Of a DNA stretch of 64,000 bases, positions 1-64,000 are shown piece by piece (positions within the stretch are counted from its first letter, which is position 1; the number at the start of each line of letters is the position of its first letter). Below the pieces are notes generated by a model. That model was not told the DNA's origin and searched no databases. It was given only the letters and a program-made list of their open reading frames with translations. Origin of the DNA: an uncultured Alistipes sp. (GTDB lineage Bacteria > Bacteroidota > Bacteroidia > Bacteroidales > Rikenellaceae). Location of the stretch: assembly GCA_944321965.1 (NCBI GenBank), contig CALUNH010000004.1:48810-112809 (forward strand), given 5' to 3'. The position numbers were made by a program, and so were the translations under genes.

Positions 1-1640
1 ACGCGGCGGCCGTGCAGCGTGCGGCGGCGGAGCCACAGCAGAAGGGCGGCCACGACGATCAGCAGCCAGGCCACCCGCCCGGCGGCCGTGAGGGTCGGGC
101 TGAGCAGCCAGTCGGCGGCGTCGGCCGGGGTGCGGAGGAAGAATCCCGCGGCGTGTGTCACCCCCGTGACGGCCGCCCGGGGAAAGAGTCCCACGAAGAG
201 GATCCCGGCCAGCGGCAGCGCCATGGCGGCGATGCGGAGACTGTCGACCTCGGAGGCTTCGGCGACTTCGTGCGAGCGGGGTGCGCCGAGGAAGACCGTG
301 CCGTAGAGTTTTGTGAAGGCCAGCACGACCAGCCCTCCGATTAGCGCCAGGGCCGCCAGTCCGGCTGCCGAGGCGAGGATGCCGCTCCCCGAGGCGATCC
401 CGTCGAAGAGCCCGAGGTAGATGAGCAGTTCGGAGATGAAGCCGTTCAGCGGCGGCAGGGCGCAGATGGCCGCCGTACCCGTGAGGAAGAGGATCGAGGT
501 CAGGGGCATGTGTTTCGAGAGCCCGCCCAGGGCGTCGAGCGACGTGGTGTGCGTTTGCGAGAGGATGTTCCCGGCGCCGAAGAAGAGCAGCGACTTGAAG
601 AACGAGTGGTTGAGCGTGTGGAGCAGCGCCCCGGCCATGCCGCACAGCGCGACGAGCTGGTTGCCGGAAGCTTTCCCGAGGGCCGCGACGCCTGTGGCGA
701 GGAGAATCACGCCGATGTTTTCGATCGAGGAGTAGGCCAGCAGGCGTTTCACGTCGTTCTGCGTGGCGGCGAGGATCACGCCCCAGAGTCCGGTGACGAT
801 TCCCAGCACGAGGAGGATCACCCCGGCGGTGTGCAGCACGGGCTGATCGCCCAGCGCCGCCACGGTGCGCAGGATACCGTAGACGCCCGTCTTGATCATC
901 ACGCCCGACATCAGGGCCGAGACGTGGGACGGGGCGGCGGGGTGCGCCTCCGGGAGCCAGACGTGCATCGGGAACATGCCGGCCTTCATGCCGAATCCGG
1001 CGAGGAAGACCAGGAAGAGCGGCAGGGCCTTCTGCGTGCGGAAATAGTCGCCCAGGGCATCGAAGGTCGCCGAGCCGCAGGCGGCGTCGAGGCGCACGAA
1101 TCCCACGACGAGCAGCACGAAGCCGATGTGCATCATGATGAGGTAGGCCAGGGCTGCGCGGCTCACCTCCCGCCGCTGGGCGTCGTAGAGGATCAGCAGG
1201 AACGACGCCACGGTCATCAGTTCCCAGAAGAAGAGGAACGAGAAGCCGCCGTCGGAGCAGACCACGCCCAGCATGGCGTAGTACATGACGGTGAGCGAGG
1301 CGTAGTGCAGCGAGACGTGGGCCGGGGATTTCGTGGCGAGGGTGTGGGCCAGGTAGCCCCGCGAATAGAGCACCGAGGCCACGGCTCCGACCGAGATCAG
1401 CACCGCGAAGAGCGCCGAAAGGGGATCCAGCGACCCCGTGTCGCCGCCGAGCGGCGAGGCGGCCACCGACCACAGCACCTCGGGGGTGCCTCCGGCGAGT
1501 ACGCCGAGGGCCCGGACCGTGATCCACAGGGCTCCGGCGGCCGTCAGCGTGAAGGCTGTCCAGACCTTGGCACGCAGCGGCGACGCGAAGATCGCGGCGG
1601 CGATGAGGACCAGGAACAGAAGCGTGTAGAGAAAAAGCAT
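1..1640 (-). CDS. HyfB/HycC/NuoL-like proton-conducting membrane subunit (partial)
   Basis: Reading the minus strand from the ATG at 1638-1640 gives an uninterrupted, very hydrophobic frame of about 546 codons that runs off the left edge, so the C-terminus is missing. It resembles the antiporter-like subunits of complex I and group 4 membrane hydrogenases (NuoL/HyfB/HycC), which move protons across the inner membrane. Visible family signatures are FFWELMTVASFLL (glutamate in a transmembrane helix), MHVWLPEAHPAAPSHVSALM followed by a helix with the conserved lysine (MIKTGVYGI), NDVKRLLAYSSIENIG, and LLHTLNHSFFKSLLFF with histidine and lysine. It follows rsmE on the same strand after 50 nt. Whether it belongs to a hydrogenase, a formate-oxidising complex or another NDH-type machine depends on genes beyond the window. 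Confidence 0.85.
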   Translation of the reverse strand, partial: MLFLYTLLFLVLIAAAIFASPLRAKVWTAFTLTAAGALWITVRALGVLAGGTPEVLWSVAASPLGGDTGSLDPLSALFAVLISVGAVASVLYSRGYLAHTLATKSPAHVSLHYASLTVMYYAMLGVVCSDGGFSFLFFWELMTVASFLLILYDAQRREVSRAALAYLIMMHIGFVLLVVGFVRLDAACGSATFDALGDYFRTQKALPLFLVFLAGFGMKAGMFPMHVWLPEAHPAAPSHVSALMSGVMIKTGVYGILRTVAALGDQPVLHTAGVILLVLGIVTGLWGVILAATQNDVKRLLAYSSIENIGVILLATGVAALGKASGNQLVALCGMAGALLHTLNHSFFKSLLFFGAGNILSQTHTTSLDALGGLSKHMPLTSILFLTGTAAICALPPLNGFISELLIYLGLFDGIASGSGILASAAGLAALALIGGLVVLAFTKLYGTVFLGAPRSHEVAEASEVDSLRIAAMALPLAGILFVGLFPRAAVTGVTHAAGFFLRTPADAADWLLSPTLTAAGRVAWLLIVVAALLLWLRRRTLHGRR

Positions 1641-1690
1641 ATTTTTCCGGGAGTAAATGTTGTTTCGACAGGGGATTCGTTGCGGGGTTT

Positions 1691-2419
1691 TCAATCGTTG
1701 CGGGGCAGGAGATTTACCGTGGCGGTCATGACCGTGGCCACGACGGCGGCCGTTTCGGTGCGCAGGCGCTGGGGTCCGAGCGTGATCTCCTCGAAGCCGT
1801 GCGACAGCGCGAAGTCGATCTCTTCCGGCGAGAAGTCCCCTTCGGGTCCGATGAAGATCCGCACGGCCTCGCCCGGACGCAGGGTCGCGGCGAGGAGTGC
1901 CTTGCCGTTTGGCGTGTGCGGCGGCTCGCAATGGGCGATCAGGCTGCGGCCCTCGAAGGGAGCCGATGCGGCCTCGCGGAACGGCGTCAACCCGGCCAGC
2001 TCCGGACGGTAGGCCTTCAGCGACTGCTTCATCGCCGCGGTGATCACCTTTTCGCCCCGCAGGGGCTTGAAGCTCCGCCGTTCGCTGTGGGCCGTTTCGA
2101 GCGGCACGATCTGCGTGACGCCCACCTCGGTGGCCTTTTCCAGAAACCATTCGAAGCGGTCGGGGTTCTTCGTCGGGGCCACGGCCATCACCAGGCGGTA
2201 GGGCATCTTCTCGAATTCGGGGTGAGTCTCGACGATCCGCACCGTGCAGCGCCGCGGGTCGGCATCGGTGATCTCGGCCCGGCAGAGGTTCCCCCGGCCG
2301 TCGGTCAGGTGGATCGTGTCGCCGCACCCGAGCCGCAGCACGCGGACGCAGTGTTTCGACTCCTCTTCGCCCAGCGTGTACAGGGGCGGTTCGAGATCCG
2401 GAGCATAGAAGAGTTGCAT
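1691..2419 (-). CDS. rsmE: 16S rRNA (uracil1498-N3)-methyltransferase RsmE
   Basis: This 242-residue protein fits the RsmE family, SPOUT-fold enzymes that methylate N3 of U1498 in 16S rRNA. The N-terminal part carries the PUA-like stretch (YTLGEEESKHCVRVLRL). The C-terminal SAM-binding knot shows IGPEGDFSPEEIDFA from about residue 190 and LGPQRLRTETAAV just after it, both diagnostic. Length is normal for the family. The start is the only reasonable ATG, at 2417-2419. The gene is divergent from the M3 peptidase pair to its right and is followed on its own strand by the HyfB-like gene. Confidence 0.95.
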   Translation of the reverse strand: MQLFYAPDLEPPLYTLGEEESKHCVRVLRLGCGDTIHLTDGRGNLCRAEITDADPRRCTVRIVETHPEFEKMPYRLVMAVAPTKNPDRFEWFLEKATEVGVTQIVPLETAHSERRSFKPLRGEKVITAAMKQSLKAYRPELAGLTPFREAASAPFEGRSLIAHCEPPHTPNGKALLAATLRPGEAVRIFIGPEGDFSPEEIDFALSHGFEEITLGPQRLRTETAAVVATVMTATVNLLPRND

Positions 2420-2431
2420 GGAACGCGCTTG

Positions 2432-2461
2432 TTTGATTTACGGAATTTTATTGTACCTTTG
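2432..2461 (+). promoter_or_regulatory. Candidate promoter of the M3 peptidase pair
   Basis: TTTG at 2432-2435, an 18-nt spacer and TACCTTTG at 2454-2461 match the Bacteroidales primary-sigma pattern (TTTG / TAnnTTTG), with a spacer slightly shorter than usual. The nearest downstream start is the M3 peptidase at 2591, giving a leader of about 120 nt. Confidence 0.6.
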
Positions 2462-2590
2462 TCATGCCTGAGCCGAATGCCGGACGGAACGGGTGCGGAC
2501 ACCTCTCGGACGCTCCCGGGATCCCGTGGCGGGACCTTCCGCCGGATGTCGGGCTTGCGGCCCGCAAAGTTACATAAAATAACACGATTC

Positions 2591-4777
2591 ATGAAACGTA
2601 TCATCGGTTTATCGACGCTTTTTCTGGCCATGACACTCGTTTGCTGCAAATCCGAGAAGCGTGTGGGTGAAAATCCCTTCTTCGCCGAGTGGAACACCCC
2701 CTACGGCGTGCCGCCCTTCGACCGGATCGAACCCGACCATTTCCTCCCGGCGCTGGAGCGCGGCATGTCGCTCCACGACGCCGAAATCGACGCCATCACC
2801 TCGAACAACGACGAGGCGACCTTCGAAAACGTCATCCTCGCCTATGACAACTCCGGGACGATGCTCGCCCAGGTGGCGTTGATCTTCGATATGCTCTGCG
2901 CTGCGGAGAACACCCCCGCGCTGGAGAAGATCCAGGTTGAGGTGGCCCCGCTGCTGGCATCCCATGCCGACAAGATCCTGCTCAACGGGAAGCTCTTCGA
3001 GCGAGTCAAGGAGGTTTACGACCGCCGTGCGACGCTCGATCTCGATGATGAACAGATGCGGCTGCTCGAAAAGACCTACCGGAAGTTCGTGCGGGCCGGG
3101 GCGCTGCTCGACGCCGAACGGAAGGCCCGCCTGAAGCAGATCAACGAGGAGTTGTCGCTGGCGGCCGTGAAGTTCGGGAACAACATCCGCTCGGAGAACA
3201 ACAACTACGTGCTGATGCTCTCCACGGAGGAGCTGGAGGGGCTTCCGGCCAATGTGCGCGAGCAGGCCCGGGAAAAGGCCGCACAGCTGGGCAAACGGGA
3301 CAAGTATGCCTTCACGCTGCAGAAACCGAGCCTGATTCCGTTCCTGACCTACTCCTCGAAACGCGAACTGCGCGAGGAGATCTACAACGCCTACCTGAAC
3401 CGCTGCAACAACGGGGACGAGTATGACAACAAGCAGCTGATCAACGACTTCATCCGCCTGCGCACGGAGAAGGCCCACCTGTTGGGCTATCCCTCCTATG
3501 CGGCCTATGTCGTCGATGACGAGATGGCCCGCACGACCGATGCCGTCTACGGACTGCTCGACGAGATCTGGACCCCGGCGCTCGACCGTGCCAAGGGCGA
3601 GCTGGCCGAGATGGAGACGCTTTTCCGCAAGGATGTCCCCGACGGGGAGTTCGCCTCGTGGGACTGGTGGTACTACGCCGAGAAGCTGCGCAAGCAGAAG
3701 TATGCCCTCGATGAGGAGATGCTGCGGCCCTATCTCTCGCTGGAGAATGTCCAGACCGGCATCTTCTTCCTGGCCAACCGCCTCTACGGCATCACCTTCC
3801 GGCCCGTTGTCGTGCCGCTGTACCATCCCGAGGCCGTGGCCTACGAGGTGCTCGATGCCGACGAGTCCCACCTCGGCATCCTCTATTTCGACTTCTTCCC
3901 CCGCGACGGCAAGAGCCAGGGCGCCTGGTGCGGGAATTACGTCGAGCAGACCTGTGACGGAGAGGGGAACCGCGTGGCTCCCGTGGTGTCGATCGTCTGC
4001 AACTTCACCCGCCCGACGGCGAACACCCCGGCGCTGCTGACCCTCGACGAGGCCGAAACGCTCTTCCACGAATTCGGACACGCCCTGCACTTCCTCTTCC
4101 ACGATGTCAAGTACCGCGGGCTGACGGAGGTCGAGGGCGATTTCGTCGAACTCCCCTCGCAGCTTATGGAGAACTGGGCCTTCGACCCCGAGATGCTGAA
4201 GCAGTACGCCGTGCACTACCGCACGAACGAGGTGATCCCCCAGTATCTGATCGACAAGATCCGCAACAGCCGTCTTTTCAACCAGGGATTCATGACCACG
4301 GAGCTCATCGCCGCGTCGCTCTCCGACATGGACATCCACTCGATGACCGAATATGCGCCGTTCGATCCCGTGGCCTTCGAACGCGAGGCGCTCTTCGACA
4401 GGCGCGGACTCATCCCGCAGATCGAACCGCGTTACCGCTACCCCTACTTCTCGCACATCTTCGACGGCGGCTATTCGGCCGGTTACTATTTCTATACGTG
4501 GGCCGCGGTGCTGGACAAGGATGTCTTCGAGGCCTTCCGCGAGAGCGGCGACCTCTTCAACAAGCGCATTGCCGACGATTTCCGCCGCAAGGTGCTGGCC
4601 CGGGGCGGTTCGGCCGACGGCATGACCCTCTACCGTGACTTCCGCGGCAAGGACCCCGACAAGATTCCCATGCTGCGCAGCCGCGGACTCTGGACCGATC
4701 CCGCTCCCGCCGACTCGCTGGACGCGATGCCTGCGCCCGCCGGAAAGGTGCCCGCCCGGGACGTTCCGGTGAAGTAA
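2591..4777 (+). CDS. M3 family zinc metallopeptidase lipoprotein (Dcp-like), copy 1
   Basis: The 728-residue protein belongs to the M3 (thimet oligopeptidase/peptidyl-dipeptidase Dcp) family, which cleaves short peptides. The start at 2591 was chosen because it gives a lipoprotein signal (KRIIGLSTLFLAMTLVCC, lipobox near residues 15-19); the frame stays open upstream but that part has no family resemblance. The zinc site is HEFGH at residues 493-497, with the third ligand expected in FVELPSQ around residue 520. The fold continues to about residue 690, then a Pro/Ala-rich tail (PAPAGKVPARDVPVK). It is probably anchored in the cell envelope, digesting imported peptides. A paralogue follows after 45 nt, likely in one transcript. 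Confidence 0.92.
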   Translation: MKRIIGLSTLFLAMTLVCCKSEKRVGENPFFAEWNTPYGVPPFDRIEPDHFLPALERGMSLHDAEIDAITSNNDEATFENVILAYDNSGTMLAQVALIFDMLCAAENTPALEKIQVEVAPLLASHADKILLNGKLFERVKEVYDRRATLDLDDEQMRLLEKTYRKFVRAGALLDAERKARLKQINEELSLAAVKFGNNIRSENNNYVLMLSTEELEGLPANVREQAREKAAQLGKRDKYAFTLQKPSLIPFLTYSSKRELREEIYNAYLNRCNNGDEYDNKQLINDFIRLRTEKAHLLGYPSYAAYVVDDEMARTTDAVYGLLDEIWTPALDRAKGELAEMETLFRKDVPDGEFASWDWWYYAEKLRKQKYALDEEMLRPYLSLENVQTGIFFLANRLYGITFRPVVVPLYHPEAVAYEVLDADESHLGILYFDFFPRDGKSQGAWCGNYVEQTCDGEGNRVAPVVSIVCNFTRPTANTPALLTLDEAETLFHEFGHALHFLFHDVKYRGLTEVEGDFVELPSQLMENWAFDPEMLKQYAVHYRTNEVIPQYLIDKIRNSRLFNQGFMTTELIAASLSDMDIHSMTEYAPFDPVAFEREALFDRRGLIPQIEPRYRYPYFSHIFDGGYSAGYYFYTWAAVLDKDVFEAFRESGDLFNKRIADDFRRKVLARGGSADGMTLYRDFRGKDPDKIPMLRSRGLWTDPAPADSLDAMPAPAGKVPARDVPVK

Positions 4778-4822
4778 CGCCCCCGCCCGAATGAAGAGAC
4801 CGAAATACCAAGAAAACCTTAT

Positions 4823-6940
4823 ATGAAAAAAGCAATTCTGATCATGGCAATTTCCGCTATGGCGGCAGGCTGTGCCGACAATTCGATTCCCAAGGCCCAA
4901 CTGCCCGAACTGGATCTTTCGAACCCGCTGCTGGCCGCGTGGGAGACCCCGCACGCCACGCCGCCCTTCTCGAAGATCGAACTCCGACACTATGAACCGG
5001 CCTTCGATGCCGCCATCGCCTGCTCGCGGGCCGAGATCGAGGCGATCGTCGCAAATCCCAAAAAGCCGACCTTCGGCAATACGGTCGTCGCCCTCGAACG
5101 CAGCGGCGCCCTTCTGTCGCGCATCGAGGGGATCTTCTTCAACCTGCTGGAGGCCGACACCTCGGACGAGATGCAGGAGATTGCCCTGCGCGTGCAGCCC
5201 AAACTGACCGAACTGTCCAACGACATCTCGCTCAACGAGGAGCTCTTTGCGCGTGTGAAGACCGTCTACGAGCACCCGGGACGCCTCAAGCAGGAGGACC
5301 GGATGCTGCTCGAAAAGACCTACAAGAGCTTCGCCCGCAACGGCGCGGCGCTCTCCGAGGCCGACAAGGAGCTCTACCGGCAGTACACCTCCGAGCTTTC
5401 GGCCCTGACGCTGCAGTTCGGGCAGAACTCGCTGGCCGCCACCAACGCCTTCACGCTCCGCATCACCGACCCGAAGGTCGTGGCCGAGCTGCCGGGCTTC
5501 GTGAAGGAGGGCATGGCCGCCGAGGCCGCCGCCCGCGGCGAGAAGGGGTGGACCGTGACGCTCCAGTACCCGAGCTACCTTCCCTTCATGACCTACTCCA
5601 CGAACCGCAAACTCAAGGAGCAGTTGTGGCGGGCGAACGGCTCGCGTGCCCTGGGCGGGGAGTTTGACAACACGGAGATCGTGAAGAAGATCGCCAACAC
5701 GCGGCTGAAGATCGCCAACCTGCTGGGCTACAAGTGCTACGCCGACTATGTGCTGGAGGAGCGCATGGCCGGGAGCACGGCGACCGTCGAGCAGTTCCTC
5801 GACGAGCTCCTCACGGCCACGAAGTCGTGGGCCGATGCCGATTACCGCACGGTGGGCGAGTATGCCGCCTCGCTGGGCTTCCAGGGCGAACTGATGCCCT
5901 GGGACTGGGCCTATTACAGCGAGAAGTACAAGAACGAGAAATATGCGCTGAACGACGAGCTGGTGAAGCCCTACCTCGAACTCGAAAACGTCAAGAAAGG
6001 GGTCTTCCTGCTGGCCAACAAGCTCTACGGGCTGAACTTCACGCCCAATACGCAGATCGACGTCTACCATCCCGACGTGACGGCCTACGACGTCACGGAC
6101 CGCGACGGGCGCTTCATGGCAGTGCTCTACCTGGACTTCTTCCCGCGGGCCTCGAAGCGCTCGGGGGCCTGGATGACCGAGTTCCGCGGCGCGAAGGTCG
6201 TCGACGGAGAGGAGACCCGCCCGCTGGTGTCGCTGGTGATGAACTTCACCAAACCCACGGCTACGACCCCCTCACTGCTGACCTTCGACGAATTCGAGAC
6301 CTTCCTCCACGAGTTCGGCCACTCGCTGCACGGAATGCTCGGCGAGGGCCGGTACGAGTCGCTGACCGGCACGAGCGTCTACCGCGACTTCGTGGAGCTT
6401 CCGTCGCAGATCATGGAGAACTGGGCCACCGAGAAGGAGTACCTCGACCTGTGGGCCGTGCACTACCAGACCGGCGAGAAGATTCCCGCGGAGATCGTCG
6501 AGCGCATCGTTGCCGCGCAGAACTACCTGGCGGCCTACGCCAACGTGCGGCAGTTGTCGTTCGGATTCACGGATATGGCCTGGCATACGCTGACCGAACC
6601 CTTCGAGGGGGATGTCGAGGCCTTCGAGGTGGAGTCGATGGCTTCCACGCAGGTCCTGCCCGTCGTGTCGGGTACGGCGATGGCCCCCTCGTTCGGGCAC
6701 ATCTTCTCGGGCGGTTACGCTGCCGGGTATTACGGCTACAAGTGGGCCGAGGTGCTGGATGCCGATGCCTTCTCGCTCTTCAAGGAGAAGGGGATCTTCA
6801 ACGAGGAGGTGGCCACGTCGTTCCGGGAGAATATCCTCGAAAAGGGCGGCACGGAGCATCCCATGGAGCTCTACGTGCGTTTCCGCGGCCACAAGCCCGA
6901 AACCCGGGCGCTGATCGAGCGCATGGGGCTCGGAAAATAG
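4823..6940 (+). CDS. M3 family zinc metallopeptidase lipoprotein (Dcp-like), copy 2
   Basis: A second M3 peptidase of 705 residues, starting with a lipoprotein signal (MKKAILIMAISAMAAGC). The mature N-terminus (NPLLAAWETPHATPPFSKIE) lines up with that of copy 1 (NPFFAEWNTPYGVPPFDRIE), so the two look like diverged tandem duplicates. The zinc motif HEFGH lies at residues 496-500 and FVELPSQIMENW supplies the third ligand. A terminator hairpin 40 nt after the stop suggests the pair ends a transcriptional unit. Peptide specificity cannot be read from sequence; a role in periplasmic oligopeptide breakdown is inferred from family and lipidation. Confidence 0.93.
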   Translation: MKKAILIMAISAMAAGCADNSIPKAQLPELDLSNPLLAAWETPHATPPFSKIELRHYEPAFDAAIACSRAEIEAIVANPKKPTFGNTVVALERSGALLSRIEGIFFNLLEADTSDEMQEIALRVQPKLTELSNDISLNEELFARVKTVYEHPGRLKQEDRMLLEKTYKSFARNGAALSEADKELYRQYTSELSALTLQFGQNSLAATNAFTLRITDPKVVAELPGFVKEGMAAEAAARGEKGWTVTLQYPSYLPFMTYSTNRKLKEQLWRANGSRALGGEFDNTEIVKKIANTRLKIANLLGYKCYADYVLEERMAGSTATVEQFLDELLTATKSWADADYRTVGEYAASLGFQGELMPWDWAYYSEKYKNEKYALNDELVKPYLELENVKKGVFLLANKLYGLNFTPNTQIDVYHPDVTAYDVTDRDGRFMAVLYLDFFPRASKRSGAWMTEFRGAKVVDGEETRPLVSLVMNFTKPTATTPSLLTFDEFETFLHEFGHSLHGMLGEGRYESLTGTSVYRDFVELPSQIMENWATEKEYLDLWAVHYQTGEKIPAEIVERIVAAQNYLAAYANVRQLSFGFTDMAWHTLTEPFEGDVEAFEVESMASTQVLPVVSGTAMAPSFGHIFSGGYAAGYYGYKWAEVLDADAFSLFKEKGIFNEEVATSFRENILEKGGTEHPMELYVRFRGHKPETRALIERMGLGK

Positions 6941-6979
6941 CCCCTCCCGGACCCGGCGAGCGGGATCCCGGAATGCGGA

Positions 6980-7014
6980 AAGCGGCTCCAGCCTTCGGGC
7001 GGGGCCGCTTTTTT
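6980..7014 (+). terminator. Rho-independent terminator after the M3 peptidases
   Basis: AAGCGGCTCC (6980-6989) pairs with GGGGCCGCTT (7001-7010), followed by further T residues. It sits 40 nt after the second M3 peptidase stop codon. Confidence 0.8.
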
Positions 7015-7160
7015 CGGGGGGGGTATTGTTCGGGATTATTGTGCGGGATTATTGTGCGGGGCGCGGAATGTGAGCGACGTGTGCTGCCGTGCGGTACGGG
7101 CGGGCCTTTTCGAGTATGGGGAATGTTTCGGAACCCGAAGCGGCCGTGAACCTTTCCAAT

Positions 7161-7187
7161 AAAAAACCGCTCCGGAATTCGGCGCGG
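7161..7187 (-). terminator. Terminator-like hairpin (distal copy)
   Basis: On the minus strand an inverted repeat built on CCGC...GCGG around GAATTC is followed by TTTTTT. It is the counterpart of the hairpin next to tRNA-Gln, 170 bp away, with no RNA gene directly in front of it. Confidence 0.6.
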
Positions 7188-7285
7188 CGATGATTTTTGC
7201 AGATGGGGCTGTGGGGCGCGTAGGGGTGCCGTAGAAAAGCCTGGCGGCCGCCCCTCTTTTTTCTCTTCCCCCCCCCTCCTCCAAA

Positions 7286-7315
7286 CAAAAAACCGCCCCG
7301 GAACCCGAAGCGGTT
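7286..7315 (-). terminator. Second terminator-like hairpin downstream of tRNA-Gln
   Basis: AACCGC (7291-7296) pairs with GCGGTT (7310-7315), and on the minus strand the stem is followed by a T-run. It is a backup hairpin behind the one at 7331-7358. Confidence 0.6.
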
Positions 7316-7330
7316 GTGAGCCTTTCCAAC

Positions 7331-7358
7331 AAAAAACCGCCCCGGAATTCGGAGCGGT
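7331..7358 (-). terminator. Rho-independent terminator of tRNA-Gln
   Basis: ACCGC (7336-7340) pairs with GCGGT (7354-7358), extended by C/G pairs around GAATT, and the minus-strand transcript then reads TTTTTT. It begins 9 nt after the tRNA 3' end. Confidence 0.8.
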
Positions 7359-7366
7359 CTTTGGTG

Positions 7367-7437
7367 TTGAGCTACCTGGATTCGAACCAAGAATAACAGG
7401 ACCAGAATCTGTTGTGTTACCATTACACCATAGCTCA
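7367..7437 (-). tRNA. tRNA-Gln (anticodon CUG)
   Basis: The minus strand folds as a tRNA of 71 nt. The acceptor stem TGAGCTA/TAGCTCA is perfect, the D arm is GTG...CAC, the anticodon loop TTCTGGT gives CUG at 7403-7405, and the T arm is CTTGG-TTCGAAT-CCAGG. The anticodon stem has one A-C mismatch next to the loop. The 3' CCA is not encoded. It has a consensus promoter and its own terminator. Confidence 0.93.
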
Positions 7438-7454
7438 ATGACGTTTTGGTGATG

Positions 7455-7485
7455 CAAAAGTAGAACTTTATTTTGCAATTGCAAA
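7455..7485 (-). promoter_or_regulatory. Promoter of tRNA-Gln
   Basis: On the minus strand TTTG (7482-7485), a 19-nt spacer and TACTTTTG (7455-7462) give a textbook Bacteroidales promoter. The tRNA 5' end at 7437 leaves a leader of about a dozen nucleotides. Together with the element at 39279-39310 it shows that this consensus applies in this genome. Confidence 0.85.
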
Positions 7486-7507
7486 GAAAATTCCGAAAAA
7501 AATTTCG

Positions 7508-7515
7508 TATATTTG
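7508..7515 (+). promoter_or_regulatory. Candidate -7 box for the nucleoside permease
   Basis: TATATTTG matches TAnnTTTG and lies 60 nt before the permease start. No TTTG is found at the right distance upstream, so only the -7 element is supported. Confidence 0.45.
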
Positions 7516-7575
7516 TTTTAATCTCCTCGGAGATAAACCGAATGAAACTTGAAATATTTTGTAAATCATCGTATT

Positions 7576-8958
7576 ATGGGAATTAAACTGCGACTCGTCG
7601 TCATGAACTTCCTCCAGTTCGCCGTGTGGGGTTCTTATTTGGTGTGTATCGGCAATTTCCTGGGCCGAGTGGGATTGGGCGATTATATCTCCTGGTTTTA
7701 TGTGGCGCAAGGAGTCGTGTCGATCTTTATGCCCGCAATCATCGGGGCCATCGCCGACAAGTTCATCGAGCCCCAACGCCTGCTGGGCATTTCCCACCTG
7801 ACCGCCGGACTCTTCATGCTCGTGGCTGCCTGGTTCGGCTACGAGGCCACGATGCAGACCCTCGCCGGCGAGGCAACCTCCATTGGCCCGATCTTTACGG
7901 CCTACTGCCTGAGCGTGGCCTTCTACATGCCGACGATCGCCCTTGCGAATACCGTGGCCTTCTCGATCCTCAAGAGCCGCGGGTTCGATACCGTCAAGGA
8001 CTTCCCGCCGATCCGCGTCTTCGGAACCGTCGGCTTCATCGCCGCCATGTGGTTCGTCAATTTCGTCGGATTCGGGGGCCTCGGCGTCCAGACGCAGAAC
8101 CTCGAAGGGGTCGAAACCCTTGCGCTCGTCCCCATGGCCGCACAGTTCACCTACATGCAGCTCATCGTCTGCGGCGCCCTGGGACTGCTGCTCGGCTTGT
8201 ATGCCTTCAGTCTCCCGGCCTGCCCGATTGTCCGCTCGGCCGGCAAGGAGCACAAATCCCTGGCCCAGCGCCTCGGACTGGATGCCTTCGTACTCTTCAA
8301 ACAGCGCAAAATGGCCCTCTTCTTCATCTTCTCGATGCTGCTGGGCGTCTCGCTCCAGATCACCAACGGATACGCAACCCCCTATATCAACAGCTTCGCC
8401 GCGATGTCCGAAAGCTGGTTCGCCGAGAATCCTACGCTGCTGGTCTCCGTCTCGCAGGTCTCCGAGGCACTGTGCATCCTGCTGATCCCGTTCTGCCTTA
8501 AACGCTTTGGGATCAAGATCGTGATGCTGATGGCCATGTTTGCCTGGGTGCTGCGTTTCGGGTTCTTCGGGATCGGAACGACGGAGAGCATCACGGGCAT
8601 CGTCCTGCTCTTCCTCTCCTGCATCGTCTACGGCGTGGCGTTCGACTTCTTCAACGTCTCCGGGGCTCTCTTCGTCGAGCAGGAGGCCTCGAAACCCATG
8701 CAGGCCAGTGCCCAGGGGTTGTTCATGCTGATGACCAACGGTATCGGCGCTTCGGTCGGAACCTGGATTGCCGGGAAAATCGTCTCCCATTATTGCAGCT
8801 GGGAGGGTGGTTATCTCGTCGCCCGGGAGGGTGTTGAGGGCGGATGGCCCGCTACATGGCTTATCTTTGCCGGGTATGCCCTGGTGGTAGCCGTGGTCTT
8901 CGCTTTCGTCTTCCGTTACAAGCACAACCCCGAAGCCATCGGGAAGGTCAGCCATTGA
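7576..8958 (+). CDS. Nucleoside:H+ symporter-like MFS permease (NupG/XapB family)
   Basis: A 460-residue inner-membrane protein with about 12 hydrophobic segments. The opening (LRLVVMNFLQFAVWGSYLVC) and WFYVAQGVVSIFMPAIIGAIADKF are typical of the nucleoside:H+ symporter family that includes NupG and XapB, which import nucleosides with protons. The start at 7576 puts the first helix right at the N-terminus; an in-frame ATG lies 27 nt further upstream and is less likely. The ferredoxin-nitroreductase fusion follows after 4 nt and is probably co-transcribed. Substrate choice among nucleosides is not visible. Confidence 0.85.
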   Translation: MGIKLRLVVMNFLQFAVWGSYLVCIGNFLGRVGLGDYISWFYVAQGVVSIFMPAIIGAIADKFIEPQRLLGISHLTAGLFMLVAAWFGYEATMQTLAGEATSIGPIFTAYCLSVAFYMPTIALANTVAFSILKSRGFDTVKDFPPIRVFGTVGFIAAMWFVNFVGFGGLGVQTQNLEGVETLALVPMAAQFTYMQLIVCGALGLLLGLYAFSLPACPIVRSAGKEHKSLAQRLGLDAFVLFKQRKMALFFIFSMLLGVSLQITNGYATPYINSFAAMSESWFAENPTLLVSVSQVSEALCILLIPFCLKRFGIKIVMLMAMFAWVLRFGFFGIGTTESITGIVLLFLSCIVYGVAFDFFNVSGALFVEQEASKPMQASAQGLFMLMTNGIGASVGTWIAGKIVSHYCSWEGGYLVAREGVEGGWPATWLIFAGYALVVAVVFAFVFRYKHNPEAIGKVSH

Positions 8959-8962
8959 TCGG

Positions 8963-9814
8963 ATGGAGATTCGCGTTCGGGAGTCCTGCATCCGTTGCGG
9001 GCGTTGCGTAAGGGTTTGTCCGTCGCAGATCTTCGTGCAGGAGACACCGCGGAGTGTCGTGTCGCTCCGCAAACCGGAGAACTGCATCCGCTGCGGGCAT
9101 TGTGTCGCGGCCTGCCCTGCCGGGGCGGTCGAGCACGAAGCCTTCCCGCCGGAGCGTGTCCACGCCTTCGCGCGCCGCGACCTGCCGACGCCCGAACAGG
9201 TGGAGTTGCTGCTGGCTGTGCGGCGTTCGAACCGCGCGCTCTCCGACCGGCCCGTGCCGCCCGAGTGGATGGACCGCATCATCGCTGCTGCCGACCGCGC
9301 CCCGACGGCCAGCAATGCCCGACAGTTGGGATATACGCTCGTCACGGAACCCGAACGACTGCGTGAAGTGACCGAATATACGTTACTGATTTTCCGGCGG
9401 TTGGAGCGGTTGCTTTCGAATCCGCTGGTGAAGCCCTGGCTGAAGCCGCTGATGCCGGGGGCTTATCGCTACCTGCCGGTCTTTGCGCGGTTGCGGCGTG
9501 AATATGCCGAAGGCCGTGACCGCATTCTGCGCGGCGCTACGGCTCTGCTCTTCATCCATGCGCCCCGTGCGAGCCGTTTCGGCGCCGAGGATGCCAATCT
9601 CGCCTGTCAGAACGCCTCACTCATGGCCGAGGCGCTGGGCGTGAGTCAGATCTACATGGGTTTTGTCCTGACGGCCGTCCGCCAGGACCGGCACAAGCGG
9701 TTGAATCGGATGCTGGGCCTTGGGGATCGGCGCGTCTGTGCGATTCTGGCCTTCGGGATGCCCGAATTCCTCTATCCCAACTACATCGACCGCGATCCGG
9801 CCCCGAGAAACTGA
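8963..9814 (+). CDS. Two-cluster ferredoxin fused to a nitroreductase domain
   Basis: This 283-residue protein has two CxxCxxCxxxCP motifs in the first 60 residues (CIRCGRCVRVCP and CIRCGHCVAACP), expected to hold two [4Fe-4S] clusters. A nitroreductase-like FMN domain starts near residue 75 (LLAVRRSNRALSDRPVP...RAPTASNARQ) and runs to the C-terminus. The ferredoxin half would feed electrons to the flavin. This architecture is known in anaerobes, usually with undefined substrates. It sits 4 nt behind the nucleoside permease, and a strong terminator follows 26 nt after the stop. No link to nucleoside chemistry is evident beyond proximity. Confidence 0.88.
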   Translation: MEIRVRESCIRCGRCVRVCPSQIFVQETPRSVVSLRKPENCIRCGHCVAACPAGAVEHEAFPPERVHAFARRDLPTPEQVELLLAVRRSNRALSDRPVPPEWMDRIIAAADRAPTASNARQLGYTLVTEPERLREVTEYTLLIFRRLERLLSNPLVKPWLKPLMPGAYRYLPVFARLRREYAEGRDRILRGATALLFIHAPRASRFGAEDANLACQNASLMAEALGVSQIYMGFVLTAVRQDRHKRLNRMLGLGDRRVCAILAFGMPEFLYPNYIDRDPAPRN

Positions 9815-9840
9815 ACCCGAGGTCGTCCGGCGTATGCAAA

Positions 9841-9869
9841 AAAGGAGCGGTTTTCGACCGCTCCTTTTT
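9841..9869. terminator. Bidirectional terminator between the nitroreductase and lptD
   Basis: GGAGCGGT and ACCGCTCC form a perfect stem around TTTCG, with A residues before and T residues after. It can end transcripts from both converging genes. Confidence 0.88.
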
Positions 9870-9894
9870 ATATCTGTATTTTCGCCGTTTTTCC

Positions 9895-10009
9895 CGGCTC
9901 CTCCGGCTCCTCCGGCTCCTCCGGCTCCTCCGGCTCTTGCGGCTCCTCCGGCTCTTGCGGCTCCTCCGGCCCTTTCGGCCCTTCCGGCCCTTCCGGCTCT
10001 CTTGCGGCC
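9895..10009. repeat. 9-bp tandem repeat (minisatellite), about 12 units
   Basis: Units of the form CGGCTCCTC: four identical, then alternating CGGCTCTTG and CGGCTCCTC, then CGGCCCTTT and two CGGCCCTTC, ending with an 11-nt variant. On the minus strand it is a purine-rich GAGGAGCCG array starting about 10 nt after the lptD stop, so it would lie in the lptD 3' UTR. It is not in a credible gene. Confidence 0.92.
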
Positions 10010-10018
10010 CCCCCTTCC

Positions 10019-13006
10019 TTAATACATGTTGTCGTACATCGACTGCGACTTGTCGTATTTCAGGTCCGAGAGCGATGCCGCCTTCACGCCGATGTTGAAA
10101 CTCCACGACCGGTGGTAGCCGAACGGAATCCACGAAAAGGACATCTGCCAGCAGTGCAGGTCGCGCGTGATCGATACCGATGAGGTGGTCAGTTTCCTCG
10201 TCTTGATGTCGTAGCCGCCCTGGAACGTGATACCCGTCTTGGGGGTGAGGTTCACCGAACCGTTGAATCCGATGGTCTGCGTGATGTTCTTGCGGTAGCC
10301 CGTCGTGCCGTTGTTGACGTAGGATACCGAGTAGTTCACCGCGTAGTTGAATCCGAAGTTCCACGGCAGCGAGAAATCATAGTAGCTTTGGGCCATGTAC
10401 TGCCTTCGCAGCACGGGGTCCAGCTGCCCGTAGGGGTCGTAGAAGGGGTTCTGGTACTCCGGAGGGATCGACGTGATGTCGTTCACCGCCGGGGTGCTCT
10501 TGTCCTCGCGCGACTTGAACGTGTAGCCGAACGACCAGCCCGTCGAGGTGATGCGCCCCGGGAAGAAGAGCTTGTCGTAACGCACGCCCTGCGGTGTCAC
10601 CCGGTAGGGGTCGAGCGTCGCCGAGAGGTTGATGCCGAAGTTCTTGAAGATCGTCGAGCGGAACGACAGCGAGATGGTCGACAGCCGCATCGAGTCGGCC
10701 AGGAAGTTGTACGAACCGCTGGCCCGCAGTTCATCGATGAGCTTGATCTTCTTCACGCCCGAGGTGTCGCGTTTCGAGAGCACCTTCATTTCGAGGTTCT
10801 GCGACAGCGAGAAGCTCATCGACATCGAACGCCCCGACGACGGGACGCCGTAGGCATTGACCGCATAGGGCGAATAGGTCGTGAAACGGCCCGTCGAGTC
10901 GGTCTGGCGCGTCAGGTAGTATCCGTATTTCGGATCGCTGAAGTCCGGGGCGTAGGAGAAGCTGATCGACGGCGTCAGCGTGTGGCGGATGGCCTGGATC
11001 TTGCGGTCGCGGCGCTTCTTCGTGAAGTCGTACATGCCGTAGACGGTCGTCGACGTCGAGACGCTGAAATTGTAGTTGTACAGACGGTAGAATCCGTAGT
11101 TCGTCGGCAGCGTGTCGGTCTTGTTCGTCACCGGGTTCCACTCGTACTCCACCTTCTTGAAGTACCATTTTTCGGTGTAGTTTGCCGACGGCGTGAGGTT
11201 GATGTAGTTGAAGAGGTTGAACGACGCCGAAACCGGAATCGAGTGTTCGATGCCGTTCTTCATGTTGTCGAGCGTCTTTTTGGTGAAGATTTCCGATTCG
11301 GTGGTCGTCACCGAGTTGGTCATCTTGCCCGTGTACTGCATCGAGATCTTCTCGTACCAGCGGTCCTTGCCCATCTTCTCCTTGCGCTTGAAGGGGTAGA
11401 AGCGCGAGACGTTGAAGACCACCGTCGGCAGGGTAATCGAGAGTGACTGGTTCTGGGAGTTCTGCGATACGGCCATGTTTGCCGAGAGCGAGAAGGGGGT
11501 TCCGGCCCAGTTCTTCGAGTAGGAGATCGACGAGTTGGTCTGCGTGGCGAGAATGTCGTTGAGCGTCGTGGCCGAATACTTGCTGTAACCGCTCGTGGCG
11601 AAGTTCACCGACGCCGAGAAGGTCGAGCCCGGATTGGCCTTGGCATCCTGCGAGTGGGTCCACTGGATGCGGAAGTTGTTCTGCTTGATGTAGTCGGGTT
11701 CACCCTTCTCGCCGGTCTTCACGCTTGAAAATTCCATGTTGAAACTGCCGCTGTACTTGTAGCGCTTGATGTAGCGCGAGGCGGCCGAAGCCTCCCACGA
11801 TCCCAGCGTATAGATACCTCCGCGCACGGCCAGATCGGCATAGTCGCCCAGCGTGAAGTAGTAGCCCAGGTCGCGCAGGAAGAAACCCTTGGAGTATTCC
11901 TCGCCGTAGGTGGGCATCAGAAGTCCCGATTTCGGGCCCGAACTGATCGGGAAGAAGCCCTCGGGAATGCCGAGGAAGTAGATCGGGACGTCCTCCATGA
12001 CCAGGTAGGCCGGGCCCGTGATGACCTTCTTGCCGGGGATCACTTTCGCCTTGGTCATCGCCAGGTAGAAGTGCGGGTGGTCGGTTTCGTCGCACGTCGT
12101 GTACTTGCCGTGCTGGATGTTGATCGTGTTGTCGGGCATCTTCTTCACGCTCCCGCCCACGAGCCAGCCGTCGCCCTGCTGCGTGGCCACACCCTTGATC
12201 TTGGCCTTCTTCGAATCGAGGTTGTAGGTGATCGTGTCCATCTGGTAGGAGGCCGAACCGTCCGAGAATTCGGGTTTAGTGACGATCGGTTTGCCGTCGA
12301 GCGAGTCGGGTTTGCCGTAGGCGTGGACCAGTTTCGAGTTCATGTCGATGCGCATGAAGTCGGCCTTGAGGTTGCTGTTCTGGTAGGTTACGTCGCCCTG
12401 GTTGTAGATGTAGACCAGCTTGTTGCGCACGTCGTAGACCAGCGAGTCGGTATTCTTGCCCGAGATCGGGTCGTCGAGGAATGCTCCGGCCGGCCGGGGT
12501 TTCTTCACCGTGTCGCGCCGCATCGTGTCGGCGGCGAGCGAATCCGCGGCAAGCGAGTCGGCCCGCATCTGCAGCGAGTCGCTCTTCAGGGCGATGAGCG
12601 AATCGACCTGGGCCGAGAAGAGCGAATCCTTCTCCTGCTGGCTCAGGGCGTTGAAGGCGGCGTTGCGCCGGGCCCGTTCGCGGGAGACCCGGGCTTCCCG
12701 GCGGGCTTCGCGGCGCGAAACCGAAGCGGACGGCGACGTGGGGGCGGAGAGTGCGGAGGGCGCGGAAAGTGCGGGCGGCTCGGACGAAACGGCAGATGCC
12801 GCGGGGCCCTGGGCTGCGGAATCCCCGCCCCGGGAGACGTCGTGCGCCTGCAAAAGGGTATCCTCTCCGAGCCGGAACGGGGCGGTGCGAGGTGCCATGC
12901 CGCCCAATACGCCCTGGGCGAACAGCATGAGCACGGCCGCCGACAAGAGATATTTTGCCCTTACCTTATCCAAAATTCCAAAAATTTTCCGTACCTTTGC
13001 CGACAA
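10019..13006 (-). CDS. lptD: LptD-like outer-membrane LPS assembly protein
   Basis: A long exported beta-barrel protein (995 codons from the farthest start) of the LptD/OstA type, which inserts lipopolysaccharide into the outer leaflet. After a hydrophobic export segment (KYLLSAAVLMLFAQGVLGG) comes a low-complexity Ala/Ser/Arg stretch with repeated DSLAADSLAADT, then the periplasmic OstA-like part (VYDVRNKLVYIYNQGDVTYQ, LKADFMRIDM), then a large barrel rich in aromatic-alternating strands. The 13006 start is TTG inside a palindrome; in-frame TTG or GTG codons about 10-15 residues later give a more usual signal peptide, so the start is uncertain. It diverges from the amidase gene. The 3' UTR carries the 9-bp minisatellite. 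Confidence 0.85.
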   Translation of the reverse strand: MSAKVRKIFGILDKVRAKYLLSAAVLMLFAQGVLGGMAPRTAPFRLGEDTLLQAHDVSRGGDSAAQGPAASAVSSEPPALSAPSALSAPTSPSASVSRREARREARVSRERARRNAAFNALSQQEKDSLFSAQVDSLIALKSDSLQMRADSLAADSLAADTMRRDTVKKPRPAGAFLDDPISGKNTDSLVYDVRNKLVYIYNQGDVTYQNSNLKADFMRIDMNSKLVHAYGKPDSLDGKPIVTKPEFSDGSASYQMDTITYNLDSKKAKIKGVATQQGDGWLVGGSVKKMPDNTINIQHGKYTTCDETDHPHFYLAMTKAKVIPGKKVITGPAYLVMEDVPIYFLGIPEGFFPISSGPKSGLLMPTYGEEYSKGFFLRDLGYYFTLGDYADLAVRGGIYTLGSWEASAASRYIKRYKYSGSFNMEFSSVKTGEKGEPDYIKQNNFRIQWTHSQDAKANPGSTFSASVNFATSGYSKYSATTLNDILATQTNSSISYSKNWAGTPFSLSANMAVSQNSQNQSLSITLPTVVFNVSRFYPFKRKEKMGKDRWYEKISMQYTGKMTNSVTTTESEIFTKKTLDNMKNGIEHSIPVSASFNLFNYINLTPSANYTEKWYFKKVEYEWNPVTNKTDTLPTNYGFYRLYNYNFSVSTSTTVYGMYDFTKKRRDRKIQAIRHTLTPSISFSYAPDFSDPKYGYYLTRQTDSTGRFTTYSPYAVNAYGVPSSGRSMSMSFSLSQNLEMKVLSKRDTSGVKKIKLIDELRASGSYNFLADSMRLSTISLSFRSTIFKNFGINLSATLDPYRVTPQGVRYDKLFFPGRITSTGWSFGYTFKSREDKSTPAVNDITSIPPEYQNPFYDPYGQLDPVLRRQYMAQSYYDFSLPWNFGFNYAVNYSVSYVNNGTTGYRKNITQTIGFNGSVNLTPKTGITFQGGYDIKTRKLTTSSVSITRDLHCWQMSFSWIPFGYHRSWSFNIGVKAASLSDLKYDKSQSMYDNMY
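12992..12999 (+). promoter_or_regulatory. Candidate -7 box for the amidase-mlaD unit
   Basis: TACCTTTG fits TAnnTTTG and points towards the amidase, giving a leader of about 110 nt. No TTTG lies at 19-21 nt upstream. It overlaps the palindrome at 12996-13015. Confidence 0.5.
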
Positions 13007-13015
13007 GTCGGCAAA
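12996..13015. promoter_or_regulatory. 20-bp perfect palindrome in the lptD/amidase divergent region
   Basis: TTTGCCGAC and GTCGGCAAA are perfect 9-bp arms around AA. The left arm overlaps the last four bases of the plus-strand -7 box, so a bound protein could block that promoter. The same sequence could form an RNA hairpin in either 5' leader. Confidence 0.6.
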
Positions 13016-13064
13016 AACGCCCGGATCGAGCCTCTGAGGCCCTCCTGCCGCGTTTTCGGCTCGA

Positions 13065-13072
13065 CAAAGATA
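13065..13072 (-). promoter_or_regulatory. Candidate -7 box for lptD
   Basis: TATCTTTG on the minus strand, upstream of the lptD start region. The start point would lie near 13058, some 50 nt or more before the possible start codons. No clear -33 element is seen. Confidence 0.45.
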
Positions 13073-13113
13073 GGTAAAAAATTACAGAAAGCTTGCACTT
13101 GGCACCATTAAAT

Positions 13114-14418
13114 ATGCGCACGCGCCTTTTGCTGCTCTTCGCTTTCGCGGTTGCCGCCGTCTGTACAAACGCGGCTGCCGCGGGGAATATTGTGCATGGT
13201 GTCGGGGTCGTGGTGATCGATGCCGGACACGGCGGCAAGTTCCCCGGGGCGCATTACGGCGGTGTCTACGAAAAGGACCTCACGCTGAAGGTGGCCCTCA
13301 AACTCGGGAAACTCATCGAGGAGGGAATGCCGGGCGTCAAGGTCGTCTACACGCGAACCTCGGACAAGGCCCTGGGTGCCGATCTGGCGACGGACCTCCA
13401 GGCCCGGGCCGACATCGCGAACAACGCCGGGGGCGATCTCTTCATTTCGATCCATGCCAATGCGGCGCCGCGGGCCACGGCCGTCAAGGGCGTTGAGACG
13501 CTCATCATGGGCGAAACTCCCAAGGAGCAACGCTATAACGAGAATGCCCTCTACGAAAGCAACCGCGAGGACCTGATCGACATGTCGGACGAACGAACCG
13601 CCGCCATCGTGCGGGCCTATATCCAGAACCTGCAGTTCACCTACGGTGAGTACAGCATGGCCATCGCCCGCTGCATCCAGACGCAGTACACCAAGGCCGG
13701 ACGCAACTCCCGGGGCGTGAAACGGCAGCTGCTGCGCGTGCTGTACGCCACGGACATGCCCGGTGCGCTGACCGAGATCGGGTTCATGACCAATGCCCAG
13801 GAGCTGGCCTACATGAAGTCGGAGAAGGGCCAGAACGAAATCGCCGTGTCGATCTACCGTGCCGTGAAGGAGTATTCGTCCTACGTGCTCGAAACCCGCA
13901 CGGCCGAGGAGGGTGCTGCCGCGGAGCGTGCGACGCCGGACGCCGGGCCGCAAAAGGAGACCCCCGCCGCCTCGAAACCCGCCTCGGAATCCGCTCCGAC
14001 CCCCGCCGAGGATGCCGCGAAGCGGGACGCCTCCGCCGCGAAGAGCGCGGCAAAACCCGACCCGAAGGCCGAATCGGCCGGGAAAAACTCCCCCAAAACC
14101 GAAAAGGAGGAGAAGGGCGCAAAGGACGGGTCGGCGAAAGCAGGTGCGGCGAAAAGCGGGGCTGCGGCGTCGGAACCCTTGCGCTATACGGTGCAGGTGC
14201 TCGCCTCGGCCAAGCCCGTTCCGCTGAACTCCGCGCAGTTCCGGACCTACCGCGGCCGGGTGAAACAATATCTGTCGGACGGACGCTTCCCCTACAAATA
14301 TGGCGTCGGTGAGTACGATTCGCGTGCCGCCGCCCAGCGCAGGGTCGCCGAAATCCGCAAAACCTTCCCCGACGCCTTTGTCGTCTGCTGCCGGGGTACG
14401 CAAATTGTAAAGAAGTAA
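13114..14418 (+). CDS. N-acetylmuramoyl-L-alanine amidase with C-terminal SPOR domain
   Basis: A 434-residue exported peptidoglycan hydrolase that would cut the amide between MurNAc and the stem peptide. The signal peptide is MRTRLLLLFAFAVAAVCTNAAAA. The Amidase_3 catalytic domain follows, with VVVIDAGHGG (zinc histidine), GGDLFISIHANA (second histidine) and TEIGFMTN. Residues about 265-350 are a charged Ala/Lys/Glu/Pro linker, and the last 80 residues are SPOR-like (YTVQVLASAKPV...), which binds denuded glycan at division sites. The ATG at 13114 is preferred over an upstream in-frame TTG because it begins the signal peptide. The mlaD-like gene follows after 9 nt. Confidence 0.93.
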   Translation: MRTRLLLLFAFAVAAVCTNAAAAGNIVHGVGVVVIDAGHGGKFPGAHYGGVYEKDLTLKVALKLGKLIEEGMPGVKVVYTRTSDKALGADLATDLQARADIANNAGGDLFISIHANAAPRATAVKGVETLIMGETPKEQRYNENALYESNREDLIDMSDERTAAIVRAYIQNLQFTYGEYSMAIARCIQTQYTKAGRNSRGVKRQLLRVLYATDMPGALTEIGFMTNAQELAYMKSEKGQNEIAVSIYRAVKEYSSYVLETRTAEEGAAAERATPDAGPQKETPAASKPASESAPTPAEDAAKRDASAAKSAAKPDPKAESAGKNSPKTEKEEKGAKDGSAKAGAAKSGAAASEPLRYTVQVLASAKPVPLNSAQFRTYRGRVKQYLSDGRFPYKYGVGEYDSRAAAQRRVAEIRKTFPDAFVVCCRGTQIVKK

Positions 14419-14427
14419 AAAAAGCAT

Positions 14428-15429
14428 ATGAAAAGGGAAGTCAAGATCGGCATATTCGCCGTGGCGATGATCGTGGCCGCCTGGGCCGGAATCCGGTTCC
14501 TGCAGGGCCTGGATGTCCTCAGCCGCAATGCGGTCTACTACGCCTCCTACGATCAGGTGAGCGGAATCCAGGCCGCCTCGCCCATCATGTTGAAGGGGGT
14601 CAAGGTCGGAACGGTTACCGACATCTCGCTCGATCCCCGGCGCAGCGACAATGTCGTGCTGCAGTTCACCATCAAGCGCCAGTACCGCATCCCGAAGGAC
14701 TCCGAAGCCAAGATCTTCAGCGACGGTTTCATGGGCGGAAAGGCTATCGAAATCGTCTACGGAAAATCGTCGGAGTATCTCGAAAAGGGCGATACGCTGC
14801 GTTCGGTGCGGAGCCGCGATCTGATGGATATGGCCGGCTCGGAGCTGGAGTTCTTCAAACAGAAGGTCTCGCAGGTGACCGCCGACCTCTCGCGGACACT
14901 CAACAACCTGAATCTCCTGATGGAGGACAATGCGCAGAGTATCAACGGAACACTCCGGCATCTCGATGCCATGTCGGGCGATCTGGCCGACCTGCTCGAT
15001 ACCGAAAAACAGAATCTTGCCTCCGCCGTGGAGAACCTGACGGCCTTCTCCGAAATGTTGGGCGAGAATGCCCCGCGGGTCGACAGCATGATGGGAAACC
15101 TGAACCGCATCACCACGGAGCTGGCCGATGCGGGATTCGCCCGGGAGCTCTCCGAGACGGTCGGGGAGATGAACCTCCTGCTGGAGCGTATCCAGGAGGG
15201 CAAAGGGACCGTCGGACGCTTGCTGAACGATCCGTCGCTCTATGAGTCGTTGAACGAAGCCAGCGTCAACCTGGCCTCGCTGCTGGCCGATCTGGAGCAG
15301 TATCCCGGCCGTTACGTCCACTTCTCGCTCTTCGGCCGCAGCCCCGAAAAGATGCAGGCCAAGGCCGAACGCCAGGCCGCCAAGGCCGCAGAACAGGCCC
15401 GGCGGGATTCGCTCAAGGCCCTGCGCTGA
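14428..15429 (+). CDS. MlaD/MCE-domain lipid transport protein
   Basis: This 333-residue protein has one N-terminal transmembrane helix (KIGIFAVAMIVAAWAGIRFLQG) and then an MCE domain at about residues 35-115 (YYASYDQVSGIQAASPIMLKGVKVGTV). The MCE family forms hexameric periplasmic rings that carry phospholipids between the membranes. After residue 130 the chain is a long helical region with regular DLSRTLNNLN-type repeats, followed by a Lys/Ala-rich tail. It lies 9 nt after the amidase and is closed by a terminator. The ATPase and permease partners are not in this window. Confidence 0.9.
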   Translation: MKREVKIGIFAVAMIVAAWAGIRFLQGLDVLSRNAVYYASYDQVSGIQAASPIMLKGVKVGTVTDISLDPRRSDNVVLQFTIKRQYRIPKDSEAKIFSDGFMGGKAIEIVYGKSSEYLEKGDTLRSVRSRDLMDMAGSELEFFKQKVSQVTADLSRTLNNLNLLMEDNAQSINGTLRHLDAMSGDLADLLDTEKQNLASAVENLTAFSEMLGENAPRVDSMMGNLNRITTELADAGFARELSETVGEMNLLLERIQEGKGTVGRLLNDPSLYESLNEASVNLASLLADLEQYPGRYVHFSLFGRSPEKMQAKAERQAAKAAEQARRDSLKALR

Positions 15430-15451
15430 AAATCCGGAATGTAAAATGCTT

Positions 15452-15483
15452 CGGTCCCGGGCGAGCCGCGGGACCGTTTTTTT
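15452..15483 (+). terminator. Rho-independent terminator after the MCE gene
   Basis: CGGTCCCG (15452-15459) and CGGGACCG (15469-15476) form the stem, followed by seven T residues. It ends 13 nt before the mutS2 start codon. Confidence 0.88.
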
Positions 15484-15496
15484 CGATACCTCACAC

Positions 15497-17989
15497 ATGA
15501 TCTATCCAGCCACTTTCGAGCAGAAAATCGGGTTCGACCGCCTGCGGGAACAGGTTGCCGAACGTTGTACGATGCAGGCCGCCCGCGAACGGATTGCCGC
15601 GGAGGGCTTTTCGACCTCCCCGCGTGAGATCGAGCGCCGCCTGGCCCTGGCCGACGAAATGCGTCTGGTGCTCGAAATGGAGCGCGACTTCCCCGGCGGG
15701 GAGTATCCCGATGTCGATCAGCTTGTCGCCAAACTGCGCGTCGAGGGTTCGTTCCTCGACGTGGAGGAGGTCGTCACCCTCGGCCGTGCCCTCACGACGA
15801 TCGGCGGCATCGTGTCGTTCATCCTGAACCGTGCGGAGCGTTACCCGACGCTCCATGCCCGCACGCGGGGCGTGGAGGCATTCCCGGAGATCGTGCGGCG
15901 CATCGAGGCGATCGTCGACCGTTTCGGCAATGTGAAGGACAACGCTTCTCCGGCACTGCAGGAGATCCGCCGGGCGATCCGCGAGCGCGAGGGACAGGCC
16001 GCCAAGCGGCTGCAGGCCGTGCTGGCCGCCGCCAAGGGGGCGGGGATCGTCGAGAGCGACGCCCAGATCTCGATCCGCGACGGACGGGCCGTGATCCCGG
16101 TTTCGGCCTCGAACAAACGCAAGCTCAACGGCTTCATCCACGACGAATCGGCCACCGGAAAGACCTTCTACGTCGAACCGGTCGAGGTGGTGGAGATCAA
16201 CAACGAACTGCGTGAGCTGGAATATGCCGAGCGGCGCGAGATCGTGCGCATCCTCACGGAGTTCACCGAAGGGATCCGTCCCGATGCGGAACTGATCGCC
16301 GCGTCGGGCGACTACCTGGCCGAGATGGACATGCTGCGCGCCAAGGGGCGCTGGGCCTCGGAGAACGGATGCGTGAGGCCGATCCTCTCGACCGACGACC
16401 GGCTGGTGCTCAAAAACGCCCGCCACCCGCTGCTGCAGCAGACCCTGCGGGCCGCCGGGCGCGAGATCGTCCCGCTCGACCTGCAGCTGGACCGCCGCAA
16501 GCACATCCTCGTCATTTCGGGTCCCAATGCCGGCGGGAAATCCGTCTGCCTGAAGACCACCGGCATCGTCCAGTACATGTTCCAGTGCGGGTTCCCGGTC
16601 CCGGCGTCGGAGATCTCCGAGCTGCCCGTCTTCGAGAGCCTCTGCATCGACATCGGCGACGAGCAGTCGATCGACAACGACCTCTCGACCTACTCCTCCC
16701 ACCTGCTCAACATGAAGCACATGCTGGCCGGGGCTTCGCCGCGGACCCTGGTGCTGATCGACGAATTCGGGTCGGGCACCGAGCCGATCATCGGTGGAGC
16801 GATTGCCGAGGCGATTCTCGAACGCCTGCTGGAGAAGGAGTGCTACGGCGTCATCACGACCCACTACGCCAATATCAAATACTATGCGTCGAATACGGAG
16901 GGGATTGCCAATGGTGCGATGATGTTCGACGTGCAGAACATCCGGCCGCTCTTCAAACTGGAGACGGGCAAGCCGGGCAGTTCGTTTGCCGTGGAGATTG
17001 CCCGCAAGATCGGACTCCCGGAGGAGATCATCCGCCGGGCCAGCGAGAAAGCCGGGTCGGACCATATCAATATCGAGAAGCAGCTGCGCGAGATCGCCCG
17101 CGACAAGCACTACTGGGAGCAGAAGCGTGACCGCATCCGGCTGACGGACCGTAAGGTCGAGGAACTGGAGCAGACCTACGCGGAGCAGCTGTCGAAGATC
17201 CGCGCCGAGCGTCAGGAGATCCTCAGGCGGGCCAAGGAGGAGGCGCAGCAGCTCATAGCCGACGCCAACCGCCAGATCGAGAATACGATCAAGACGATCC
17301 GCGAGGCGCAGGCCGAGAAGGAGTTGACGCGACTGGCCCGCCGCGAACTGGACGACTTCCGCGAGACGGTCGGGAAGGAGGATACGTCGGAGCGCGACGA
17401 GCAGGTGGCCCGCGAGATGGAGCGCATCGAGCGGCGGCGCCAGCGGCGGGCCGAGCGGCGTGAACGTCAGGGCGAGAAGGGCCCGGAGAAGTCGGCGGCG
17501 GAGCCCGAAAAACCGCGTGAGGTGGAGGTCGGGTCGAAGGTCCGCATGGCCGGGCAGGCGATGGTCGGCGTGGTGCAGTCGGTGAAGGGCAAGCGGGCGC
17601 AGGTGGCCTTCGGGCAGATCCTCACGACGGTCGACAAGTCCTCGCTGACGGTCGTCTCGAACAACGAATACCGCGAGGCCACGCGCCCGACAACGGCCCG
17701 CACGGTCGTATCGGTCGACATCTCGTCGCGCAAGCTCAACTTCAAGGACCACATCGACGTGCGCGGAATGCGCGCGGCGGAGGCCCTGGAGGCGGTGCAG
17801 GACCTGGTGGACGACGCCCTGATGGTGGGGGTCGGATCGGTGACGATCCTCCACGGAAAGGGCACCGGAGCCTTGAAGGAGGAGATCCGCCGCTACCTCA
17901 GGACCGTTCCCGAGGTGGTCTCGGCCGTCGACGAACACGCCGACCGCGGCGGCGCAGGCATCACCATCGTGACGTTCGATCTCTCGTAA
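15497..17989 (+). CDS. mutS2: MutS2 endonuclease/ATPase
   Basis: An 830-residue MutS2 protein of normal length. MutS-type ATPase motifs are present: Walker A GPNAGGKS near residue 341, and the Walker B/signature segment LIDEFGSGTEP near residue 420. A coiled-coil arm with KVEELEQTYAEQLSKIRAE follows, and the C-terminal Smr domain begins near residue 754 (DVRGMRAAEALE and LHGKGTGAL). MutS2 does not act in mismatch repair; it is tied to suppression of recombination and, in some bacteria, rescue of collided ribosomes. The start at 15497 was chosen because the frame further upstream reads through the terminator. Confidence 0.95.
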   Translation: MIYPATFEQKIGFDRLREQVAERCTMQAARERIAAEGFSTSPREIERRLALADEMRLVLEMERDFPGGEYPDVDQLVAKLRVEGSFLDVEEVVTLGRALTTIGGIVSFILNRAERYPTLHARTRGVEAFPEIVRRIEAIVDRFGNVKDNASPALQEIRRAIREREGQAAKRLQAVLAAAKGAGIVESDAQISIRDGRAVIPVSASNKRKLNGFIHDESATGKTFYVEPVEVVEINNELRELEYAERREIVRILTEFTEGIRPDAELIAASGDYLAEMDMLRAKGRWASENGCVRPILSTDDRLVLKNARHPLLQQTLRAAGREIVPLDLQLDRRKHILVISGPNAGGKSVCLKTTGIVQYMFQCGFPVPASEISELPVFESLCIDIGDEQSIDNDLSTYSSHLLNMKHMLAGASPRTLVLIDEFGSGTEPIIGGAIAEAILERLLEKECYGVITTHYANIKYYASNTEGIANGAMMFDVQNIRPLFKLETGKPGSSFAVEIARKIGLPEEIIRRASEKAGSDHINIEKQLREIARDKHYWEQKRDRIRLTDRKVEELEQTYAEQLSKIRAERQEILRRAKEEAQQLIADANRQIENTIKTIREAQAEKELTRLARRELDDFRETVGKEDTSERDEQVAREMERIERRRQRRAERRERQGEKGPEKSAAEPEKPREVEVGSKVRMAGQAMVGVVQSVKGKRAQVAFGQILTTVDKSSLTVVSNNEYREATRPTTARTVVSVDISSRKLNFKDHIDVRGMRAAEALEAVQDLVDDALMVGVGSVTILHGKGTGALKEEIRRYLRTVPEVVSAVDEHADRGGAGITIVTFDLS

Positions 17990-18081
17990 TGGCGTGTGAA
18001 TTCGGAAAGATCCGGACTCCCGGCAGGATTGGAAAAGCCCCGGGAAAGGCCGGACTGATGCTATAAAAGTTGCGGAAAAAG

Positions 18082-20451
18082 ATGAACTACAAACTTTCGC
18101 AGATCGCGGCCGTTGTCGGCGGCCGTTTCTCGGGCGAGGACCGTGACGTGCGGTCGGTCGTGACGGACAGCCGTTCGCTTTCGTGCGAACTGGGCTGCAA
18201 TCCGGTGTTCGTCGCCATGTGCGGGGCCAACCACGACTCCCACCGCTTCCTCTCCGAGATGTATGCCCGGGGCGTGCGGGCCTTTCTGGTCGAGCACCCC
18301 GTCGAGGAGCTGCCCGGGTGCGGCTATGTGGTCGTGAAGAACGCCATCGCGGCGCTGCAGAGCCTGGCGGCCTATCACCGCGCCCATTTCAAGGGAACCG
18401 TCGTCGGAATCACCGGCTCGAACGGAAAGACCGTCATCAAGGAGTGGATTGCCGAGGAGCTGCCCGCCGGGATGAAGTGCTACCGCTCGCCCAAGAGCTA
18501 CAATTCGCAGCTGGGCGTGCCGTTGTCGGTGCTGATGATCGAGGGCGACGAACAGCTGGCCCTGATCGAGGCCGGAATCTCGAAACCCGGCGAAATGGAG
18601 CGCCTCGAACGCATCATCCGCCCCGACGTGGTGGTCTTCACCTCGATCGGCGACGCCCATCAGGAGAATTTCCTCAATCTCGAACAGAAGTGTCTCGAAA
18701 AGATGGTCCTGGCCCACCGCGCCCGGGTGATCATTTACCACAGCCACTACGAACCCCTCGGGCGCCTGATCGCCTCGCGCTTCGCCGAACGGAAACTCTT
18801 CGATGCGGCCGCAGCCCCGCAACTCCCCGAGGCGGTGATCGGCAACGAGGCCTCGCGCCGCAATGCCCAGATCGTCGAGGCCTTCTGCTCGGCGATGGGA
18901 TTCCCGGCCCCGTCGTTCTCCGCGGCCCCGCAGGTCGCCATGCGCCTCGAAGTCAAGGACGGAATCAACGACTCGGTGCTCATCAACGACGCCTACAACC
19001 TCGACCTCAATTCGCTGGCCCTCGCGCTCGACTACCTGCACACCGTGGCCCTGACGCGCCGCCGCACGCTCGTCCTGTCGGACATCGCCCAGAGCGGCCT
19101 CTCGGACGACGAACTCTACGGGCGCGTGGCCGGAATGGTTGCCCGGGCCGGAGTCGACACCTTCGTGGGGATCGGCCCCAAACTGAAACGCTATGCCGCG
19201 TTGTTCGACTGCGACAAGGTCTTCTACGCCTCGACCGACGAGTGCATCGCCCGCATCGGACGCCGCGTCGTGGCCGGGCGTGCCGTGCTGCTGAAGGGTG
19301 CCCGCGACTTCCGCTTCGAGAAGCTGGCCCACGCCCTTTCGCACAAGAGCCATACCACCGTGCTGGAGGTCGATCTCGACGCCATGACGCACAATCTCAA
19401 CTATTTCCGTTCGAAACTCGATTTCCGAACGAAACTCGTGGCCATGGTCAAGGCCGGGTCCTACGGGGCGGGGGATTTCGAGGTGGCGCAGATGCTCCAG
19501 CACCAGCGGGTCGACTACCTGGCCGTGGCCTTTGCCGACGAGGGCGTCCTGCTGCGCGAACGCGGCATCACGATGCCCGTCGTGGTGCTGAATGCCGACG
19601 CCGACAGCTTCGACCAGATGATCGCCAACCGTCTGGAGCCCGAAATCTACAGCTTCCGGTCGCTCGACGACTTCGCCCGGGCCGTGAACCACGCCGGGGA
19701 GATCCGCTATCCGATTCACGTCAAGCTGGATACCGGAATGCACCGGCTGGGATTCATGGAGGGGGAGATCGGGCGGCTGTGCGACGTGCTGAAGGAGCTC
19801 CCGGCCGTGAAGGTCGCCTCGGTCTTCTCGCACCTGAACTGCGCCGACATGCCCGAAGAGGATGCCTACACGCGGGCGCAGATCGACCGCTTCGACCGCA
19901 TGAGCACGCAGCTCGTCGAGGCGCTGCCCTACGCCGTCATCCGCCATACGGCCAACTCGGCGGCCATCGAACGCTTCCCCGAGGCGCAGTTCGACATGTG
20001 CCGTCTCGGGCTGGGGCTCTACGGCTTCGGGTGGCAGCACAATCCGGCGCTGTGGCCCGTCTCGGCGCTGAAGACCCGCATCGTGCAGATCAAACACCTC
20101 GAAGCGGGTGATGCGGTCGGATACGGCCGCGCCGGGAGGTTGACCCGTCCGACCGTCACCGCTACGGTCCCGATCGGCTATGCCGACGGTCTGGACCGCC
20201 ACCTCGGGTGCGGGCGCTGGTCGATGCTCGTTGCCGGTCAGCCGGCCCCGATCGTCGGGCGGGTCTGCATGGACAGCTGCATGATCGACATTACGGATAT
20301 TCCGGGCGTGGAGGAGGGCGACGAGGCCGTCGTCTTCTCGGCCACCCCGGGCAACGACCTCGAAACCATGGCCGACGTGCTGGGAACGATCCCCTACGAG
20401 ATCATGACCTCCATATCGGGCCGTGTCAAACGCATCTATCTCAAGGAGTAA
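18082..20451 (+). CDS. Bifunctional MurF ligase / alanine racemase
   Basis: A 789-residue fusion of two peptidoglycan precursor enzymes. Residues 1 to about 425 are MurF-like (UDP-MurNAc-tripeptide:D-Ala-D-Ala ligase), with the ATP-binding loop GITGSNGKT near residue 110. Residues about 427-789 are alanine racemase, with the pyridoxal phosphate lysine in AMVKAGSYGAG near residue 456 and the RVCMDSCMID segment near 726. It makes D-alanine and its dipeptide ligation product in one polypeptide. The fusion is characteristic of Bacteroidetes. The ATG at 18082 is preferred over a TTG four codons upstream. The next gene starts immediately after its stop. Confidence 0.94.
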   Translation: MNYKLSQIAAVVGGRFSGEDRDVRSVVTDSRSLSCELGCNPVFVAMCGANHDSHRFLSEMYARGVRAFLVEHPVEELPGCGYVVVKNAIAALQSLAAYHRAHFKGTVVGITGSNGKTVIKEWIAEELPAGMKCYRSPKSYNSQLGVPLSVLMIEGDEQLALIEAGISKPGEMERLERIIRPDVVVFTSIGDAHQENFLNLEQKCLEKMVLAHRARVIIYHSHYEPLGRLIASRFAERKLFDAAAAPQLPEAVIGNEASRRNAQIVEAFCSAMGFPAPSFSAAPQVAMRLEVKDGINDSVLINDAYNLDLNSLALALDYLHTVALTRRRTLVLSDIAQSGLSDDELYGRVAGMVARAGVDTFVGIGPKLKRYAALFDCDKVFYASTDECIARIGRRVVAGRAVLLKGARDFRFEKLAHALSHKSHTTVLEVDLDAMTHNLNYFRSKLDFRTKLVAMVKAGSYGAGDFEVAQMLQHQRVDYLAVAFADEGVLLRERGITMPVVVLNADADSFDQMIANRLEPEIYSFRSLDDFARAVNHAGEIRYPIHVKLDTGMHRLGFMEGEIGRLCDVLKELPAVKVASVFSHLNCADMPEEDAYTRAQIDRFDRMSTQLVEALPYAVIRHTANSAAIERFPEAQFDMCRLGLGLYGFGWQHNPALWPVSALKTRIVQIKHLEAGDAVGYGRAGRLTRPTVTATVPIGYADGLDRHLGCGRWSMLVAGQPAPIVGRVCMDSCMIDITDIPGVEEGDEAVVFSATPGNDLETMADVLGTIPYEIMTSISGRVKRIYLKE

Positions 20452-21165
20452 ATGGCTTACGGAACCCTCTATCTGATCCCGTGCCCGATTTCGGACGAAA
20501 CGGCGCCCTGGGATGTGCTGCCTGCCGCCAACCGCGCGGTGATGGACGCGCTGGACTACTTCATCGTCGAGAATACCCGCACGGCCCGGCGGTTTCTCTC
20601 AAAAGCGGGCGTCGCACGGCCGATCGACACGCTGGAATTCCGCGAACTGAATGAACATACGGTCGCCGGACGCGAAGTCGAGGAACTGGTGGCTCCGATT
20701 CTGGCGGGACGCTCGGCCGGGGTGATCTCCGAAGCCGGGGTGCCGGGTGTGGCCGATCCGGGGGCGCTGGTCGTCGAGGCCTGTCACCGCCACGGAGTCC
20801 GTGTGGTGCCGCTCGTCGGGCCCTCGTCGATTATCCTCGCGCTGATGGCCTCGGGGCTGAACGGGCAGTCGTTCGCCTTCAACGGCTACCTGCCCGTCAA
20901 GCCGCCCGAGCGGGCCAAGGCCATCCGTTTCTTCGAGCGGCGGGCCCGCAGCGAAGGGCAGTCGCAACTCTTCATCGAGGCGCCCTACCGCAATGCGAAA
21001 CTCCTGGAGCAGCTCCTGCAGACGCTGGCGCCCGAAACGCGCCTGACGGTGGCTGCGGACCTCACGGCCCCCGCGGAGCGGGTCGAAACCCGGACGGTGG
21101 GGGAGTGGCGCCGGATGTCGCTGCCCGAACTGAACAAACGCCCGGCTATTTTCATTATCGGATAG
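20452..21165 (+). CDS. RsmI-like SAM-dependent methyltransferase (tetrapyrrole methylase fold)
   Basis: This 237-residue protein resembles the RsmI family, which 2'-O-methylates C1402 of 16S rRNA. Family marks are GTLYLIPCPI at the start, DYFIVENTRTARRFL, and the SAM-site segment GVISEAGVPGVADPGA with GPSSIILALMASG. It lacks the longer C-terminal part of full RsmI and corresponds to the shorter paralogue frequent in Bacteroidetes, so the exact RNA target is uncertain. The start codon directly abuts the murF-alr stop, implying translational coupling. Confidence 0.85.
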   Translation: MAYGTLYLIPCPISDETAPWDVLPAANRAVMDALDYFIVENTRTARRFLSKAGVARPIDTLEFRELNEHTVAGREVEELVAPILAGRSAGVISEAGVPGVADPGALVVEACHRHGVRVVPLVGPSSIILALMASGLNGQSFAFNGYLPVKPPERAKAIRFFERRARSEGQSQLFIEAPYRNAKLLEQLLQTLAPETRLTVAADLTAPAERVETRTVGEWRRMSLPELNKRPAIFIIG

Positions 21166-21220
21166 CGTTGGTATGCAATTTGTGCGAAAGATCCTTCGGA
21201 AACTGAAAAAAATACCAGAT

Positions 21221-21847
21221 ATGAAAAAGGAAAAGGTTTATAATGAGGCTGTTAAGGAGGACGAAAAACAGACCTCGGAAGGCGGGAATCCTTCGGGAGG
21301 AGCAGCCTCCGATGCCAATGTGTCAGATGCTGCGGCGGAAGAGTCTGCCAAAATGGCAGATGACAACGCCGGGAACAGCGAGGACGCGGAACACTCCGAA
21401 GCGGTGGCACAGGCCGTAGAGGCGGCCGTGGCCGAGTGGAAGGACAAGTTCCTGCGCCTGCAGGCCGAATTCGACAACTACCGCAAACGCACGCTCAAGG
21501 AGAAGATGGATCTCGTGCAGACCGGCGGCCGCGACGTCCTGCTGGCGATGCTTCCGGTGCGCGACGACGTGCAGCGTGCCGTGGCGGCCATGGAGAAGAG
21601 CGACGACGTGGAGGCCCTGCGGCAGGGCGTGCAGCTCATCTCGCAGAAGTTCACCGAGGCGCTGCGCCAGAAGGGCGTTGTCGAAATGGATCTGAAAGAG
21701 AAGGAGTTCGATGCCGACATCGCGGAGGCGGTAGCCAAATTCGCGGTCGGCGAGGAGATGAAGGGCAGGGTTATCGATGTCGTTCAGACGGGTTACATGC
21801 TCGGCGACAAGGTGCTGCGCTTCGCTAAGGTTGTCGTAGGAGAGTAA
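21221..21847 (+). CDS. grpE: Nucleotide exchange factor GrpE
   Basis: A 208-residue GrpE, the exchange factor of DnaK. An acidic, disordered N-terminal part is followed by a long helix and the conserved core [18 protein letters not shown] and the VGYM-like beta segment ([20 protein letters not shown]). The ATG at 21221 is preferred; an in-frame ATG at 21173 would add 16 basic residues. dnaJ follows after 4 nt, the usual arrangement. Confidence 0.93.
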
Positions 21848-21851
21848 GGCC

Positions 21852-23018
21852 ATGGCAGAAAAGAGAGATTATTACGAAGTGCTCGGCGTCGAGCGAAATG
21901 CCAACGCCGACGAGATCAAGAAGGCCTACCGAAAGGCCGCGATCAAATACCACCCGGACAAAAACCCCGGGGACAAGGAGGCCGAAGAGAAGTTCAAGGA
22001 GGCCGCCGAAGCCTATGACGTGCTGTCGAATCCCGACAAGCGGGCCCGTTACGACCAGTTCGGACACGCCGGAATGAGCGGCGCGGCAGGCGGCGGTGCC
22101 GGAGGCTTCGGAGGTTTCAGCGGCGGGGGATTCTCCATGGAGGACATCTTCTCGCAGTTCGGCGATATCTTCGGCGGACACTTCGGCGGCGGATTCCGCT
22201 CGTCGGGAGGCGGCTCGCGCCGCGTCAACCGCGGGTCGGACATCCGTGTGCGGGTTCGGCTGACGCTTGCCGAGATCGCCTCGGGCGTCACCAAGAAACT
22301 CAAGATCAACAAGACCGTGGCGTGCGACAAGTGCGGCGGCTCGGGTGCCAAGGATGCAAACTCCTATGCAACCTGCTCGACCTGCAACGGAACGGGATAC
22401 GTTACGCGCGTGGAAAACACCTTCTTCGGAAGGATGCAGACTCAGGGCGTCTGCCCGACGTGCGGCGGCACGGGCAAGGTGATCACGGCGACGTGCGACA
22501 AGTGCAAGGGCGAAGGAACGCTGCGCGGCCAGGAGGTCGTCGAGATCCAGATCCCGGCCGGTGTGGGCGAGGGGATGGTCCTCACGGTCACCGGCAAGGG
22601 CAATGCGGCCCGTCAGGGCGGCGTGAACGGCGACCTGCAGGTCGTCATCGAGGAGGAACCCAATCCGGAACTGGTCCGCGACGGCAACGACCTGATCCAC
22701 AACCTGAACATCACCGTAACGACGGCCCTGCTGGGCGGTACGGTGGAGGTCCCGACCGTGGACGGACGCGCCAAGATCAAGATCGCCCCGGGAACCCATG
22801 CCGGCAAGGTGCTGCGCCTGGGCGGCAAGGGACTGCCCGACGTGAACGGATACGGACGCGGCGACGAACTGGTTGTCGTGGACATCACGATCCCGGCGAA
22901 ACTCACCTCCGAAGAGAAGCGTCTGGTCGAACAGCTGGCGGCCCAGCCCTCGTTCCAGCGGGCCGAGTCGGTCAAGAACCAGAACATCTTCGAACGCATG
23001 AAGAGTTTCTTCCGGTAG
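21852..23018 (+). CDS. dnaJ: Chaperone DnaJ
   Basis: A 388-residue type I DnaJ. The J domain at residues 1-70 carries the HPD motif ([10 protein letters not shown]). A Gly/Phe-rich linker follows ([12 protein letters not shown]). The zinc-finger region has four CxxCxGxG repeats ([32 protein letters not shown]) and the C-terminal substrate-binding domain is complete. It stimulates DnaK and delivers unfolded clients. It is in an operon with grpE, and a hairpin lies 85 nt after the stop. Confidence 0.97.
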
Positions 23019-23103
23019 TCGTGCCGGACGGCGAGCCGAATGATCCGCAGTCGGCCCTCTCGGAACCGCTTCCGGGGGTGTTGCGGACCCGGCGTCACGA
23101 AAA

Positions 23104-23121
23104 CCCCTCCTTCGGGAGGGG
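23104..23121 (+). terminator. Hairpin after dnaJ
   Basis: CCCCTCC and GGAGGGG pair around TTCG. Only a few T residues follow, so termination strength is uncertain. Confidence 0.55.
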
Positions 23122-23172
23122 CTTGTCGTATCGTCATGGCCGCCTTTTCAGCCCGGAAATACAATAATTTGC

Positions 23173-23190
23173 AAAGATATTCGTATCTTT
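23173..23190. promoter_or_regulatory. Inverted repeat carrying a -7-like box ahead of the mutL operon
   Basis: AAAGATA and TATCTTT are perfect 7-bp arms around TTCG. On the plus strand TATCTTTA at 23184-23191 resembles TAnnTTTG and lies 22 nt before the start at 23213; on the minus strand the mirror sequence reads TATCTTTG. Confidence 0.45.
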
Positions 23191-23212
23191 ACCGAAAAAG
23201 AGGACAACGATC

Positions 23213-23626
23213 ATGTTTACCCCGTTCAAAAGACACGCGAACAAGTTCAACTATATCCCGCGTTACTACGACCCCGAAAAGGAGGCGCGCGAACAGCGCC
23301 GCGCCGAGCTGCGCGGTGAACGCGCCGAAGATGCGGACCGCGAGTACACCCCCGGACAATACATCCGGACCCAGCGCGAAGCGCGTGCGGCGCGGCGTGC
23401 CGGAACCGAAGAGCGGGGACGGATGCGGGTTTTCAAGATCGCCGGAGCAGCGGTGCTGATGCTGCTGTTCATCTACCTGCTCTATCCGAAACTGGCCAAC
23501 TGGGTGCTGCAGCTGCAGCAGGCCCCGCGGCGTCCGGTTCCGGCCGTGCAGGCCGAAGGGGAGTTCAACCCCTATGCGCCGATCGTCGTTGTCCCGAACG
23601 ATTACCAGGAGGAACAGGAGAAGTAA
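23213..23626 (+). CDS. Small single-pass membrane protein of unknown function
   Basis: A 137-residue protein that I do not recognise as a named family. The first 75 residues are highly charged with many Arg and Glu (EKEAREQRRAELRGERAE), followed by one transmembrane helix (IAGAAVLMLLFIYLLYPKL) and a short Pro-rich tail ending NDYQEEQEK. The likely topology is a cytoplasmic basic domain and a short periplasmic tail. Its stop codon directly abuts the mutL start, so it is co-translated with mutL. Confidence 0.8.
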   Translation: MFTPFKRHANKFNYIPRYYDPEKEAREQRRAELRGERAEDADREYTPGQYIRTQREARAARRAGTEERGRMRVFKIAGAAVLMLLFIYLLYPKLANWVLQLQQAPRRPVPAVQAEGEFNPYAPIVVVPNDYQEEQEK

Positions 23627-25681
23627 ATGGCAGACAAGATCAGACTCTTACCCGAAGTCGTCGCCAACCAGATCGCGGCCGGAGAGGTGGTCAACCGCCC
23701 GGCCTCGGTGGTGAAGGAGATGATGGAGAATGCGCTCGATGCGGGCGCCCGCTCGGTGAAGGTCAACTTCCGCGACGGAGGCAAGGATCTCATCCAGATC
23801 GTCGACGACGGTTGCGGCATGTCGCCCATCGACGCCCGCATGGCCTTCGACCGCCACGCCACGAGCAAGATCGGCGCCGTGGAGGATATCTATGCGCTGC
23901 ATACGTTCGGATTCCGCGGGGAGGCGCTGGCTTCGATCGCCGCCGTGGCGCAGGTCGAACTGCGCACCCGACAGGAGGGCGACGAGGTGGGTACGCAGAC
24001 CGAAATCAACGGCGGACAGTTCGCCGGACAGACTCCGGTGATGTGTCCCGTGGGATCGCAGTTCTTCGTGCGCAACCTCTTCTACAACGTCCCGGCCCGG
24101 CGCCGCTTCCTCGACAAGAGCACCACGTCGGCCTCGCAGATCCGCACGGAGTTCCAGCGCATCGCCCTCTGCTACCCGCAGGTGGCCTTCGAACTCTATG
24201 CCAACGACGCCCCGGTCTACAACCTGCAGCCCGCCTCGCTGGCCGGGCGGATTGTCGACGTGGTGGGGCGGCACATCAAGCAGAATCTGCTGGAGGTCGA
24301 GGCCGACACCTCGATCGCACGCCTCGACGGATTCATCGGGCGTCCGGCCGCGGCCAAAAAACGCAATACCGAACAGTATCTCTTCGTCAACGGCCGCTTC
24401 TTCAAGAGTTCGTACCTCACGAGCGCCATCCTGAAAGCCTACGAAAAACTGATTCCGGGGAGCTGCCAGCCCTCCTATTTCCTCTATCTGACGATCGATC
24501 CGGCGCGTATCGACGTGAATGTCCATCCGCAGAAGACCGAGGTCCGGTTCGCCGACGAGGAGGCCGTATGGCAGATCGTCAACGCTGCCGTGCGCGAAAC
24601 GCTGGCCAAGACCGGAGCGGTTCCGATGATGGATTTCGACCGCGAAGGGGCGCTGGAGATTCCCGTCCTGCAGAAAGGCGTGGTCTACAGCGAGCCTGCG
24701 GCGATGTCGAACAGCGACTACAACCCCTTCCGCGAGGAGTACATCGACCCCTCGGCTCCGGATCCGAATGTCGATTTTACGGGTTTCGATGTCCCCTTCA
24801 GTGATGCGGATGCGGCAGCGGGAGCTGGCGGAACCGCCGCAGCAGGACGATCGCCGATGGGGGCGGGAACTTCGGGAGCGTCCGGCCCCCGGGGCGCGGG
24901 AGCCCGGATTCCTTCGTTCCTGCGCGGCGGCGTGCTCGCCTCCTCCGAGTCCGACGAATTCGAGGATTTCGAGTCGGGACGCGATTTCGCGGGAAATTCG
25001 CTTCCGGACGGCGGCCCCGGAACCTCTTCCGCAGACGGCGGATTCGGGGAGAGCTCGCTCGACTTCATCCCCTCGTCGGTCACTCCCGAACAGCAGCGGC
25101 TGGATATCGCCTCACAACCCGAATTCACCGATCCGCTGCCGCTGCCGGGCGGCTGTCTTGTCGCACTGTTGAACGGTCGGCTCGTGGTGGTCGACGTGCG
25201 CCGGGCCCGTGAGCGCGTCCTTTACGAGGAGTATCTCCGGATGCTGGGCCACGGTTCGGCCGTCAGCCAGCAGCTGCTCTTCCCCGAACGGCTGCTCCTC
25301 TCGGGCGACGAATACGCCCTGCTGGAGGAACATGCCGTGGAGTTCGCCGCCCTGGGCTTCGACCTCGATCTCTGCGGCGCAGGGGCCGTGGAGGTCAAGG
25401 GTATCCCGGCCGACCTGCCCGCCGATTCGATGGACCAACTGCTGTTCGATCTGCTGCAGGCCTTTGCGACGCCCGTGTCGCTGGACGACGTGCGCCGCGA
25501 GAAGATCGCCGCGGTGATGGCCCTCTCGGGTGCGAAATGCGGCGTGCGGAACCTCTCGCGCGAGGAGGCCGCAGCACTGCTCGACCGCCTGGCCCGGACG
25601 GGCAACGTGAGCTTCACACCCTCGGGCAAAACCATCCTCGCCGAAATTACCCCGGAAGATTTGCGCGCCAAATTGGGGTAA
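23627..25681 (+). CDS. mutL: DNA mismatch repair protein MutL
   Basis: A 684-residue MutL. The GHKL ATPase domain shows ENALDAGA, DDGCGM, and HATSKI with GFRGEALASIA. The transducer domain continues to about residue 330 (VHPQKTEVRF). A Ser/Gly/Ala-rich linker of about 120 residues precedes the C-terminal dimerisation domain (QQLLFPERLLLSGDEYALLEEH). The endonuclease motif DQHAxxERxxYE is not visible where family members with nuclease activity have it; the corresponding segment reads DVRRARERVLYEEY, so nicking activity is doubtful. MutL couples MutS recognition to strand removal. Confidence 0.95.
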   Translation: MADKIRLLPEVVANQIAAGEVVNRPASVVKEMMENALDAGARSVKVNFRDGGKDLIQIVDDGCGMSPIDARMAFDRHATSKIGAVEDIYALHTFGFRGEALASIAAVAQVELRTRQEGDEVGTQTEINGGQFAGQTPVMCPVGSQFFVRNLFYNVPARRRFLDKSTTSASQIRTEFQRIALCYPQVAFELYANDAPVYNLQPASLAGRIVDVVGRHIKQNLLEVEADTSIARLDGFIGRPAAAKKRNTEQYLFVNGRFFKSSYLTSAILKAYEKLIPGSCQPSYFLYLTIDPARIDVNVHPQKTEVRFADEEAVWQIVNAAVRETLAKTGAVPMMDFDREGALEIPVLQKGVVYSEPAAMSNSDYNPFREEYIDPSAPDPNVDFTGFDVPFSDADAAAGAGGTAAAGRSPMGAGTSGASGPRGAGARIPSFLRGGVLASSESDEFEDFESGRDFAGNSLPDGGPGTSSADGGFGESSLDFIPSSVTPEQQRLDIASQPEFTDPLPLPGGCLVALLNGRLVVVDVRRARERVLYEEYLRMLGHGSAVSQQLLFPERLLLSGDEYALLEEHAVEFAALGFDLDLCGAGAVEVKGIPADLPADSMDQLLFDLLQAFATPVSLDDVRREKIAAVMALSGAKCGVRNLSREEAAALLDRLARTGNVSFTPSGKTILAEITPEDLRAKLG

Positions 25682-25697
25682 TCCGGCGGAAAAAAGT

Positions 25698-25705
25698 TAC
25701 CTTTG
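25698..25705 (+). promoter_or_regulatory. Candidate -7 box for the rhomboid-EEP unit
   Basis: TACCTTTG fits TAnnTTTG, 17 nt before the rhomboid start codon. No TTTG is seen at the normal distance upstream. Confidence 0.5.
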
Positions 25706-25721
25706 CAAAAATTGATCTCGA

Positions 25722-26336
25722 ATGAATCGCTATTTCCAGACCCCTCCGGTCGTCAAGAACCTGATCATCATCAACCTGCTCGTCTATATGGCGATGGCGC
25801 TGATCCCCGAAGCCTACCGTTTTCTCAACGAGTTCGGGGCGCTTCAGGTCGGACCCCGGATGTTCGGGTATGAGTTCCATACCTACCAGTTCATCACCTA
25901 CATGTTCCTCCACGCCAATTTCGAACATATCTTCTTCAACATGTTCGCCCTGTGGATGTTCGGCCGCACGCTGGAATACGACCTCGGGTCGCGGCGCTTC
26001 CTGATCTACTACATGGTCTGCGGCGTGGGTGCGGCGCTGATCCAGGCCGGAATCGCCTGGGGACTGGGACAGCCGATGGCCCTGGTCGGGGCTTCGGGGG
26101 CCGTGATGGGACTGCTGCTGGCCTTTGGCGTGATGTATCCCAACGCCGTGATCATGCTCCTGATCCCGCCCATCCCGATGAAGGCCAAATGGTTTGTCGT
26201 CATTTACGGCGTTATCGAGCTCTTCCTCGGTTGGCGGGGGGTGGGCAACGTCGCCCATTTCGCCCATGTGGGCGGTATGTTGTGGGGCTTCCTGCTGCTC
26301 CACTGGTGGAAACACCGCGGTATGATCCGCTTTTAG
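25722..26336 (+). CDS. Rhomboid family intramembrane serine protease
   Basis: A 204-residue integral membrane protein with six predicted transmembrane helices. The catalytic serine is in GASGAVMGLL, and the catalytic histidine in AHFAHVGGMLWG of the last helix. HANFEHIFFNMFALWMFG is the conserved loop with N and H residues. Rhomboids cut single-pass membrane proteins within the bilayer; the substrate here is unknown. The downstream EEP gene starts 3 nt after the stop, so both are co-transcribed. Confidence 0.94.
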   Translation: MNRYFQTPPVVKNLIIINLLVYMAMALIPEAYRFLNEFGALQVGPRMFGYEFHTYQFITYMFLHANFEHIFFNMFALWMFGRTLEYDLGSRRFLIYYMVCGVGAALIQAGIAWGLGQPMALVGASGAVMGLLLAFGVMYPNAVIMLLIPPIPMKAKWFVVIYGVIELFLGWRGVGNVAHFAHVGGMLWGFLLLHWWKHRGMIRF

Positions 26337-26339
26337 ACC

Positions 26340-27488
26340 ATGGCTTCCGAATACTACTCCGGATACGGGGAGCGCCCCGCAGGCAAACGCCGCCGCAACT
26401 GGGCGCTCTGGCTCCTCGACGGCCTGATGACGGCCGTTTCGCTCGTCGTTGCCGTCACCCTGGTGCTGACCTATTTCGTGCCCCATGTCAACCCTTCGCG
26501 CGTCTGGTTCTTCCCCGTGCTGGGGCTCGCCGCTCCGATCACCTACGTGGCGGCGGTGATCCTGATGCTCTATTGGATCATCCGCTGGCGCTGGCTCCGG
26601 GCCGGTGTGATGATCGTGATCGTGGCTGTCGGATTCTTCAAGGTCTCGCTCTTCTGGCGTCCCGACATCCGCCGCGTCTACGAGGAGACCGGAAACCCCG
26701 ACCGCGGGACCTTCAAGGTGATGACCTACAACGTCCGCAGCTTCTACGGCGAAAACGGGCACAGCAGCGTGGAGGACATCCTGCGGCTGATCGACGAACA
26801 GGACCCGGACATCATCTGCCTGCAGGAGTTCAACGCCCGGCTGGCGGCCCGCTCCGAGGAGTTTTCGCTGCTGGAGGAGAAGTACGAGAGTGCGGGTTTC
26901 GGACGCACGGCGGCTCCGGACTCCGTGTATGAGGCGCCGCTTGCGATCCTGAGCAAATTCCGGATCCTGCGTTCGCGGACGCTGCTGACCCCTGCCTCGT
27001 CGGTCTGGGCCGACGTGCTGGTGGGCGACGACACCGTGCGGGTCTTCAACAACCACCTCCACTCCACGGCCATCAACGCCGCGGACAACGAATACATCAC
27101 CGAACACCGCTTCCTCTCGGATACGGCCCGCGAGACGAAGATCCGCAGCATCGTTTCACGCCTGCGTGAGAACAGCGTCCTGCGCGCCGCCCAGGTCGAC
27201 AGCATCGCCCGGGTGATCGGGGAGACCCGCACGCGGCGCATCATCTGCGGCGATTTCAACGACACGCCCATGTCTTACGTCTATCGGACGATGGCCCGGG
27301 GTGCACGCGATGCCTTCCGGGTCTGCGGTTCGGGCTATTCGCACACCTTCCGGGGATTTTTCAACACGCTGCGCATCGACTATGTGCTGAGCGGGGGGCT
27401 CGAACCGGTGGCTTACGAAACCCTGCCGGTCGACTGTTCGGATCACCATCCGGTTGTCGTGCGCCTGAAGAAGACGGATAAAAACTGA
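26340..27488 (+). CDS. Membrane-anchored endonuclease/exonuclease/phosphatase family protein
   Basis: A 382-residue protein with three N-terminal transmembrane segments within the first 105 residues (WALWLLDGLMTAVSLVVAV and two more), then an EEP-fold hydrolase domain facing the periplasm. Active-site elements are MTYNVRSFYG, ICLQEFNA, the GDFNDTP motif and the terminal DCSDHHPVVVRL. Such proteins are metal-dependent phosphodiesterases or phosphatases whose substrates range from DNA to lipids; the membrane anchor favours a non-DNA substrate. It follows the rhomboid gene by 3 nt. Confidence 0.9.
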   Translation: MASEYYSGYGERPAGKRRRNWALWLLDGLMTAVSLVVAVTLVLTYFVPHVNPSRVWFFPVLGLAAPITYVAAVILMLYWIIRWRWLRAGVMIVIVAVGFFKVSLFWRPDIRRVYEETGNPDRGTFKVMTYNVRSFYGENGHSSVEDILRLIDEQDPDIICLQEFNARLAARSEEFSLLEEKYESAGFGRTAAPDSVYEAPLAILSKFRILRSRTLLTPASSVWADVLVGDDTVRVFNNHLHSTAINAADNEYITEHRFLSDTARETKIRSIVSRLRENSVLRAAQVDSIARVIGETRTRRIICGDFNDTPMSYVYRTMARGARDAFRVCGSGYSHTFRGFFNTLRIDYVLSGGLEPVAYETLPVDCSDHHPVVVRLKKTDKN

Positions 27489-27522
27489 AATACGACCATC
27501 TACAAACTTAAACAGACGAGCT

Positions 27523-27972
27523 ATGATTTTAGATTCATTGAAAAACAGCGCGCTTTACTACGGAGTAAGCCCGCGTATGCAGAAGGCATTCGAACTGATC
27601 GCCTCGACCGACTGGACGAAGGTGGAGCCGGGAATCCACGAACTCGACGGCCGGGATATCTACGTCAACGTCATGGAGCGGGAGCTCAAACTGAAGAAGG
27701 ATGCCAAACTGGAGGTCCACAACGAGTATATCGACATCCAGGTGCTGATCTCCGGAGTGTCGGAGACCTTCGGCTGGAGCGAGCGCAAGGATCTCTGCCA
27801 GCCGCAGTCGGAGTTCAACGCCGAGAAGGATATCCAGCTCTTCGACGATGAGCCCCAGACCTACTACACGCTGCGTCCGGGACAGTTCACGGTGCTCTTC
27901 CCCGAGGACGGCCACGCCCCGATGGTCGGTGAAGGCAAGGTGCGCAAGATCATCTTCAAGGTGCGCATCTGA
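27523..27972 (+). CDS. YhcH/YjgK/YiaL family protein
   Basis: A 149-residue cytoplasmic protein of the YhcH/YjgK/YiaL (DUF386) cupin-like family. Members are often found with sialic acid or sugar acid catabolism genes and have been proposed to be sugar isomerases or anomerases. Visible features are LEVHNEYIDIQVLISG and TVLFPEDGHAPM, which hold the conserved glutamate and histidine metal ligands. No sugar catabolism genes are adjacent. It ends with a strong terminator. Confidence 0.9.
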   Translation: MILDSLKNSALYYGVSPRMQKAFELIASTDWTKVEPGIHELDGRDIYVNVMERELKLKKDAKLEVHNEYIDIQVLISGVSETFGWSERKDLCQPQSEFNAEKDIQLFDDEPQTYYTLRPGQFTVLFPEDGHAPMVGEGKVRKIIFKVRI

Positions 27973-28002
27973 GAACAGCCCCTTTCGAACGGAACAGAAC
28001 GG

Positions 28003-28031
28003 AGCCGGGAAAAATTTTTCCCGGCTTTTTT
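28003..28031 (+). terminator. Rho-independent terminator after the YhcH-family gene
   Basis: AGCCGGGAAAAA and TTTTTCCCGGCT are perfect 12-nt arms, followed by more T residues. Confidence 0.92.
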
Positions 28032-28092
28032 GTGCCTTCCGGACAATAAAGGAGGCTTTTTTGAGTTGTATAATTGGTTTATTCATAGATAG

Positions 28093-28740
28093 ATGAAAAA
28101 GATCCTCGTACTATTTTCCGGATGGGTGCTTTTTATGGCTCCGCTGTGTGCGCAGGCGCCTGCGGACCACCCCGGAAACCGGACCCTTCCGACGAAATCC
28201 GTAACGGACGATCCGTCGGTTCTGGCAATGCGTGAGTCGCAGCGGCTGCAGCAGCAGCTCACGCTCGATGCCAAACAGACCAAAAAGGTTTACAAACTCT
28301 TTTATTCCCATTTTAAGAAGGCAAATCCGCAGAAATCCGGATTCGGAGGTCCGGGTCGAGGCCCGGGTGGTCCGGGTATGGGCGGTCCGGGCGGCATGTC
28401 TGGTGGTCCCGGGCGTCCGGGCGGTCCCGGTTTCGGGGCTTCCGGACCCGCACGGGAGGGTGCGAACCTCTCCCGGGGAGTGCCTCCCGAGGGCCGTCCG
28501 CAGCAGGTCGGCAGCGAGGAAGCGCGCCGTGAAGCGGATGCCTGGCGGGAAAAACTCACCAGGAAACTCCGCAAGATCCTTACGGCCGAGCAATATGCCG
28601 CCTGGGAACGGATGACTCCGCAGCCACGCCCGGAGACTCCGGCCCTCGACGAATTGTCCAACGGAGCCTCCGGTTCGCTTCCGGAGCGTCCGGGGAATCC
28701 GCAGCCCGGGAGCCCGGAGCGTTTTCTGGAAGAGCGCTGA
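28093..28740 (+). CDS. Exported Gly/Pro-rich protein of unknown function
   Basis: A 215-residue protein with a signal peptide (MKKILVLFSGWVLFMAPLCAQA). Two helical segments, SQRLQQQLTLDAKQTKKVYK near residue 50 and WREKLTRKLRKILTAEQYAAW near residue 155, look like the LTxxQ-type helices of small periplasmic Spy/CpxP-like or DUF4890-like proteins. Between them lies a GGPG-type low-complexity stretch of about 35 residues. The relationship to Spy/CpxP is only suggested by these helices. The gene stands alone between two terminators. Confidence 0.75.
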   Translation: MKKILVLFSGWVLFMAPLCAQAPADHPGNRTLPTKSVTDDPSVLAMRESQRLQQQLTLDAKQTKKVYKLFYSHFKKANPQKSGFGGPGRGPGGPGMGGPGGMSGGPGRPGGPGFGASGPAREGANLSRGVPPEGRPQQVGSEEARREADAWREKLTRKLRKILTAEQYAAWERMTPQPRPETPALDELSNGASGSLPERPGNPQPGSPERFLEER

Positions 28741-28769
28741 TCTCGCGGGACTCTCTTTTGATGCAAAAT

Positions 28770-28802
28770 GACCCCTGTCGCATTGAGGCGGCAGGGGTTT
28801 TT
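28770..28802 (+). terminator. Rho-independent terminator after the Gly/Pro-rich protein
   Basis: CCCCTGTCGC (28772-28781) pairs with GCGGCAGGGG (28788-28797), followed by five T residues. Confidence 0.9.
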
Positions 28803-28887
28803 CGGTGGAGGGGCGATGGAAGGGGAGGCGAGTCGGCGGTTTCCGGGACGGAGACGGGGGAGCGCTCCGCCCCGGAGTCCGGGCGGG

Positions 28888-30069
28888 TCAGGCCGCTACG
28901 GCCGGACGGTGCGCGTGGCGGAGTCCGAACCGGATGCTGAGCCACGAACAGAGGGCGCAGACGACGAAGACCCCTCCCGTGGAGAGGAGCGTATTGCCCA
29001 TGCCGACCAGCGGTGAGACGATGCCTCCGAATGCGAAGCAGACGGCGCCCAGCAGGGCCGAAGCTGTTCCGGCGTGTTCCCGGGCGGCCTCCATGGCCAG
29101 GGCCGTGGAGGAGGTGAAGGTGAGCCCCATGGAGAAGAGCAGGGCGAAAAGCAGGCCCTCATAGACCCAGAACCCGCATCCCGATGCGAGGGCGAGGGCC
29201 TCGGCGAGGGCGAAGACCACCATGCCGAGACATCCGACCCGGGTGCTCTGTTCGGAGCTCCGGAACCGGACCGAGAAGGCGGCGGCACAGCCGATGGCGA
29301 CGGCATTGACCGCAAAGCAGAGGCTGAATTCGAAGGCCGAGAAGCCGTAATGCTGCTGGACGAGGAAGGGCGACGAGGCGATGTAGGCGAACAGGACGCC
29401 CTGGGCGAATCCCAGTTGAAGGATGCAGGCCCGGTAGCGGCGGTTGCGGAGTACGGTTCCGAAACTGCGGATGAGAGTGCTCCAGGCTACGGTGCTGCGC
29501 TGCTCCCGGGGCAGCGATTCGCGCAGTCGGAAGCCGCCGGCCAGAAGCAGGCAGCCCAGGCCGAGCAGGATACAGAAGATGCCCCGCCAGCCGATCGAGT
29601 CGCAGCACGTGCCCCCGACGATGGGGGCGACGACCGGGGCGATGCCGTTGACGGCGCCGATCAGGGCGAGCATCCGGGCCAGGTCGCGGCCTGCGAAGCG
29701 GTCCGTGGCCACCGACCGCGAGATGACGACGCCGCCGGCCCCGGCAATGCCCTGCAGAAAACGCATGACGATGAACTGGCGGATGTTCGTGGCGAAGATG
29801 CAGAGCAGCGTGGCCGCGATGAAGAGCCACAGGGCTGTGAGCAGCGGAAGCCGCCGCCCGTATTTGTCGCTCAGGGGCCCGAAGAGCAGTTGCCCGAGGG
29901 CCAGTCCGATCATGCTGGTCGTGAGGCCCATCTGCACCATCGACGACGAGGTCTGGAAATAGTCCGTCATGGCGGGGAGCGTCGGCAGGTACATGTCCGT
30001 GACGAAGGGCCCGAATGCCGTGAGCATTCCCAGCAGGACGAGCAGAAAGGTTTTGCTGTTTTCGTTCAT
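28888..30069 (-). CDS. Bcr/CflA-like multidrug efflux MFS transporter
   Basis: A 393-residue inner-membrane protein with 12 hydrophobic segments. The opening (LLVLLGMLTAFGPFVTDMYLPTLPAM) with the conserved D in helix 1, LFGPLSDKYGRRLPLL (MFS loop 2-3 motif) and FLQGIAGAGGVVISRSVATD are typical of the Bcr/CflA drug:H+ antiporters. The start at 30067-30069 is an ATG at the beginning of the first helix; the frame is open further upstream but that part crosses the promoter region. It is probably transcribed alone. Confidence 0.9.
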   Translation of the reverse strand: MNENSKTFLLVLLGMLTAFGPFVTDMYLPTLPAMTDYFQTSSSMVQMGLTTSMIGLALGQLLFGPLSDKYGRRLPLLTALWLFIAATLLCIFATNIRQFIVMRFLQGIAGAGGVVISRSVATDRFAGRDLARMLALIGAVNGIAPVVAPIVGGTCCDSIGWRGIFCILLGLGCLLLAGGFRLRESLPREQRSTVAWSTLIRSFGTVLRNRRYRACILQLGFAQGVLFAYIASSPFLVQQHYGFSAFEFSLCFAVNAVAIGCAAAFSVRFRSSEQSTRVGCLGMVVFALAEALALASGCGFWVYEGLLFALLFSMGLTFTSSTALAMEAAREHAGTASALLGAVCFAFGGIVSPLVGMGNTLLSTGGVFVVCALCSWLSIRFGLRHAHRPAVAA

Positions 30070-30088
30070 GATTCGAAGTTTGACGCTG

Positions 30089-30096
30089 CAAAAGTA
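30089..30096 (-). promoter_or_regulatory. Candidate -7 box of the efflux gene
   Basis: TACTTTTG on the minus strand, about 20 nt before the ATG, matches TAnnTTTG. No clear TTTG element is found upstream. Confidence 0.5.
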
Positions 30097-30162
30097 CGGC
30101 GGATTCCCAACTTCGAAGCGGTCGTTTGTGGGCGGGTTTTGTTCATTTCCGGAACGCAACAG

Positions 30163-30193
30163 ACGATCCCGGTCCATCGAGGACCGGGATCGT
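30163..30193 (-). terminator. 13-bp perfect hairpin after ugd
   Basis: ACGATCCCGGTCC and GGACCGGGATCGT form a perfect stem with a 5-nt loop, 40 nt past the ugd stop codon. No T-run follows on either strand, so it may protect a 3' end or act as a weak terminator. Confidence 0.6.
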
Positions 30194-30234
30194 GAGATGT
30201 GTGGGTTGCCGCCGCTTGGCACGGTGCGTTTCGC

Positions 30235-31551
30235 CTACTTTCCGATTCCGAAGTAGCGGAATCCCGCGGCACGGACCTCCTGTTTGTCGTAGATGTTGCG
30301 GCCGTCGACCACCACGTTGCCGCGCATCGTGCCGCGCAGTTGCGTCCAGTCGGGCATCCGGAACTCCTTCCATTCGGTGAGCAGTGCCACGGCATCGGCC
30401 CCTTCGGCTGTCTGGTACATCGTGCGGGCCGTGCGGAGCTCCCAATCGCCGTGTTGGCGGAGGAATTCGGGAATCGCGACGGGGTCGCAGACGCACACCT
30501 CGGCTCCGGCCCTGAGCAGCCGTCCGATCACCTCCGCAGCCGGGGCTTCGCGGATATCGTCCGTCTCGGGCTTGAAGGCGAGGCCCCAGATCGCCACCCG
30601 TTTCCCGGCCAAATCGCCCAATGCCGTGCGGAGTTTCTCGAAGACCACGCTCTTCTGCGCTTCGTTGACGCGCTCCACGGCCTCGATGACCTGCATCGTG
30701 TAGCCGTGTTCGCGGGCCGTGCAGGCCAGGGCCTTGACATCCTTCGGGAAGCACGAACCCCCGTATCCGCACCCCGGGTAGAGGAACTTGTTGCCGATGC
30801 GCGCGTCGGAACCGATGCCCTTGCGGACCATCTCCACGTCGGCACCTATCCGGTCGCAGAGGTTGGCGATGTCGTTCATGAACGAAATGCGGGTCGCCAG
30901 CATGGCGTTGGCGGCGTATTTGGTCATTTCGGCCGAGGCGATGTCCATGAAGAGCACGCGGAAGTTGTTGATCAGGAAGGGACGGTACAGCCGTGCCATC
31001 AACTCCCGGGCGCGCTGGCTCTCGACGCCCACCACCACACGGTCGGGCGACATGAAGTCCTTGATTGCCGCACCCTCCTTCAGGAACTCCGGGTTCGAGG
31101 CGACGTCGAACGGCACCTCGCAGCCCCGGGCCTGCAACTCCTCCTCGATCACGGCCTTGATACGGGCTGACGTGCCCACGGGCACGGTGCTCTTCGTGAC
31201 GAGCAGCGTGTAGCGGCGGATGTGGCGCCCGAAGGTGCGGGCCACCTCCATCACCTGGCTCAGATCTGCCGCACCGTCCTCTCCGGGCGGGGTTCCGACG
31301 GCCGAAAAGACCACCTCGACCCGGTCGAGGCACGATGTCAGGTCGGTCGTGAAGTGGAGCCTTCCGGCGGCGGCGTTCCGCCCGACGAGCGCTTCGAGCC
31401 CGGGTTCGTAGATCGGGATCCGTCCGGCGTTCAGCGCCTCGATCTTCCGCGCGTCGGTGTCGACGCACGTGATGTCGAGCCCCATCTCCGCGAAGCAGGC
31501 CCCCGAAACCAACCCGACGTATCCGGTTCCGACGATGGCGATCTTCATCAT
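30235..31551 (-). CDS. UDP-glucose/UDP-N-acetyl sugar 6-dehydrogenase
   Basis: A 438-residue protein of the UDP-glucose dehydrogenase family, which oxidises UDP-sugars to uronates for capsule or LPS. The NAD-binding motif GTGYVGLVSGACFAEMG is at the N-terminus, followed by TKSTVPVGT, the catalytic cysteine in GGSCFPKDVKAL, and WGLAFKPETDDIREAP in the C-terminal domain. Length and motifs fit Ugd (TuaD type). It lies 6 nt from the flavoprotein gene stop and is probably co-transcribed with it, although no functional link between them is obvious. Confidence 0.93.
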   Translation of the reverse strand: MMKIAIVGTGYVGLVSGACFAEMGLDITCVDTDARKIEALNAGRIPIYEPGLEALVGRNAAAGRLHFTTDLTSCLDRVEVVFSAVGTPPGEDGAADLSQVMEVARTFGRHIRRYTLLVTKSTVPVGTSARIKAVIEEELQARGCEVPFDVASNPEFLKEGAAIKDFMSPDRVVVGVESQRARELMARLYRPFLINNFRVLFMDIASAEMTKYAANAMLATRISFMNDIANLCDRIGADVEMVRKGIGSDARIGNKFLYPGCGYGGSCFPKDVKALACTAREHGYTMQVIEAVERVNEAQKSVVFEKLRTALGDLAGKRVAIWGLAFKPETDDIREAPAAEVIGRLLRAGAEVCVCDPVAIPEFLRQHGDWELRTARTMYQTAEGADAVALLTEWKEFRMPDWTQLRGTMRGNVVVDGRNIYDKQEVRAAGFRYFGIGK

Positions 31552-31557
31552 CTTCCG

Positions 31558-32751
31558 TCAGGCTTTGCCGTGGATCTTTTCAGCGGCCTCATGTGCCAGT
31601 GCCCGGCAGCAGTCGTACATTTTCGGGGAGAACCCCTGCTTCATCTCCACGGGTCCGCAGAGTGTCTCCCACTTCATCTTCTGGGCGAACTCTCCCAGCA
31701 ACTTGACCGAAGCCCCGGCCCAGGTGAAGGAGCCGAACCAGCCGAAACGGCGCTGCGGGATGCAGCGTGCGGCGAGTTTGTCGAGCAGCTCGGCTACGGG
31801 CGGGAAGAGCCCTGCATTGTAGGTGGGTCCTCCGACCAGCAGCGTGTCGAAACGGAAAATGTCGCGCAGCACGACCGACGGATCGGCATACGAGAGGTTG
31901 TAGATGCGGATGTTGCGGACCCCTTCGGCTGCGAGTTCACGGGCGATGCGCTCGGCCAGCTGCTCGGTGTTCCCGTACATCGAGGCGTAGGCGATGACCA
32001 CGCCCGGTTCGCCCTCGTAGCGGCTCATGCGGTCGTAGAGATCGATGACGCGGCCGATCTGCTCCTGCCAGACGGGACCGTGGGTCGGGCAGATGCTCCG
32101 GATTTCGAGCCCTGCGAGTTTCTGGAGCGCCTTCTGTACCGGAGCGCCGTATTTGCCGACGATTGCGGCGTAGTAGCGGCGCATCTCGTCCCAGTAGCGT
32201 TCGGGATCGACCTCGGAGTCGGTGATGCCTCCGTCGAGGGCCCCGAAGCAGCCGAAGGCGTCGCCCGAGAAGAGCGTCTGCTCCTCGGGGCACCACGAAA
32301 CCATCGTTTCGGGCCAGTGGACCATCGGGATCATGTGGAACGAGAGGCTTTTGCCGCCCAGATCGAGCGTGTCGCCCTCCTTGACCTCGATCGTGTTGCC
32401 GCAGAGGCCGTAGAAACCCTCGATCATCTGCAGGGCCTTGGCATTGGCGACGATCTGCAGGTCGGGGTAGATGCGCCGCAGGGCGGTGATCGACGACGAG
32501 TGGTCGGGTTCCATGTGGTTGACGACGAGGTAGTCGACCTTTCGGTCGCCGATTATTTCGCGGATATTGGCTTCGAGACGGCTGCCGAAAGCCTCTTCAA
32601 CGGTATCTATGAGTGCGATCTTTTCGCCTGTGACGAGGTAGGCGTTGTACGAAACGCCCTGGGGAAGCGACCAGAGCCCCTCGAAACGGGTTGTGGTCCG
32701 GTCGTTGACACCGACGTAGTGAATGCCGGGTGCGATTTGAGTGATTGCCAT
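31558..32751 (-). CDS. FprA-family A-type flavoprotein (diiron flavodoxin)
   Basis: A 397-residue cytoplasmic flavo-diiron protein. The metallo-beta-lactamase-like diiron domain has NHMEPDHSSS (H-x-E-x-D-H), MVHWPETM, FSGDAFG and CPTHGPVW as metal ligands. The flavodoxin domain starts near residue 255 (VVIAYASMYGNTEQLAERIA, FMN phosphate loop). These enzymes reduce O2 to water or NO to N2O, protecting anaerobes. A -7-like box TAAATTTG precedes the gene. ugd lies 6 nt downstream. Confidence 0.94.
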   Translation of the reverse strand: MAITQIAPGIHYVGVNDRTTTRFEGLWSLPQGVSYNAYLVTGEKIALIDTVEEAFGSRLEANIREIIGDRKVDYLVVNHMEPDHSSSITALRRIYPDLQIVANAKALQMIEGFYGLCGNTIEVKEGDTLDLGGKSLSFHMIPMVHWPETMVSWCPEEQTLFSGDAFGCFGALDGGITDSEVDPERYWDEMRRYYAAIVGKYGAPVQKALQKLAGLEIRSICPTHGPVWQEQIGRVIDLYDRMSRYEGEPGVVIAYASMYGNTEQLAERIARELAAEGVRNIRIYNLSYADPSVVLRDIFRFDTLLVGGPTYNAGLFPPVAELLDKLAARCIPQRRFGWFGSFTWAGASVKLLGEFAQKMKWETLCGPVEMKQGFSPKMYDCCRALAHEAAEKIHGKA

Positions 32752-32773
32752 AAACGATCAGTTTTGTTCTGCG

Positions 32774-32781
32774 CAAATTTA
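32774..32781 (-). promoter_or_regulatory. Candidate -7 box of the flavoprotein gene
   Basis: TAAATTTG on the minus strand fits TAnnTTTG, 22 nt before the start codon. The -33 position is T-rich but has no TTTG. Confidence 0.5.
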
Positions 32782-32866
32782 CGAAAAAAACAGGAATATG
32801 AATCTTTCTTTTCCCTGTAGACCCTTTTTTAAAATTGTCTGCAAATTTTATATTGAGGAAGTCCAC

Positions 32867-32906
32867 AAAAAATCACCCCTGTTGCTGTTACGACAGGGGT
32901 GATTTT
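32867..32906 (-). terminator. Terminator of the minus-strand susCD pair
   Basis: AAAATCACCCCTG (32869-32881) and CAGGGGTGATTTT (32894-32906) are perfect 13-nt arms. On the minus strand the stem is followed by T-rich sequence. It begins about 26 nt after the SusD stop codon. Confidence 0.88.
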
Positions 32907-32932
32907 GAATCTTAATGAGAGGGTATTTTCTA

Positions 32933-34444
32933 TCAAGGATTTTGCTGATCCGAGGAAATTTCTGTGTTGTTTTCCAACTCTACGGTCGGAATCTTGTAGA
33001 TCATCCGATAGTCCCGGGCACTGTATGTCATGGCATCGTTGCTGGCTAAAGATGCTGCAAAGTTGGTGGATTTCGTACGGTCGATGGTTTCGTTGCGCCG
33101 CTTCGCATCGAAGATGCGGCACCCCTCACCCCATGTTTCAACCCGTTTCTGGAAGCAGATCTCCTCATAAAGTGCATCTCCCGACTTGCCGGATGCATCG
33201 TATCCCGGAATACGGGTCGACATGACGTCGGTGAGCCATTTGCGGGCGTTGGCCTCATCTTTGTTGAGGTAGTGGGCCTCGGCTGCGACGAAATACATCT
33301 CGGCTACACGCATATAGATCAGATCGCACAGGAAATTGTTCGGGCAAAGGAACTTGTTGGGAACATAGGCCGCAAACCCGGCAGTCTGAATCTGGGAGAA
33401 ATCGAACTTGTTGGTATTGAGGGTCTCGCTGTATCCGAACCATCCTTTGCGGATGTCGTTTGCGTCGATCTTGTCAACCAGGGCGCTGGCACCCAGTTTC
33501 GGGTAGTATCCGGGAGGCGCATATCCGTCGACGTAAGGATTCATGTGGGACATGAAGGATCCGTAGATAAGATTCCACTCCTCGGTGACGGCATAACCCC
33601 AGATCACCTCGCTCATCGACAGGCTGTTCATGCCGGCCAACAGCTCATTCGTTCCGGCAAGCGTACCGCCTTTGGTGGCATATTCGGCCCGCGCGGCGGC
33701 CTCCTTGTAACGCCCCAGGAACATCAGCACATTGGCATAGATTCCCGATGCCGCATATTCATTGATGGCCGTATTGCCGAGTTGCTTGCCTTTGAGCAGG
33801 TCACAGGCCTGGGACAGGTCGGCATCGATGCGTGCGTAAACATCCTTGACGGGAGCGCGTCCGATGATGCTCTCGGAGTCATCATCGAGAATCAGCGGTA
33901 CGCCCAATGCGTCGGGATTTTCATCATAGGGCTGCTGCCACATGTTGATAAGCCAATAATAGGCCCATCCTCGCAAAGCATACGCCTGACCCAACATCGC
34001 ATCGAGTTCGTTGTTCGTACCTGCGCTTGTCTTCAGAACTTCAATGACCGTGTTTGCCGAGGATACGATGTGATAGAACTGCCGCCACATCGAGACGGGA
34101 CGCCGATAGTCCGGCTCCCGGAAGATCAACTGTTGGTCGAAGGCGAATTGACCGGTATTGACGAAGAAGGCGATGTCATCGCACATGACATCCGTTGCAA
34201 TCTTGTAGGAAGACATTCCCCAATCATCCTGGGATGAACTCATATAGGGATCGCCGCTGTAAACTGTCGTATAGGCTCCGCTGATGATGGAGGCGAGCAT
34301 CTCGGGGTTTTCGAGGAGGATCTCATTCTGCCGATCTCCCGATACTACGCTTGTGGGCTCGGTTTCCAGAAAATCACTTGAACAAGATGCAATCAGAGCC
34401 CCCGTGCCCAGCACGAGAAGGTATTTGATATGATTTGCTTTCAT
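32933..34444 (-). CDS. SusD/RagB family nutrient-binding lipoprotein (switch partner A)
   Basis: A 503-residue outer-membrane lipoprotein (signal MKANHIKYLLVLGTGALIASC). SusD proteins form the lid of SusC transporters. Family features are the early FLETEPTS segment, a helical TPR core (MLGQAYALRGWAYYWLINMW), and a C-terminal RMAEMYF-type segment (YMRVAEMYFVAAEAHYL). The gene lies 13 nt after its SusC partner and ends in a terminator, so this operon has no enzyme genes and its substrate is unknown. It would be expressed only when the invertible segment at 37601-39310 is in the opposite orientation to the one given. Confidence 0.93.
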   Translation of the reverse strand: MKANHIKYLLVLGTGALIASCSSDFLETEPTSVVSGDRQNEILLENPEMLASIISGAYTTVYSGDPYMSSSQDDWGMSSYKIATDVMCDDIAFFVNTGQFAFDQQLIFREPDYRRPVSMWRQFYHIVSSANTVIEVLKTSAGTNNELDAMLGQAYALRGWAYYWLINMWQQPYDENPDALGVPLILDDDSESIIGRAPVKDVYARIDADLSQACDLLKGKQLGNTAINEYAASGIYANVLMFLGRYKEAAARAEYATKGGTLAGTNELLAGMNSLSMSEVIWGYAVTEEWNLIYGSFMSHMNPYVDGYAPPGYYPKLGASALVDKIDANDIRKGWFGYSETLNTNKFDFSQIQTAGFAAYVPNKFLCPNNFLCDLIYMRVAEMYFVAAEAHYLNKDEANARKWLTDVMSTRIPGYDASGKSGDALYEEICFQKRVETWGEGCRIFDAKRRNETIDRTKSTNFAASLASNDAMTYSARDYRMIYKIPTVELENNTEISSDQQNP

Positions 34445-34457
34445 GTTTGTCTGCTAT

Positions 34458-37400
34458 TTAAAAGTTGATGGTAACGCCGCCCGAAACGGTGCGCAGAACC
34501 GAGTAGTTTGCCTGCGACTGTCCCTGGATGTACTGGCGCGGATCAAGACCCTTTCGTTTCGACAGCAAGGCCACATTGTCTGCCGCAACATAAATGCGCA
34601 CGCTCGACATCTTGATGGCCTTTGCCCACTTTTGCGGCAAGGTGTATCCCAGGGTGATGTTGCGCAGGTTGAAGTAGGAGGCGCTGATCATGTAGGGATC
34701 CAGAGCCTGGGTCTGATTGATGCTGCCGTTGAGTTTGGGCACGTTGGTGTTGGTGTTTTCGGGGGTCCAGGCATTCAGAATATCCTTGTGCCAGTTGGCG
34801 CCGTCCGAAGTGCCGGCGTGCATCAGGCCATTGTACATCGCATCGTACACCTTGCCGCCGATCTGGTAGTTTCCGGCAATCGAGAAATCCAGCCCTTTCC
34901 AGTTGAAGTTGACCGTGATGCCGCCAATGAAATCGGGAATGGCCGTACCGAGATAGAATTTGTCACCTACGGCATCCACATTCTCATAGGTTACCTTGCT
35001 CAGCGTCTCTTCTCCGTTTTCTCCGGTTTCACGGTGCCAGTAAAGGGCATCTCCGGTTTCGGGATCCACTCCGGCCGATTTGAGCCCGTAGAAGTCCCAT
35101 ACCGAACCGCCGTCCTTGATGTTGTAATAGGCGAGGTGGGTGATACCCGTTTCCACTTTGTCGGCCGGCAGATCCGTCACGGAGTTGGTATAGGTCGTTC
35201 CGGTCAGGATTACCTCCAGCGACGTGTTTTTCGTCCGCAGAGGAACGGCGCTGAGCGTGAACTCGAAGCCCTTGTTGATCATGGTCATGATGTTCATCGG
35301 CTTGCTGGGGATGCCGGTCGACGGCGAGAACGGCATATCATAAAGCATGTCGCTCGTTTTCTTGTGGAAATATTCCGCATTGAGGTTGAACCGTGCGTCG
35401 AACAGCGAGACGTTGATGCCCGCATTGAGGTTGTTGGAAACCTCCCAGGTCAGATCCGGATTGCCCCAATAGACCTGGGTGACGGAGAATTCGTCGCCGT
35501 TGGGGCTTACAGAGTACTGATCCTTGTAGGGATAGTAGTTCGGAATCTGGTTGTTTCCGGTCGTACCGTAAGAGACCTTGAACGCTAAATTGTTAATCCA
35601 CTCCACGTCTTTGAGGAAACTCTCCTGCGAAATGCGCCAGTTGGCTCCGACCGACCAGAAAACGCCCCAACGGTTCGCTTTGGCGAAGCGCGACGATCCG
35701 TCACCTCGGATATTGGCATCGATGTAATAACGATTGCCATATTCGTAATGGAGGCTTCCGAACCACGATTCGATCGTTTCGTCGTAAGTGTACGAGTTGA
35801 GATTCTGCATGGAGATGGCATTGCTGAATTCGCTGTTTTCCGGGTCGTAGTAGTTTTGCTTGGTTCCCGTGAAATAACGGTATTCCCATTTGTAGGATTC
35901 ATGACCGGCCATGACGTTGAAGGAGTGACTGCCAATCGTCTTCTCATAGGTGAGCAACTGGTTGCCCGTCAGGGTCTGATCCCGGAGTGTATAGCGGGTT
36001 CCTGTTCCGTTGTAGGTCTTGGCATCGCCGTATGAAGGCGTCATGAAGCTGACATTCTGCTGATTGGTCAGGTCATAAGAGAGGTTGGCCGAAAATTTCA
36101 ACCCTGACAGGATATTCAGGTTGATACCGGCACGGGTACTGACCTGATCGGTCAGCGTTTCATTCTTGTTGGCCTTGTCCGTAGCCACGATGTTCTGTCC
36201 CTTGCCCCAGGTGCGGGTACCGTAGGTGCCGTCTCCGAAGTCGTAGATCCGACCTCCGTTCTCGTCGCGGATCAGGTTTCCGTCCTTGTCGTAGGCGTAG
36301 ACCGGGTAAATCGGGGCGATGCTCTGGATGAACATGAACGTATTGTTGTAATTGGCCAGCGAGGAGATCATCTGCGAATTCTGCTCTCCGTGCGAATAGG
36401 CGAGATTTCCGTAGAGGTCGACCCATTTGTTGACCTGGTAGGAGGCGTTGGCACGTCCCGAATAACGCGAATAGTCCGAGTTTTTGATGATACCTTCGTC
36501 GTTGAGATAGCCCAGGGACATGAAGTACTTGAGTTTGTTATTTCCGCCCGAGATGCTGACATTGTACTCCTGACGCAGGCCTGCATGGAGTGCCTCGTCG
36601 CTCCAGTCATCCGTATAACGACGCTGGGTGGAGATGAGTTCTCCGTTTTCGGTCATGAGTTTGTCCGGAGTGGCCGAAATATAGGGATTGTATCCCAGGC
36701 GATTCAAGATGACGCTTGCTGCCGTAGCACCATCCCCTTCCGTATTGACCAGATACTGATAAAAGGTCTTCAGATACTGGTCGGGAGAGGTCATGATGTC
36801 GTAATTGCCGACGCCGCGGGAGTTGACACCCACGCGAGCGTCGAACTGAACGTTTGTGCGGGTGGCGTTACACTTTTTGGTAGAGATGATCACCAGACCG
36901 TTTGCGGCACGGGAATCGTACAGTGCGGTCGACACGGCATCCTTCGAGACGGAGATGGATTCGATATCCGCCGGATTGATGGCAGCGATGCTGCCGTTGT
37001 ACGGAGCTCCGTCCACGATATAGAGCGGGTCGCTTCCGGCGTTGATCGAGCCGATGCCTCGGATCGAGATGGTGGAGCTCGATCCGGGTTGTCCCGATTG
37101 GGAGGCTACCTGAACACCGGGAACAAGACCTTCGAGAGCTTTAGAAACGTTGGAGACCTGCAATTTTTTGAGTTCCTCACCGGATACTGCACTGACGGAT
37201 CCCGTGAAGGATTCCTTTTTTGCGGTACCGTATGCCACGACGATCACATCGTCGATTGCATGGGTATCTTCCTGTAAGGATACGTTGATTTGGGTTTTGC
37301 CGGCGATCGACACTGTTTGGGTTTGGTAGCCGATGAACGAGATTTTCAGTGTACCGTCAGCGGGAGCCGAGATTGAAAAACGTCCGTTGGTATCGGTTGT

Positions 37401-37559
37401 CGTACCGACAGTCGTACCCTCCACCAGAACCGTAGCTCCGGCGATCGGTCGATTGTCCGTATTGGCAACCGTACCGGTTACTTGCTTACTTTGCGCGGAG
37501 GCGAGCAACACTCCCCCTCCCACAATGGCAATTAACGATAGTAGGAAATTTCTTACCAT
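34458..37559 (-). CDS. SusC/RagA family TonB-linked outer-membrane transporter (switch partner A)
   Basis: A 1033-residue TonB-dependent transporter. A signal peptide (MVRNFLLSLIAIVGGGVLLASAQ) is followed by a carboxypeptidase-D-like regulatory domain (VTGTVANTDNRPIAGATVLV), a TonB-box-like segment (AIDDVIVVAYGTAKKESFTG), the plug with SIRGIGSINAGSDPLYIVDG, and a 22-strand-type barrel. It works with the SusD encoded 13 nt downstream. The start codon lies only 18 nt from the left inverted repeat. The sequence inside the repeat carries no promoter in this orientation, so the gene is predicted silent as drawn. Confidence 0.94.
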   Translation of the reverse strand: MVRNFLLSLIAIVGGGVLLASAQSKQVTGTVANTDNRPIAGATVLVEGTTVGTTTDTNGRFSISAPADGTLKISFIGYQTQTVSIAGKTQINVSLQEDTHAIDDVIVVAYGTAKKESFTGSVSAVSGEELKKLQVSNVSKALEGLVPGVQVASQSGQPGSSSTISIRGIGSINAGSDPLYIVDGAPYNGSIAAINPADIESISVSKDAVSTALYDSRAANGLVIISTKKCNATRTNVQFDARVGVNSRGVGNYDIMTSPDQYLKTFYQYLVNTEGDGATAASVILNRLGYNPYISATPDKLMTENGELISTQRRYTDDWSDEALHAGLRQEYNVSISGGNNKLKYFMSLGYLNDEGIIKNSDYSRYSGRANASYQVNKWVDLYGNLAYSHGEQNSQMISSLANYNNTFMFIQSIAPIYPVYAYDKDGNLIRDENGGRIYDFGDGTYGTRTWGKGQNIVATDKANKNETLTDQVSTRAGINLNILSGLKFSANLSYDLTNQQNVSFMTPSYGDAKTYNGTGTRYTLRDQTLTGNQLLTYEKTIGSHSFNVMAGHESYKWEYRYFTGTKQNYYDPENSEFSNAISMQNLNSYTYDETIESWFGSLHYEYGNRYYIDANIRGDGSSRFAKANRWGVFWSVGANWRISQESFLKDVEWINNLAFKVSYGTTGNNQIPNYYPYKDQYSVSPNGDEFSVTQVYWGNPDLTWEVSNNLNAGINVSLFDARFNLNAEYFHKKTSDMLYDMPFSPSTGIPSKPMNIMTMINKGFEFTLSAVPLRTKNTSLEVILTGTTYTNSVTDLPADKVETGITHLAYYNIKDGGSVWDFYGLKSAGVDPETGDALYWHRETGENGEETLSKVTYENVDAVGDKFYLGTAIPDFIGGITVNFNWKGLDFSIAGNYQIGGKVYDAMYNGLMHAGTSDGANWHKDILNAWTPENTNTNVPKLNGSINQTQALDPYMISASYFNLRNITLGYTLPQKWAKAIKMSSVRIYVAADNVALLSKRKGLDPRQYIQGQSQANYSVLRTVSGGVTINF

Positions 37560-37577
37560 AAGCGTTAATTTTAATTG

Positions 37578-37600
37578 TTTTTAAAATAAAAAGTCCACGG
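37578..37600. repeat. Left inverted repeat of the invertible segment
   Basis: This 23-bp sequence is the exact reverse complement of 39311-39333. Read towards the minus-strand susC it begins CCGTGGACTTTTTATTTT and ends in five A residues. It lies 18 nt upstream of the minus-strand susC start. Confidence 0.95.
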
Positions 37601-37814
37601 ACCGGACATAACCGACAGCTTCCTGATTATGAATATGTAGACACGACGCCCCGCATAAATCCGCAAATTATTGATTGTGAGCGGGCAATCATTTTTTTTC
37701 GATCCGAAAATGCTGGCGTTCCGTTACCGGGAGGTAACCCCGGACAAGGGATTATTCCTCTGAGAATATGCTCTTTGGATTTGATCATGGAAGATTCGGT
37801 CGTTACTTAAACGT

Positions 37815-37822
37815 TACCTTTA
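37815..37822 (+). promoter_or_regulatory. Weak -7-like box ahead of the recombinase gene
   Basis: TACCTTTA differs from TAnnTTTG in the last base and lies 20 nt before the recombinase ATG. TTTG elements at 37774-37777 and 37780-37783 are too far upstream (about 31 nt or more). Confidence 0.3.
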
Positions 37823-37841
37823 GGGATCGAAATCGTAGGTT

Positions 37842-39080
37842 ATGAGCATGAGAAACACGTTTAAAATCCTGTTTTACGCCAAGAAAAATGCCCCGTTGCG
37901 GAATGGGAATATTCCGATCATGGGGCGCATCACCCTCAACGGCGAACGCACACAGATCTCAACCCGCCAATCCGTCCCGCTCAAGCTTTGGAATGCCAGT
38001 CTGGGACGTGCCATCGGACGGAGCAGCCAAGCGCTGCTCGTCAATGAACAACTCGACCGGATCCACTATCGCATTGAACATTGTTACCACATGCTGCTTT
38101 GCGAACAGACTCCGGTGACTCTCTGCATGATCAAGGAGCGCTATCTGGGAACCGACCGGCAAAAACACGGGCTGCTGGACTTTTTCCGCAGGCACAACGA
38201 AGAATTTTTCCGCATGGTCGGAATCTCCCGAAGCAAGACAACCTATTATAAATACAGAAGCGTATACCGTCACCTGGAAAGGTTCATCCCGGAACATTAC
38301 GGGTGCAATGATCTTTATTTCAGATAAATAGACCGTAAATTCCTGGCGGATTTCCACCGCTACATGGTGCTGGAATGCAACCGCAAGAAAAATACGACCT
38401 GGGTCTATATGATTGCCTTCAAACATATCCTCATGCTGGCGCGGGAACATGGATACATGGACCGCAATCCGTTCGCCGACTACAAGTTGAATTGCGAATC
38501 CGTCACCCGGAACTACCTTTCCATGCCGGAATTGCGGAGCATCATACGGCTCAGTCCCGAATCGCCGACCCTGCAACTGATCCGCGATGCCTTTCTGTTC
38601 AGTTGTTTCACGGGGCTCTCCTATATTGATCTTCGCAGGCTGACGCCCCGGCACCTCCAAAGGACACACGATTGTCTGTGGATCCATACGTTCCGGCAGA
38701 AAACCGGCACTCCGGTCCATATACGGCTGTTCGACGTGGCCCATGCGATTGTCCGGAAATACCTGTCCGACGGATGCGACACTCCCATATTCGACCTGCC
38801 GACCAACGGTTGGTGCAATTCATGCCTTGAGCGGCTGATGTCCATGGCGGGCATCACCCGCCGGATTACGTTTCATGCGGCCCGCCATACGTTTGCCACC
38901 ACGATTACGCTGTCGCAGGGGATGGCAATCGAGACGATCAGCGAGTTGTTGGGGCATAAAAGTGTGCGGACGACACAGATCTATGCAAAAATCACCCTTT
39001 CGAAACTCGAAAGGGACATGATGCTTCTTTCGAAAAAGATCGACAGACTCTATCAGAATCCGGTTACGGTTGAATTCTGA
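37842..39080 (+). pseudogene. Tyrosine site-specific recombinase interrupted by one in-frame TAA
   Basis: A 413-codon frame encoding an IntDOT/Tsr-like tyrosine recombinase, broken only by TAA at 38325-38327 (codon 162). Both sides stay in the same frame and the family sequence continues across it (CNDLYFR, stop, IDRKFLADFHRYM). One base change from GAA or CAA would explain it. The N-terminal arm-binding and SAM-like core-binding parts precede the catalytic domain. His345 and Arg348 (FHAARHTF), His372 (LGHKS) and nucleophile Tyr381 (IYAKI) are present. The first catalytic Arg position is Ser260 (FTGLSYID), as I recall for IntDOT. The gene lies inside the inverted repeats and would be expected to act on them. 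It could be inactive, read through at low level, or restart at the internal ATG 38364 as a catalytic fragment. Confidence 0.88.
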
Positions 39081-39278
39081 TCATCATCCGATTGCCGGGA
39101 AAGGGCCGGAAAATGGGTGGAACAGGGAGAAAAAAGGCGAAAATGGGAATCTCCGTCCCAAAAACCGCAAAATGCCGGTTTCAAATTGTAACCTATTTTT
39201 CTCAAACTCGGCAAAAATGCAATGTATTTTACAATAAACAAGCAATAATATCACCTTGTTTGATTTTTTTACCGTTTA

Positions 39279-39310
39279 TTTGTAAAGCATTCCGCATTTA
39301 CCTACCTTTG
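39279..39310 (+). promoter_or_regulatory. Consensus promoter at the right edge of the invertible segment
   Basis: TTTG (39279-39282), a 20-nt spacer and TACCTTTG (39303-39310) are a perfect Bacteroidales promoter. The -7 box is immediately followed by the right inverted repeat at 39311, so transcription would start inside the repeat and give a leader of about 115 nt for the plus-strand susC. Confidence 0.88.
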
Positions 39311-39333
39311 CCGTGGACTTTTTATTTTAAAAA
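39311..39333. repeat. Right inverted repeat of the invertible segment
   Basis: Exact reverse complement of 37578-37600: CCGTGGACTTTTTATTTT then five A residues. Beyond it the two flanks diverge apart from a short ACAA match offset by two bases. The start codon of the plus-strand susC lies 98 nt to the right. Confidence 0.95.
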
Positions 39334-39431
39334 AACAACGGAATAACATTTTATCCCATTCAACTTGAAGAACCCGAATGTATCCATTCGGGCGTGATGG
39401 ATTCGTACACTCACTTCTAAACCATTTATGC

Positions 39432-42400
39432 ATGAGAAAATTTTTACTGCTGTTAATCATCATTAACCTGAGCTTGTCGAGTGCTTTTGCACAGGTTAAG
39501 GTGTCCGGTAGCGTAACGGATTCCGAAGACGGAATGCCGGTTATCGGTGCTACCGTGACTGTGAAGGGAACCTCCAGCGGAACCGTCACCGATACGAAAG
39601 GTGCGTTTACCATCTCGCTGCCTTCCACCCCCGGAACGATCATCGTCTCGTTCCTCGGGTATCAGGAACGGGTGATTGCCGTGTCGAAGGGTATGACCCG
39701 TGTGGACGTGAAACTCGAAAAATCGACTACCGCAATCGACGATGTCGTCGTGACGGGTTTCAAAAATGCCAAGAAGGAGACTTTTACGGGATCCTCGGTC
39801 AAGATCAGTGCCGATGATATCGCCATCGCCGGTGTGACCGACGTGAGCCGTATGCTCGAAGGCCAGGTGGCCGGTGTCTCGGTCCAGAACGTCTCCAGTA
39901 CGTTCGGTTCGGCCCCCAAGGTCCGTATCCGTGGTGTGACGTCGCTCAGCGGTGAGAACAAACCCCTTTGGGTCGTGGACGGAGTCGTCCTGGAGGATGT
40001 GGTCAACATCTCCAACGACCAGCTTTCGAGCGGTGACCCCACGACGCTGCTCGGATCCTCCGTGGCCGGTATCAACGCCTCGGATATCGAGACGTTCGAC
40101 ATCCTGAAGGATGCCGCCGCAACGGCTCTCTACGGCGCCCGCGCCATGAACGGTGTCGTGGTGATCACCACCAAGAAAGGTAAGCAGGGCGCTCCCCGGA
40201 TCTCCTATACGGGCAACTTTACGATCCGTACTAAACCGCGCTATTCGAATTTCGACATCATGAACTCCGCCGACCAGATGGCCGTCTATTCGGAGTTCGA
40301 ACGCAAGGGCCTCCTCAATCAGGATATCGTCAATACCTCGAATTCGGGTGTCTACGGACTGATGTACAATGCCATTGCGGCCTACGACCCCGAAACGGGA
40401 TTCGGCCTGGCCAATACGCGGGAGGCGCGGAATGCCTTCCTGATGCAGTACGCCAAGGCCAATACCGACTGGTTCGATATTCTCTTTACGCACAACCTGC
40501 TTCAGGAGCACTCGCTGAGCATCTCGACCGGTACCGAGAAGTCGCGGACCTACGCCTCGATCGGTTTCATGAACGACGCCGGATGGTCGGTTGCCGACAA
40601 CGTGAGCCGTTATACGCTCAACTTCCGCAACGATTACGACATCAGCCGCAAGATTTCGGTCGGCTTCCAGGCCGTGGCATCGCTGCGTCAGCAGGAGGCG
40701 CCGGGATCCTATCAGCGGGCGATCGACGTGGTGAGCGGCGAGTGGTCGCGTGACTTCGACATCAACCCCTTCAGCTATGCGCTCAATACGAGCCGGACGG
40801 TCCGCCCCTACGACAACGACGGCAATCTGGAGTACGTGACGATGAACTACGCTCCGTTCAACATCCTCAAAGAGCTGCAGGAGAACAAGATCCAGCTCAA
40901 TGTGATGGATGCCAAGCTGCAGGGACAGTTCGACTACAACATCGTCAAGGGGCTCCGTTTCAACTTCACGGGAATGCTCCGTTATGTCAAGAGCGACCAG
41001 GTTCACCGGATTACCGAAGAGTCGAACGTCGCCGGAGCCTACCGTGCCGACGGCAACTCGACGATCCGCCAGCGGAACCGCTACCTGTGGACCAATCCCG
41101 ACGATCCGAATGCCGAGCCGGTTTCGGTCATGGAGCAGGGCGGTTTCTACAACACGACCAACAATACGATGCTCAACTACGAGGTGCGCGCCTCGTTCGC
41201 CTACAACAAGGTCTGGAACAATGCCCGCACGCATGAGCTGAGCGTCCTGGCCGGTACGCAGATCAAGTACCTGGAGCGTGACGAGGAGACGGCGATCCAG
41301 GCCGGTTATCAGTACAACATGGGCGGCGTGGTCTTCAACAACCCGCTGTTCTACCGCATGATGAACGACCGCCAGCTGGATCTCTTTACGGCAACGACCT
41401 ATCAGGACCGTTTCGTGGCCTTCTATGCCAATGCCGACTACGCCTTCGACCGGAAATACTCCGTTTCGGCCACGGTGCGTTACGACGGAAGTAATGCGCT
41501 GGGTTCGAGTTCGAGCGCGCGGTGGCTTCCTACGTGGAACTTCGGTGCCAAGTGGAACCTGCAGAACGAACCCTTCCTGGAGGATGTGGAGTGGATCGAT
41601 GTGCTGAGTGCGCGTCTGAGCTACGGTCTGACGGCCAGTATGCCCAATGCGTCGAATGCCGCAGCCGTCTATTACAGCTCCCAGGTATACCGTCCGGGCT
41701 GGAGCGAAAACCAGATCAGCATCGATGCGCTGGCCAACTCCGAGCTGACGTGGGAGAAGAGCTACCAGTTCAATGCGGGCTTCGACCTCACGCTCTTCGA
41801 CAACCGGCTCAACTTCTCGATCGACTATTTCAACCGTCAGGGCTTTGACCTGATCGCCTATATCAAGACCTCGGGAATCGGCGGACAGTCGTGGAAACTG
41901 GCCAACTACGCCGACCTCGACTCGCACGGTGTGGACATCACGCTGGGCGGTACGCTCATCCGGACGAAGAACGTGACCTGGACCGCGAACTTCACGTTCG
42001 GCTATTCGGAGAATACGATCAAGAACGCCAAGGACCAACCGTCGGTTTACGACCTGGTGAAGAGCGAGGGCGGCAACAAGGAGGGCTATCCGGTGAACAG
42101 CCTCTTCTCGATTCCCTTTACGCGGCTCGATCCCCAGACCGGTATTCCGCTGTTCATCAATGCCGACGGCGAGGAGAGCCAGGATGTGAACATGCAGGGT
42201 ACGGAGACCGACTTCCTGAAATACGAAGGCCCGGTGGATCCGAAATACACGGGCGGTTTCAATACGTCGGTTCGTTTCAAGAACTTCACGTTCAACGCCT
42301 TCTTCACCTACCAGGCCGGGAACAAGATCCGTCTGACGCCCGCCTACAACGCCCAGTACAGCGATCTGGACGCCATGTCGAACGAATTCAAGGACCGCTT

Positions 42401-42749
42401 CCTGATGACGGGCGACAACATCTCGCCGTCGATTTCGGACTGGGTGCACCAGTCGATCTCGCTCGACCAGGGTTATCCCTACGTCAACTACAACTATTCG
42501 ACGGCGCGGGTCGTGAAGGGTGATTTCATCCGTCTGAAGACCATTTCGCTCAATTACGATTTCTCTCCGTCGTGGGTCAGCAAGAGCCGCTTCTTCCGGA
42601 CCGCAAGCCTGCGCCTGACGGTCAAGGATCCGTGGCTGATCTATGCGGACAAGGCGCTCAAGGGCCAGGATCCCGAGTTCTTCAATACGGGAGGTGTGGC
42701 CATGCCTACCACCACGCAGTTCACGCTTTCGCTGAACCTCGGATTCTAA
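39432..42749 (+). CDS. SusC/RagA family TonB-linked outer-membrane transporter (switch partner B)
   Basis: A 1105-residue TonB-dependent transporter. The ATG at 39432 gives a good signal peptide (MRKFLLLLIIINLSLSSAFAQ); an in-frame ATG 54 nt upstream does not. A carboxypeptidase-D-like domain follows (VSGSVTDSEDGMPVIGATVTV), then the TonB-box region (AIDDVVVTGFKNAKKETFTG), plug (VRIRGVTSLSGENKPLWVVDG, GARAMNGVVVITTKKG) and barrel. It is the first gene of a four-gene operon with SusD, a zinc metallohydrolase lipoprotein and a DUF4302-like lipoprotein. The promoter lies in the invertible segment, so expression is predicted to be phase-variable and ON in this orientation. Confidence 0.95.
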   Translation: MRKFLLLLIIINLSLSSAFAQVKVSGSVTDSEDGMPVIGATVTVKGTSSGTVTDTKGAFTISLPSTPGTIIVSFLGYQERVIAVSKGMTRVDVKLEKSTTAIDDVVVTGFKNAKKETFTGSSVKISADDIAIAGVTDVSRMLEGQVAGVSVQNVSSTFGSAPKVRIRGVTSLSGENKPLWVVDGVVLEDVVNISNDQLSSGDPTTLLGSSVAGINASDIETFDILKDAAATALYGARAMNGVVVITTKKGKQGAPRISYTGNFTIRTKPRYSNFDIMNSADQMAVYSEFERKGLLNQDIVNTSNSGVYGLMYNAIAAYDPETGFGLANTREARNAFLMQYAKANTDWFDILFTHNLLQEHSLSISTGTEKSRTYASIGFMNDAGWSVADNVSRYTLNFRNDYDISRKISVGFQAVASLRQQEAPGSYQRAIDVVSGEWSRDFDINPFSYALNTSRTVRPYDNDGNLEYVTMNYAPFNILKELQENKIQLNVMDAKLQGQFDYNIVKGLRFNFTGMLRYVKSDQVHRITEESNVAGAYRADGNSTIRQRNRYLWTNPDDPNAEPVSVMEQGGFYNTTNNTMLNYEVRASFAYNKVWNNARTHELSVLAGTQIKYLERDEETAIQAGYQYNMGGVVFNNPLFYRMMNDRQLDLFTATTYQDRFVAFYANADYAFDRKYSVSATVRYDGSNALGSSSSARWLPTWNFGAKWNLQNEPFLEDVEWIDVLSARLSYGLTASMPNASNAAAVYYSSQVYRPGWSENQISIDALANSELTWEKSYQFNAGFDLTLFDNRLNFSIDYFNRQGFDLIAYIKTSGIGGQSWKLANYADLDSHGVDITLGGTLIRTKNVTWTANFTFGYSENTIKNAKDQPSVYDLVKSEGGNKEGYPVNSLFSIPFTRLDPQTGIPLFINADGEESQDVNMQGTETDFLKYEGPVDPKYTGGFNTSVRFKNFTFNAFFTYQAGNKIRLTPAYNAQYSDLDAMSNEFKDRFLMTGDNISPSISDWVHQSISLDQGYPYVNYNYSTARVVKGDFIRLKTISLNYDFSPSWVSKSRFFRTASLRLTVKDPWLIYADKALKGQDPEFFNTGGVAMPTTTQFTLSLNLGF

Positions 42750-42778
42750 GTCATTATTGAAACAACAAAGAGACAGTT

Positions 42779-44479
42779 ATGAGAAAATTGATAGCAGTGT
42801 TGTCGGTCGTTTCCGCGGCGGTATTTTTTGCCTCCTGCAACAAATTCCTCGATGAGATGCCCGATAACCGGACACAGATAGACAATTTGGAGAAGGTCAA
42901 GGCGTTGCTCGTGACGGCCTATCCGGGAAAATTCTATGCGACGTGGCTCGAACCCCGCTGCGACGGGATGGCCGACCACGGCGCCACGATGGACGGAACG
43001 CAGCCGAGTTCCAGTTTTGCCTTCATTTATACGGCCTATCGCTGGGACGAGTACCCCAGCATGGAGAACTCCGACGATGCCGAAGCCTATTGGACCTCCT
43101 GCTACGGGGCGATTGCGGCGGCCAACCATGCCCTGGAGGCGCTCGACAAACTGGGGAACCCCAAGGGCAGCGAACCCTACCGTGCCGAGGCGCTGCTTTG
43201 CCGGGCCTATGCGCACTTCTGCCTGCTGACGCTCTTCACGGACTTCTTCGACGAGGCCAACCGCGGAACCAATCCGGGTATCCCCTATGTGACGGAGCCG
43301 GAGGATGTGGTCAACAAACAGTATGATCGTGAAACGGTTTCGGCGACGCTGGCCAAGGTGAAGGCCGACCTCTCCGAAGGCCTGAAAGGGGTGGGTACGG
43401 CCGCGGATTTCGTGCAGCCGAAGTTCCACTTTACGCTCGATGCGGCCCGGATGCTGGCGCTGCGTGTCGCGCTCTTCGAGCGGGATTATCCCACGGTGAT
43501 CTCCTATGCCTCCCAGCTGATCCCGCAGCCGACGACTTGGGCCAGTATCGTGAATCAGCAGCAGGAGCCCCTGCTCAATGCCGACGGTTCGGAGGTCAAG
43601 ATCCCGCATCCCAACGATTTCGCATCGCTGTTCTGCCTGAGCAACCTGTTCGACTGGAGGGGCGCGAACAGCATGTATTCGGGATCGACGGAGTTCCAGA
43701 TGGCCTTTGGCAATGCCAACAATGCGAACGTCATATTGGCTGCGGAACCCTACTCGCTGCTCAACAGAACCTCGATGTCGACGGCCTATACCCGTTATAC
43801 GCACGGGGGCAAGGAGTTCAATGCGATTCTGGGCGCGAATGCTTCGGGTGTGAACTGGTACATGCCGACCTTCGGGTTCAATGCTGCTCCGGCGGATGCC
43901 CCGGGTTTCCTGCCCAAGATCTATGAGGACTTCAAGGTGACCAACATCAACGCCAATACGGGCCAGCCGTATATCCGGGTAGCCCTGTTCCGGCTGGAGG
44001 AGGCGCTGCTGGCCCGTGCCGAGGCCTATGCCATGACGGGCGAATACGACCTGGCCCTGGCCGATCTGACGATGTTCTCCCAGCGGCGGGTTCAGAGCAC
44101 CAATGTCGCTCAGTATTACTATTCGCGCGACAAGGTCGTAGACTATTACACCGATGTGTTGACGCTGTCGGATCACTACATGAATTCCAATTTCAATGCA
44201 GGGCGTTTTAAGGCCGATCTTTCGACCTACGAGGGCAAACTGCAGCGGGGCCTGGTTCTGGCCGTACTCGATGCCCGCCGCATGGAGTACATCTATGAGG
44301 GAATGCGCTGGTTCGACATCCTGCGTTGGAACATTCCGGTTACGCACACGATGCTTTCGGGCGAGAGCAGCACGCTGACGCCCGACGACGACCGCCGTGT
44401 GATTCAGATCCCGGAGACCGCATCGCTTTCGGGCCTTGAGAAGAATCCTTACGACCATATTCCTCAGCCCTGGAGTTAG
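42779..44479 (+). CDS. SusD/RagB family nutrient-binding lipoprotein (switch partner B)
   Basis: A 566-residue outer-membrane lipoprotein with signal MRKLIAVLSVVSAAVFFASC. The N-terminal FLDEMPDNRTQIDN segment, the SusD helical repeats (AEALLCRAYAHFCLLTLFTDFF) and the C-terminal RRMEYIYEGMRWFDILRWNIP motif are typical. It pairs with the SusC encoded 29 nt upstream. The zinc metallohydrolase lipoprotein starts 2 nt after its stop. Co-occurrence with a HExxH lipoprotein points to a peptide- or protein-related substrate, which is inference. Confidence 0.94.
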   Translation: MRKLIAVLSVVSAAVFFASCNKFLDEMPDNRTQIDNLEKVKALLVTAYPGKFYATWLEPRCDGMADHGATMDGTQPSSSFAFIYTAYRWDEYPSMENSDDAEAYWTSCYGAIAAANHALEALDKLGNPKGSEPYRAEALLCRAYAHFCLLTLFTDFFDEANRGTNPGIPYVTEPEDVVNKQYDRETVSATLAKVKADLSEGLKGVGTAADFVQPKFHFTLDAARMLALRVALFERDYPTVISYASQLIPQPTTWASIVNQQQEPLLNADGSEVKIPHPNDFASLFCLSNLFDWRGANSMYSGSTEFQMAFGNANNANVILAAEPYSLLNRTSMSTAYTRYTHGGKEFNAILGANASGVNWYMPTFGFNAAPADAPGFLPKIYEDFKVTNINANTGQPYIRVALFRLEEALLARAEAYAMTGEYDLALADLTMFSQRRVQSTNVAQYYYSRDKVVDYYTDVLTLSDHYMNSNFNAGRFKADLSTYEGKLQRGLVLAVLDARRMEYIYEGMRWFDILRWNIPVTHTMLSGESSTLTPDDDRRVIQIPETASLSGLEKNPYDHIPQPWS

Positions 44480-44481
44480 TC

Positions 44482-45453
44482 ATGACAGAAAAAGCAAAAA
44501 GAAAGAGTATGAAAAAGACCAAGATTCTATATGGTGTCCTGTTGCTGGGATTGGCCCTCGGGACGCTCTCGTGTCGGGAAAAGGAGACGATTGCCGACGA
44601 TATCGTAATTCCCGGTCTGGGCGGAACGGAAGAGGCGGCCAACGAACTGGACAAATGGCTCTATGAGAATTTCACCGAGCCCTACAACATCGAAGTGGTT
44701 TATCGCTGGGACGCGGCCCAGATGTACACGACGCTTGCCTCGCGGCTGGTGCCCGTGGAGTACGATGCCGTGAAACCCATGATGGCGGCGATCCGCGACG
44801 TGTGGTTCAAGCCCTATGTCCAGGCCGCGGGCGTGGACTTCATCAAGCGGATGTCTCCGAAGAAGGTGGTGCTGGTCGGCAGCCCCGAATACCAGAACGG
44901 TTCGATCAAGCTGGGCCAGGCCGAGGGCGCCCGCAAGATCCTGCTGCTCAATGCCAACAATTTCGATCCGACCGACGAGGCGGGTTTGAAGCAGGCCCTG
45001 CATACCATTCTGCACGAGTTTGCCCATATTCTGCACCAGACGGTGATGTTCGACAAGACGTATCAGGACATCAGTGCGGGCTTTTACAGCGCGACGGGAT
45101 GGAAGGAGTACGACCGGAACCAGTCTCAGGATTATAATCCGGAATCCTATGCCCGCGGTTTTGTCAGCAACTATGCCATGAGCAGCAAGGACGAGGATTT
45201 CGTGGAGGTTCTCTCGATGATTCTGGTCTACGGCAAGCAGTGGTTCGACGAGACGGTGCTTCCTGTCGCCCAGGAGTCCGAAGAGACCGACGCCTACAAT
45301 GCCCTCCAGCAGAAGCTGTCGATCGTGGAGACCTATCTGCTCAACTCCTGGGGCATTCAGTTCCTGGACAATGAGGTGACGGGCGAGCGCGGTCTTGAAA
45401 GTTATGTCCAGGAGGCCGTTGCCACGGTTGTAGCGACGCCGCCGACGGAGTAA
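44482..45453 (+). CDS. SusCD-associated zinc metallohydrolase lipoprotein (HExxH)
   Basis: A 323-residue lipoprotein of the substrate-import-associated zinc metallohydrolase type often encoded behind SusC/SusD pairs. The lipoprotein signal is KILYGVLLLGLALGTLSC, and the zinc motif HEFAH is in TILHEFAHILHQTVMF near residue 180, with a later conserved glutamate likely in EDFVEVLSMI. It may be surface-exposed and act on the transported ligand. An internal ATG at 44509 is an equally plausible start because it lies right at the signal peptide. The operon continues with a DUF4302-like gene after 24 nt. Confidence 0.88.
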   Translation: MTEKAKRKSMKKTKILYGVLLLGLALGTLSCREKETIADDIVIPGLGGTEEAANELDKWLYENFTEPYNIEVVYRWDAAQMYTTLASRLVPVEYDAVKPMMAAIRDVWFKPYVQAAGVDFIKRMSPKKVVLVGSPEYQNGSIKLGQAEGARKILLLNANNFDPTDEAGLKQALHTILHEFAHILHQTVMFDKTYQDISAGFYSATGWKEYDRNQSQDYNPESYARGFVSNYAMSSKDEDFVEVLSMILVYGKQWFDETVLPVAQESEETDAYNALQQKLSIVETYLLNSWGIQFLDNEVTGERGLESYVQEAVATVVATPPTE

Positions 45454-45477
45454 GTTCCATTCAAAAAACAACAGAAC

Positions 45478-46809
45478 ATGAAAAAAACTATCAGCATAAT
45501 AGCATTACTCTTCGGCCTGTCGTTCCTGACGTCGTGCGAGTCGACGGTGACGATGGACGGCAGTGCCGATGCGCGGGTCGATGCGGTGATCAAGGGTTAC
45601 ATTTCGGAGCTTGCCGCTGCCGAGAACGGCTGGATTTTCGACGTGATGACCAGCGAGGGCAATTACCGTTTCTACATGGAGTTCACCGATGACAACATGG
45701 TGACGATGTATACGGACAACCTCTATTATCCGCAGTGGAACGGGGTTCCCAAGACTTCGACCTACAATATTCGTTCGCTGCAGCGCCCGACGCTGTCGTT
45801 CGATACCTATTCGTATCTGGCCGTGATCAACGATCCGGACGACGGCATCAGCCACGGTTCGGGAAACATGGGTCTTCAGACGGATTTCGAGTTCGAGGTC
45901 GAGACCTTCACGGATGGCGTCTTCTCGCTGACGGGCCGTGTCAACCGGGTTGCGGCGACGCTGCGGCAGGCCACGGCCGAAGAGTCCGCTTCGGTGAAAT
46001 CGGGCGGTTTGATGGATGTGCTCACCAATGCGCAGCGTTACCGTTCGGGCGAGTATTGCTACTTCATGGTCGGCGATACGAAGGTGAGCCTGATTCTCAA
46101 TGCACGGTCGATCGACATTTCGTATGTGGATCCGGAGGGGAATGTGATCCAGTCTTCGGGTTATACGCTGACCGACCTGGAGGGGAACATCAGCCTGCTG
46201 GAGCCGATCGAGGTTGCCGGGGAGACGTTGACCGGTTTTGCCTGGGATGCTTCGGCGTCGGCATTCGAGGCCGAGGTTGCGGGGACTCCGCAGACTGTCG
46301 ATGCGCAGGCCGATCCGGTTATTCCGCTCCATTACATGCTGGGCCCGAATAAGACTTATACCGTTCTGGCCTCGATGTTGGACATGTATCCGTCGTATTC
46401 CGCTTCGGAGAATGAGTTTGCCTATCTGTTCGTCCAGGCCTATACGTCGATTGCCCAGAGATACAGGTTGCAGTTGCAGGAGTTGGATCTGGAGTTTTAC
46501 ATGACGGATGGAGGAGCTCCGCGCATGATGATGGTATACGATTGCAGCGGTTATCAGGGCTGGGTTACCTACTCCCTGTCGTTCAACGAAACGGAGGATC
46601 AGTTTACGGTTACCGGGATGTCGTTCGATGACGATGCCTACGGCAACGGGGCTCTCTTTGCGAGTGCTTATACGGCCTTGCCGCTGTTCTGGTCGGGTAA
46701 AACCTTCAAGATCGACTGGTCGCCGGTTACTTACGGTTCCTATTCCATGGGCCAGGTCGTTTTGGTTGACGGTGACGCACCTGCCGCTTTCCACGGAGCG
46801 CTTTTCTGA
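45478..46809 (+). CDS. DUF4302-like lipoprotein
   Basis: A 443-residue lipoprotein (signal MKKTISIIALLFGLSFLTSC) of beta-rich composition, resembling DUF4302 proteins that accompany SusCD pairs carrying the HExxH lipoprotein. The N-terminal part has AAENGWIFDVMTSEGNYRFYMEF, a segment typical of the family, and the middle and end contain many predicted strands with no catalytic motif. It may be a surface binding accessory. It is the last gene of the switchable operon, ended by a terminator. The family assignment is from memory of sequence style and gene context. Confidence 0.78.
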   Translation: MKKTISIIALLFGLSFLTSCESTVTMDGSADARVDAVIKGYISELAAAENGWIFDVMTSEGNYRFYMEFTDDNMVTMYTDNLYYPQWNGVPKTSTYNIRSLQRPTLSFDTYSYLAVINDPDDGISHGSGNMGLQTDFEFEVETFTDGVFSLTGRVNRVAATLRQATAEESASVKSGGLMDVLTNAQRYRSGEYCYFMVGDTKVSLILNARSIDISYVDPEGNVIQSSGYTLTDLEGNISLLEPIEVAGETLTGFAWDASASAFEAEVAGTPQTVDAQADPVIPLHYMLGPNKTYTVLASMLDMYPSYSASENEFAYLFVQAYTSIAQRYRLQLQELDLEFYMTDGGAPRMMMVYDCSGYQGWVTYSLSFNETEDQFTVTGMSFDDDAYGNGALFASAYTALPLFWSGKTFKIDWSPVTYGSYSMGQVVLVDGDAPAAFHGALF

Positions 46810-46828
46810 TCGGAAAAGTCGTAATGCG

Positions 46829-46867
46829 ATGGGGCCCGCTCATATCATGAGTAGGCCTCATTTTTTT
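46829..46867 (+). terminator. Terminator of the plus-strand susCD operon
   Basis: ATGGGGCCCGCTCAT and ATGAGTAGGCCTCAT pair with one mismatch and two G-T pairs around ATC, then seven T residues. Confidence 0.85.
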
Positions 46868-47279
46868 GTTTTTGCATTGATAGATTGATAGAAAGATCCG
46901 CTTTTTATTGAACACACAGAGATGCTTCTTGATGCTGTTCCGCTGCGAAACGGACCTGAACCGGCGCAAAAACAGGCAACGGTTGGCGGATTCTCGATTA
47001 AATTTCCTATTTTTGTAAACGGTTCCGAGCCTCTGCGGACGGAGCCGGACATATTACGAACGTTTCGTTACGTTTTCTTTCACACTCAAACTTCGCAAAT
47101 TTGATCTCTTGAAAGAAATGTAACAGGGGCGCTCCGTGAACGCATGTATTGTGCCCGCGGGCCTTTGGCCTGCTTTGTGCATGATGCGCGTTTCGCGTGG
47201 GCTGTCCGTGTTGCTTATTTCAAGAGGGGCAGCGAAGGCCTGAGTGTGGGGTAAGTCAACATGGAAACCCACGTTTTTT
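46868..47279. other. 412-bp gene-free interval before the SLOG-like gene
   Basis: No credible gene or RNA is recognised. A TAnnTTTG match (TATTTTTG, 47008-47015) points rightwards with no clear -33 element. An imperfect inverted repeat (GGTTCCG...CGGAGCC) lies at about 47021-47047, and GTGGG...CCCAC could form a hairpin just before the next gene. A long leader is possible. Confidence 0.5.
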
Positions 47280-47750
47280 ATGGCTTTCGATTACGACTAC
47301 ACGGGAAATCTCGCCCTGCTCGACCGCCGGAAGGTCGCCTTCTTCGCCTCGCGCGTTGTCTCGCCTGCCGTCGAGGGGCAGGCCTTGCGCTGGGCCGAGA
47401 CGTGTTGCGCAACCGACCGCGTCGTAATCGGCGGCTTCCAGTCGCCACTCGAAAAATCCGTTTTTGAACTGTTGCTGAAAGCCCGCCACCCGGTGATCTG
47501 GGCCCTGGGGCGTGCGCTTTACCGCCGCTACACGCCCGAAGTCGAGGAGGCGCTGGCCGAGCAGCGTATCCTGATTTTTGCCGTGCGCAATGCCAGCCGG
47601 ACCGGTTGGCAAACGGCCCAAACCCGCAACTACACCATCGCCACGATGGCCGAGGAGAGCGTCTACGCCCTCCGCACGGACGGCCGCCCCAGCACGCTCG
47701 ACGTCCTCTGGGGGCTGGAGTTGGGGCGCAAGCCGGTACGCTGTTTTTGA
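47280..47750 (+). CDS. DprA/SLOG-like Rossmann-fold protein, unknown function
   Basis: A 156-residue soluble protein. The pattern RKVAFFASRVVSP...VVIGGFQSPLEKSVFELLL followed by HPVIWALGRAL and RILIFAVRNASRT resembles the Rossmann-like SLOG fold found in DprA, where one loop binds a nucleotide or DNA. It has only this domain, without the DprA winged helix, and lacks the full GSGARGID-type motif. The ATG at 47280 is chosen; sequence further upstream in frame does not look coding. It stands alone between two unrelated operons. The function is not known to me. Confidence 0.7.
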   Translation: MAFDYDYTGNLALLDRRKVAFFASRVVSPAVEGQALRWAETCCATDRVVIGGFQSPLEKSVFELLLKARHPVIWALGRALYRRYTPEVEEALAEQRILIFAVRNASRTGWQTAQTRNYTIATMAEESVYALRTDGRPSTLDVLWGLELGRKPVRCF

Positions 47751-47765
47751 TTGCGGCCCGCCCGG

Positions 47766-48752
47766 CTATCGTCCGCTGATTACGACGATCTCCTTATCGA
47801 GTGAACAACGGATCGGGGCGATGTTTTCCAGCTCGTCGAGCAGCTCCCGAAGCGGCAGGTTCGGAGTTTGAAGGCTGAATGTAAGGTCGTTGACCCGTGG
47901 ATCCGCCACTCTGAATTCCACATCATACCAGCGTTCCAGTTCGGTGATGACCTCCTGCATGGGCGTGTCCCGGAAACAGATCGTATTCTGGCTCCACAGG
48001 ATCGACTGTTCGGCATTTTCCAGGTTGAGGATCGAACCTTTCCCGCTTTGTTTGTCGTAAACGAGCCGCTGGGACGGTTCCAGCAGGAAGGATGTCGCAC
48101 CCTGGGAGAACTCCACGCTCCCCTGAAGCAATACCACCGAGATTGTCTCGTCGGTCCGGTAGGCCTTGACATCGAACTCCGTGCCCAGCACCCGGATCGC
48201 CGCACGGTCGGCGGTTTCGACGATGAAGGGCCGCCGGGGGTTGTGAGCCACCTCGAAATAGGCCTCGCCGTCGAGGTGCACGCGGCGTTCCGAGAGCCCG
48301 AACCGTTCGGGGTAGGAGATCGTCGAACCCGCATTAAGAAAGACCCGCGTTCCGTCCTGGAAGATCACCTCCTTGCGTTCGCCGACGGCTGCGGCGACCG
48401 TCTGCTGTTCGTCGGCCGAGAAGAGCGCACCGCCCAGGTGGCTGTTCAGATTGGCCCACAGCCCCACGATCAGAACGCAGGGAATCACGATGGCGGCTAC
48501 GCGGAAGAGCATCCGGCGTCTTCGGGCGCGCGTGAGGATGCGCTCGATGCGTTGCAGCAGCTCTTCGCCCGGAATATCGGGCAGCGGAGGCATCGCCCCG
48601 GATTCCAGATGCCGGGCGTCCGCCTCGAACTCCGCCGAAAGCCAGGCCAGGCCTTCGTTCGTGGCAAACCAGGCCGCAACCTCGGCTGCCTCGTCGGGGG
48701 TGGCCGTTTCATTGAGGACTCGTCTCAGGATTATTTCATCGGGTCGTTTCAT
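47766..48752 (-). CDS. FecR-family anti-sigma factor
   Basis: A 328-residue FecR-like protein with one transmembrane helix (VAAIVIPCVLIVGLWANL) near residue 90. The cytoplasmic N-terminal part would bind the ECF sigma factor. The periplasmic FecR domain shows KEVIFQDGTRVFLNAGSTISYP, RRVHLDGEAYFEVAHNPRRPFIVET and IRVLGTEFDVKAY. The C-terminal part resembles the STN-interacting domain. The start overlaps the sigma factor stop by 4 nt. It would hold the sigma factor inactive until the STN domain of the adjacent SusC signals substrate. Confidence 0.93.
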   Translation of the reverse strand: MKRPDEIILRRVLNETATPDEAAEVAAWFATNEGLAWLSAEFEADARHLESGAMPPLPDIPGEELLQRIERILTRARRRRMLFRVAAIVIPCVLIVGLWANLNSHLGGALFSADEQQTVAAAVGERKEVIFQDGTRVFLNAGSTISYPERFGLSERRVHLDGEAYFEVAHNPRRPFIVETADRAAIRVLGTEFDVKAYRTDETISVVLLQGSVEFSQGATSFLLEPSQRLVYDKQSGKGSILNLENAEQSILWSQNTICFRDTPMQEVITELERWYDVEFRVADPRVNDLTFSLQTPNLPLRELLDELENIAPIRCSLDKEIVVISGR

Positions 48753-49345
48753 CGGATCAACAATAACAGGGTTATCAACAAATTGGCGGCTCCGGCCAGG
48801 AGGCTCTTCAACCGTTTCAGACACTCCCGGTAGTGGGTGTTCACCGTGTGGATCGAGAGGTTCAGCCGTGCGGCGATCTCCTGATTCGAGTATCCTTCGC
48901 AGCGCATCGTCGCCACGGCCCGCTGCTGCGGAGGAAGTGTCGTGATGGCCTGTCCGAGCAGTTCGCTGCGGTGGTTGCGCTCCGCCCACGTGTAAAGGTC
49001 GTCATCGTACTGGGGTTGTTTCTGCACGATCCGGTAGTTGTGCTGCAGGGCGCTGACGTTGTTGCGGATCTGGTTCAGGACCTGGTGTTTCAGCATTCCG
49101 TAGAGGTACCCGGAGAGGTTCCGGGTGATGAAAAGCGCCTCGCGGGCGGTCCAGAGTTTGACGAAAAGCTGCTGCAGGGCGTCTTCCGTGTCGGCTCGGT
49201 TTTTCAGATAGCGCATTGCCAGGGTGTAGAGCCGGGCGTGATAGCGCCGGTAAATGGCCTCGAAGGCTGCCCGGTCGCCCGTCCGAAGCCTTTCGAGCAG
49301 CGCGAGGTCCTCTTCCGTATCTTCCCTCCAAGAAGTCATGTTCAT
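48749..49345 (-). CDS. ECF RNA polymerase sigma factor
   Basis: A 198-residue ECF sigma-70 factor of the Bacteroidetes FecI-like group. Region 2 is visible as AFEAIYRRYHARLYTLAMRYLKNRADTEDALQQLFVKLW, and region 4 as LPPQQRAVATMRCEGYSNQEIAARLNLSIHTVNTHYRECLKRLK with its helix-turn-helix. It has a hydrophobic C-terminal tail (LLITLLLLIR) that may touch the membrane. It overlaps fecR by 4 nt. Divergence from the STN-bearing susC at 49662 implies that this locus is controlled by a trans-envelope relay. An alternative start is ATG two codons later. Confidence 0.94.
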   Translation of the reverse strand: MNMTSWREDTEEDLALLERLRTGDRAAFEAIYRRYHARLYTLAMRYLKNRADTEDALQQLFVKLWTAREALFITRNLSGYLYGMLKHQVLNQIRNNVSALQHNYRIVQKQPQYDDDLYTWAERNHRSELLGQAITTLPPQQRAVATMRCEGYSNQEIAARLNLSIHTVNTHYRECLKRLKSLLAGAANLLITLLLLIR

Positions 49346-49661
49346 TCGTCAATTCCATACAAAGATAACGATTCGGATTCATTTACAAGACACCCGAAGC
49401 ACCCTAAAATAAGTAGTCCGGGAATTTTTTTCAGGAAAATATTTTCCGTACTCACACTTTTCGGCGGGGTTGTGTGTCCTACGAATGAACCGACTAAACT
49501 ACGACCTCCATGATTCGACTATTTCCCTTTTTCTGAATGAGCGGCACATCGGATTTTCATGCCGATGTCATCCGTCCGACATTCGCCGCCGTGCATCTTT
49601 GCGGCGAAGAATGATTTGATTTGACCAATTCTTCCTATTTTTATTAACCAATCCAACAGAA
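49346..49661. other. Divergent control region between sigma/fecR and the STN-type susC
   Basis: A 316-bp region with no gene. It holds the sigma/fecR promoter box at 49360-49367 and two inverted repeats: ACATCGG/CCGATGT (49546-49552 and 49562-49568) and TTCGCCGC/GCGGCGAA (49582-49589 and 49601-49608). The loop of the second contains CATCTTTG, one base away from a -7 box. The ECF-dependent promoter of susC should lie between these and 49662. Confidence 0.6.
49360..49367 (-). promoter_or_regulatory. Candidate -7 box of the sigma/fecR operon
   Basis: TATCTTTG on the minus strand fits TAnnTTTG. A CTTG at 49386-49389 sits 18 nt further upstream at about the -33 position. The ATG is about 15 nt downstream of the box. 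Confidence 0.6.
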
Positions 49662-52600
49662 ATGAAACCATTTAGACTCCTATTGGCGGCAGTGCTTCTG
49701 GCGGCGTCCGTGGCTACGGCCTCGGCTCAGCAGGTGACTGTCAGGCTCCGGCAGGTAAAGCTGGTGCAGGTGCTGGACGAGATTTCGCGGCAGACCGGGT
49801 ATGCGTTCTACCACTCCCGTCCGACGGTCGATCCCGACCGGATCGTATCGCTTGACGTCGTGGACACGAAACTCGAAACGGCATTGGATCAGCTCTTCGC
49901 CGGAACGCAGATCGGCTATGAGATCAGGAACCAGAAAATCTATCTGACGGCCAAACCGGCCGCATCGACCCCCGCCCTTCAGCCCCGGAGCGTGAAGGGT
50001 ACGGTGACGGATGCCTCCGGCGAGCCGGTCATCGGTGCCACGGTCGTTGTGAAGGGTACGACCAAAGGGGCCAGCACGGGTATCGACGGCGGATTCACGC
50101 TGGAGGTGATGCCGGACGACGTGATAGTCGTTTCGTACATCGGTTACGACACGCAGGAGATTGCGGTCGGCAGCCGCACGGCCTTCGAAATCCGCCTGAA
50201 AGAGGAGGCCACGGCGCTGGACGACGTGGTGGTGATCGGCTACGGTGTCGTCAGAAAGCGTGACGTCTCGACGGCCATCTCGTCGATCAAGGCCGAGGAT
50301 ATCGCCAACCAGCCCATCTCGGACTTCCGCCAGTCGATGATCGGCAAGATGCCCGGCGTGCAGGTGATGCAGACGGGCGGTGATCCCGAAGGCAGTGTCA
50401 TGGTGCGCGTGCGCGGTATCAGTTCGGCGACGGCCGGCAACGATCCTCTGTATATCGTCGACGGGGTGCCGATGGAGAACGGGCTTTCGAACCTCAATAC
50501 GAACGACATCGAGTCGATGGAGGTGCTGAAGGATGCCTCGTCGGCTGCAATCTACGGTTCGCGCGGTTCGAACGGCGTGATCCTCATCACGACCAAGAAG
50601 GGCCATTCGGAGACGATCCAGGTTGCTTACGACGGCTATTACGGTATCGAGCAGGTGTCGAAGAAGATCGACCTGATGAACGCCTACCAGTATGCGCAGT
50701 TCGCCAAAGAGGGCCACGACAACTCCTATTACAGCATCTATCCCGGCGGCACGGCACCCAACGGCGAACGCCCCGAATCGTACATGAACTGGCCGGTGGA
50801 GCTCACGCCCTATCTGAACGGCGAGCCGGGCCTGACCGATACCGACTGGCAGGATGCCATTTTCCGCACGGCCTCGACCACGAGCCACAACATCGCCGTG
50901 TCGGGCAAGGGCAAACATGTCAATTATTTCATTTCGGGCAACTATTATTACAAGGAGGGTGTGATTATCAACTCCGATTTCGAGCGCTACTCCTTCCGCA
51001 TGAACCTCGACGGCAAGTACAAGAATTTCAAGTACGGCGTGAACTTCTCGCCCTCCTATTCGAAGTCAAACAAGGTTAATGCTTCTGGGGCCTACGGCAG
51101 CGGCGGCATCGTGCAGTCGGCCCTGACCTCGTGCCCGATCTGGCCTGTCTACAACGAGGACGGGACGTTCAACTTCCAGGGCAACGGTTACTGGCGTATC
51201 GGTAACGACTACCAGCACAATGAAATCCTGAATCCCGTAGCGCTGGCTACGTTGCAGTCGGAGGTGATCGACCGCATGTCGATGACCGGCCGGGCCTTCC
51301 TCGGGTATGACATCTGCAAGGGGCTTTCGTTTCAAACCTCGTTCGGCGGGTCATTCTACGGCGCCATCGACAACAAATACCGCTCGTCGGAACTTCCTTT
51401 GCTCGGAAAGGCCTATTACGATGCCCCGTCCAATCCGGAAGGCTACTCCTCGGCGGGCTTCTACTTCAACTGGCTCGTGGAGAACCAGCTGACCTACGAC
51501 CGTATGTTCGGCGACCACTCGTTGAACGTGATCCTCGTGCAGTCGGCCCAGAAGGAGACCTACAAGACGCTGAACGTCACCGCGACGGACTATCCCAACG
51601 ACCAGAACCAGACGATCGGCGGCGGTACGGTGAGCGACGGCGATTCGAGAACCGAACAGTGGTCGCTGGCCTCCTACCTGGCCCGTGTGCAGTACAGCTA
51701 CAAGGGCAAGTACATGCTCTCGGCGGCGATCCGTGCCGACGGTTCGTCGCGCTTCGGCAAGAACAACCGCTGGGGTTACTTCCCTTCGGCCTCGGCCGCG
51801 TGGCGCATCTCCGGGGAGCCCTTCTTCCAGAACGCCGAGGCGCTCCGCTGGGTCAGCGACCTGAAACTGCGCGCCAGCTACGGCCAGACGGGTAACTTCC
51901 AGATCGGCAACTACAAGCACCTGGCCACGATGGACGGTGACAACTACATCCTCGGCACGGGCAGCGGCTCGCTCGTAAACGGCTACAAGCCCACCAATGT
52001 CGCCAACCCGAACCTCACCTGGGAGAAGACCTCGATGTTCAACGTCGGAGCCGATTTGAGTATTCTGGGCGGCTACCTCAATCTGACGGCCGAGTATTAC
52101 TACGCCAACACGACGGACATGCTGCTCGAAGTGCCGATCCCGCACCTGACGGGTTACAGCACGACGCTGATGAACATCGGCAAGGTGAACAACCGCGGCT
52201 GGGAGCTCTCGGCCACCTCGCAGCACTCCTATGCCAACGGCATCAGCTACTCGCTCAACGCCAACTGGGCGGCGAACACCAACGAGGTGAAGGCGCTCGG
52301 GGCCAACGATACGCCGATCATCACCTCGGGGAGCGTCGAACACGCCTACTACATCACGAAGGTCGGCGAGCCGATCGGTTCCTATTACCTGCTCGTGCAG
52401 GACGGGATTTTCAAGAACGCCGAGGAGTTGAAGGCCTACCCGCATTTCGACACCACGCAGCCGGGCGATTTCCGCTTCGTGGACGTCAACGGCGACGGCG
52501 TGATCGATACCGACACCGACCGCACGATCGTCGGCAACTATATGCCGGACTTCACCTACGGATTCGGCGGAACGTTCGGATACCGGGGGTTGGATTTCTC

Positions 52601-53048
52601 GGTGGCGTTCCAGGGTGTCCACGGCAACGAGATCCTGAACCTGAACCGCCGCTATCTGGACAACATGGAGGGCAACGTCAACGGCACGACCATCGCGTTG
52701 AACCGCTGGGTCAGCGCCGACCAGCCGGGTGACGGCAATACCAACCGTGTGAACCGCAAGCAGACGGGAAACAACGGACGCACGTCGACCTGGCACATCG
52801 AGGACGGCAGCTACCTGCGTCTGCAGAACATCGCCCTGGGCTATACGCTTCCGGCGAAGTGGACCAAGAAGTTCTATGTCGAGAAGCTGCGCGTCTACGT
52901 CTCGGCGCAGAACCTCGTGACGTGGACCGACTATTCGGGCTACAACCCGGAGGTCAGCGGCCGCACGAGCGCTCTGACGCCCGGTGAGGACTACGGAACC
53001 TATCCCCTGGCCAAGACCTACATGGTCGGTCTGAATGTTACCTTCTAA
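49662..53048 (+). CDS. SusC/RagA transporter with N-terminal STN signalling domain
   Basis: An 1128-residue TonB-dependent transporter. After the signal peptide (MKPFRLLLAAVLLAASVATASA) comes an STN domain (about residues 25-105: LVQVLDEISRQTGYAFYHSRP...ALDQLFAGTQIGYEI) that contacts FecR. It is followed by the carboxypeptidase-D-like domain (VKGTVTDASGEPVIGATVVV), the TonB box region (ALDDVVVIGYGVVRKRDVST), the plug (VRVRGISSATAGNDPLYIVDG) and the barrel. This is the sensor-transporter of the locus and lies divergent to its sigma/anti-sigma pair. SusD follows after 13 nt. The other two SusC proteins here lack STN domains. Confidence 0.95.
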   Translation: MKPFRLLLAAVLLAASVATASAQQVTVRLRQVKLVQVLDEISRQTGYAFYHSRPTVDPDRIVSLDVVDTKLETALDQLFAGTQIGYEIRNQKIYLTAKPAASTPALQPRSVKGTVTDASGEPVIGATVVVKGTTKGASTGIDGGFTLEVMPDDVIVVSYIGYDTQEIAVGSRTAFEIRLKEEATALDDVVVIGYGVVRKRDVSTAISSIKAEDIANQPISDFRQSMIGKMPGVQVMQTGGDPEGSVMVRVRGISSATAGNDPLYIVDGVPMENGLSNLNTNDIESMEVLKDASSAAIYGSRGSNGVILITTKKGHSETIQVAYDGYYGIEQVSKKIDLMNAYQYAQFAKEGHDNSYYSIYPGGTAPNGERPESYMNWPVELTPYLNGEPGLTDTDWQDAIFRTASTTSHNIAVSGKGKHVNYFISGNYYYKEGVIINSDFERYSFRMNLDGKYKNFKYGVNFSPSYSKSNKVNASGAYGSGGIVQSALTSCPIWPVYNEDGTFNFQGNGYWRIGNDYQHNEILNPVALATLQSEVIDRMSMTGRAFLGYDICKGLSFQTSFGGSFYGAIDNKYRSSELPLLGKAYYDAPSNPEGYSSAGFYFNWLVENQLTYDRMFGDHSLNVILVQSAQKETYKTLNVTATDYPNDQNQTIGGGTVSDGDSRTEQWSLASYLARVQYSYKGKYMLSAAIRADGSSRFGKNNRWGYFPSASAAWRISGEPFFQNAEALRWVSDLKLRASYGQTGNFQIGNYKHLATMDGDNYILGTGSGSLVNGYKPTNVANPNLTWEKTSMFNVGADLSILGGYLNLTAEYYYANTTDMLLEVPIPHLTGYSTTLMNIGKVNNRGWELSATSQHSYANGISYSLNANWAANTNEVKALGANDTPIITSGSVEHAYYITKVGEPIGSYYLLVQDGIFKNAEELKAYPHFDTTQPGDFRFVDVNGDGVIDTDTDRTIVGNYMPDFTYGFGGTFGYRGLDFSVAFQGVHGNEILNLNRRYLDNMEGNVNGTTIALNRWVSADQPGDGNTNRVNRKQTGNNGRTSTWHIEDGSYLRLQNIALGYTLPAKWTKKFYVEKLRVYVSAQNLVTWTDYSGYNPEVSGRTSALTPGEDYGTYPLAKTYMVGLNVTF

Positions 53049-53061
53049 TACGACACAAGAG

Positions 53062-54456
53062 ATGAAAAAGATACGGATTTTCAGCGCACTCATTGCGCTG
53101 CTCGGCCTGGGTTCGTGCGGCGAGGACTTCTTCAACCTTACGCCGAACTACGAAGTGGCCGTCGACGACATCTATGAAACGGCGAGCGATTTCGACATTG
53201 CCGTCCTGGGCTGCTATGCCAAGTTCCAGACGCAGGTGAACTACTATACCGAGCTCTGCGAGTACCGGAGCGACAACCTCTACCTCGATGCCCCGACGGC
53301 GGGCACGCAGGACCGCTATGACATCGACCAGTTCCGCGACAACGCCTCGAACGGCATTCTGGAGGATGCGTGGGCCAATTTCGACAATGCGGTCTACCGT
53401 TGCAACATGGTGCTCGACCGCATCGACGGGGCCGGTTTCGACGAGACGCTCAAGGCGCAGTACAAGGGAGAGGCGATGTTCCTGCGGGCCTATACCTACT
53501 TCATGAAGTACCGGCTCTGGGGCTGTGTTCCCACGACGCGGAAGGTCGTGACGGTCGAGGAGGCGTTGCAGATCGGCCGTTCGTCCGAGGAGGAGATGTT
53601 CGATCTGATTGCCGGCGACCTGCAGGAGATCATCGACAACGGGATGCTCCCTGAATCCTACGACGGGGCCGATGCGGGCCGTGCGACGCTCGGGGCGGCG
53701 CGGGCTCTGCTGGGGAAGGTCTACCTGACGTTCAAGAAGCCGCAGGAGGCCGTCAACGTCCTGAAAGAGGTCGTCGGGAAGTACGCCCTGTTGGAGAATG
53801 TGGCGGATGTCTTCGATGTGAACAACAAGATGAACGGCGAGGTGATCTTTGCCGTGCGTTTCAACAAGTCGGTGGTCGACGAGGGGCACGGGGCCTGGTT
53901 CTCGATTTCGAACCTGACGGACAACTCGGGCCAGAGCCCTGTTCTGAAGGCGTTGTACAGCGACGACGATGCGCGCAAGGCCCTGATCGAATACCAGAAG
54001 GTGCCCGACGTGCAGCTCTACCTGATGAAGAAGTTCTTCGACACGCGCGACGCGACGACGCTCCAGTACGGCAACGATCAGATCCTGCTGCGCTATGCCG
54101 ACGTGCTGCTGCTTTACGCCGAGGCGCTCAACGAGGTGGGGTATGACGGTTCGGCGGGGTCGCCGGCCCTCGAAGCACTCAATGCCGTCCACACGCGGGC
54201 CGGGCTCGATCCGCTGAATATCACCGATCTGCCCGATCAGGATTCGTTCCGCCGCGCCGTGTGCCTCGAACGCCAGAAGGAGTTCCCCTACGAGGGGCAG
54301 CGGTGGTTCGATCTCGTGCGCATGGGCTATGCAAAAGAGGCGATGGCGGCCGAAGGCCACACCATTCAGGACTACCAGTTGCTTTACCCGATTCCCAATA
54401 CGGAGCTTGAACGCATCAACGATACCTCGCTGCTGTGGCAGAACCCCGGTTATTAA
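53062..54456 (+). CDS. SusD/RagB family nutrient-binding lipoprotein
   Basis: A 464-residue outer-membrane lipoprotein (signal MKKIRIFSALIALLGLGSC). TPR-like SusD helices (GEAMFLRAYTYFMKYRLWG) and the C-terminal ERQKEFPYEGQRWFDLVRMG motif are clear. It forms the lid for the STN-type SusC encoded 13 nt upstream. The ATG at 53062 begins the signal peptide and is preferred over an in-frame ATG or other start that would overlap susC. Confidence 0.95.
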   Translation: MKKIRIFSALIALLGLGSCGEDFFNLTPNYEVAVDDIYETASDFDIAVLGCYAKFQTQVNYYTELCEYRSDNLYLDAPTAGTQDRYDIDQFRDNASNGILEDAWANFDNAVYRCNMVLDRIDGAGFDETLKAQYKGEAMFLRAYTYFMKYRLWGCVPTTRKVVTVEEALQIGRSSEEEMFDLIAGDLQEIIDNGMLPESYDGADAGRATLGAARALLGKVYLTFKKPQEAVNVLKEVVGKYALLENVADVFDVNNKMNGEVIFAVRFNKSVVDEGHGAWFSISNLTDNSGQSPVLKALYSDDDARKALIEYQKVPDVQLYLMKKFFDTRDATTLQYGNDQILLRYADVLLLYAEALNEVGYDGSAGSPALEALNAVHTRAGLDPLNITDLPDQDSFRRAVCLERQKEFPYEGQRWFDLVRMGYAKEAMAAEGHTIQDYQLLYPIPNTELERINDTSLLWQNPGY

Positions 54457-54468
54457 TGGTTAAAACGA

Positions 54469-56442
54469 ATGACGACGATGAAAAACATACTTCTTTGGGC
54501 GCTTTCAGGTGCCGTGCTGCTGGCGGGATGCAGCAAGGATCAGCTGCCGCAGGCTTCGTTCGACCGCTTTCAGGTCGAGACGGTGACGGCCACGGCGGGC
54601 GACGGTACAGCCACCGTCTCATGGACCGCACAGGCGGAGAAACCCCAGCCGCTCGACTACTACGTCTCCTGGACGCCCGACAATGCCCAGATCGAAGGCG
54701 GTGACGCGACGGTCGAGGCCGGACAGCATTCGCTGACGGTCGACGGACTGGTCAACGACTGCACCTACACGTTTGCCGTGCAGGCCCGCTATGCGGACGG
54801 GCTGTCGATGAAGGTCACGGCCTTTGCGACGCCGAAGTCGACCCGTATCGCGGCCTCGAACTTCAAGGCGATGGCCGGTGACGGTCGCGTGTTCCTCTCG
54901 TGGGTGGCCCCGGAGACTGCGCTGGACTATGCCTACCGGCTGGTTGTCACCTCGGAGTCGGAGAATGACAGAACATTGACGGTCGAGGCCGACGAAGAGT
55001 CCTGCCTCGTAGAGGAGCTGACCAACGACCGCGAATACACCTTTGCACTGACGTGCGTCTACGCCCACGGCGACTCCGAGACGTTGAAGGTCACGGCGAC
55101 GCCCGGACTGATCGATCCGTTTGTCGTGACGCCCACTTCGTCGGCCGACCTGGCTTCGCTGCGGCAGTTCGAGCTCTGTTCGTTCGAGTACAACCCGGCC
55201 TATTTCGTGCGCGGCACGGTGGCTTCGGTCCGCTGGGACTTCGGTGACGGAGGCACCTCGGAAGAGGAGGTTCCGCTCTACGCCTTTGCCCGGACCGGAA
55301 CGTGGACCGTCACGCTGACGGTGACCTACGAGGACCGGACTACGGAGTCGGCCACCCGGGAGATCACGGTTTCGGGCCTTGCCTGGTCGACGTTCCCGAA
55401 CGCCGGATACCAGAAGGCCAGCCAGATTGCCTTCACACCCGACGGCCAGACGCTCTACACCATCTCGCAGACCGACAAGAAGCTCATCGCCGTGAATGCC
55501 ATTACGGGCCAGACCCGCTGGAGCTATACGACCGATGCCGCGACCTACGGCGCCGGGCCTTCGGTCGGAGCCGACGGTACGGTCTATTTCGGGACCGAGG
55601 ATAACGACGGCTCGTTCTATGCCGTTTCGTCGACCGGCTCCCTCCGCTGGAAGAAATCGCTCGGTGCAAAGGTGCAGGCCGCTCCTGCGGTGACCTCCGA
55701 CGGCGTGGTCTATGCGCTGGCCAACGACGGCCGTCTCTATGCCTTCGATGCGGCATCGGGCGACGGGAAGTGGTCGGCCGAGCAGAGCGGTGTGGGCGGC
55801 GGTGTCGTGGTCGATGCCGACGGGACGGTCTACATCGGCACCTCGACCGGCATCTGGGCCTATACGGCATCCGGACAGATGAAATGGGCTTCGGCAACGG
55901 CCTATGCGGTCACCGAACGAGGCGGTTCGCTGGCCCTGCATGACGGCGTGCTGTATGCCGTACTGAAGGCCTCGTCGAAGGGTTGCGTGGCCGTCAATAC
56001 GTCGGACGGCAGTGAACTGTGGCACTACGAAACGACCAACGGCGACTGCTACCATCCGGCCGTGGACGGCGAGGGAACGGTCTACTTCTGCGAGAAGAAC
56101 GGCTACCTCTACGCCGTAAAGCGCGACGGCTCGCTCAAATGGGAGGACAAGAGCGCAACCAGCTACATCTATTCGGGATTTGCACTCGATGAAGTGGGTA
56201 CGGCCTACATTTCGCAATATGTGTCGCCCTTCTCGCTGCTGGCGTTCGACGCCTCGGGCGCCCGTTCCGAATACACCTCGATTGGTTCGCAGACGATGAG
56301 CCCCGTGACGATCGGCCCGGACCAGCGGCTTTACTACGGCAAGAACGGCGAATTCGGAGCCATCGGAGTGCCGAATCCTGCGGCGACGGACGGCTGGCCC
56401 ATGCGCGGCGGAAATGCGCAGGGCAGCAACTCCCTGAAATGA
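54469..56442 (+). CDS. Surface lipoprotein with FN3-like, PKD and PQQ-type beta-propeller domains
   Basis: A 657-residue lipoprotein (signal NILLWALSGAVLLAGC). Two fibronectin-III-like domains span about residues 30-115 and 120-210 (ATVSWTAQ...TFAVQARYADG; VFLSWVAPE...TFALTCVYAHG). A PKD-like domain follows (VRWDFGDGGTSEEEVPLYAF). From about residue 310 to the end is a PQQ/YncE-like beta-propeller with repeats such as GTVYFGTEDNDGSFYAVSS and GVVYALANDGRLYAFDAAS. No catalytic motif is seen; it is probably a ligand-binding surface accessory of the SusCD complex. The next gene overlaps its stop by 4 nt. Confidence 0.88.
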   Translation: MTTMKNILLWALSGAVLLAGCSKDQLPQASFDRFQVETVTATAGDGTATVSWTAQAEKPQPLDYYVSWTPDNAQIEGGDATVEAGQHSLTVDGLVNDCTYTFAVQARYADGLSMKVTAFATPKSTRIAASNFKAMAGDGRVFLSWVAPETALDYAYRLVVTSESENDRTLTVEADEESCLVEELTNDREYTFALTCVYAHGDSETLKVTATPGLIDPFVVTPTSSADLASLRQFELCSFEYNPAYFVRGTVASVRWDFGDGGTSEEEVPLYAFARTGTWTVTLTVTYEDRTTESATREITVSGLAWSTFPNAGYQKASQIAFTPDGQTLYTISQTDKKLIAVNAITGQTRWSYTTDAATYGAGPSVGADGTVYFGTEDNDGSFYAVSSTGSLRWKKSLGAKVQAAPAVTSDGVVYALANDGRLYAFDAASGDGKWSAEQSGVGGGVVVDADGTVYIGTSTGIWAYTASGQMKWASATAYAVTERGGSLALHDGVLYAVLKASSKGCVAVNTSDGSELWHYETTNGDCYHPAVDGEGTVYFCEKNGYLYAVKRDGSLKWEDKSATSYIYSGFALDEVGTAYISQYVSPFSLLAFDASGARSEYTSIGSQTMSPVTIGPDQRLYYGKNGEFGAIGVPNPAATDGWPMRGGNAQGSNSLK

Positions 56443-57353
56443 CCATGAAACGGTTTGCAATACTTCTGACACTCTTCCTGCTCGGTATGGAGATCCCCTC
56501 TTCGGCCCAACGGCCCGAGGTCGGGACCTCCACCGCCGTGTGGGGGTCGCTTCCCACGGTCGAAGAGCTGCGGCAGGCCGCCACCGACGGCATCCCGTGG
56601 GTTGAGGTCGCCGTGAACCAATGCTACCGGGGGGTTCCCGAAGGGGAGCAGTACCCGCGGATGCAACGGGTGAAAGAGCGCATCGACAGTGCCGGTATGA
56701 AGGTCTGGTCGGTGCATTTGCCCTTCTCGCGGACGCTCGATATTTCGGTCGCGGACGATTCGCTGCGGGCGGAGAACGTGGCATTCCTTGCGAAGATGAT
56801 CCGCCGGAGCTGCGAGCTTTATGCGCCGCAGCGGCTGGTGCTGCACCCCAGCTCGGAGCCGATTGCCGACAGCCTGCGTGAGCAGCGGATCGGAAATGCC
56901 GTCGCATCGATCCGCACACTCAAGGGGGTGGCCGACGAGTGCGGCGTGGAACTCTGTATCGAGAACCTGCCCCGCACCTGCCTGGGCAATACGCCCGAAG
57001 AACTGGTGCGCATCGTCGACGCGGTGCCGGGCGTCGGGATCTGTTTCGATACGAACCACTATGTACGGGGAACGGTTGCCCACTTCATCGAGGTGGCCGG
57101 GCGTCGGATCCGGACCGTGCACATCTCCGACTACGATTTCGTGAACGAATGCCACTGGCTGCCCTACGAGGGGCAGATCGACTGGGGAGCCTTTCTCGCC
57201 GAGCTGCGTGGGAAGGCCGGGTATGACGGCGTGCTGATGCACGAGGTGAAGAGGCGGCGGCGCGACGGCAGCCGCACGACAACCCGCGACATCGTTGCGG
57301 GGTTCAAACGTATGTGCGAAGACTATAACGAATTAAATCAAACGAAGCCATGA
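56439..57353 (+). CDS. Exported sugar phosphate isomerase/epimerase-like TIM-barrel protein
   Basis: A 304-residue protein with a signal peptide (MKRFAILLTLFLLGMEIPSSAQ) and an AP-endonuclease/xylose-isomerase-like TIM barrel. Metal-ligand segments are VWSVHLPFSRT, LVLHPSSEP, LCIENLPRT, GICFDTNHYV and IRTVHISDYDF, ending with GVLMHEVKR. The signal peptide places it in the periplasm, unlike sugar isomerases of central metabolism. It overlaps both neighbours by 4 nt (ATGA), so it is translationally coupled. The substrate could be a sugar or polyol head group; this is not established. Confidence 0.85.
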   Translation: MTMKRFAILLTLFLLGMEIPSSAQRPEVGTSTAVWGSLPTVEELRQAATDGIPWVEVAVNQCYRGVPEGEQYPRMQRVKERIDSAGMKVWSVHLPFSRTLDISVADDSLRAENVAFLAKMIRRSCELYAPQRLVLHPSSEPIADSLREQRIGNAVASIRTLKGVADECGVELCIENLPRTCLGNTPEELVRIVDAVPGVGICFDTNHYVRGTVAHFIEVAGRRIRTVHISDYDFVNECHWLPYEGQIDWGAFLAELRGKAGYDGVLMHEVKRRRRDGSRTTTRDIVAGFKRMCEDYNELNQTKP

Positions 57354-58375
57354 AAATTTTCTTCCGTCTGTTTTTGTCCGCGGGGCTGGTAGCCGGGCTT
57401 GCGGCCTGCAACGAAAAGGGGGAGGAACGGACGCCGGAACCCGCACAGCCGAATGCGGCTGTGGAGACGATGGAGGCGCTGTGGGCGACTTCGCCGCTCG
57501 ATGCGGGTCTCACGACCCGCCGCGAACTCTTCTCGACGATTCAGAGCTATGCCGACGCCTGTGCGAGTTCGACCTTTTCGAGTTTTCTCGATGCCGACGA
57601 ACGGCTGGCCGCCTCGCTGGTGAAGAGCGAGAAGATCCTGACCTGCTACGATGCGGCCTTCGACCGGGTGCTGAACGGCCTGCGCGAAGAGGCACCCGCC
57701 GCGGGCGAGGTCCATATCTGGATGCTCTACAACATGGGTTATGTCGTCCGCACACCGTCGGGCTGTTTCGGTGTGGACATCTACCACCGCCGGGCCGCTG
57801 AACTGGCTCCGTATCTCGATTTCTATGCCTCGACGCATGTCCATCAGGACCACAGGTGGCAGGGGCTGATCGATGCGATGCTCGAAGCCGGGAAGCCCGT
57901 CGTGACGAACTACCTCGAACGGCCGGGATACGGATACACCTCGGAGACGGCTGCCGACTACACGATCGGCAATTTCGAGCTCCATACCTTCATCACGAAC
58001 CACAACGACGGTTCGACGAACGTCCCCGTGACGGTCTTCCAGATCGAATGCGGCGCCGATACCGGCCATTTCGTGCTGCTGCACTCCGGCGACTCCAACT
58101 TCCGTCCCGAGCAGTTCGACGTGACGGAGGAGATCGACGTCTACATCCTGCGCTACGCGCCCAACGAGTTGACCGAGAACAACGTCGTCGGCAAGCTCTT
58201 CACACCGGGATACGCGCTGCTGTCGCACATCCTGGAGCTTTCGCACGCCGATCCCTCGACGTCGCGCTGGACCCTCGAACAGGGACTGAACCGCGCCTCG
58301 AAACTCGACTGCGAGCACAGCCTTATGCCTTTCTGGGGGGAACGGCTGATCTGGAAAAACAACAAACTCGAATAG
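57350..58375 (+). CDS. Metallo-beta-lactamase-fold lipoprotein
   Basis: A 341-residue lipoprotein (signal FFRLFLSAGLVAGLAAC). The first 120 residues are helical. An MBL-fold core follows with the metal motif STHVHQDHRW (HxHxDH) near residue 164, TFITNHNDG, and LLHSGDSNF, which supplies further ligands. The fold suggests a zinc-dependent hydrolase, perhaps a phosphodiesterase given its neighbours. The start overlaps the TIM-barrel gene by 4 nt and the GDPD gene follows 3 nt after the stop. Confidence 0.82.
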   Translation: MKIFFRLFLSAGLVAGLAACNEKGEERTPEPAQPNAAVETMEALWATSPLDAGLTTRRELFSTIQSYADACASSTFSSFLDADERLAASLVKSEKILTCYDAAFDRVLNGLREEAPAAGEVHIWMLYNMGYVVRTPSGCFGVDIYHRRAAELAPYLDFYASTHVHQDHRWQGLIDAMLEAGKPVVTNYLERPGYGYTSETAADYTIGNFELHTFITNHNDGSTNVPVTVFQIECGADTGHFVLLHSGDSNFRPEQFDVTEEIDVYILRYAPNELTENNVVGKLFTPGYALLSHILELSHADPSTSRWTLEQGLNRASKLDCEHSLMPFWGERLIWKNNKLE

Positions 58376-58378
58376 ACC

Positions 58379-59302
58379 ATGACACGAATCATATCCTTCC
58401 TGCTGGCACTCGCCGTGCTGGCAGGCTGCTCCGGGGGTGCCGGACGGACGGCAGCACCGGAAAACCGGGCCGAAGGGCTTCGGGAACGTCTTCTTGCGGG
58501 TGATACGACCGCGGTTTTTGTCGTGGCGCACCGCGGAGACTGGCGCTACGCCCCCGAAAACTCCATTGCGGCCATCGAACACTCGATCGCCGTGGGGGTC
58601 GACGTGGTTGAACTGGACCTTCAACTGACCCGCGACAGCGTGCTGATTGTCATGCACGACGCCACGCTGAACCGCACAACCACGGGCAAGGGGCGTGTGG
58701 CCGACTGGACGCTGGATTCGATCCGCACGCTCCGGCTCAAGAACGGCTGCGGCATCCGGACTAAACACCCGGTCCCGACGCTCGAAGAGGCGCTGCTGGC
58801 GGCCAAGGGGCGCGTGCTGGTGAACCTCGACAAGGCCGACCGCTATTTCGACCTGGTGGTGCCGGTGCTGGAACGGACCGGCACGACGCGCCAGATCGTC
58901 ATGAAGGGCTCGAAACCCGCCGCCGAGGTGCTGTCCCTGTACGGGAAATACCTCGGCGAAGTGATCTACATGCCGGTGGTGAACCTCGACAGCGAGAATG
59001 CCGCGGAACTGATGCAGGGGTACGTCGCCGACCTGAAGCCCGCAGCCTGCGAATTGCTCTATGCCCGGGCCGAAGATACGGTCATGCCGCTGCGGATGCG
59101 CGACACGCTGCGCGGACGGGCGCTGATCTGGTACAATACGCTGTGGGATACCCTGTGCGGCGGCCATGACGACGACCTGTCGCTCGAAGATCCCGATGCG
59201 GCGTTCGGCTATTTGATCGATACGCTCGGCGCCCGGATCCTCCAGACCGACCGCGCCGAACATCTGCTCGACTACCTTCGCCAACGCGGGTTGCACGACT
59301 AA
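58379..59302 (+). CDS. Glycerophosphodiester phosphodiesterase lipoprotein
   Basis: A 307-residue GDPD-family enzyme that would split glycerophosphodiesters into glycerol 3-phosphate and an alcohol. The lipoprotein signal is MTRIISFLLALAVLAGC. Catalytic elements are VVAHRGDWRYAPENSIAAI (HR and EN), VDVVELDLQLTRD (E and D metal ligands) and IVMHDATLNRTT (second histidine). It would act at the envelope and deliver its phosphate product to the transporter encoded 13 nt downstream. Confidence 0.92.
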   Translation: MTRIISFLLALAVLAGCSGGAGRTAAPENRAEGLRERLLAGDTTAVFVVAHRGDWRYAPENSIAAIEHSIAVGVDVVELDLQLTRDSVLIVMHDATLNRTTTGKGRVADWTLDSIRTLRLKNGCGIRTKHPVPTLEEALLAAKGRVLVNLDKADRYFDLVVPVLERTGTTRQIVMKGSKPAAEVLSLYGKYLGEVIYMPVVNLDSENAAELMQGYVADLKPAACELLYARAEDTVMPLRMRDTLRGRALIWYNTLWDTLCGGHDDDLSLEDPDAAFGYLIDTLGARILQTDRAEHLLDYLRQRGLHD

Positions 59303-59315
59303 TTTCTCGAAAACC

Positions 59316-60662
59316 ATGAACCTGCTGAAATTTTTTGCCATCTCACCGGCTTCGGAGCCGCTGACCGATCCCGAAGCCGTCCGCAAACGCTACGGGCGGC
59401 TGCGCTGGTCGGTCTTCCTCTCCGCCACGCTCGGATACGGACTCTACTACGTCTGCCGCCTGAGCCTGAATGTCATCAAGAAACCGATCGTCGATGCCGG
59501 GGTGCTCTCCGAGAGCGAACTGGGCATCATCGGCTCGGGACTCTTCATCACCTACGCCGTCGGGAAACTCACGAACGGCTTTCTGGCCGATCGCAGCAAC
59601 ATCCGCCGCTTCCTCGCGGCCGGACTGCTCGTCACGGCACTGATCAACCTCGTGCTGGGCTTCACGACTTCGTTTGCCGTCTTCCTCGTGCTGTGGGCCG
59701 TGAACGGCTGGGCGCAGTCGATGGGGGCCGCGCCGTGCGTCGTGGCTCTGTCCCGCTGGTTCGGAGACAGGGAACGGGGGACCTTTTACGGGCTGTGGTC
59801 GTCGAGCCACAACATCGGCGAGGCGATCACCTTCATCGTAACGGCCGTGATTGTCGCCTCGTTAGGCTGGCAGTGGGGGTTCCGCGGTGCCGCCGTCCTG
59901 GGATTGCTGGGCTTCCTGATCGTCGTGCTCTTCATGCGCGACACGCCCCAAAGCAACGGCCTGCCGCCCGTGGCGGTCTACAAGGGCGACCAGCCCCGGG
60001 AGGGGGCTGCGGCGGCCGACGGCAAATCGGTCGGCGAATACCAGAAGGAGGTGCTGCGCAACCCGGCCATCTGGATGCTGGCGCTGGCCAGTGCCTTCAT
60101 GTACATTTCGCGCTACGCCGTGAACAGTTGGGGGATCTTCTTCCTTGAGGCCGACAAGGGCTACACGAATCTCGAAGCCAGTTCGGTGATCTCGATCAGC
60201 TCGGTCTGCGGAATTGTCGGGACCATCGCTTCGGGGTGGGTTTCGGACCGCTTCTTCGGCGGGCGGCGCAACCTCCCGGCGCTGATCTTCGGCGTGATGA
60301 ACATCCTCGGACTGTGTTTGTTCCTGCTGGGGCCGCGCGACTGCTTCTGGCTCGATGCCGCGAGCATGGTGATCTTCGGACTGGCCATCGGGGCGCTGAT
60401 CTGCTTCCTCGGAGGGCTGATGGCCGTGGACATCGCCTCGAAAAAGGCCTCCGGGGCGGCGCTGGGTGTCGTCGGGATCGCCAGCTACGTGGGTGCCGCG
60501 GTGCAGGACCTGCTGAGCGGCATCCTGATCCAGCACGGCAGGAGCGGGGGAGCGGCCGACGCTGCGGCATACGACTTCTCGGTGGTTACCTGGTTTTGGA
60601 TCGGGGCCGCCATCCTGTCGGTCCTCTGCACGCTGACCGTCTGGAAAGCCCGCGCGAAGTAG
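59316..60662 (+). CDS. Organophosphate:phosphate antiporter-like MFS transporter (GlpT/UhpT family)
   Basis: A 448-residue inner-membrane protein with 12 hydrophobic segments. GYGLYYVCRLSLNVIKKPI near residue 40 and GLFITYAVGKLTNGFLADRSNIR match the opening helices of the GlpT/UhpT/PgtP family, and LWSSSHNIGEAI lies in the middle of the first half. These antiporters exchange external glycerol 3-phosphate or hexose phosphate for phosphate. Being last in an operon with a GDPD enzyme favours glycerol 3-phosphate. Confidence 0.88.
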   Translation: MNLLKFFAISPASEPLTDPEAVRKRYGRLRWSVFLSATLGYGLYYVCRLSLNVIKKPIVDAGVLSESELGIIGSGLFITYAVGKLTNGFLADRSNIRRFLAAGLLVTALINLVLGFTTSFAVFLVLWAVNGWAQSMGAAPCVVALSRWFGDRERGTFYGLWSSSHNIGEAITFIVTAVIVASLGWQWGFRGAAVLGLLGFLIVVLFMRDTPQSNGLPPVAVYKGDQPREGAAAADGKSVGEYQKEVLRNPAIWMLALASAFMYISRYAVNSWGIFFLEADKGYTNLEASSVISISSVCGIVGTIASGWVSDRFFGGRRNLPALIFGVMNILGLCLFLLGPRDCFWLDAASMVIFGLAIGALICFLGGLMAVDIASKKASGAALGVVGIASYVGAAVQDLLSGILIQHGRSGGAADAAAYDFSVVTWFWIGAAILSVLCTLTVWKARAK

Positions 60663-60692
60663 GGTGGCGCCTTTTCCGGACATCCGACCTTG

Positions 60693-60727
60693 GGTTCGGC
60701 CGGGCGGATCCCATCCCCGGCCGAACC
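60693..60727. terminator. 12-bp perfect hairpin after the phosphate-ester operon
   Basis: GGTTCGGCCGGG and CCCGGCCGAACC pair perfectly around an 11-nt loop, 30 nt past the transporter stop. There is no T-run. CGGGCGGATCC occurs in the loop region and again just after the stem. It probably marks the operon end or stabilises the 3' end. Confidence 0.6.
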
Positions 60728-60786
60728 GGGCGGATCCTGCCAAACACCATCCAAACACCATCCATACGTAAAAACAGATATGAATC

Positions 60787-63215
60787 ATGAACGGATTGTT
60801 CCTATTTCCAAGGGGGGGGGAACCGGACCGGTTTCCTGCTTCTTCCATCTTTGCTGCATTTGTTCTTGCTGACACAGCCCGCACAGGCGCAGACCGTCAC
60901 CATCTCCGGACACGTGTCCGATGCCGCCGACCGCCACTCCTTGCCCGGAGCGCATCTCCATCTGTTGCAGGCGGCCGACAGTTCCCTGCTTGTCAGCGGT
61001 ATGGCTGACATGGACGGGAATTTTGCCCTGAAACTGCCGGACACCACGGCACCGCTGCTTCTGAAAGCGACCTACCTCGGATATGCCGACCGTTATACCT
61101 CCATCCAAGGAAGCACTCCGCAGGAAATCGAAATGCAGGCCCGGGATTACGCTATCGGCGGGGTGGTTGTCAAGGCGTCGCTCTTCCAACGCAGGTCCGA
61201 CCGGTTCGTCTTCAACGTGAGTGCCGCCCCCGTGGCTGGCAGGGACGGATGCCGTAGCGCTCCTGCAGCACACCCCGCTGGTCATCTCCTCGGGGAACGA
61301 CAAACTCAACATCGTCGGCAAGAGCCGGACAGCGATCCGGATCAACGGCAAAGATCCCCACATGAGTCAGGATGCCCTGATGGCTTATCTGCGCTCCATA
61401 CCGTCGGAAGAGATCCGGCGGATCGAGGTGATCACCATGCCGGGCAGCGAATATGCGGCCTCCTATACGGGCGGGATCATTAATGTCGTCATCCGGGAAC
61501 AGACCGACGGGTTGAAGGGTTCCGTGCGCCTGGAGGATCGCCAAAACCGTTTTGTGAACAATCCCGGAGGCTCTCTGAATCTGAATTTCCGGAAACAAAA
61601 GATTGCCATCGCTGCCAACCTGTGGGGAGGACGAAGCCTTACTTACATGGAAAATGCTTCCGAGCAAAACGTTTTTGAGACGCAAACCGATATCCGGAGT
61701 TTCGGGTGCAGCAAACAGGGTGGAGGTGGTTATGTCGGCGGAAAGATCGGCCTCGATTACGAAATCTCGCCCCGGCACACCCTCGGGTTGCATTTCAGCC
61801 GGAGTTACCGGGCCAACCGAAGCGATAACTGGACAGACTACCGCTACAGCCGTGCAGAGACGCTGGATTCGCTGACCTGTTCCCGGTCGGAAAGTTCGAA
61901 TCCGGTGAACCAGACCTCGGCAAGCATCAGCTATCTGTTCGATATCGTTCCCTCGCGGCACCGGCTGACCATGGATGTCAGCTATTCGAACAACCGTCGG
62001 ACCGGGGATTCGTTCACCTGCAGCGATCGTATGGATGAGAACGGGGTGCCGATGTATCGCAACTCGGACTTTATCCAGCGCGTCACAACGGCCATCGATG
62101 CCTGGTCGGGCCGGATGGATTACCAGTGGACTCCGAACTCCCAAAGTACGTTGAAGAGCGGCCTTGCCTTCTATTCCACCTCGACGGACAACGATACCTT
62201 CTTCGGCCTTGCGGAAGGCAGTGGCTATGTCAACGACCCGAACCGCACCAACCGTTTCGTGTATGACGAGACGATCGGTGCCGCCTATGTTTCCTATCGC
62301 CGGGCGTGGAGCGATTCGTTCGAGACGACATTGGGCCTGCGCGGGGAATACATGCACAACACGGGATATCAGTATATCGGAGACGACCGGTTCTCCAATA
62401 CGCGGTTCAATCTGTTCCCCACGGTGATTCTCGGCTACAAGGGCGTTCTTTCATATAGTTTAAGCGGGAAAATCAAGCGCCCCGGGTTCAATGACCTCAA
62501 TCCGTTCCGGCACTATTTTTCGTCGACCTCCTATGTCGAGCACAATCCGTTCCTGCAATCCTCGCGTTCGCTGGTGCAGGAGTTGGCCTACACGCTGAAG
62601 GACAACTACATCTTCCAGGCCTCCTACACGGTCAACTATGATGCGTGGGCGCAATTCGTCGTTCCGGAGGAGAACAACGTCATGCGCTATACGCTGGTCA
62701 ATTACGGGAACAACCAGGAGCTCAGTTTCAACTTCATCTATACGAAAAGGTTCTTCAACGGTGTCTGGAATACGACCAACACACTGGCCTATGCCTATTC
62801 ACACTTCAAAGGCAACCCCTTGGGGAGGGAGATGAATACCGATGGATCCTCGTTTTGGCTGATGTCCATGAATACGTTTACTCTGTCGAAGCAGCGCAAA
62901 TGGTATTGCGACCTCTCCTTTTTCCTGGACACGCCCTGTCAGGATACCGATACCCGATTCGAGGGTTCCCAACTGCTGTCGATCGGCTTTCGGAAACAGA
63001 TTGCGGGATGGAGTTTTACGGTAAAGATGCAGGATCTTCTGAATCGGGGGATTTCGAGGGCCACGACCGTTACCGATTTATTGCGATCGTATGATAGAAA
63101 CGATCTCGGCCGCCGGGAGTTGTACGTGGTGATCTCCTGTTCGTTCGGCAATAAGAAGGTAAAGGGACAGGCGCGGCGCAGTCTTTCCGGGAAAGGAATA
63201 GAGGATCGAATGTGA
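60787..63215 (+). pseudogene. TonB-dependent outer-membrane receptor, out of frame at a G9 tract and at about 61225
   Basis: A receptor gene whose parts lie in three frames. The ATG at 60787 reads MNGLFLFP and then nine G residues (60812-60820); losing one G would connect it to GFLLLPSLLHLFLLTQPAQAQ, a good signal peptide, followed by VTISGHVSDAADRHSLPGAHL (carboxypeptidase-D-like domain). A second shift near 61225 (GGCAGGGACGG) separates RFVFNVSAAPVAG from TDAVALLQHTPLV. The plug (IAVRINGK-type segment TAIRINGKDPH, IRRIEVITMPGSEYAASYTGG) and a beta-barrel continue unbroken to 63215. It resembles outer-membrane beta-barrel receptors without a SusD partner. It is non-productive as written; either phase variation at the G-tract, decay, or sequencing error could explain it. 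Confidence 0.85.
60812..60820 (+). repeat. Homopolymeric tract of nine G in the receptor signal peptide
   Basis: Nine consecutive G residues, 25 nt after the ATG. Eight G (or eleven) would restore the frame into the hydrophobic signal sequence. Tracts of this kind slip during replication. Confidence 0.9.
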
Positions 63216-63263
63216 TAATTAGGCTGAGGCCTGGACTTGTTTTTGCGCTGTCGGCAAAAAGAG

Positions 63264-63296
63264 AAAACCCTGATTTCGCTTGGAGATCAGGGTTTT
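63264..63296. terminator. Bidirectional terminator after the receptor gene
   Basis: AAAACCCTGAT (63264-63274) and ATCAGGGTTTT (63286-63296) are perfect 11-nt arms around an 11-nt loop, with T residues after and A residues before. Confidence 0.82.
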
Positions 63297-63321
63297 GCAG
63301 CTTTTTGATTCTCTTCAAAGT

Positions 63322-63345
63322 GGTACCACCAGGAATCGAACCATG
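63322..63345 (-). other. tRNA 3'-end-like fragment (possible attachment site)
   Basis: The minus strand reads GGTTCGATTCC then TGGTGGTACCA, which looks like a T-loop, 3' T-stem and acceptor strand. The expected 5' acceptor partner and a matching 5' T-stem are not found upstream, so it is not a complete tRNA. Such orphan tRNA ends are typical at the borders of elements integrated into tRNA genes. Confidence 0.4.
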
Positions 63346-63723
63346 CGATCAAGTGTTTGTATCTCTTTGAGTTGGATTTCGGCAAAAGGGACTGTCTCCC
63401 GCGGTTGCTCCACCGAAAAACCGCACCATTTTGCAGGGTTTCACGGGGTCGATTTCCTACTACGATGCAAAGATAACCTTTTATTTTGAAAAGCAAGCAG
63501 ATGACCGGAACACAATCACCGTATTGGAGCTGGAATAGATTAACCTGAGATCTGGAATGGCCATATCAACGATAATCAAATATATTCTTGCGAGAACAGA
63601 TCTTTTATATTATTTTTATTACGCATTTCGCAGTTACAATAGCCATAGAGAGTTTTTGTAGTAGTTGTTTCATCCATGATCACATGAGTTGAAATGTTAT
63701 GGGACTTTAATATTGATAAGCAT

Positions 63724-64000
63724 ATGACGATTGGGAAACTGAAGTCTATTGTCTATCTGAACTTGATGAAACAGCAAGAGACAATGGAGAGTCGCATGCT
63801 GTTATGCGCCTTACTGGCTGAAGGACTCGGTTGGGATTTGGATTTTCAGGAGAAGGACAATGCTTTGCAGGCTATGTTCGAAACGTTGAACCCTTTTCGA
63901 AAAAAATTACTGAAACTCTCTCAGGAAGCATGTTGTGCCAATATTTCTTCAATGATCGGTCCTGTCGAGCCGGATCGGTTGGTCGCCATGCTGGATTCTC
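63724..64000 (+). CDS. Unknown protein, truncated at the window end
   Basis: An open frame from ATG 63724 runs 92 codons to the right edge without a stop. It begins MTIGKLKSIVYLNLMKQQE and contains MLLCALLAEGLGWDLDF and MFETLNPFRKKLLKLSQEA. I do not recognise the family. Its base composition is AT-richer than most genes in this window, in line with the AT-rich DNA just before it, suggesting recently acquired DNA. There is no signal peptide or membrane helix in the visible part. Confidence 0.55.
   Translation, partial: MTIGKLKSIVYLNLMKQQETMESRMLLCALLAEGLGWDLDFQEKDNALQAMFETLNPFRKKLLKLSQEACCANISSMIGPVEPDRLVAMLDS

Follow-up and report, generated by a model that had tools for sequence, protein, structure and literature searches.

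The window analyzed here, a stretch of 64,000 nucleotides from an Alistipes draft assembly (82 contigs, 85% complete), contains two SusCD operons that point away from each other. On the left, a susC gene (SusC/RagA, TIGR04056; 34458-37559, minus strand) is accompanied only by a susD gene (PF14322, PF07980; 32933-34444, minus strand). On the right, a second susC gene (SusC/RagA, TIGR04056; 39432-42749, plus strand) is followed on the same strand by susD (PF14322, PF07980; 42779-44479), a gene for a substrate import-associated zinc metallohydrolase lipoprotein (TIGR04549, PF15890; 44482-45453) and a gene for a DUF4302 protein (PF14135; 45478-46809). These domain matches agree with the gene content that the original prediction had assigned to the two divergent operons. 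The frame of the right susC is open from 39378, and its start at 39432 was picked on the basis of the signal peptide and the relatives. A flavodiiron-type protein gene with ODP beta-lactamase and flavodoxin domains (31558-32751, minus strand) lies outside the presumed switch and served as the syntenic anchor for orientation. Elsewhere in the window, an open reading frame of susC size is found at 49662-53048, a candidate for one of the further susC genes of the genome.

The leaders of the two outward-facing susC genes carry inverted repeats that we regard as putative recombination sites. The left site (37578-37600, minus strand; the promoterless 'A end') and the right site (39311-39333, plus strand; the promoter 'B end') are 23 nt each, 100% complementary and separated by the 1710 nt of the segment at 37601-39310 (plus strand). 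Both the sequence itself and the shuffled controls bear out the perfect repeats that had been predicted: the longest perfect inverted repeat in the region 36500-40500 is 23 nt, compared with a mean of 11.4 and a maximum of 16 in 200 dinucleotide shuffles of this region. Allowing for up to 3 mismatches, no further copy of the repeat was found elsewhere in the 64-kb window, and 100 whole-window shuffles gave no match. The possibility that the repeat is a common susC leader was rejected, since its inner 16-mer (CTTTTTATTTTAAAAA, with at most 1 mismatch) occurs in the 85% complete assembly only at the two window sites, despite the presence of more susC genes.

Within 37560-39340, the pattern TTTG-N18-22-TAnnTTTG has a single match, which is the promoter TTTG-N20-TACCTTTG at 39279-39310 on the plus strand. 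It faces the right susC operon, and its last base abuts the right repeat. This pattern scan supports the earlier claim of exactly one consensus promoter between the repeats, the Bacteroidales consensus being given as -33 TTTG and -7 TANNTTTGY in the accessible part of PMC8748976. With the spacing restricted to TTTG-N19-21-TAnnTTTG, two matches occur in the 64 kb, this promoter among them. Because 10 of 300 shuffles of 37560-39340 (~3%) contain a match by chance, the promoter call rests more on its position and its conservation in relatives than on its rarity. At the other side, the promoterless segment end abuts the left site, so that no promoter for the left operon is seen between its start codon and the site in the window orientation. 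The expectation that inversion would preserve the spacing is correct for the distance between promoter and repeat, but not for that between repeat and ATG, which differs by side: the core of the site lies 33 nt from the ATG of the left susC and 113 nt from that of the right susC. The 113-nt leader of the right susC also contains a hairpin (CCCGAATG/CATTCGGG; 39373-39392), the pairing of which is kept in five relatives with 0 compensatory changes.

The segment between the sites contains a tyrosine recombinase gene on the plus strand (37842-39080), with Arm-DNA-bind_5 in the N-terminal part and Phage_integrase (PF00589, 50.6 bits) in the C-terminal part. Judged from its family and from PDB sequence matches, the enzyme is a tyrosine recombinase. 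The residues R284, K286, H344, R347, H371 and Y380 (L045 numbering), which form an R-K-H-R-H-Y set, are invariant in 16 sequences, and the usual position of the first arginine is occupied by serine, as it is in IntDOT. The original prediction was right in placing a recombinase gene inside the segment, but it overlooked that the frame is interrupted by an in-frame TAA at codon 162 (38325-38327). This stop is located between the Arm-DNA-bind_5 and Phage_integrase domains and would therefore cut the DNA-binding arm from the catalytic domain, although a consensus error at this position is possible in a draft assembly of 82 contigs. An undisrupted recombinase frame is present in 14 of the 18 loci of the window's recombinase clade (clade 1) that have the gene inside the segment; the four exceptions are the window, G152, where the gene is split at contig ends, and L055 and L062, which have frame changes. 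As a consequence of the interruption, the switch in the window genome is probably either slow or locked in the state with the right operon ON, provided that no other recombinase acts in trans. No in-house backup enzyme was evident in the same assembly: 12 other matches to the phage-integrase family are found there, of which the closest paralog (L006) is only 39% identical to the window recombinase. As only two sites are present in the assembly, the recombinase looks dedicated.

To compare the orientation of the segment between species, we used the segment and its edges as queries against 180 genomes of the genus, which gave matches in 53 genomes, most of them weak. In G153, G155, G152 and G009, the segment matched on the strand opposite to that of the flank matches. 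A flipped segment with unmoved flanks is thus present in 4 of the 4 nearest relatives that hold the cassette. The repeat is the exact point at which the junctions are swapped: the left susC leader is joined to the promoter end and the right susC leader to the promoterless end, while the operons stay in place. These genomes therefore contain the very form that had been predicted, with the same promoter in front of the other susC. The outside gene order is unchanged in the relatives; the left susC and susD of G009 are not the same genes as those of the window. The junctions of G152 are distributed over two contigs, and its split segment was left out of the identity comparison. In this comparison, the right susC of the relatives shared 93-98% of its DNA sequence with the window, the flavodiiron anchor 92-96% and the segment 75-92%. 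The right SusC protein is 99% identical across five species (the window, L044, L045, L046 and L048), and the third codon positions of its gene are 82-96% identical. This near-identity beside a segment of 75-92% DNA identity may reflect either strong purifying selection or recent exchange. With respect to the features by which invertons are recognized, the locus shows non-chance inverted repeats, an outward promoter at one end and, between species, both orientations; the cognate recombinase frame of the window is interrupted.

Among 57 matches to the leader or site in other assemblies, 7 are located no more than 150 bp from the end of a contig, where 0.67 would be expected. Contigs break at most ~41 bp from a site-like leader at the ends of G011:C8 and G011:C10 and at the start of G012:C8, and more such breaks are found at the starts of G166:C82, G010:C80 and G010:C99. 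Such breaks might reflect the presence of both orientations in the DNA that was sequenced, but they could also stem from the repeated leader confusing the assembly.

Comparison of the junctions between relatives also narrows down the position of the exchange. Bases 2-3 of the repeat (CC, CT or GG) stay with the segment, and the bases past the poly-A run stay with the susC gene, which places the exchange within the common core ACTTTTTATTTTAAAAA. Similar shared cores are present in other loci (TTTTTATATTA, TTTTTACATTA). In these other loci, the end-to-end similarity lies largely in the shared susC leader and the 5' portion of the coding sequence, and inward of the core the two ends have a short identical run or none; as the similarity of the ends is there partly that of the susC leader, repeat length alone should not be over-read. 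The repeats are only 21-23 nt in the window's own group, and in a second recombinase clade they are 106-181 nt long with 83-97% identity, reaching from the site into the susC coding part.

To define how widespread this arrangement is, stretches were fetched at 20 best matches, at 20 weaker ones and at 18 further recombinases. The latter were chosen around 17 high-listed recombinase matches and one own-genome paralog, and 5 of these 18 have the recombinase between divergent susC genes. At least 21 species genomes among the 180 of the genus carry the cassette. At 21 loci, including the window, the recombinase gene lies between two divergent susC starts; 16 of these belong to the window's recombinase clade and 5 to the second clade, which is ~45% identical. 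The 21 do not include L051, where the left neighbor at the contig start is no recognized susC, L052, where the right end is missing, and L152, which has one susC. They do include L057, the left susC of which is represented by its leader and first codons only because of a contig end, and L053, with a partial left susC. In 18 of the 21 loci, exactly one end has a strict TAnnTTTG box beside the site, and no locus has such a box at both ends; the remaining 3 (L061, L062 and L063) lack it but have near-consensus boxes (GATCTTTG, TACCTTTA and CATCTTTG, respectively) at one end. The promoter is always at a fixed end of the segment, 6-7 bp from the core, and the recombinase gene points to this promoter end in 21 of 21 loci. 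The two recombinase clades have different site sequences and the same layout. Relative to the flavodiiron anchor, the orientation is toward it in 8 and away from it in 5 of the 13 loci for which the fetched stretch includes the anchor gene, and the recombinase tree requires at least 4 inversions to account for these 13. Based on these data, related species differ by inversion exactly at the sites, and this has happened repeatedly across the genus.

The label 'recombinase between two susC' needs 5 changes on the recombinase tree, which indicates that related enzymes also serve other layouts. For example, in L064 (G104; 12714 and 13204) a short promoter segment lies between divergent susC genes, and the recombinase is located beyond a susD. 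Likewise, L066 (G173; 14196) has a divergent susC pair with a short intergenic stretch that bears site sequence and one promoter, and a related recombinase beyond susD. Three site-like sequences were observed in both L059 (G141; 7209, 9009 and 13870) and L051 (G133; 304, 2082 and 12345), the third of which precedes a further susC gene, and these loci could be three-output or shufflon-like versions. L140 (G013) has a second recombinase of the same clade at 8682-10433, within 22-nt inverted repeats (95%) with the near-palindromic site TCTTTTTATTCCAAAAAGA. The gene to its right has a weak Omp28 lipoprotein likeness (34.7 bits, under the cut-off of 150), and L140 is possibly a switch that acts on a non-Sus surface protein.

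A further conserved element was detected between the promoterless end of the segment and the recombinase gene. In the window, it consists of two GTTAC pairs, neither assigned to a strand: pair 1 (GTTACCGGGAGGTAACC) at 37723-37739, and pair 2 (GTTACTTAAACGTTACCT) at 37802-37819, 79-80 bp from pair 1 and just upstream of the recombinase gene. The window has only two such GTTAC pairs within 12 bp in its 64 kb. From the promoterless end to the recombinase start in 15 clade-1 loci, counted without the near copies L044 and L045, the 3936 bases contain 38 occurrences of GTTACY or its complement, whereas 500 resamplings gave 2.8 on average and never more than 9. These half-sites are arranged as two pairs with a spacing of ~11 bp within each pair. 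A half-site is present 78-79 bp upstream of the anchor half-site in 11 of the 15 loci, at 77 in L055 and at 76 in L062, and none is found there in L050 and L056. The loci of clade 2 have 0 to 2 GTTACY hexamers before the recombinase, which makes the four-half-site element a trait of clade 1. The loci with the recombinase outside the segment (L064-L067, L069, L075 and L076) have no constant pattern upstream of the recombinase, and in the stretch between the susC genes one GTTAC-N6-GTAAC pair is found in L066 and none in L064 and L075. Candidate roles for the element are arm-type sites for the N-terminal arm domain, a recombination enhancer, or an operator. With regard to a role as the recombinase promoter, TTACCTTTA resembles a -7 box, but no TTTG is seen at the right distance.

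The susC genes that flank the segment were also compared with each other. In 14 pairs of susC genes from the same locus, identity is 73-100% over the first 66 coding bases and 53-64% over the remainder. The left susC of G009 encodes a protein that is 34% identical to that of the window, and the first 66 bases of the two genes are 94% identical, which would fit an exchange of the gene behind a leader that stayed constant. In the window itself, the two susC genes show no such seam (58% for the first 66 bases versus 55% for the rest), which counts against a universal rule.

Altogether, we consider it likely that the locus represents a self-contained, two-output invertible promoter switch. The site-specific tyrosine recombinase encoded in the segment would exchange strands in the common core and thereby invert the 1.7-kb segment. 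In the window orientation, the single promoter abutting one site would drive transcription of the right SusCD operon, and in the opposite orientation that of the left one, the OFF operon having no visible promoter of its own between start codon and site. We infer that a recombinase of the window's family performs the inversion, that inversion would also occur within a strain, and that expression of the two SusCD operons would be mutually exclusive.

It is much less probable that the same switch is inverted in trans by another genomic recombinase, so that the local gene would be dispensable and the window would still be switching. The interruption of the local gene and the 12 other phage-integrase matches in the assembly fit this explanation, and a promoter of Phocaeicola vulgatus inverts despite a defective neighboring invertase, probably through a different enzyme, as described in the available portion of PMC13114119, from which it follows that the stop in the window is no proof of a locked state. 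The low identity of the nearest own-genome relative and the absence of a third copy of the site from the assembly argue against action in trans, and the fact that recombinase and sites are kept together in 21 loci favors a dedicated enzyme. We regard it as improbable that the arrangement is a fossil of a few evolutionary inversions, caused by homologous or otherwise rare recombination between short repeats, and no device for phase variation. The inversions directly observed here are those between species, some of the recombinases are broken, and the inversions between species might be infrequent events and no sign of phase switching. Nevertheless, a fossil would not be expected to show a constant layout in 21 loci with a single promoter that is always at the same end and 6-7 bp from the core, a layout shared by two clades with different sites, or an intact recombinase in 14 of 18 clade-1 loci. 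Moreover, the repeats of the window's group are, at 21-23 nt, short for homologous recombination.

The least probable explanation, to which we attach hardly any weight, is a small mobile integrative element that inserted in either direction between two susC genes in different species. Such an element would account for a recombinase gene between short repeats and for an orientation that varies by genome. However, the repeats are inverted and include part of the target leaders, 13 loci occupy a single chromosomal position next to the same gene, no empty site beside two divergent susC genes was seen among the loci inspected, and the segment ends always have one promoter on a fixed side. The self-contained two-output switch is thus the explanation that we prefer. 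Its extension to a genus-wide, evolvable receptor slot, with recombinase, promoter and internal regulatory element carried as one cassette, is put forward tentatively, and we hold it to be somewhat doubtful. In such a slot, the GTTAC element, with its four half-sites in two pairs 79 bp apart, would provide arm-type or enhancer sites that couple the dose or direction of the recombinase to switching. Homologous recombination via the constant seam between leader and signal peptide might bring new SusCD operons into either side, and third operons might be added (L059, L051).

The following comparisons with known systems relate to the accessible portions of the cited papers. In Bacteroides fragilis, DNA inversion (Tsr0667, region EE) switches whole SusC/SusD receptors (PMC4747536, PMC5729914). 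The Alistipes locus resembles this shufflon in that inversion by a tyrosine recombinase would select a SusC/SusD pair, which is concluded here from anatomy and from orientation between species. The repeats of region EE overlap the start codons of susC homologues, which is akin to the seam between leader and signal peptide described above (PMC5729914, PMC4747536). In the B. fragilis shufflon, large gene-carrying segments with several repeats invert to feed a promoter, whereas in the Alistipes cassette a small segment with promoter and recombinase would flip between two fixed operons. Tsr0667 also acts on nine other regions (PMC4747536), and the Alistipes assembly has two sites only. A shufflon moves gene-carrying segments between at least three sites; the window has two, and three are seen in L059 and L051. 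The cassette is also similar to the invertible promoters of Bacteroidales (Mpi, Tsr19), in which an outward -33/-7 promoter lies between inverted repeats (PMC8748976, PMC4747536, PMC12118408). In the portions covered, the described capsule and surface promoters of this kind have one output that is ON or OFF, segments of ~180-350 bp and the invertase gene outside. The Alistipes cassette differs from these by its two outputs, its size of 1.7 kb and the recombinase gene inside. The Hin recombinase is a serine recombinase, and its segment carries an outward promoter that drives one operon together with the repressor of the other. A recombinase gene inside the invertible segment, together with a promoter, is known for the Hin flagellar switch of Salmonella and for the fimbrial switch of Providencia stuartii, where the segment is 844 bp with 14-bp imperfect repeats (PMC5903667). 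The Alistipes segment has a tyrosine recombinase and serves a full operon on each side.

In the accessible running text of this literature, as distinct from the tables of inverton catalogues, we found no description of a two-sided SusCD switch with the recombinase inside, and no study of such a switch in Alistipes. One catalogue of 311 regions in 39 genomes, as given in the part available to us, could include members (PMC10939037). The architecture had been put forward as noteworthy; this stands for the two-sided layout with recombinase and promoter inside, of which that text gave no description, but not for switching of SusC/SusD by inversion as such, which was already known. In gut Bacteroidota, SusCD transporters are among the main proteins of the cell surface and act as gates for nutrients. 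By committing each cell to one of two uptake systems, such a cassette would provide a simple, testable model of bet-hedging in Alistipes. Since the cassette is small, equipped with its own enzyme and promoter, and present in at least 21 of 180 genomes, counts of junctions in metagenomes could be used to measure switching, and species with an interrupted recombinase would offer natural locked states for comparison.
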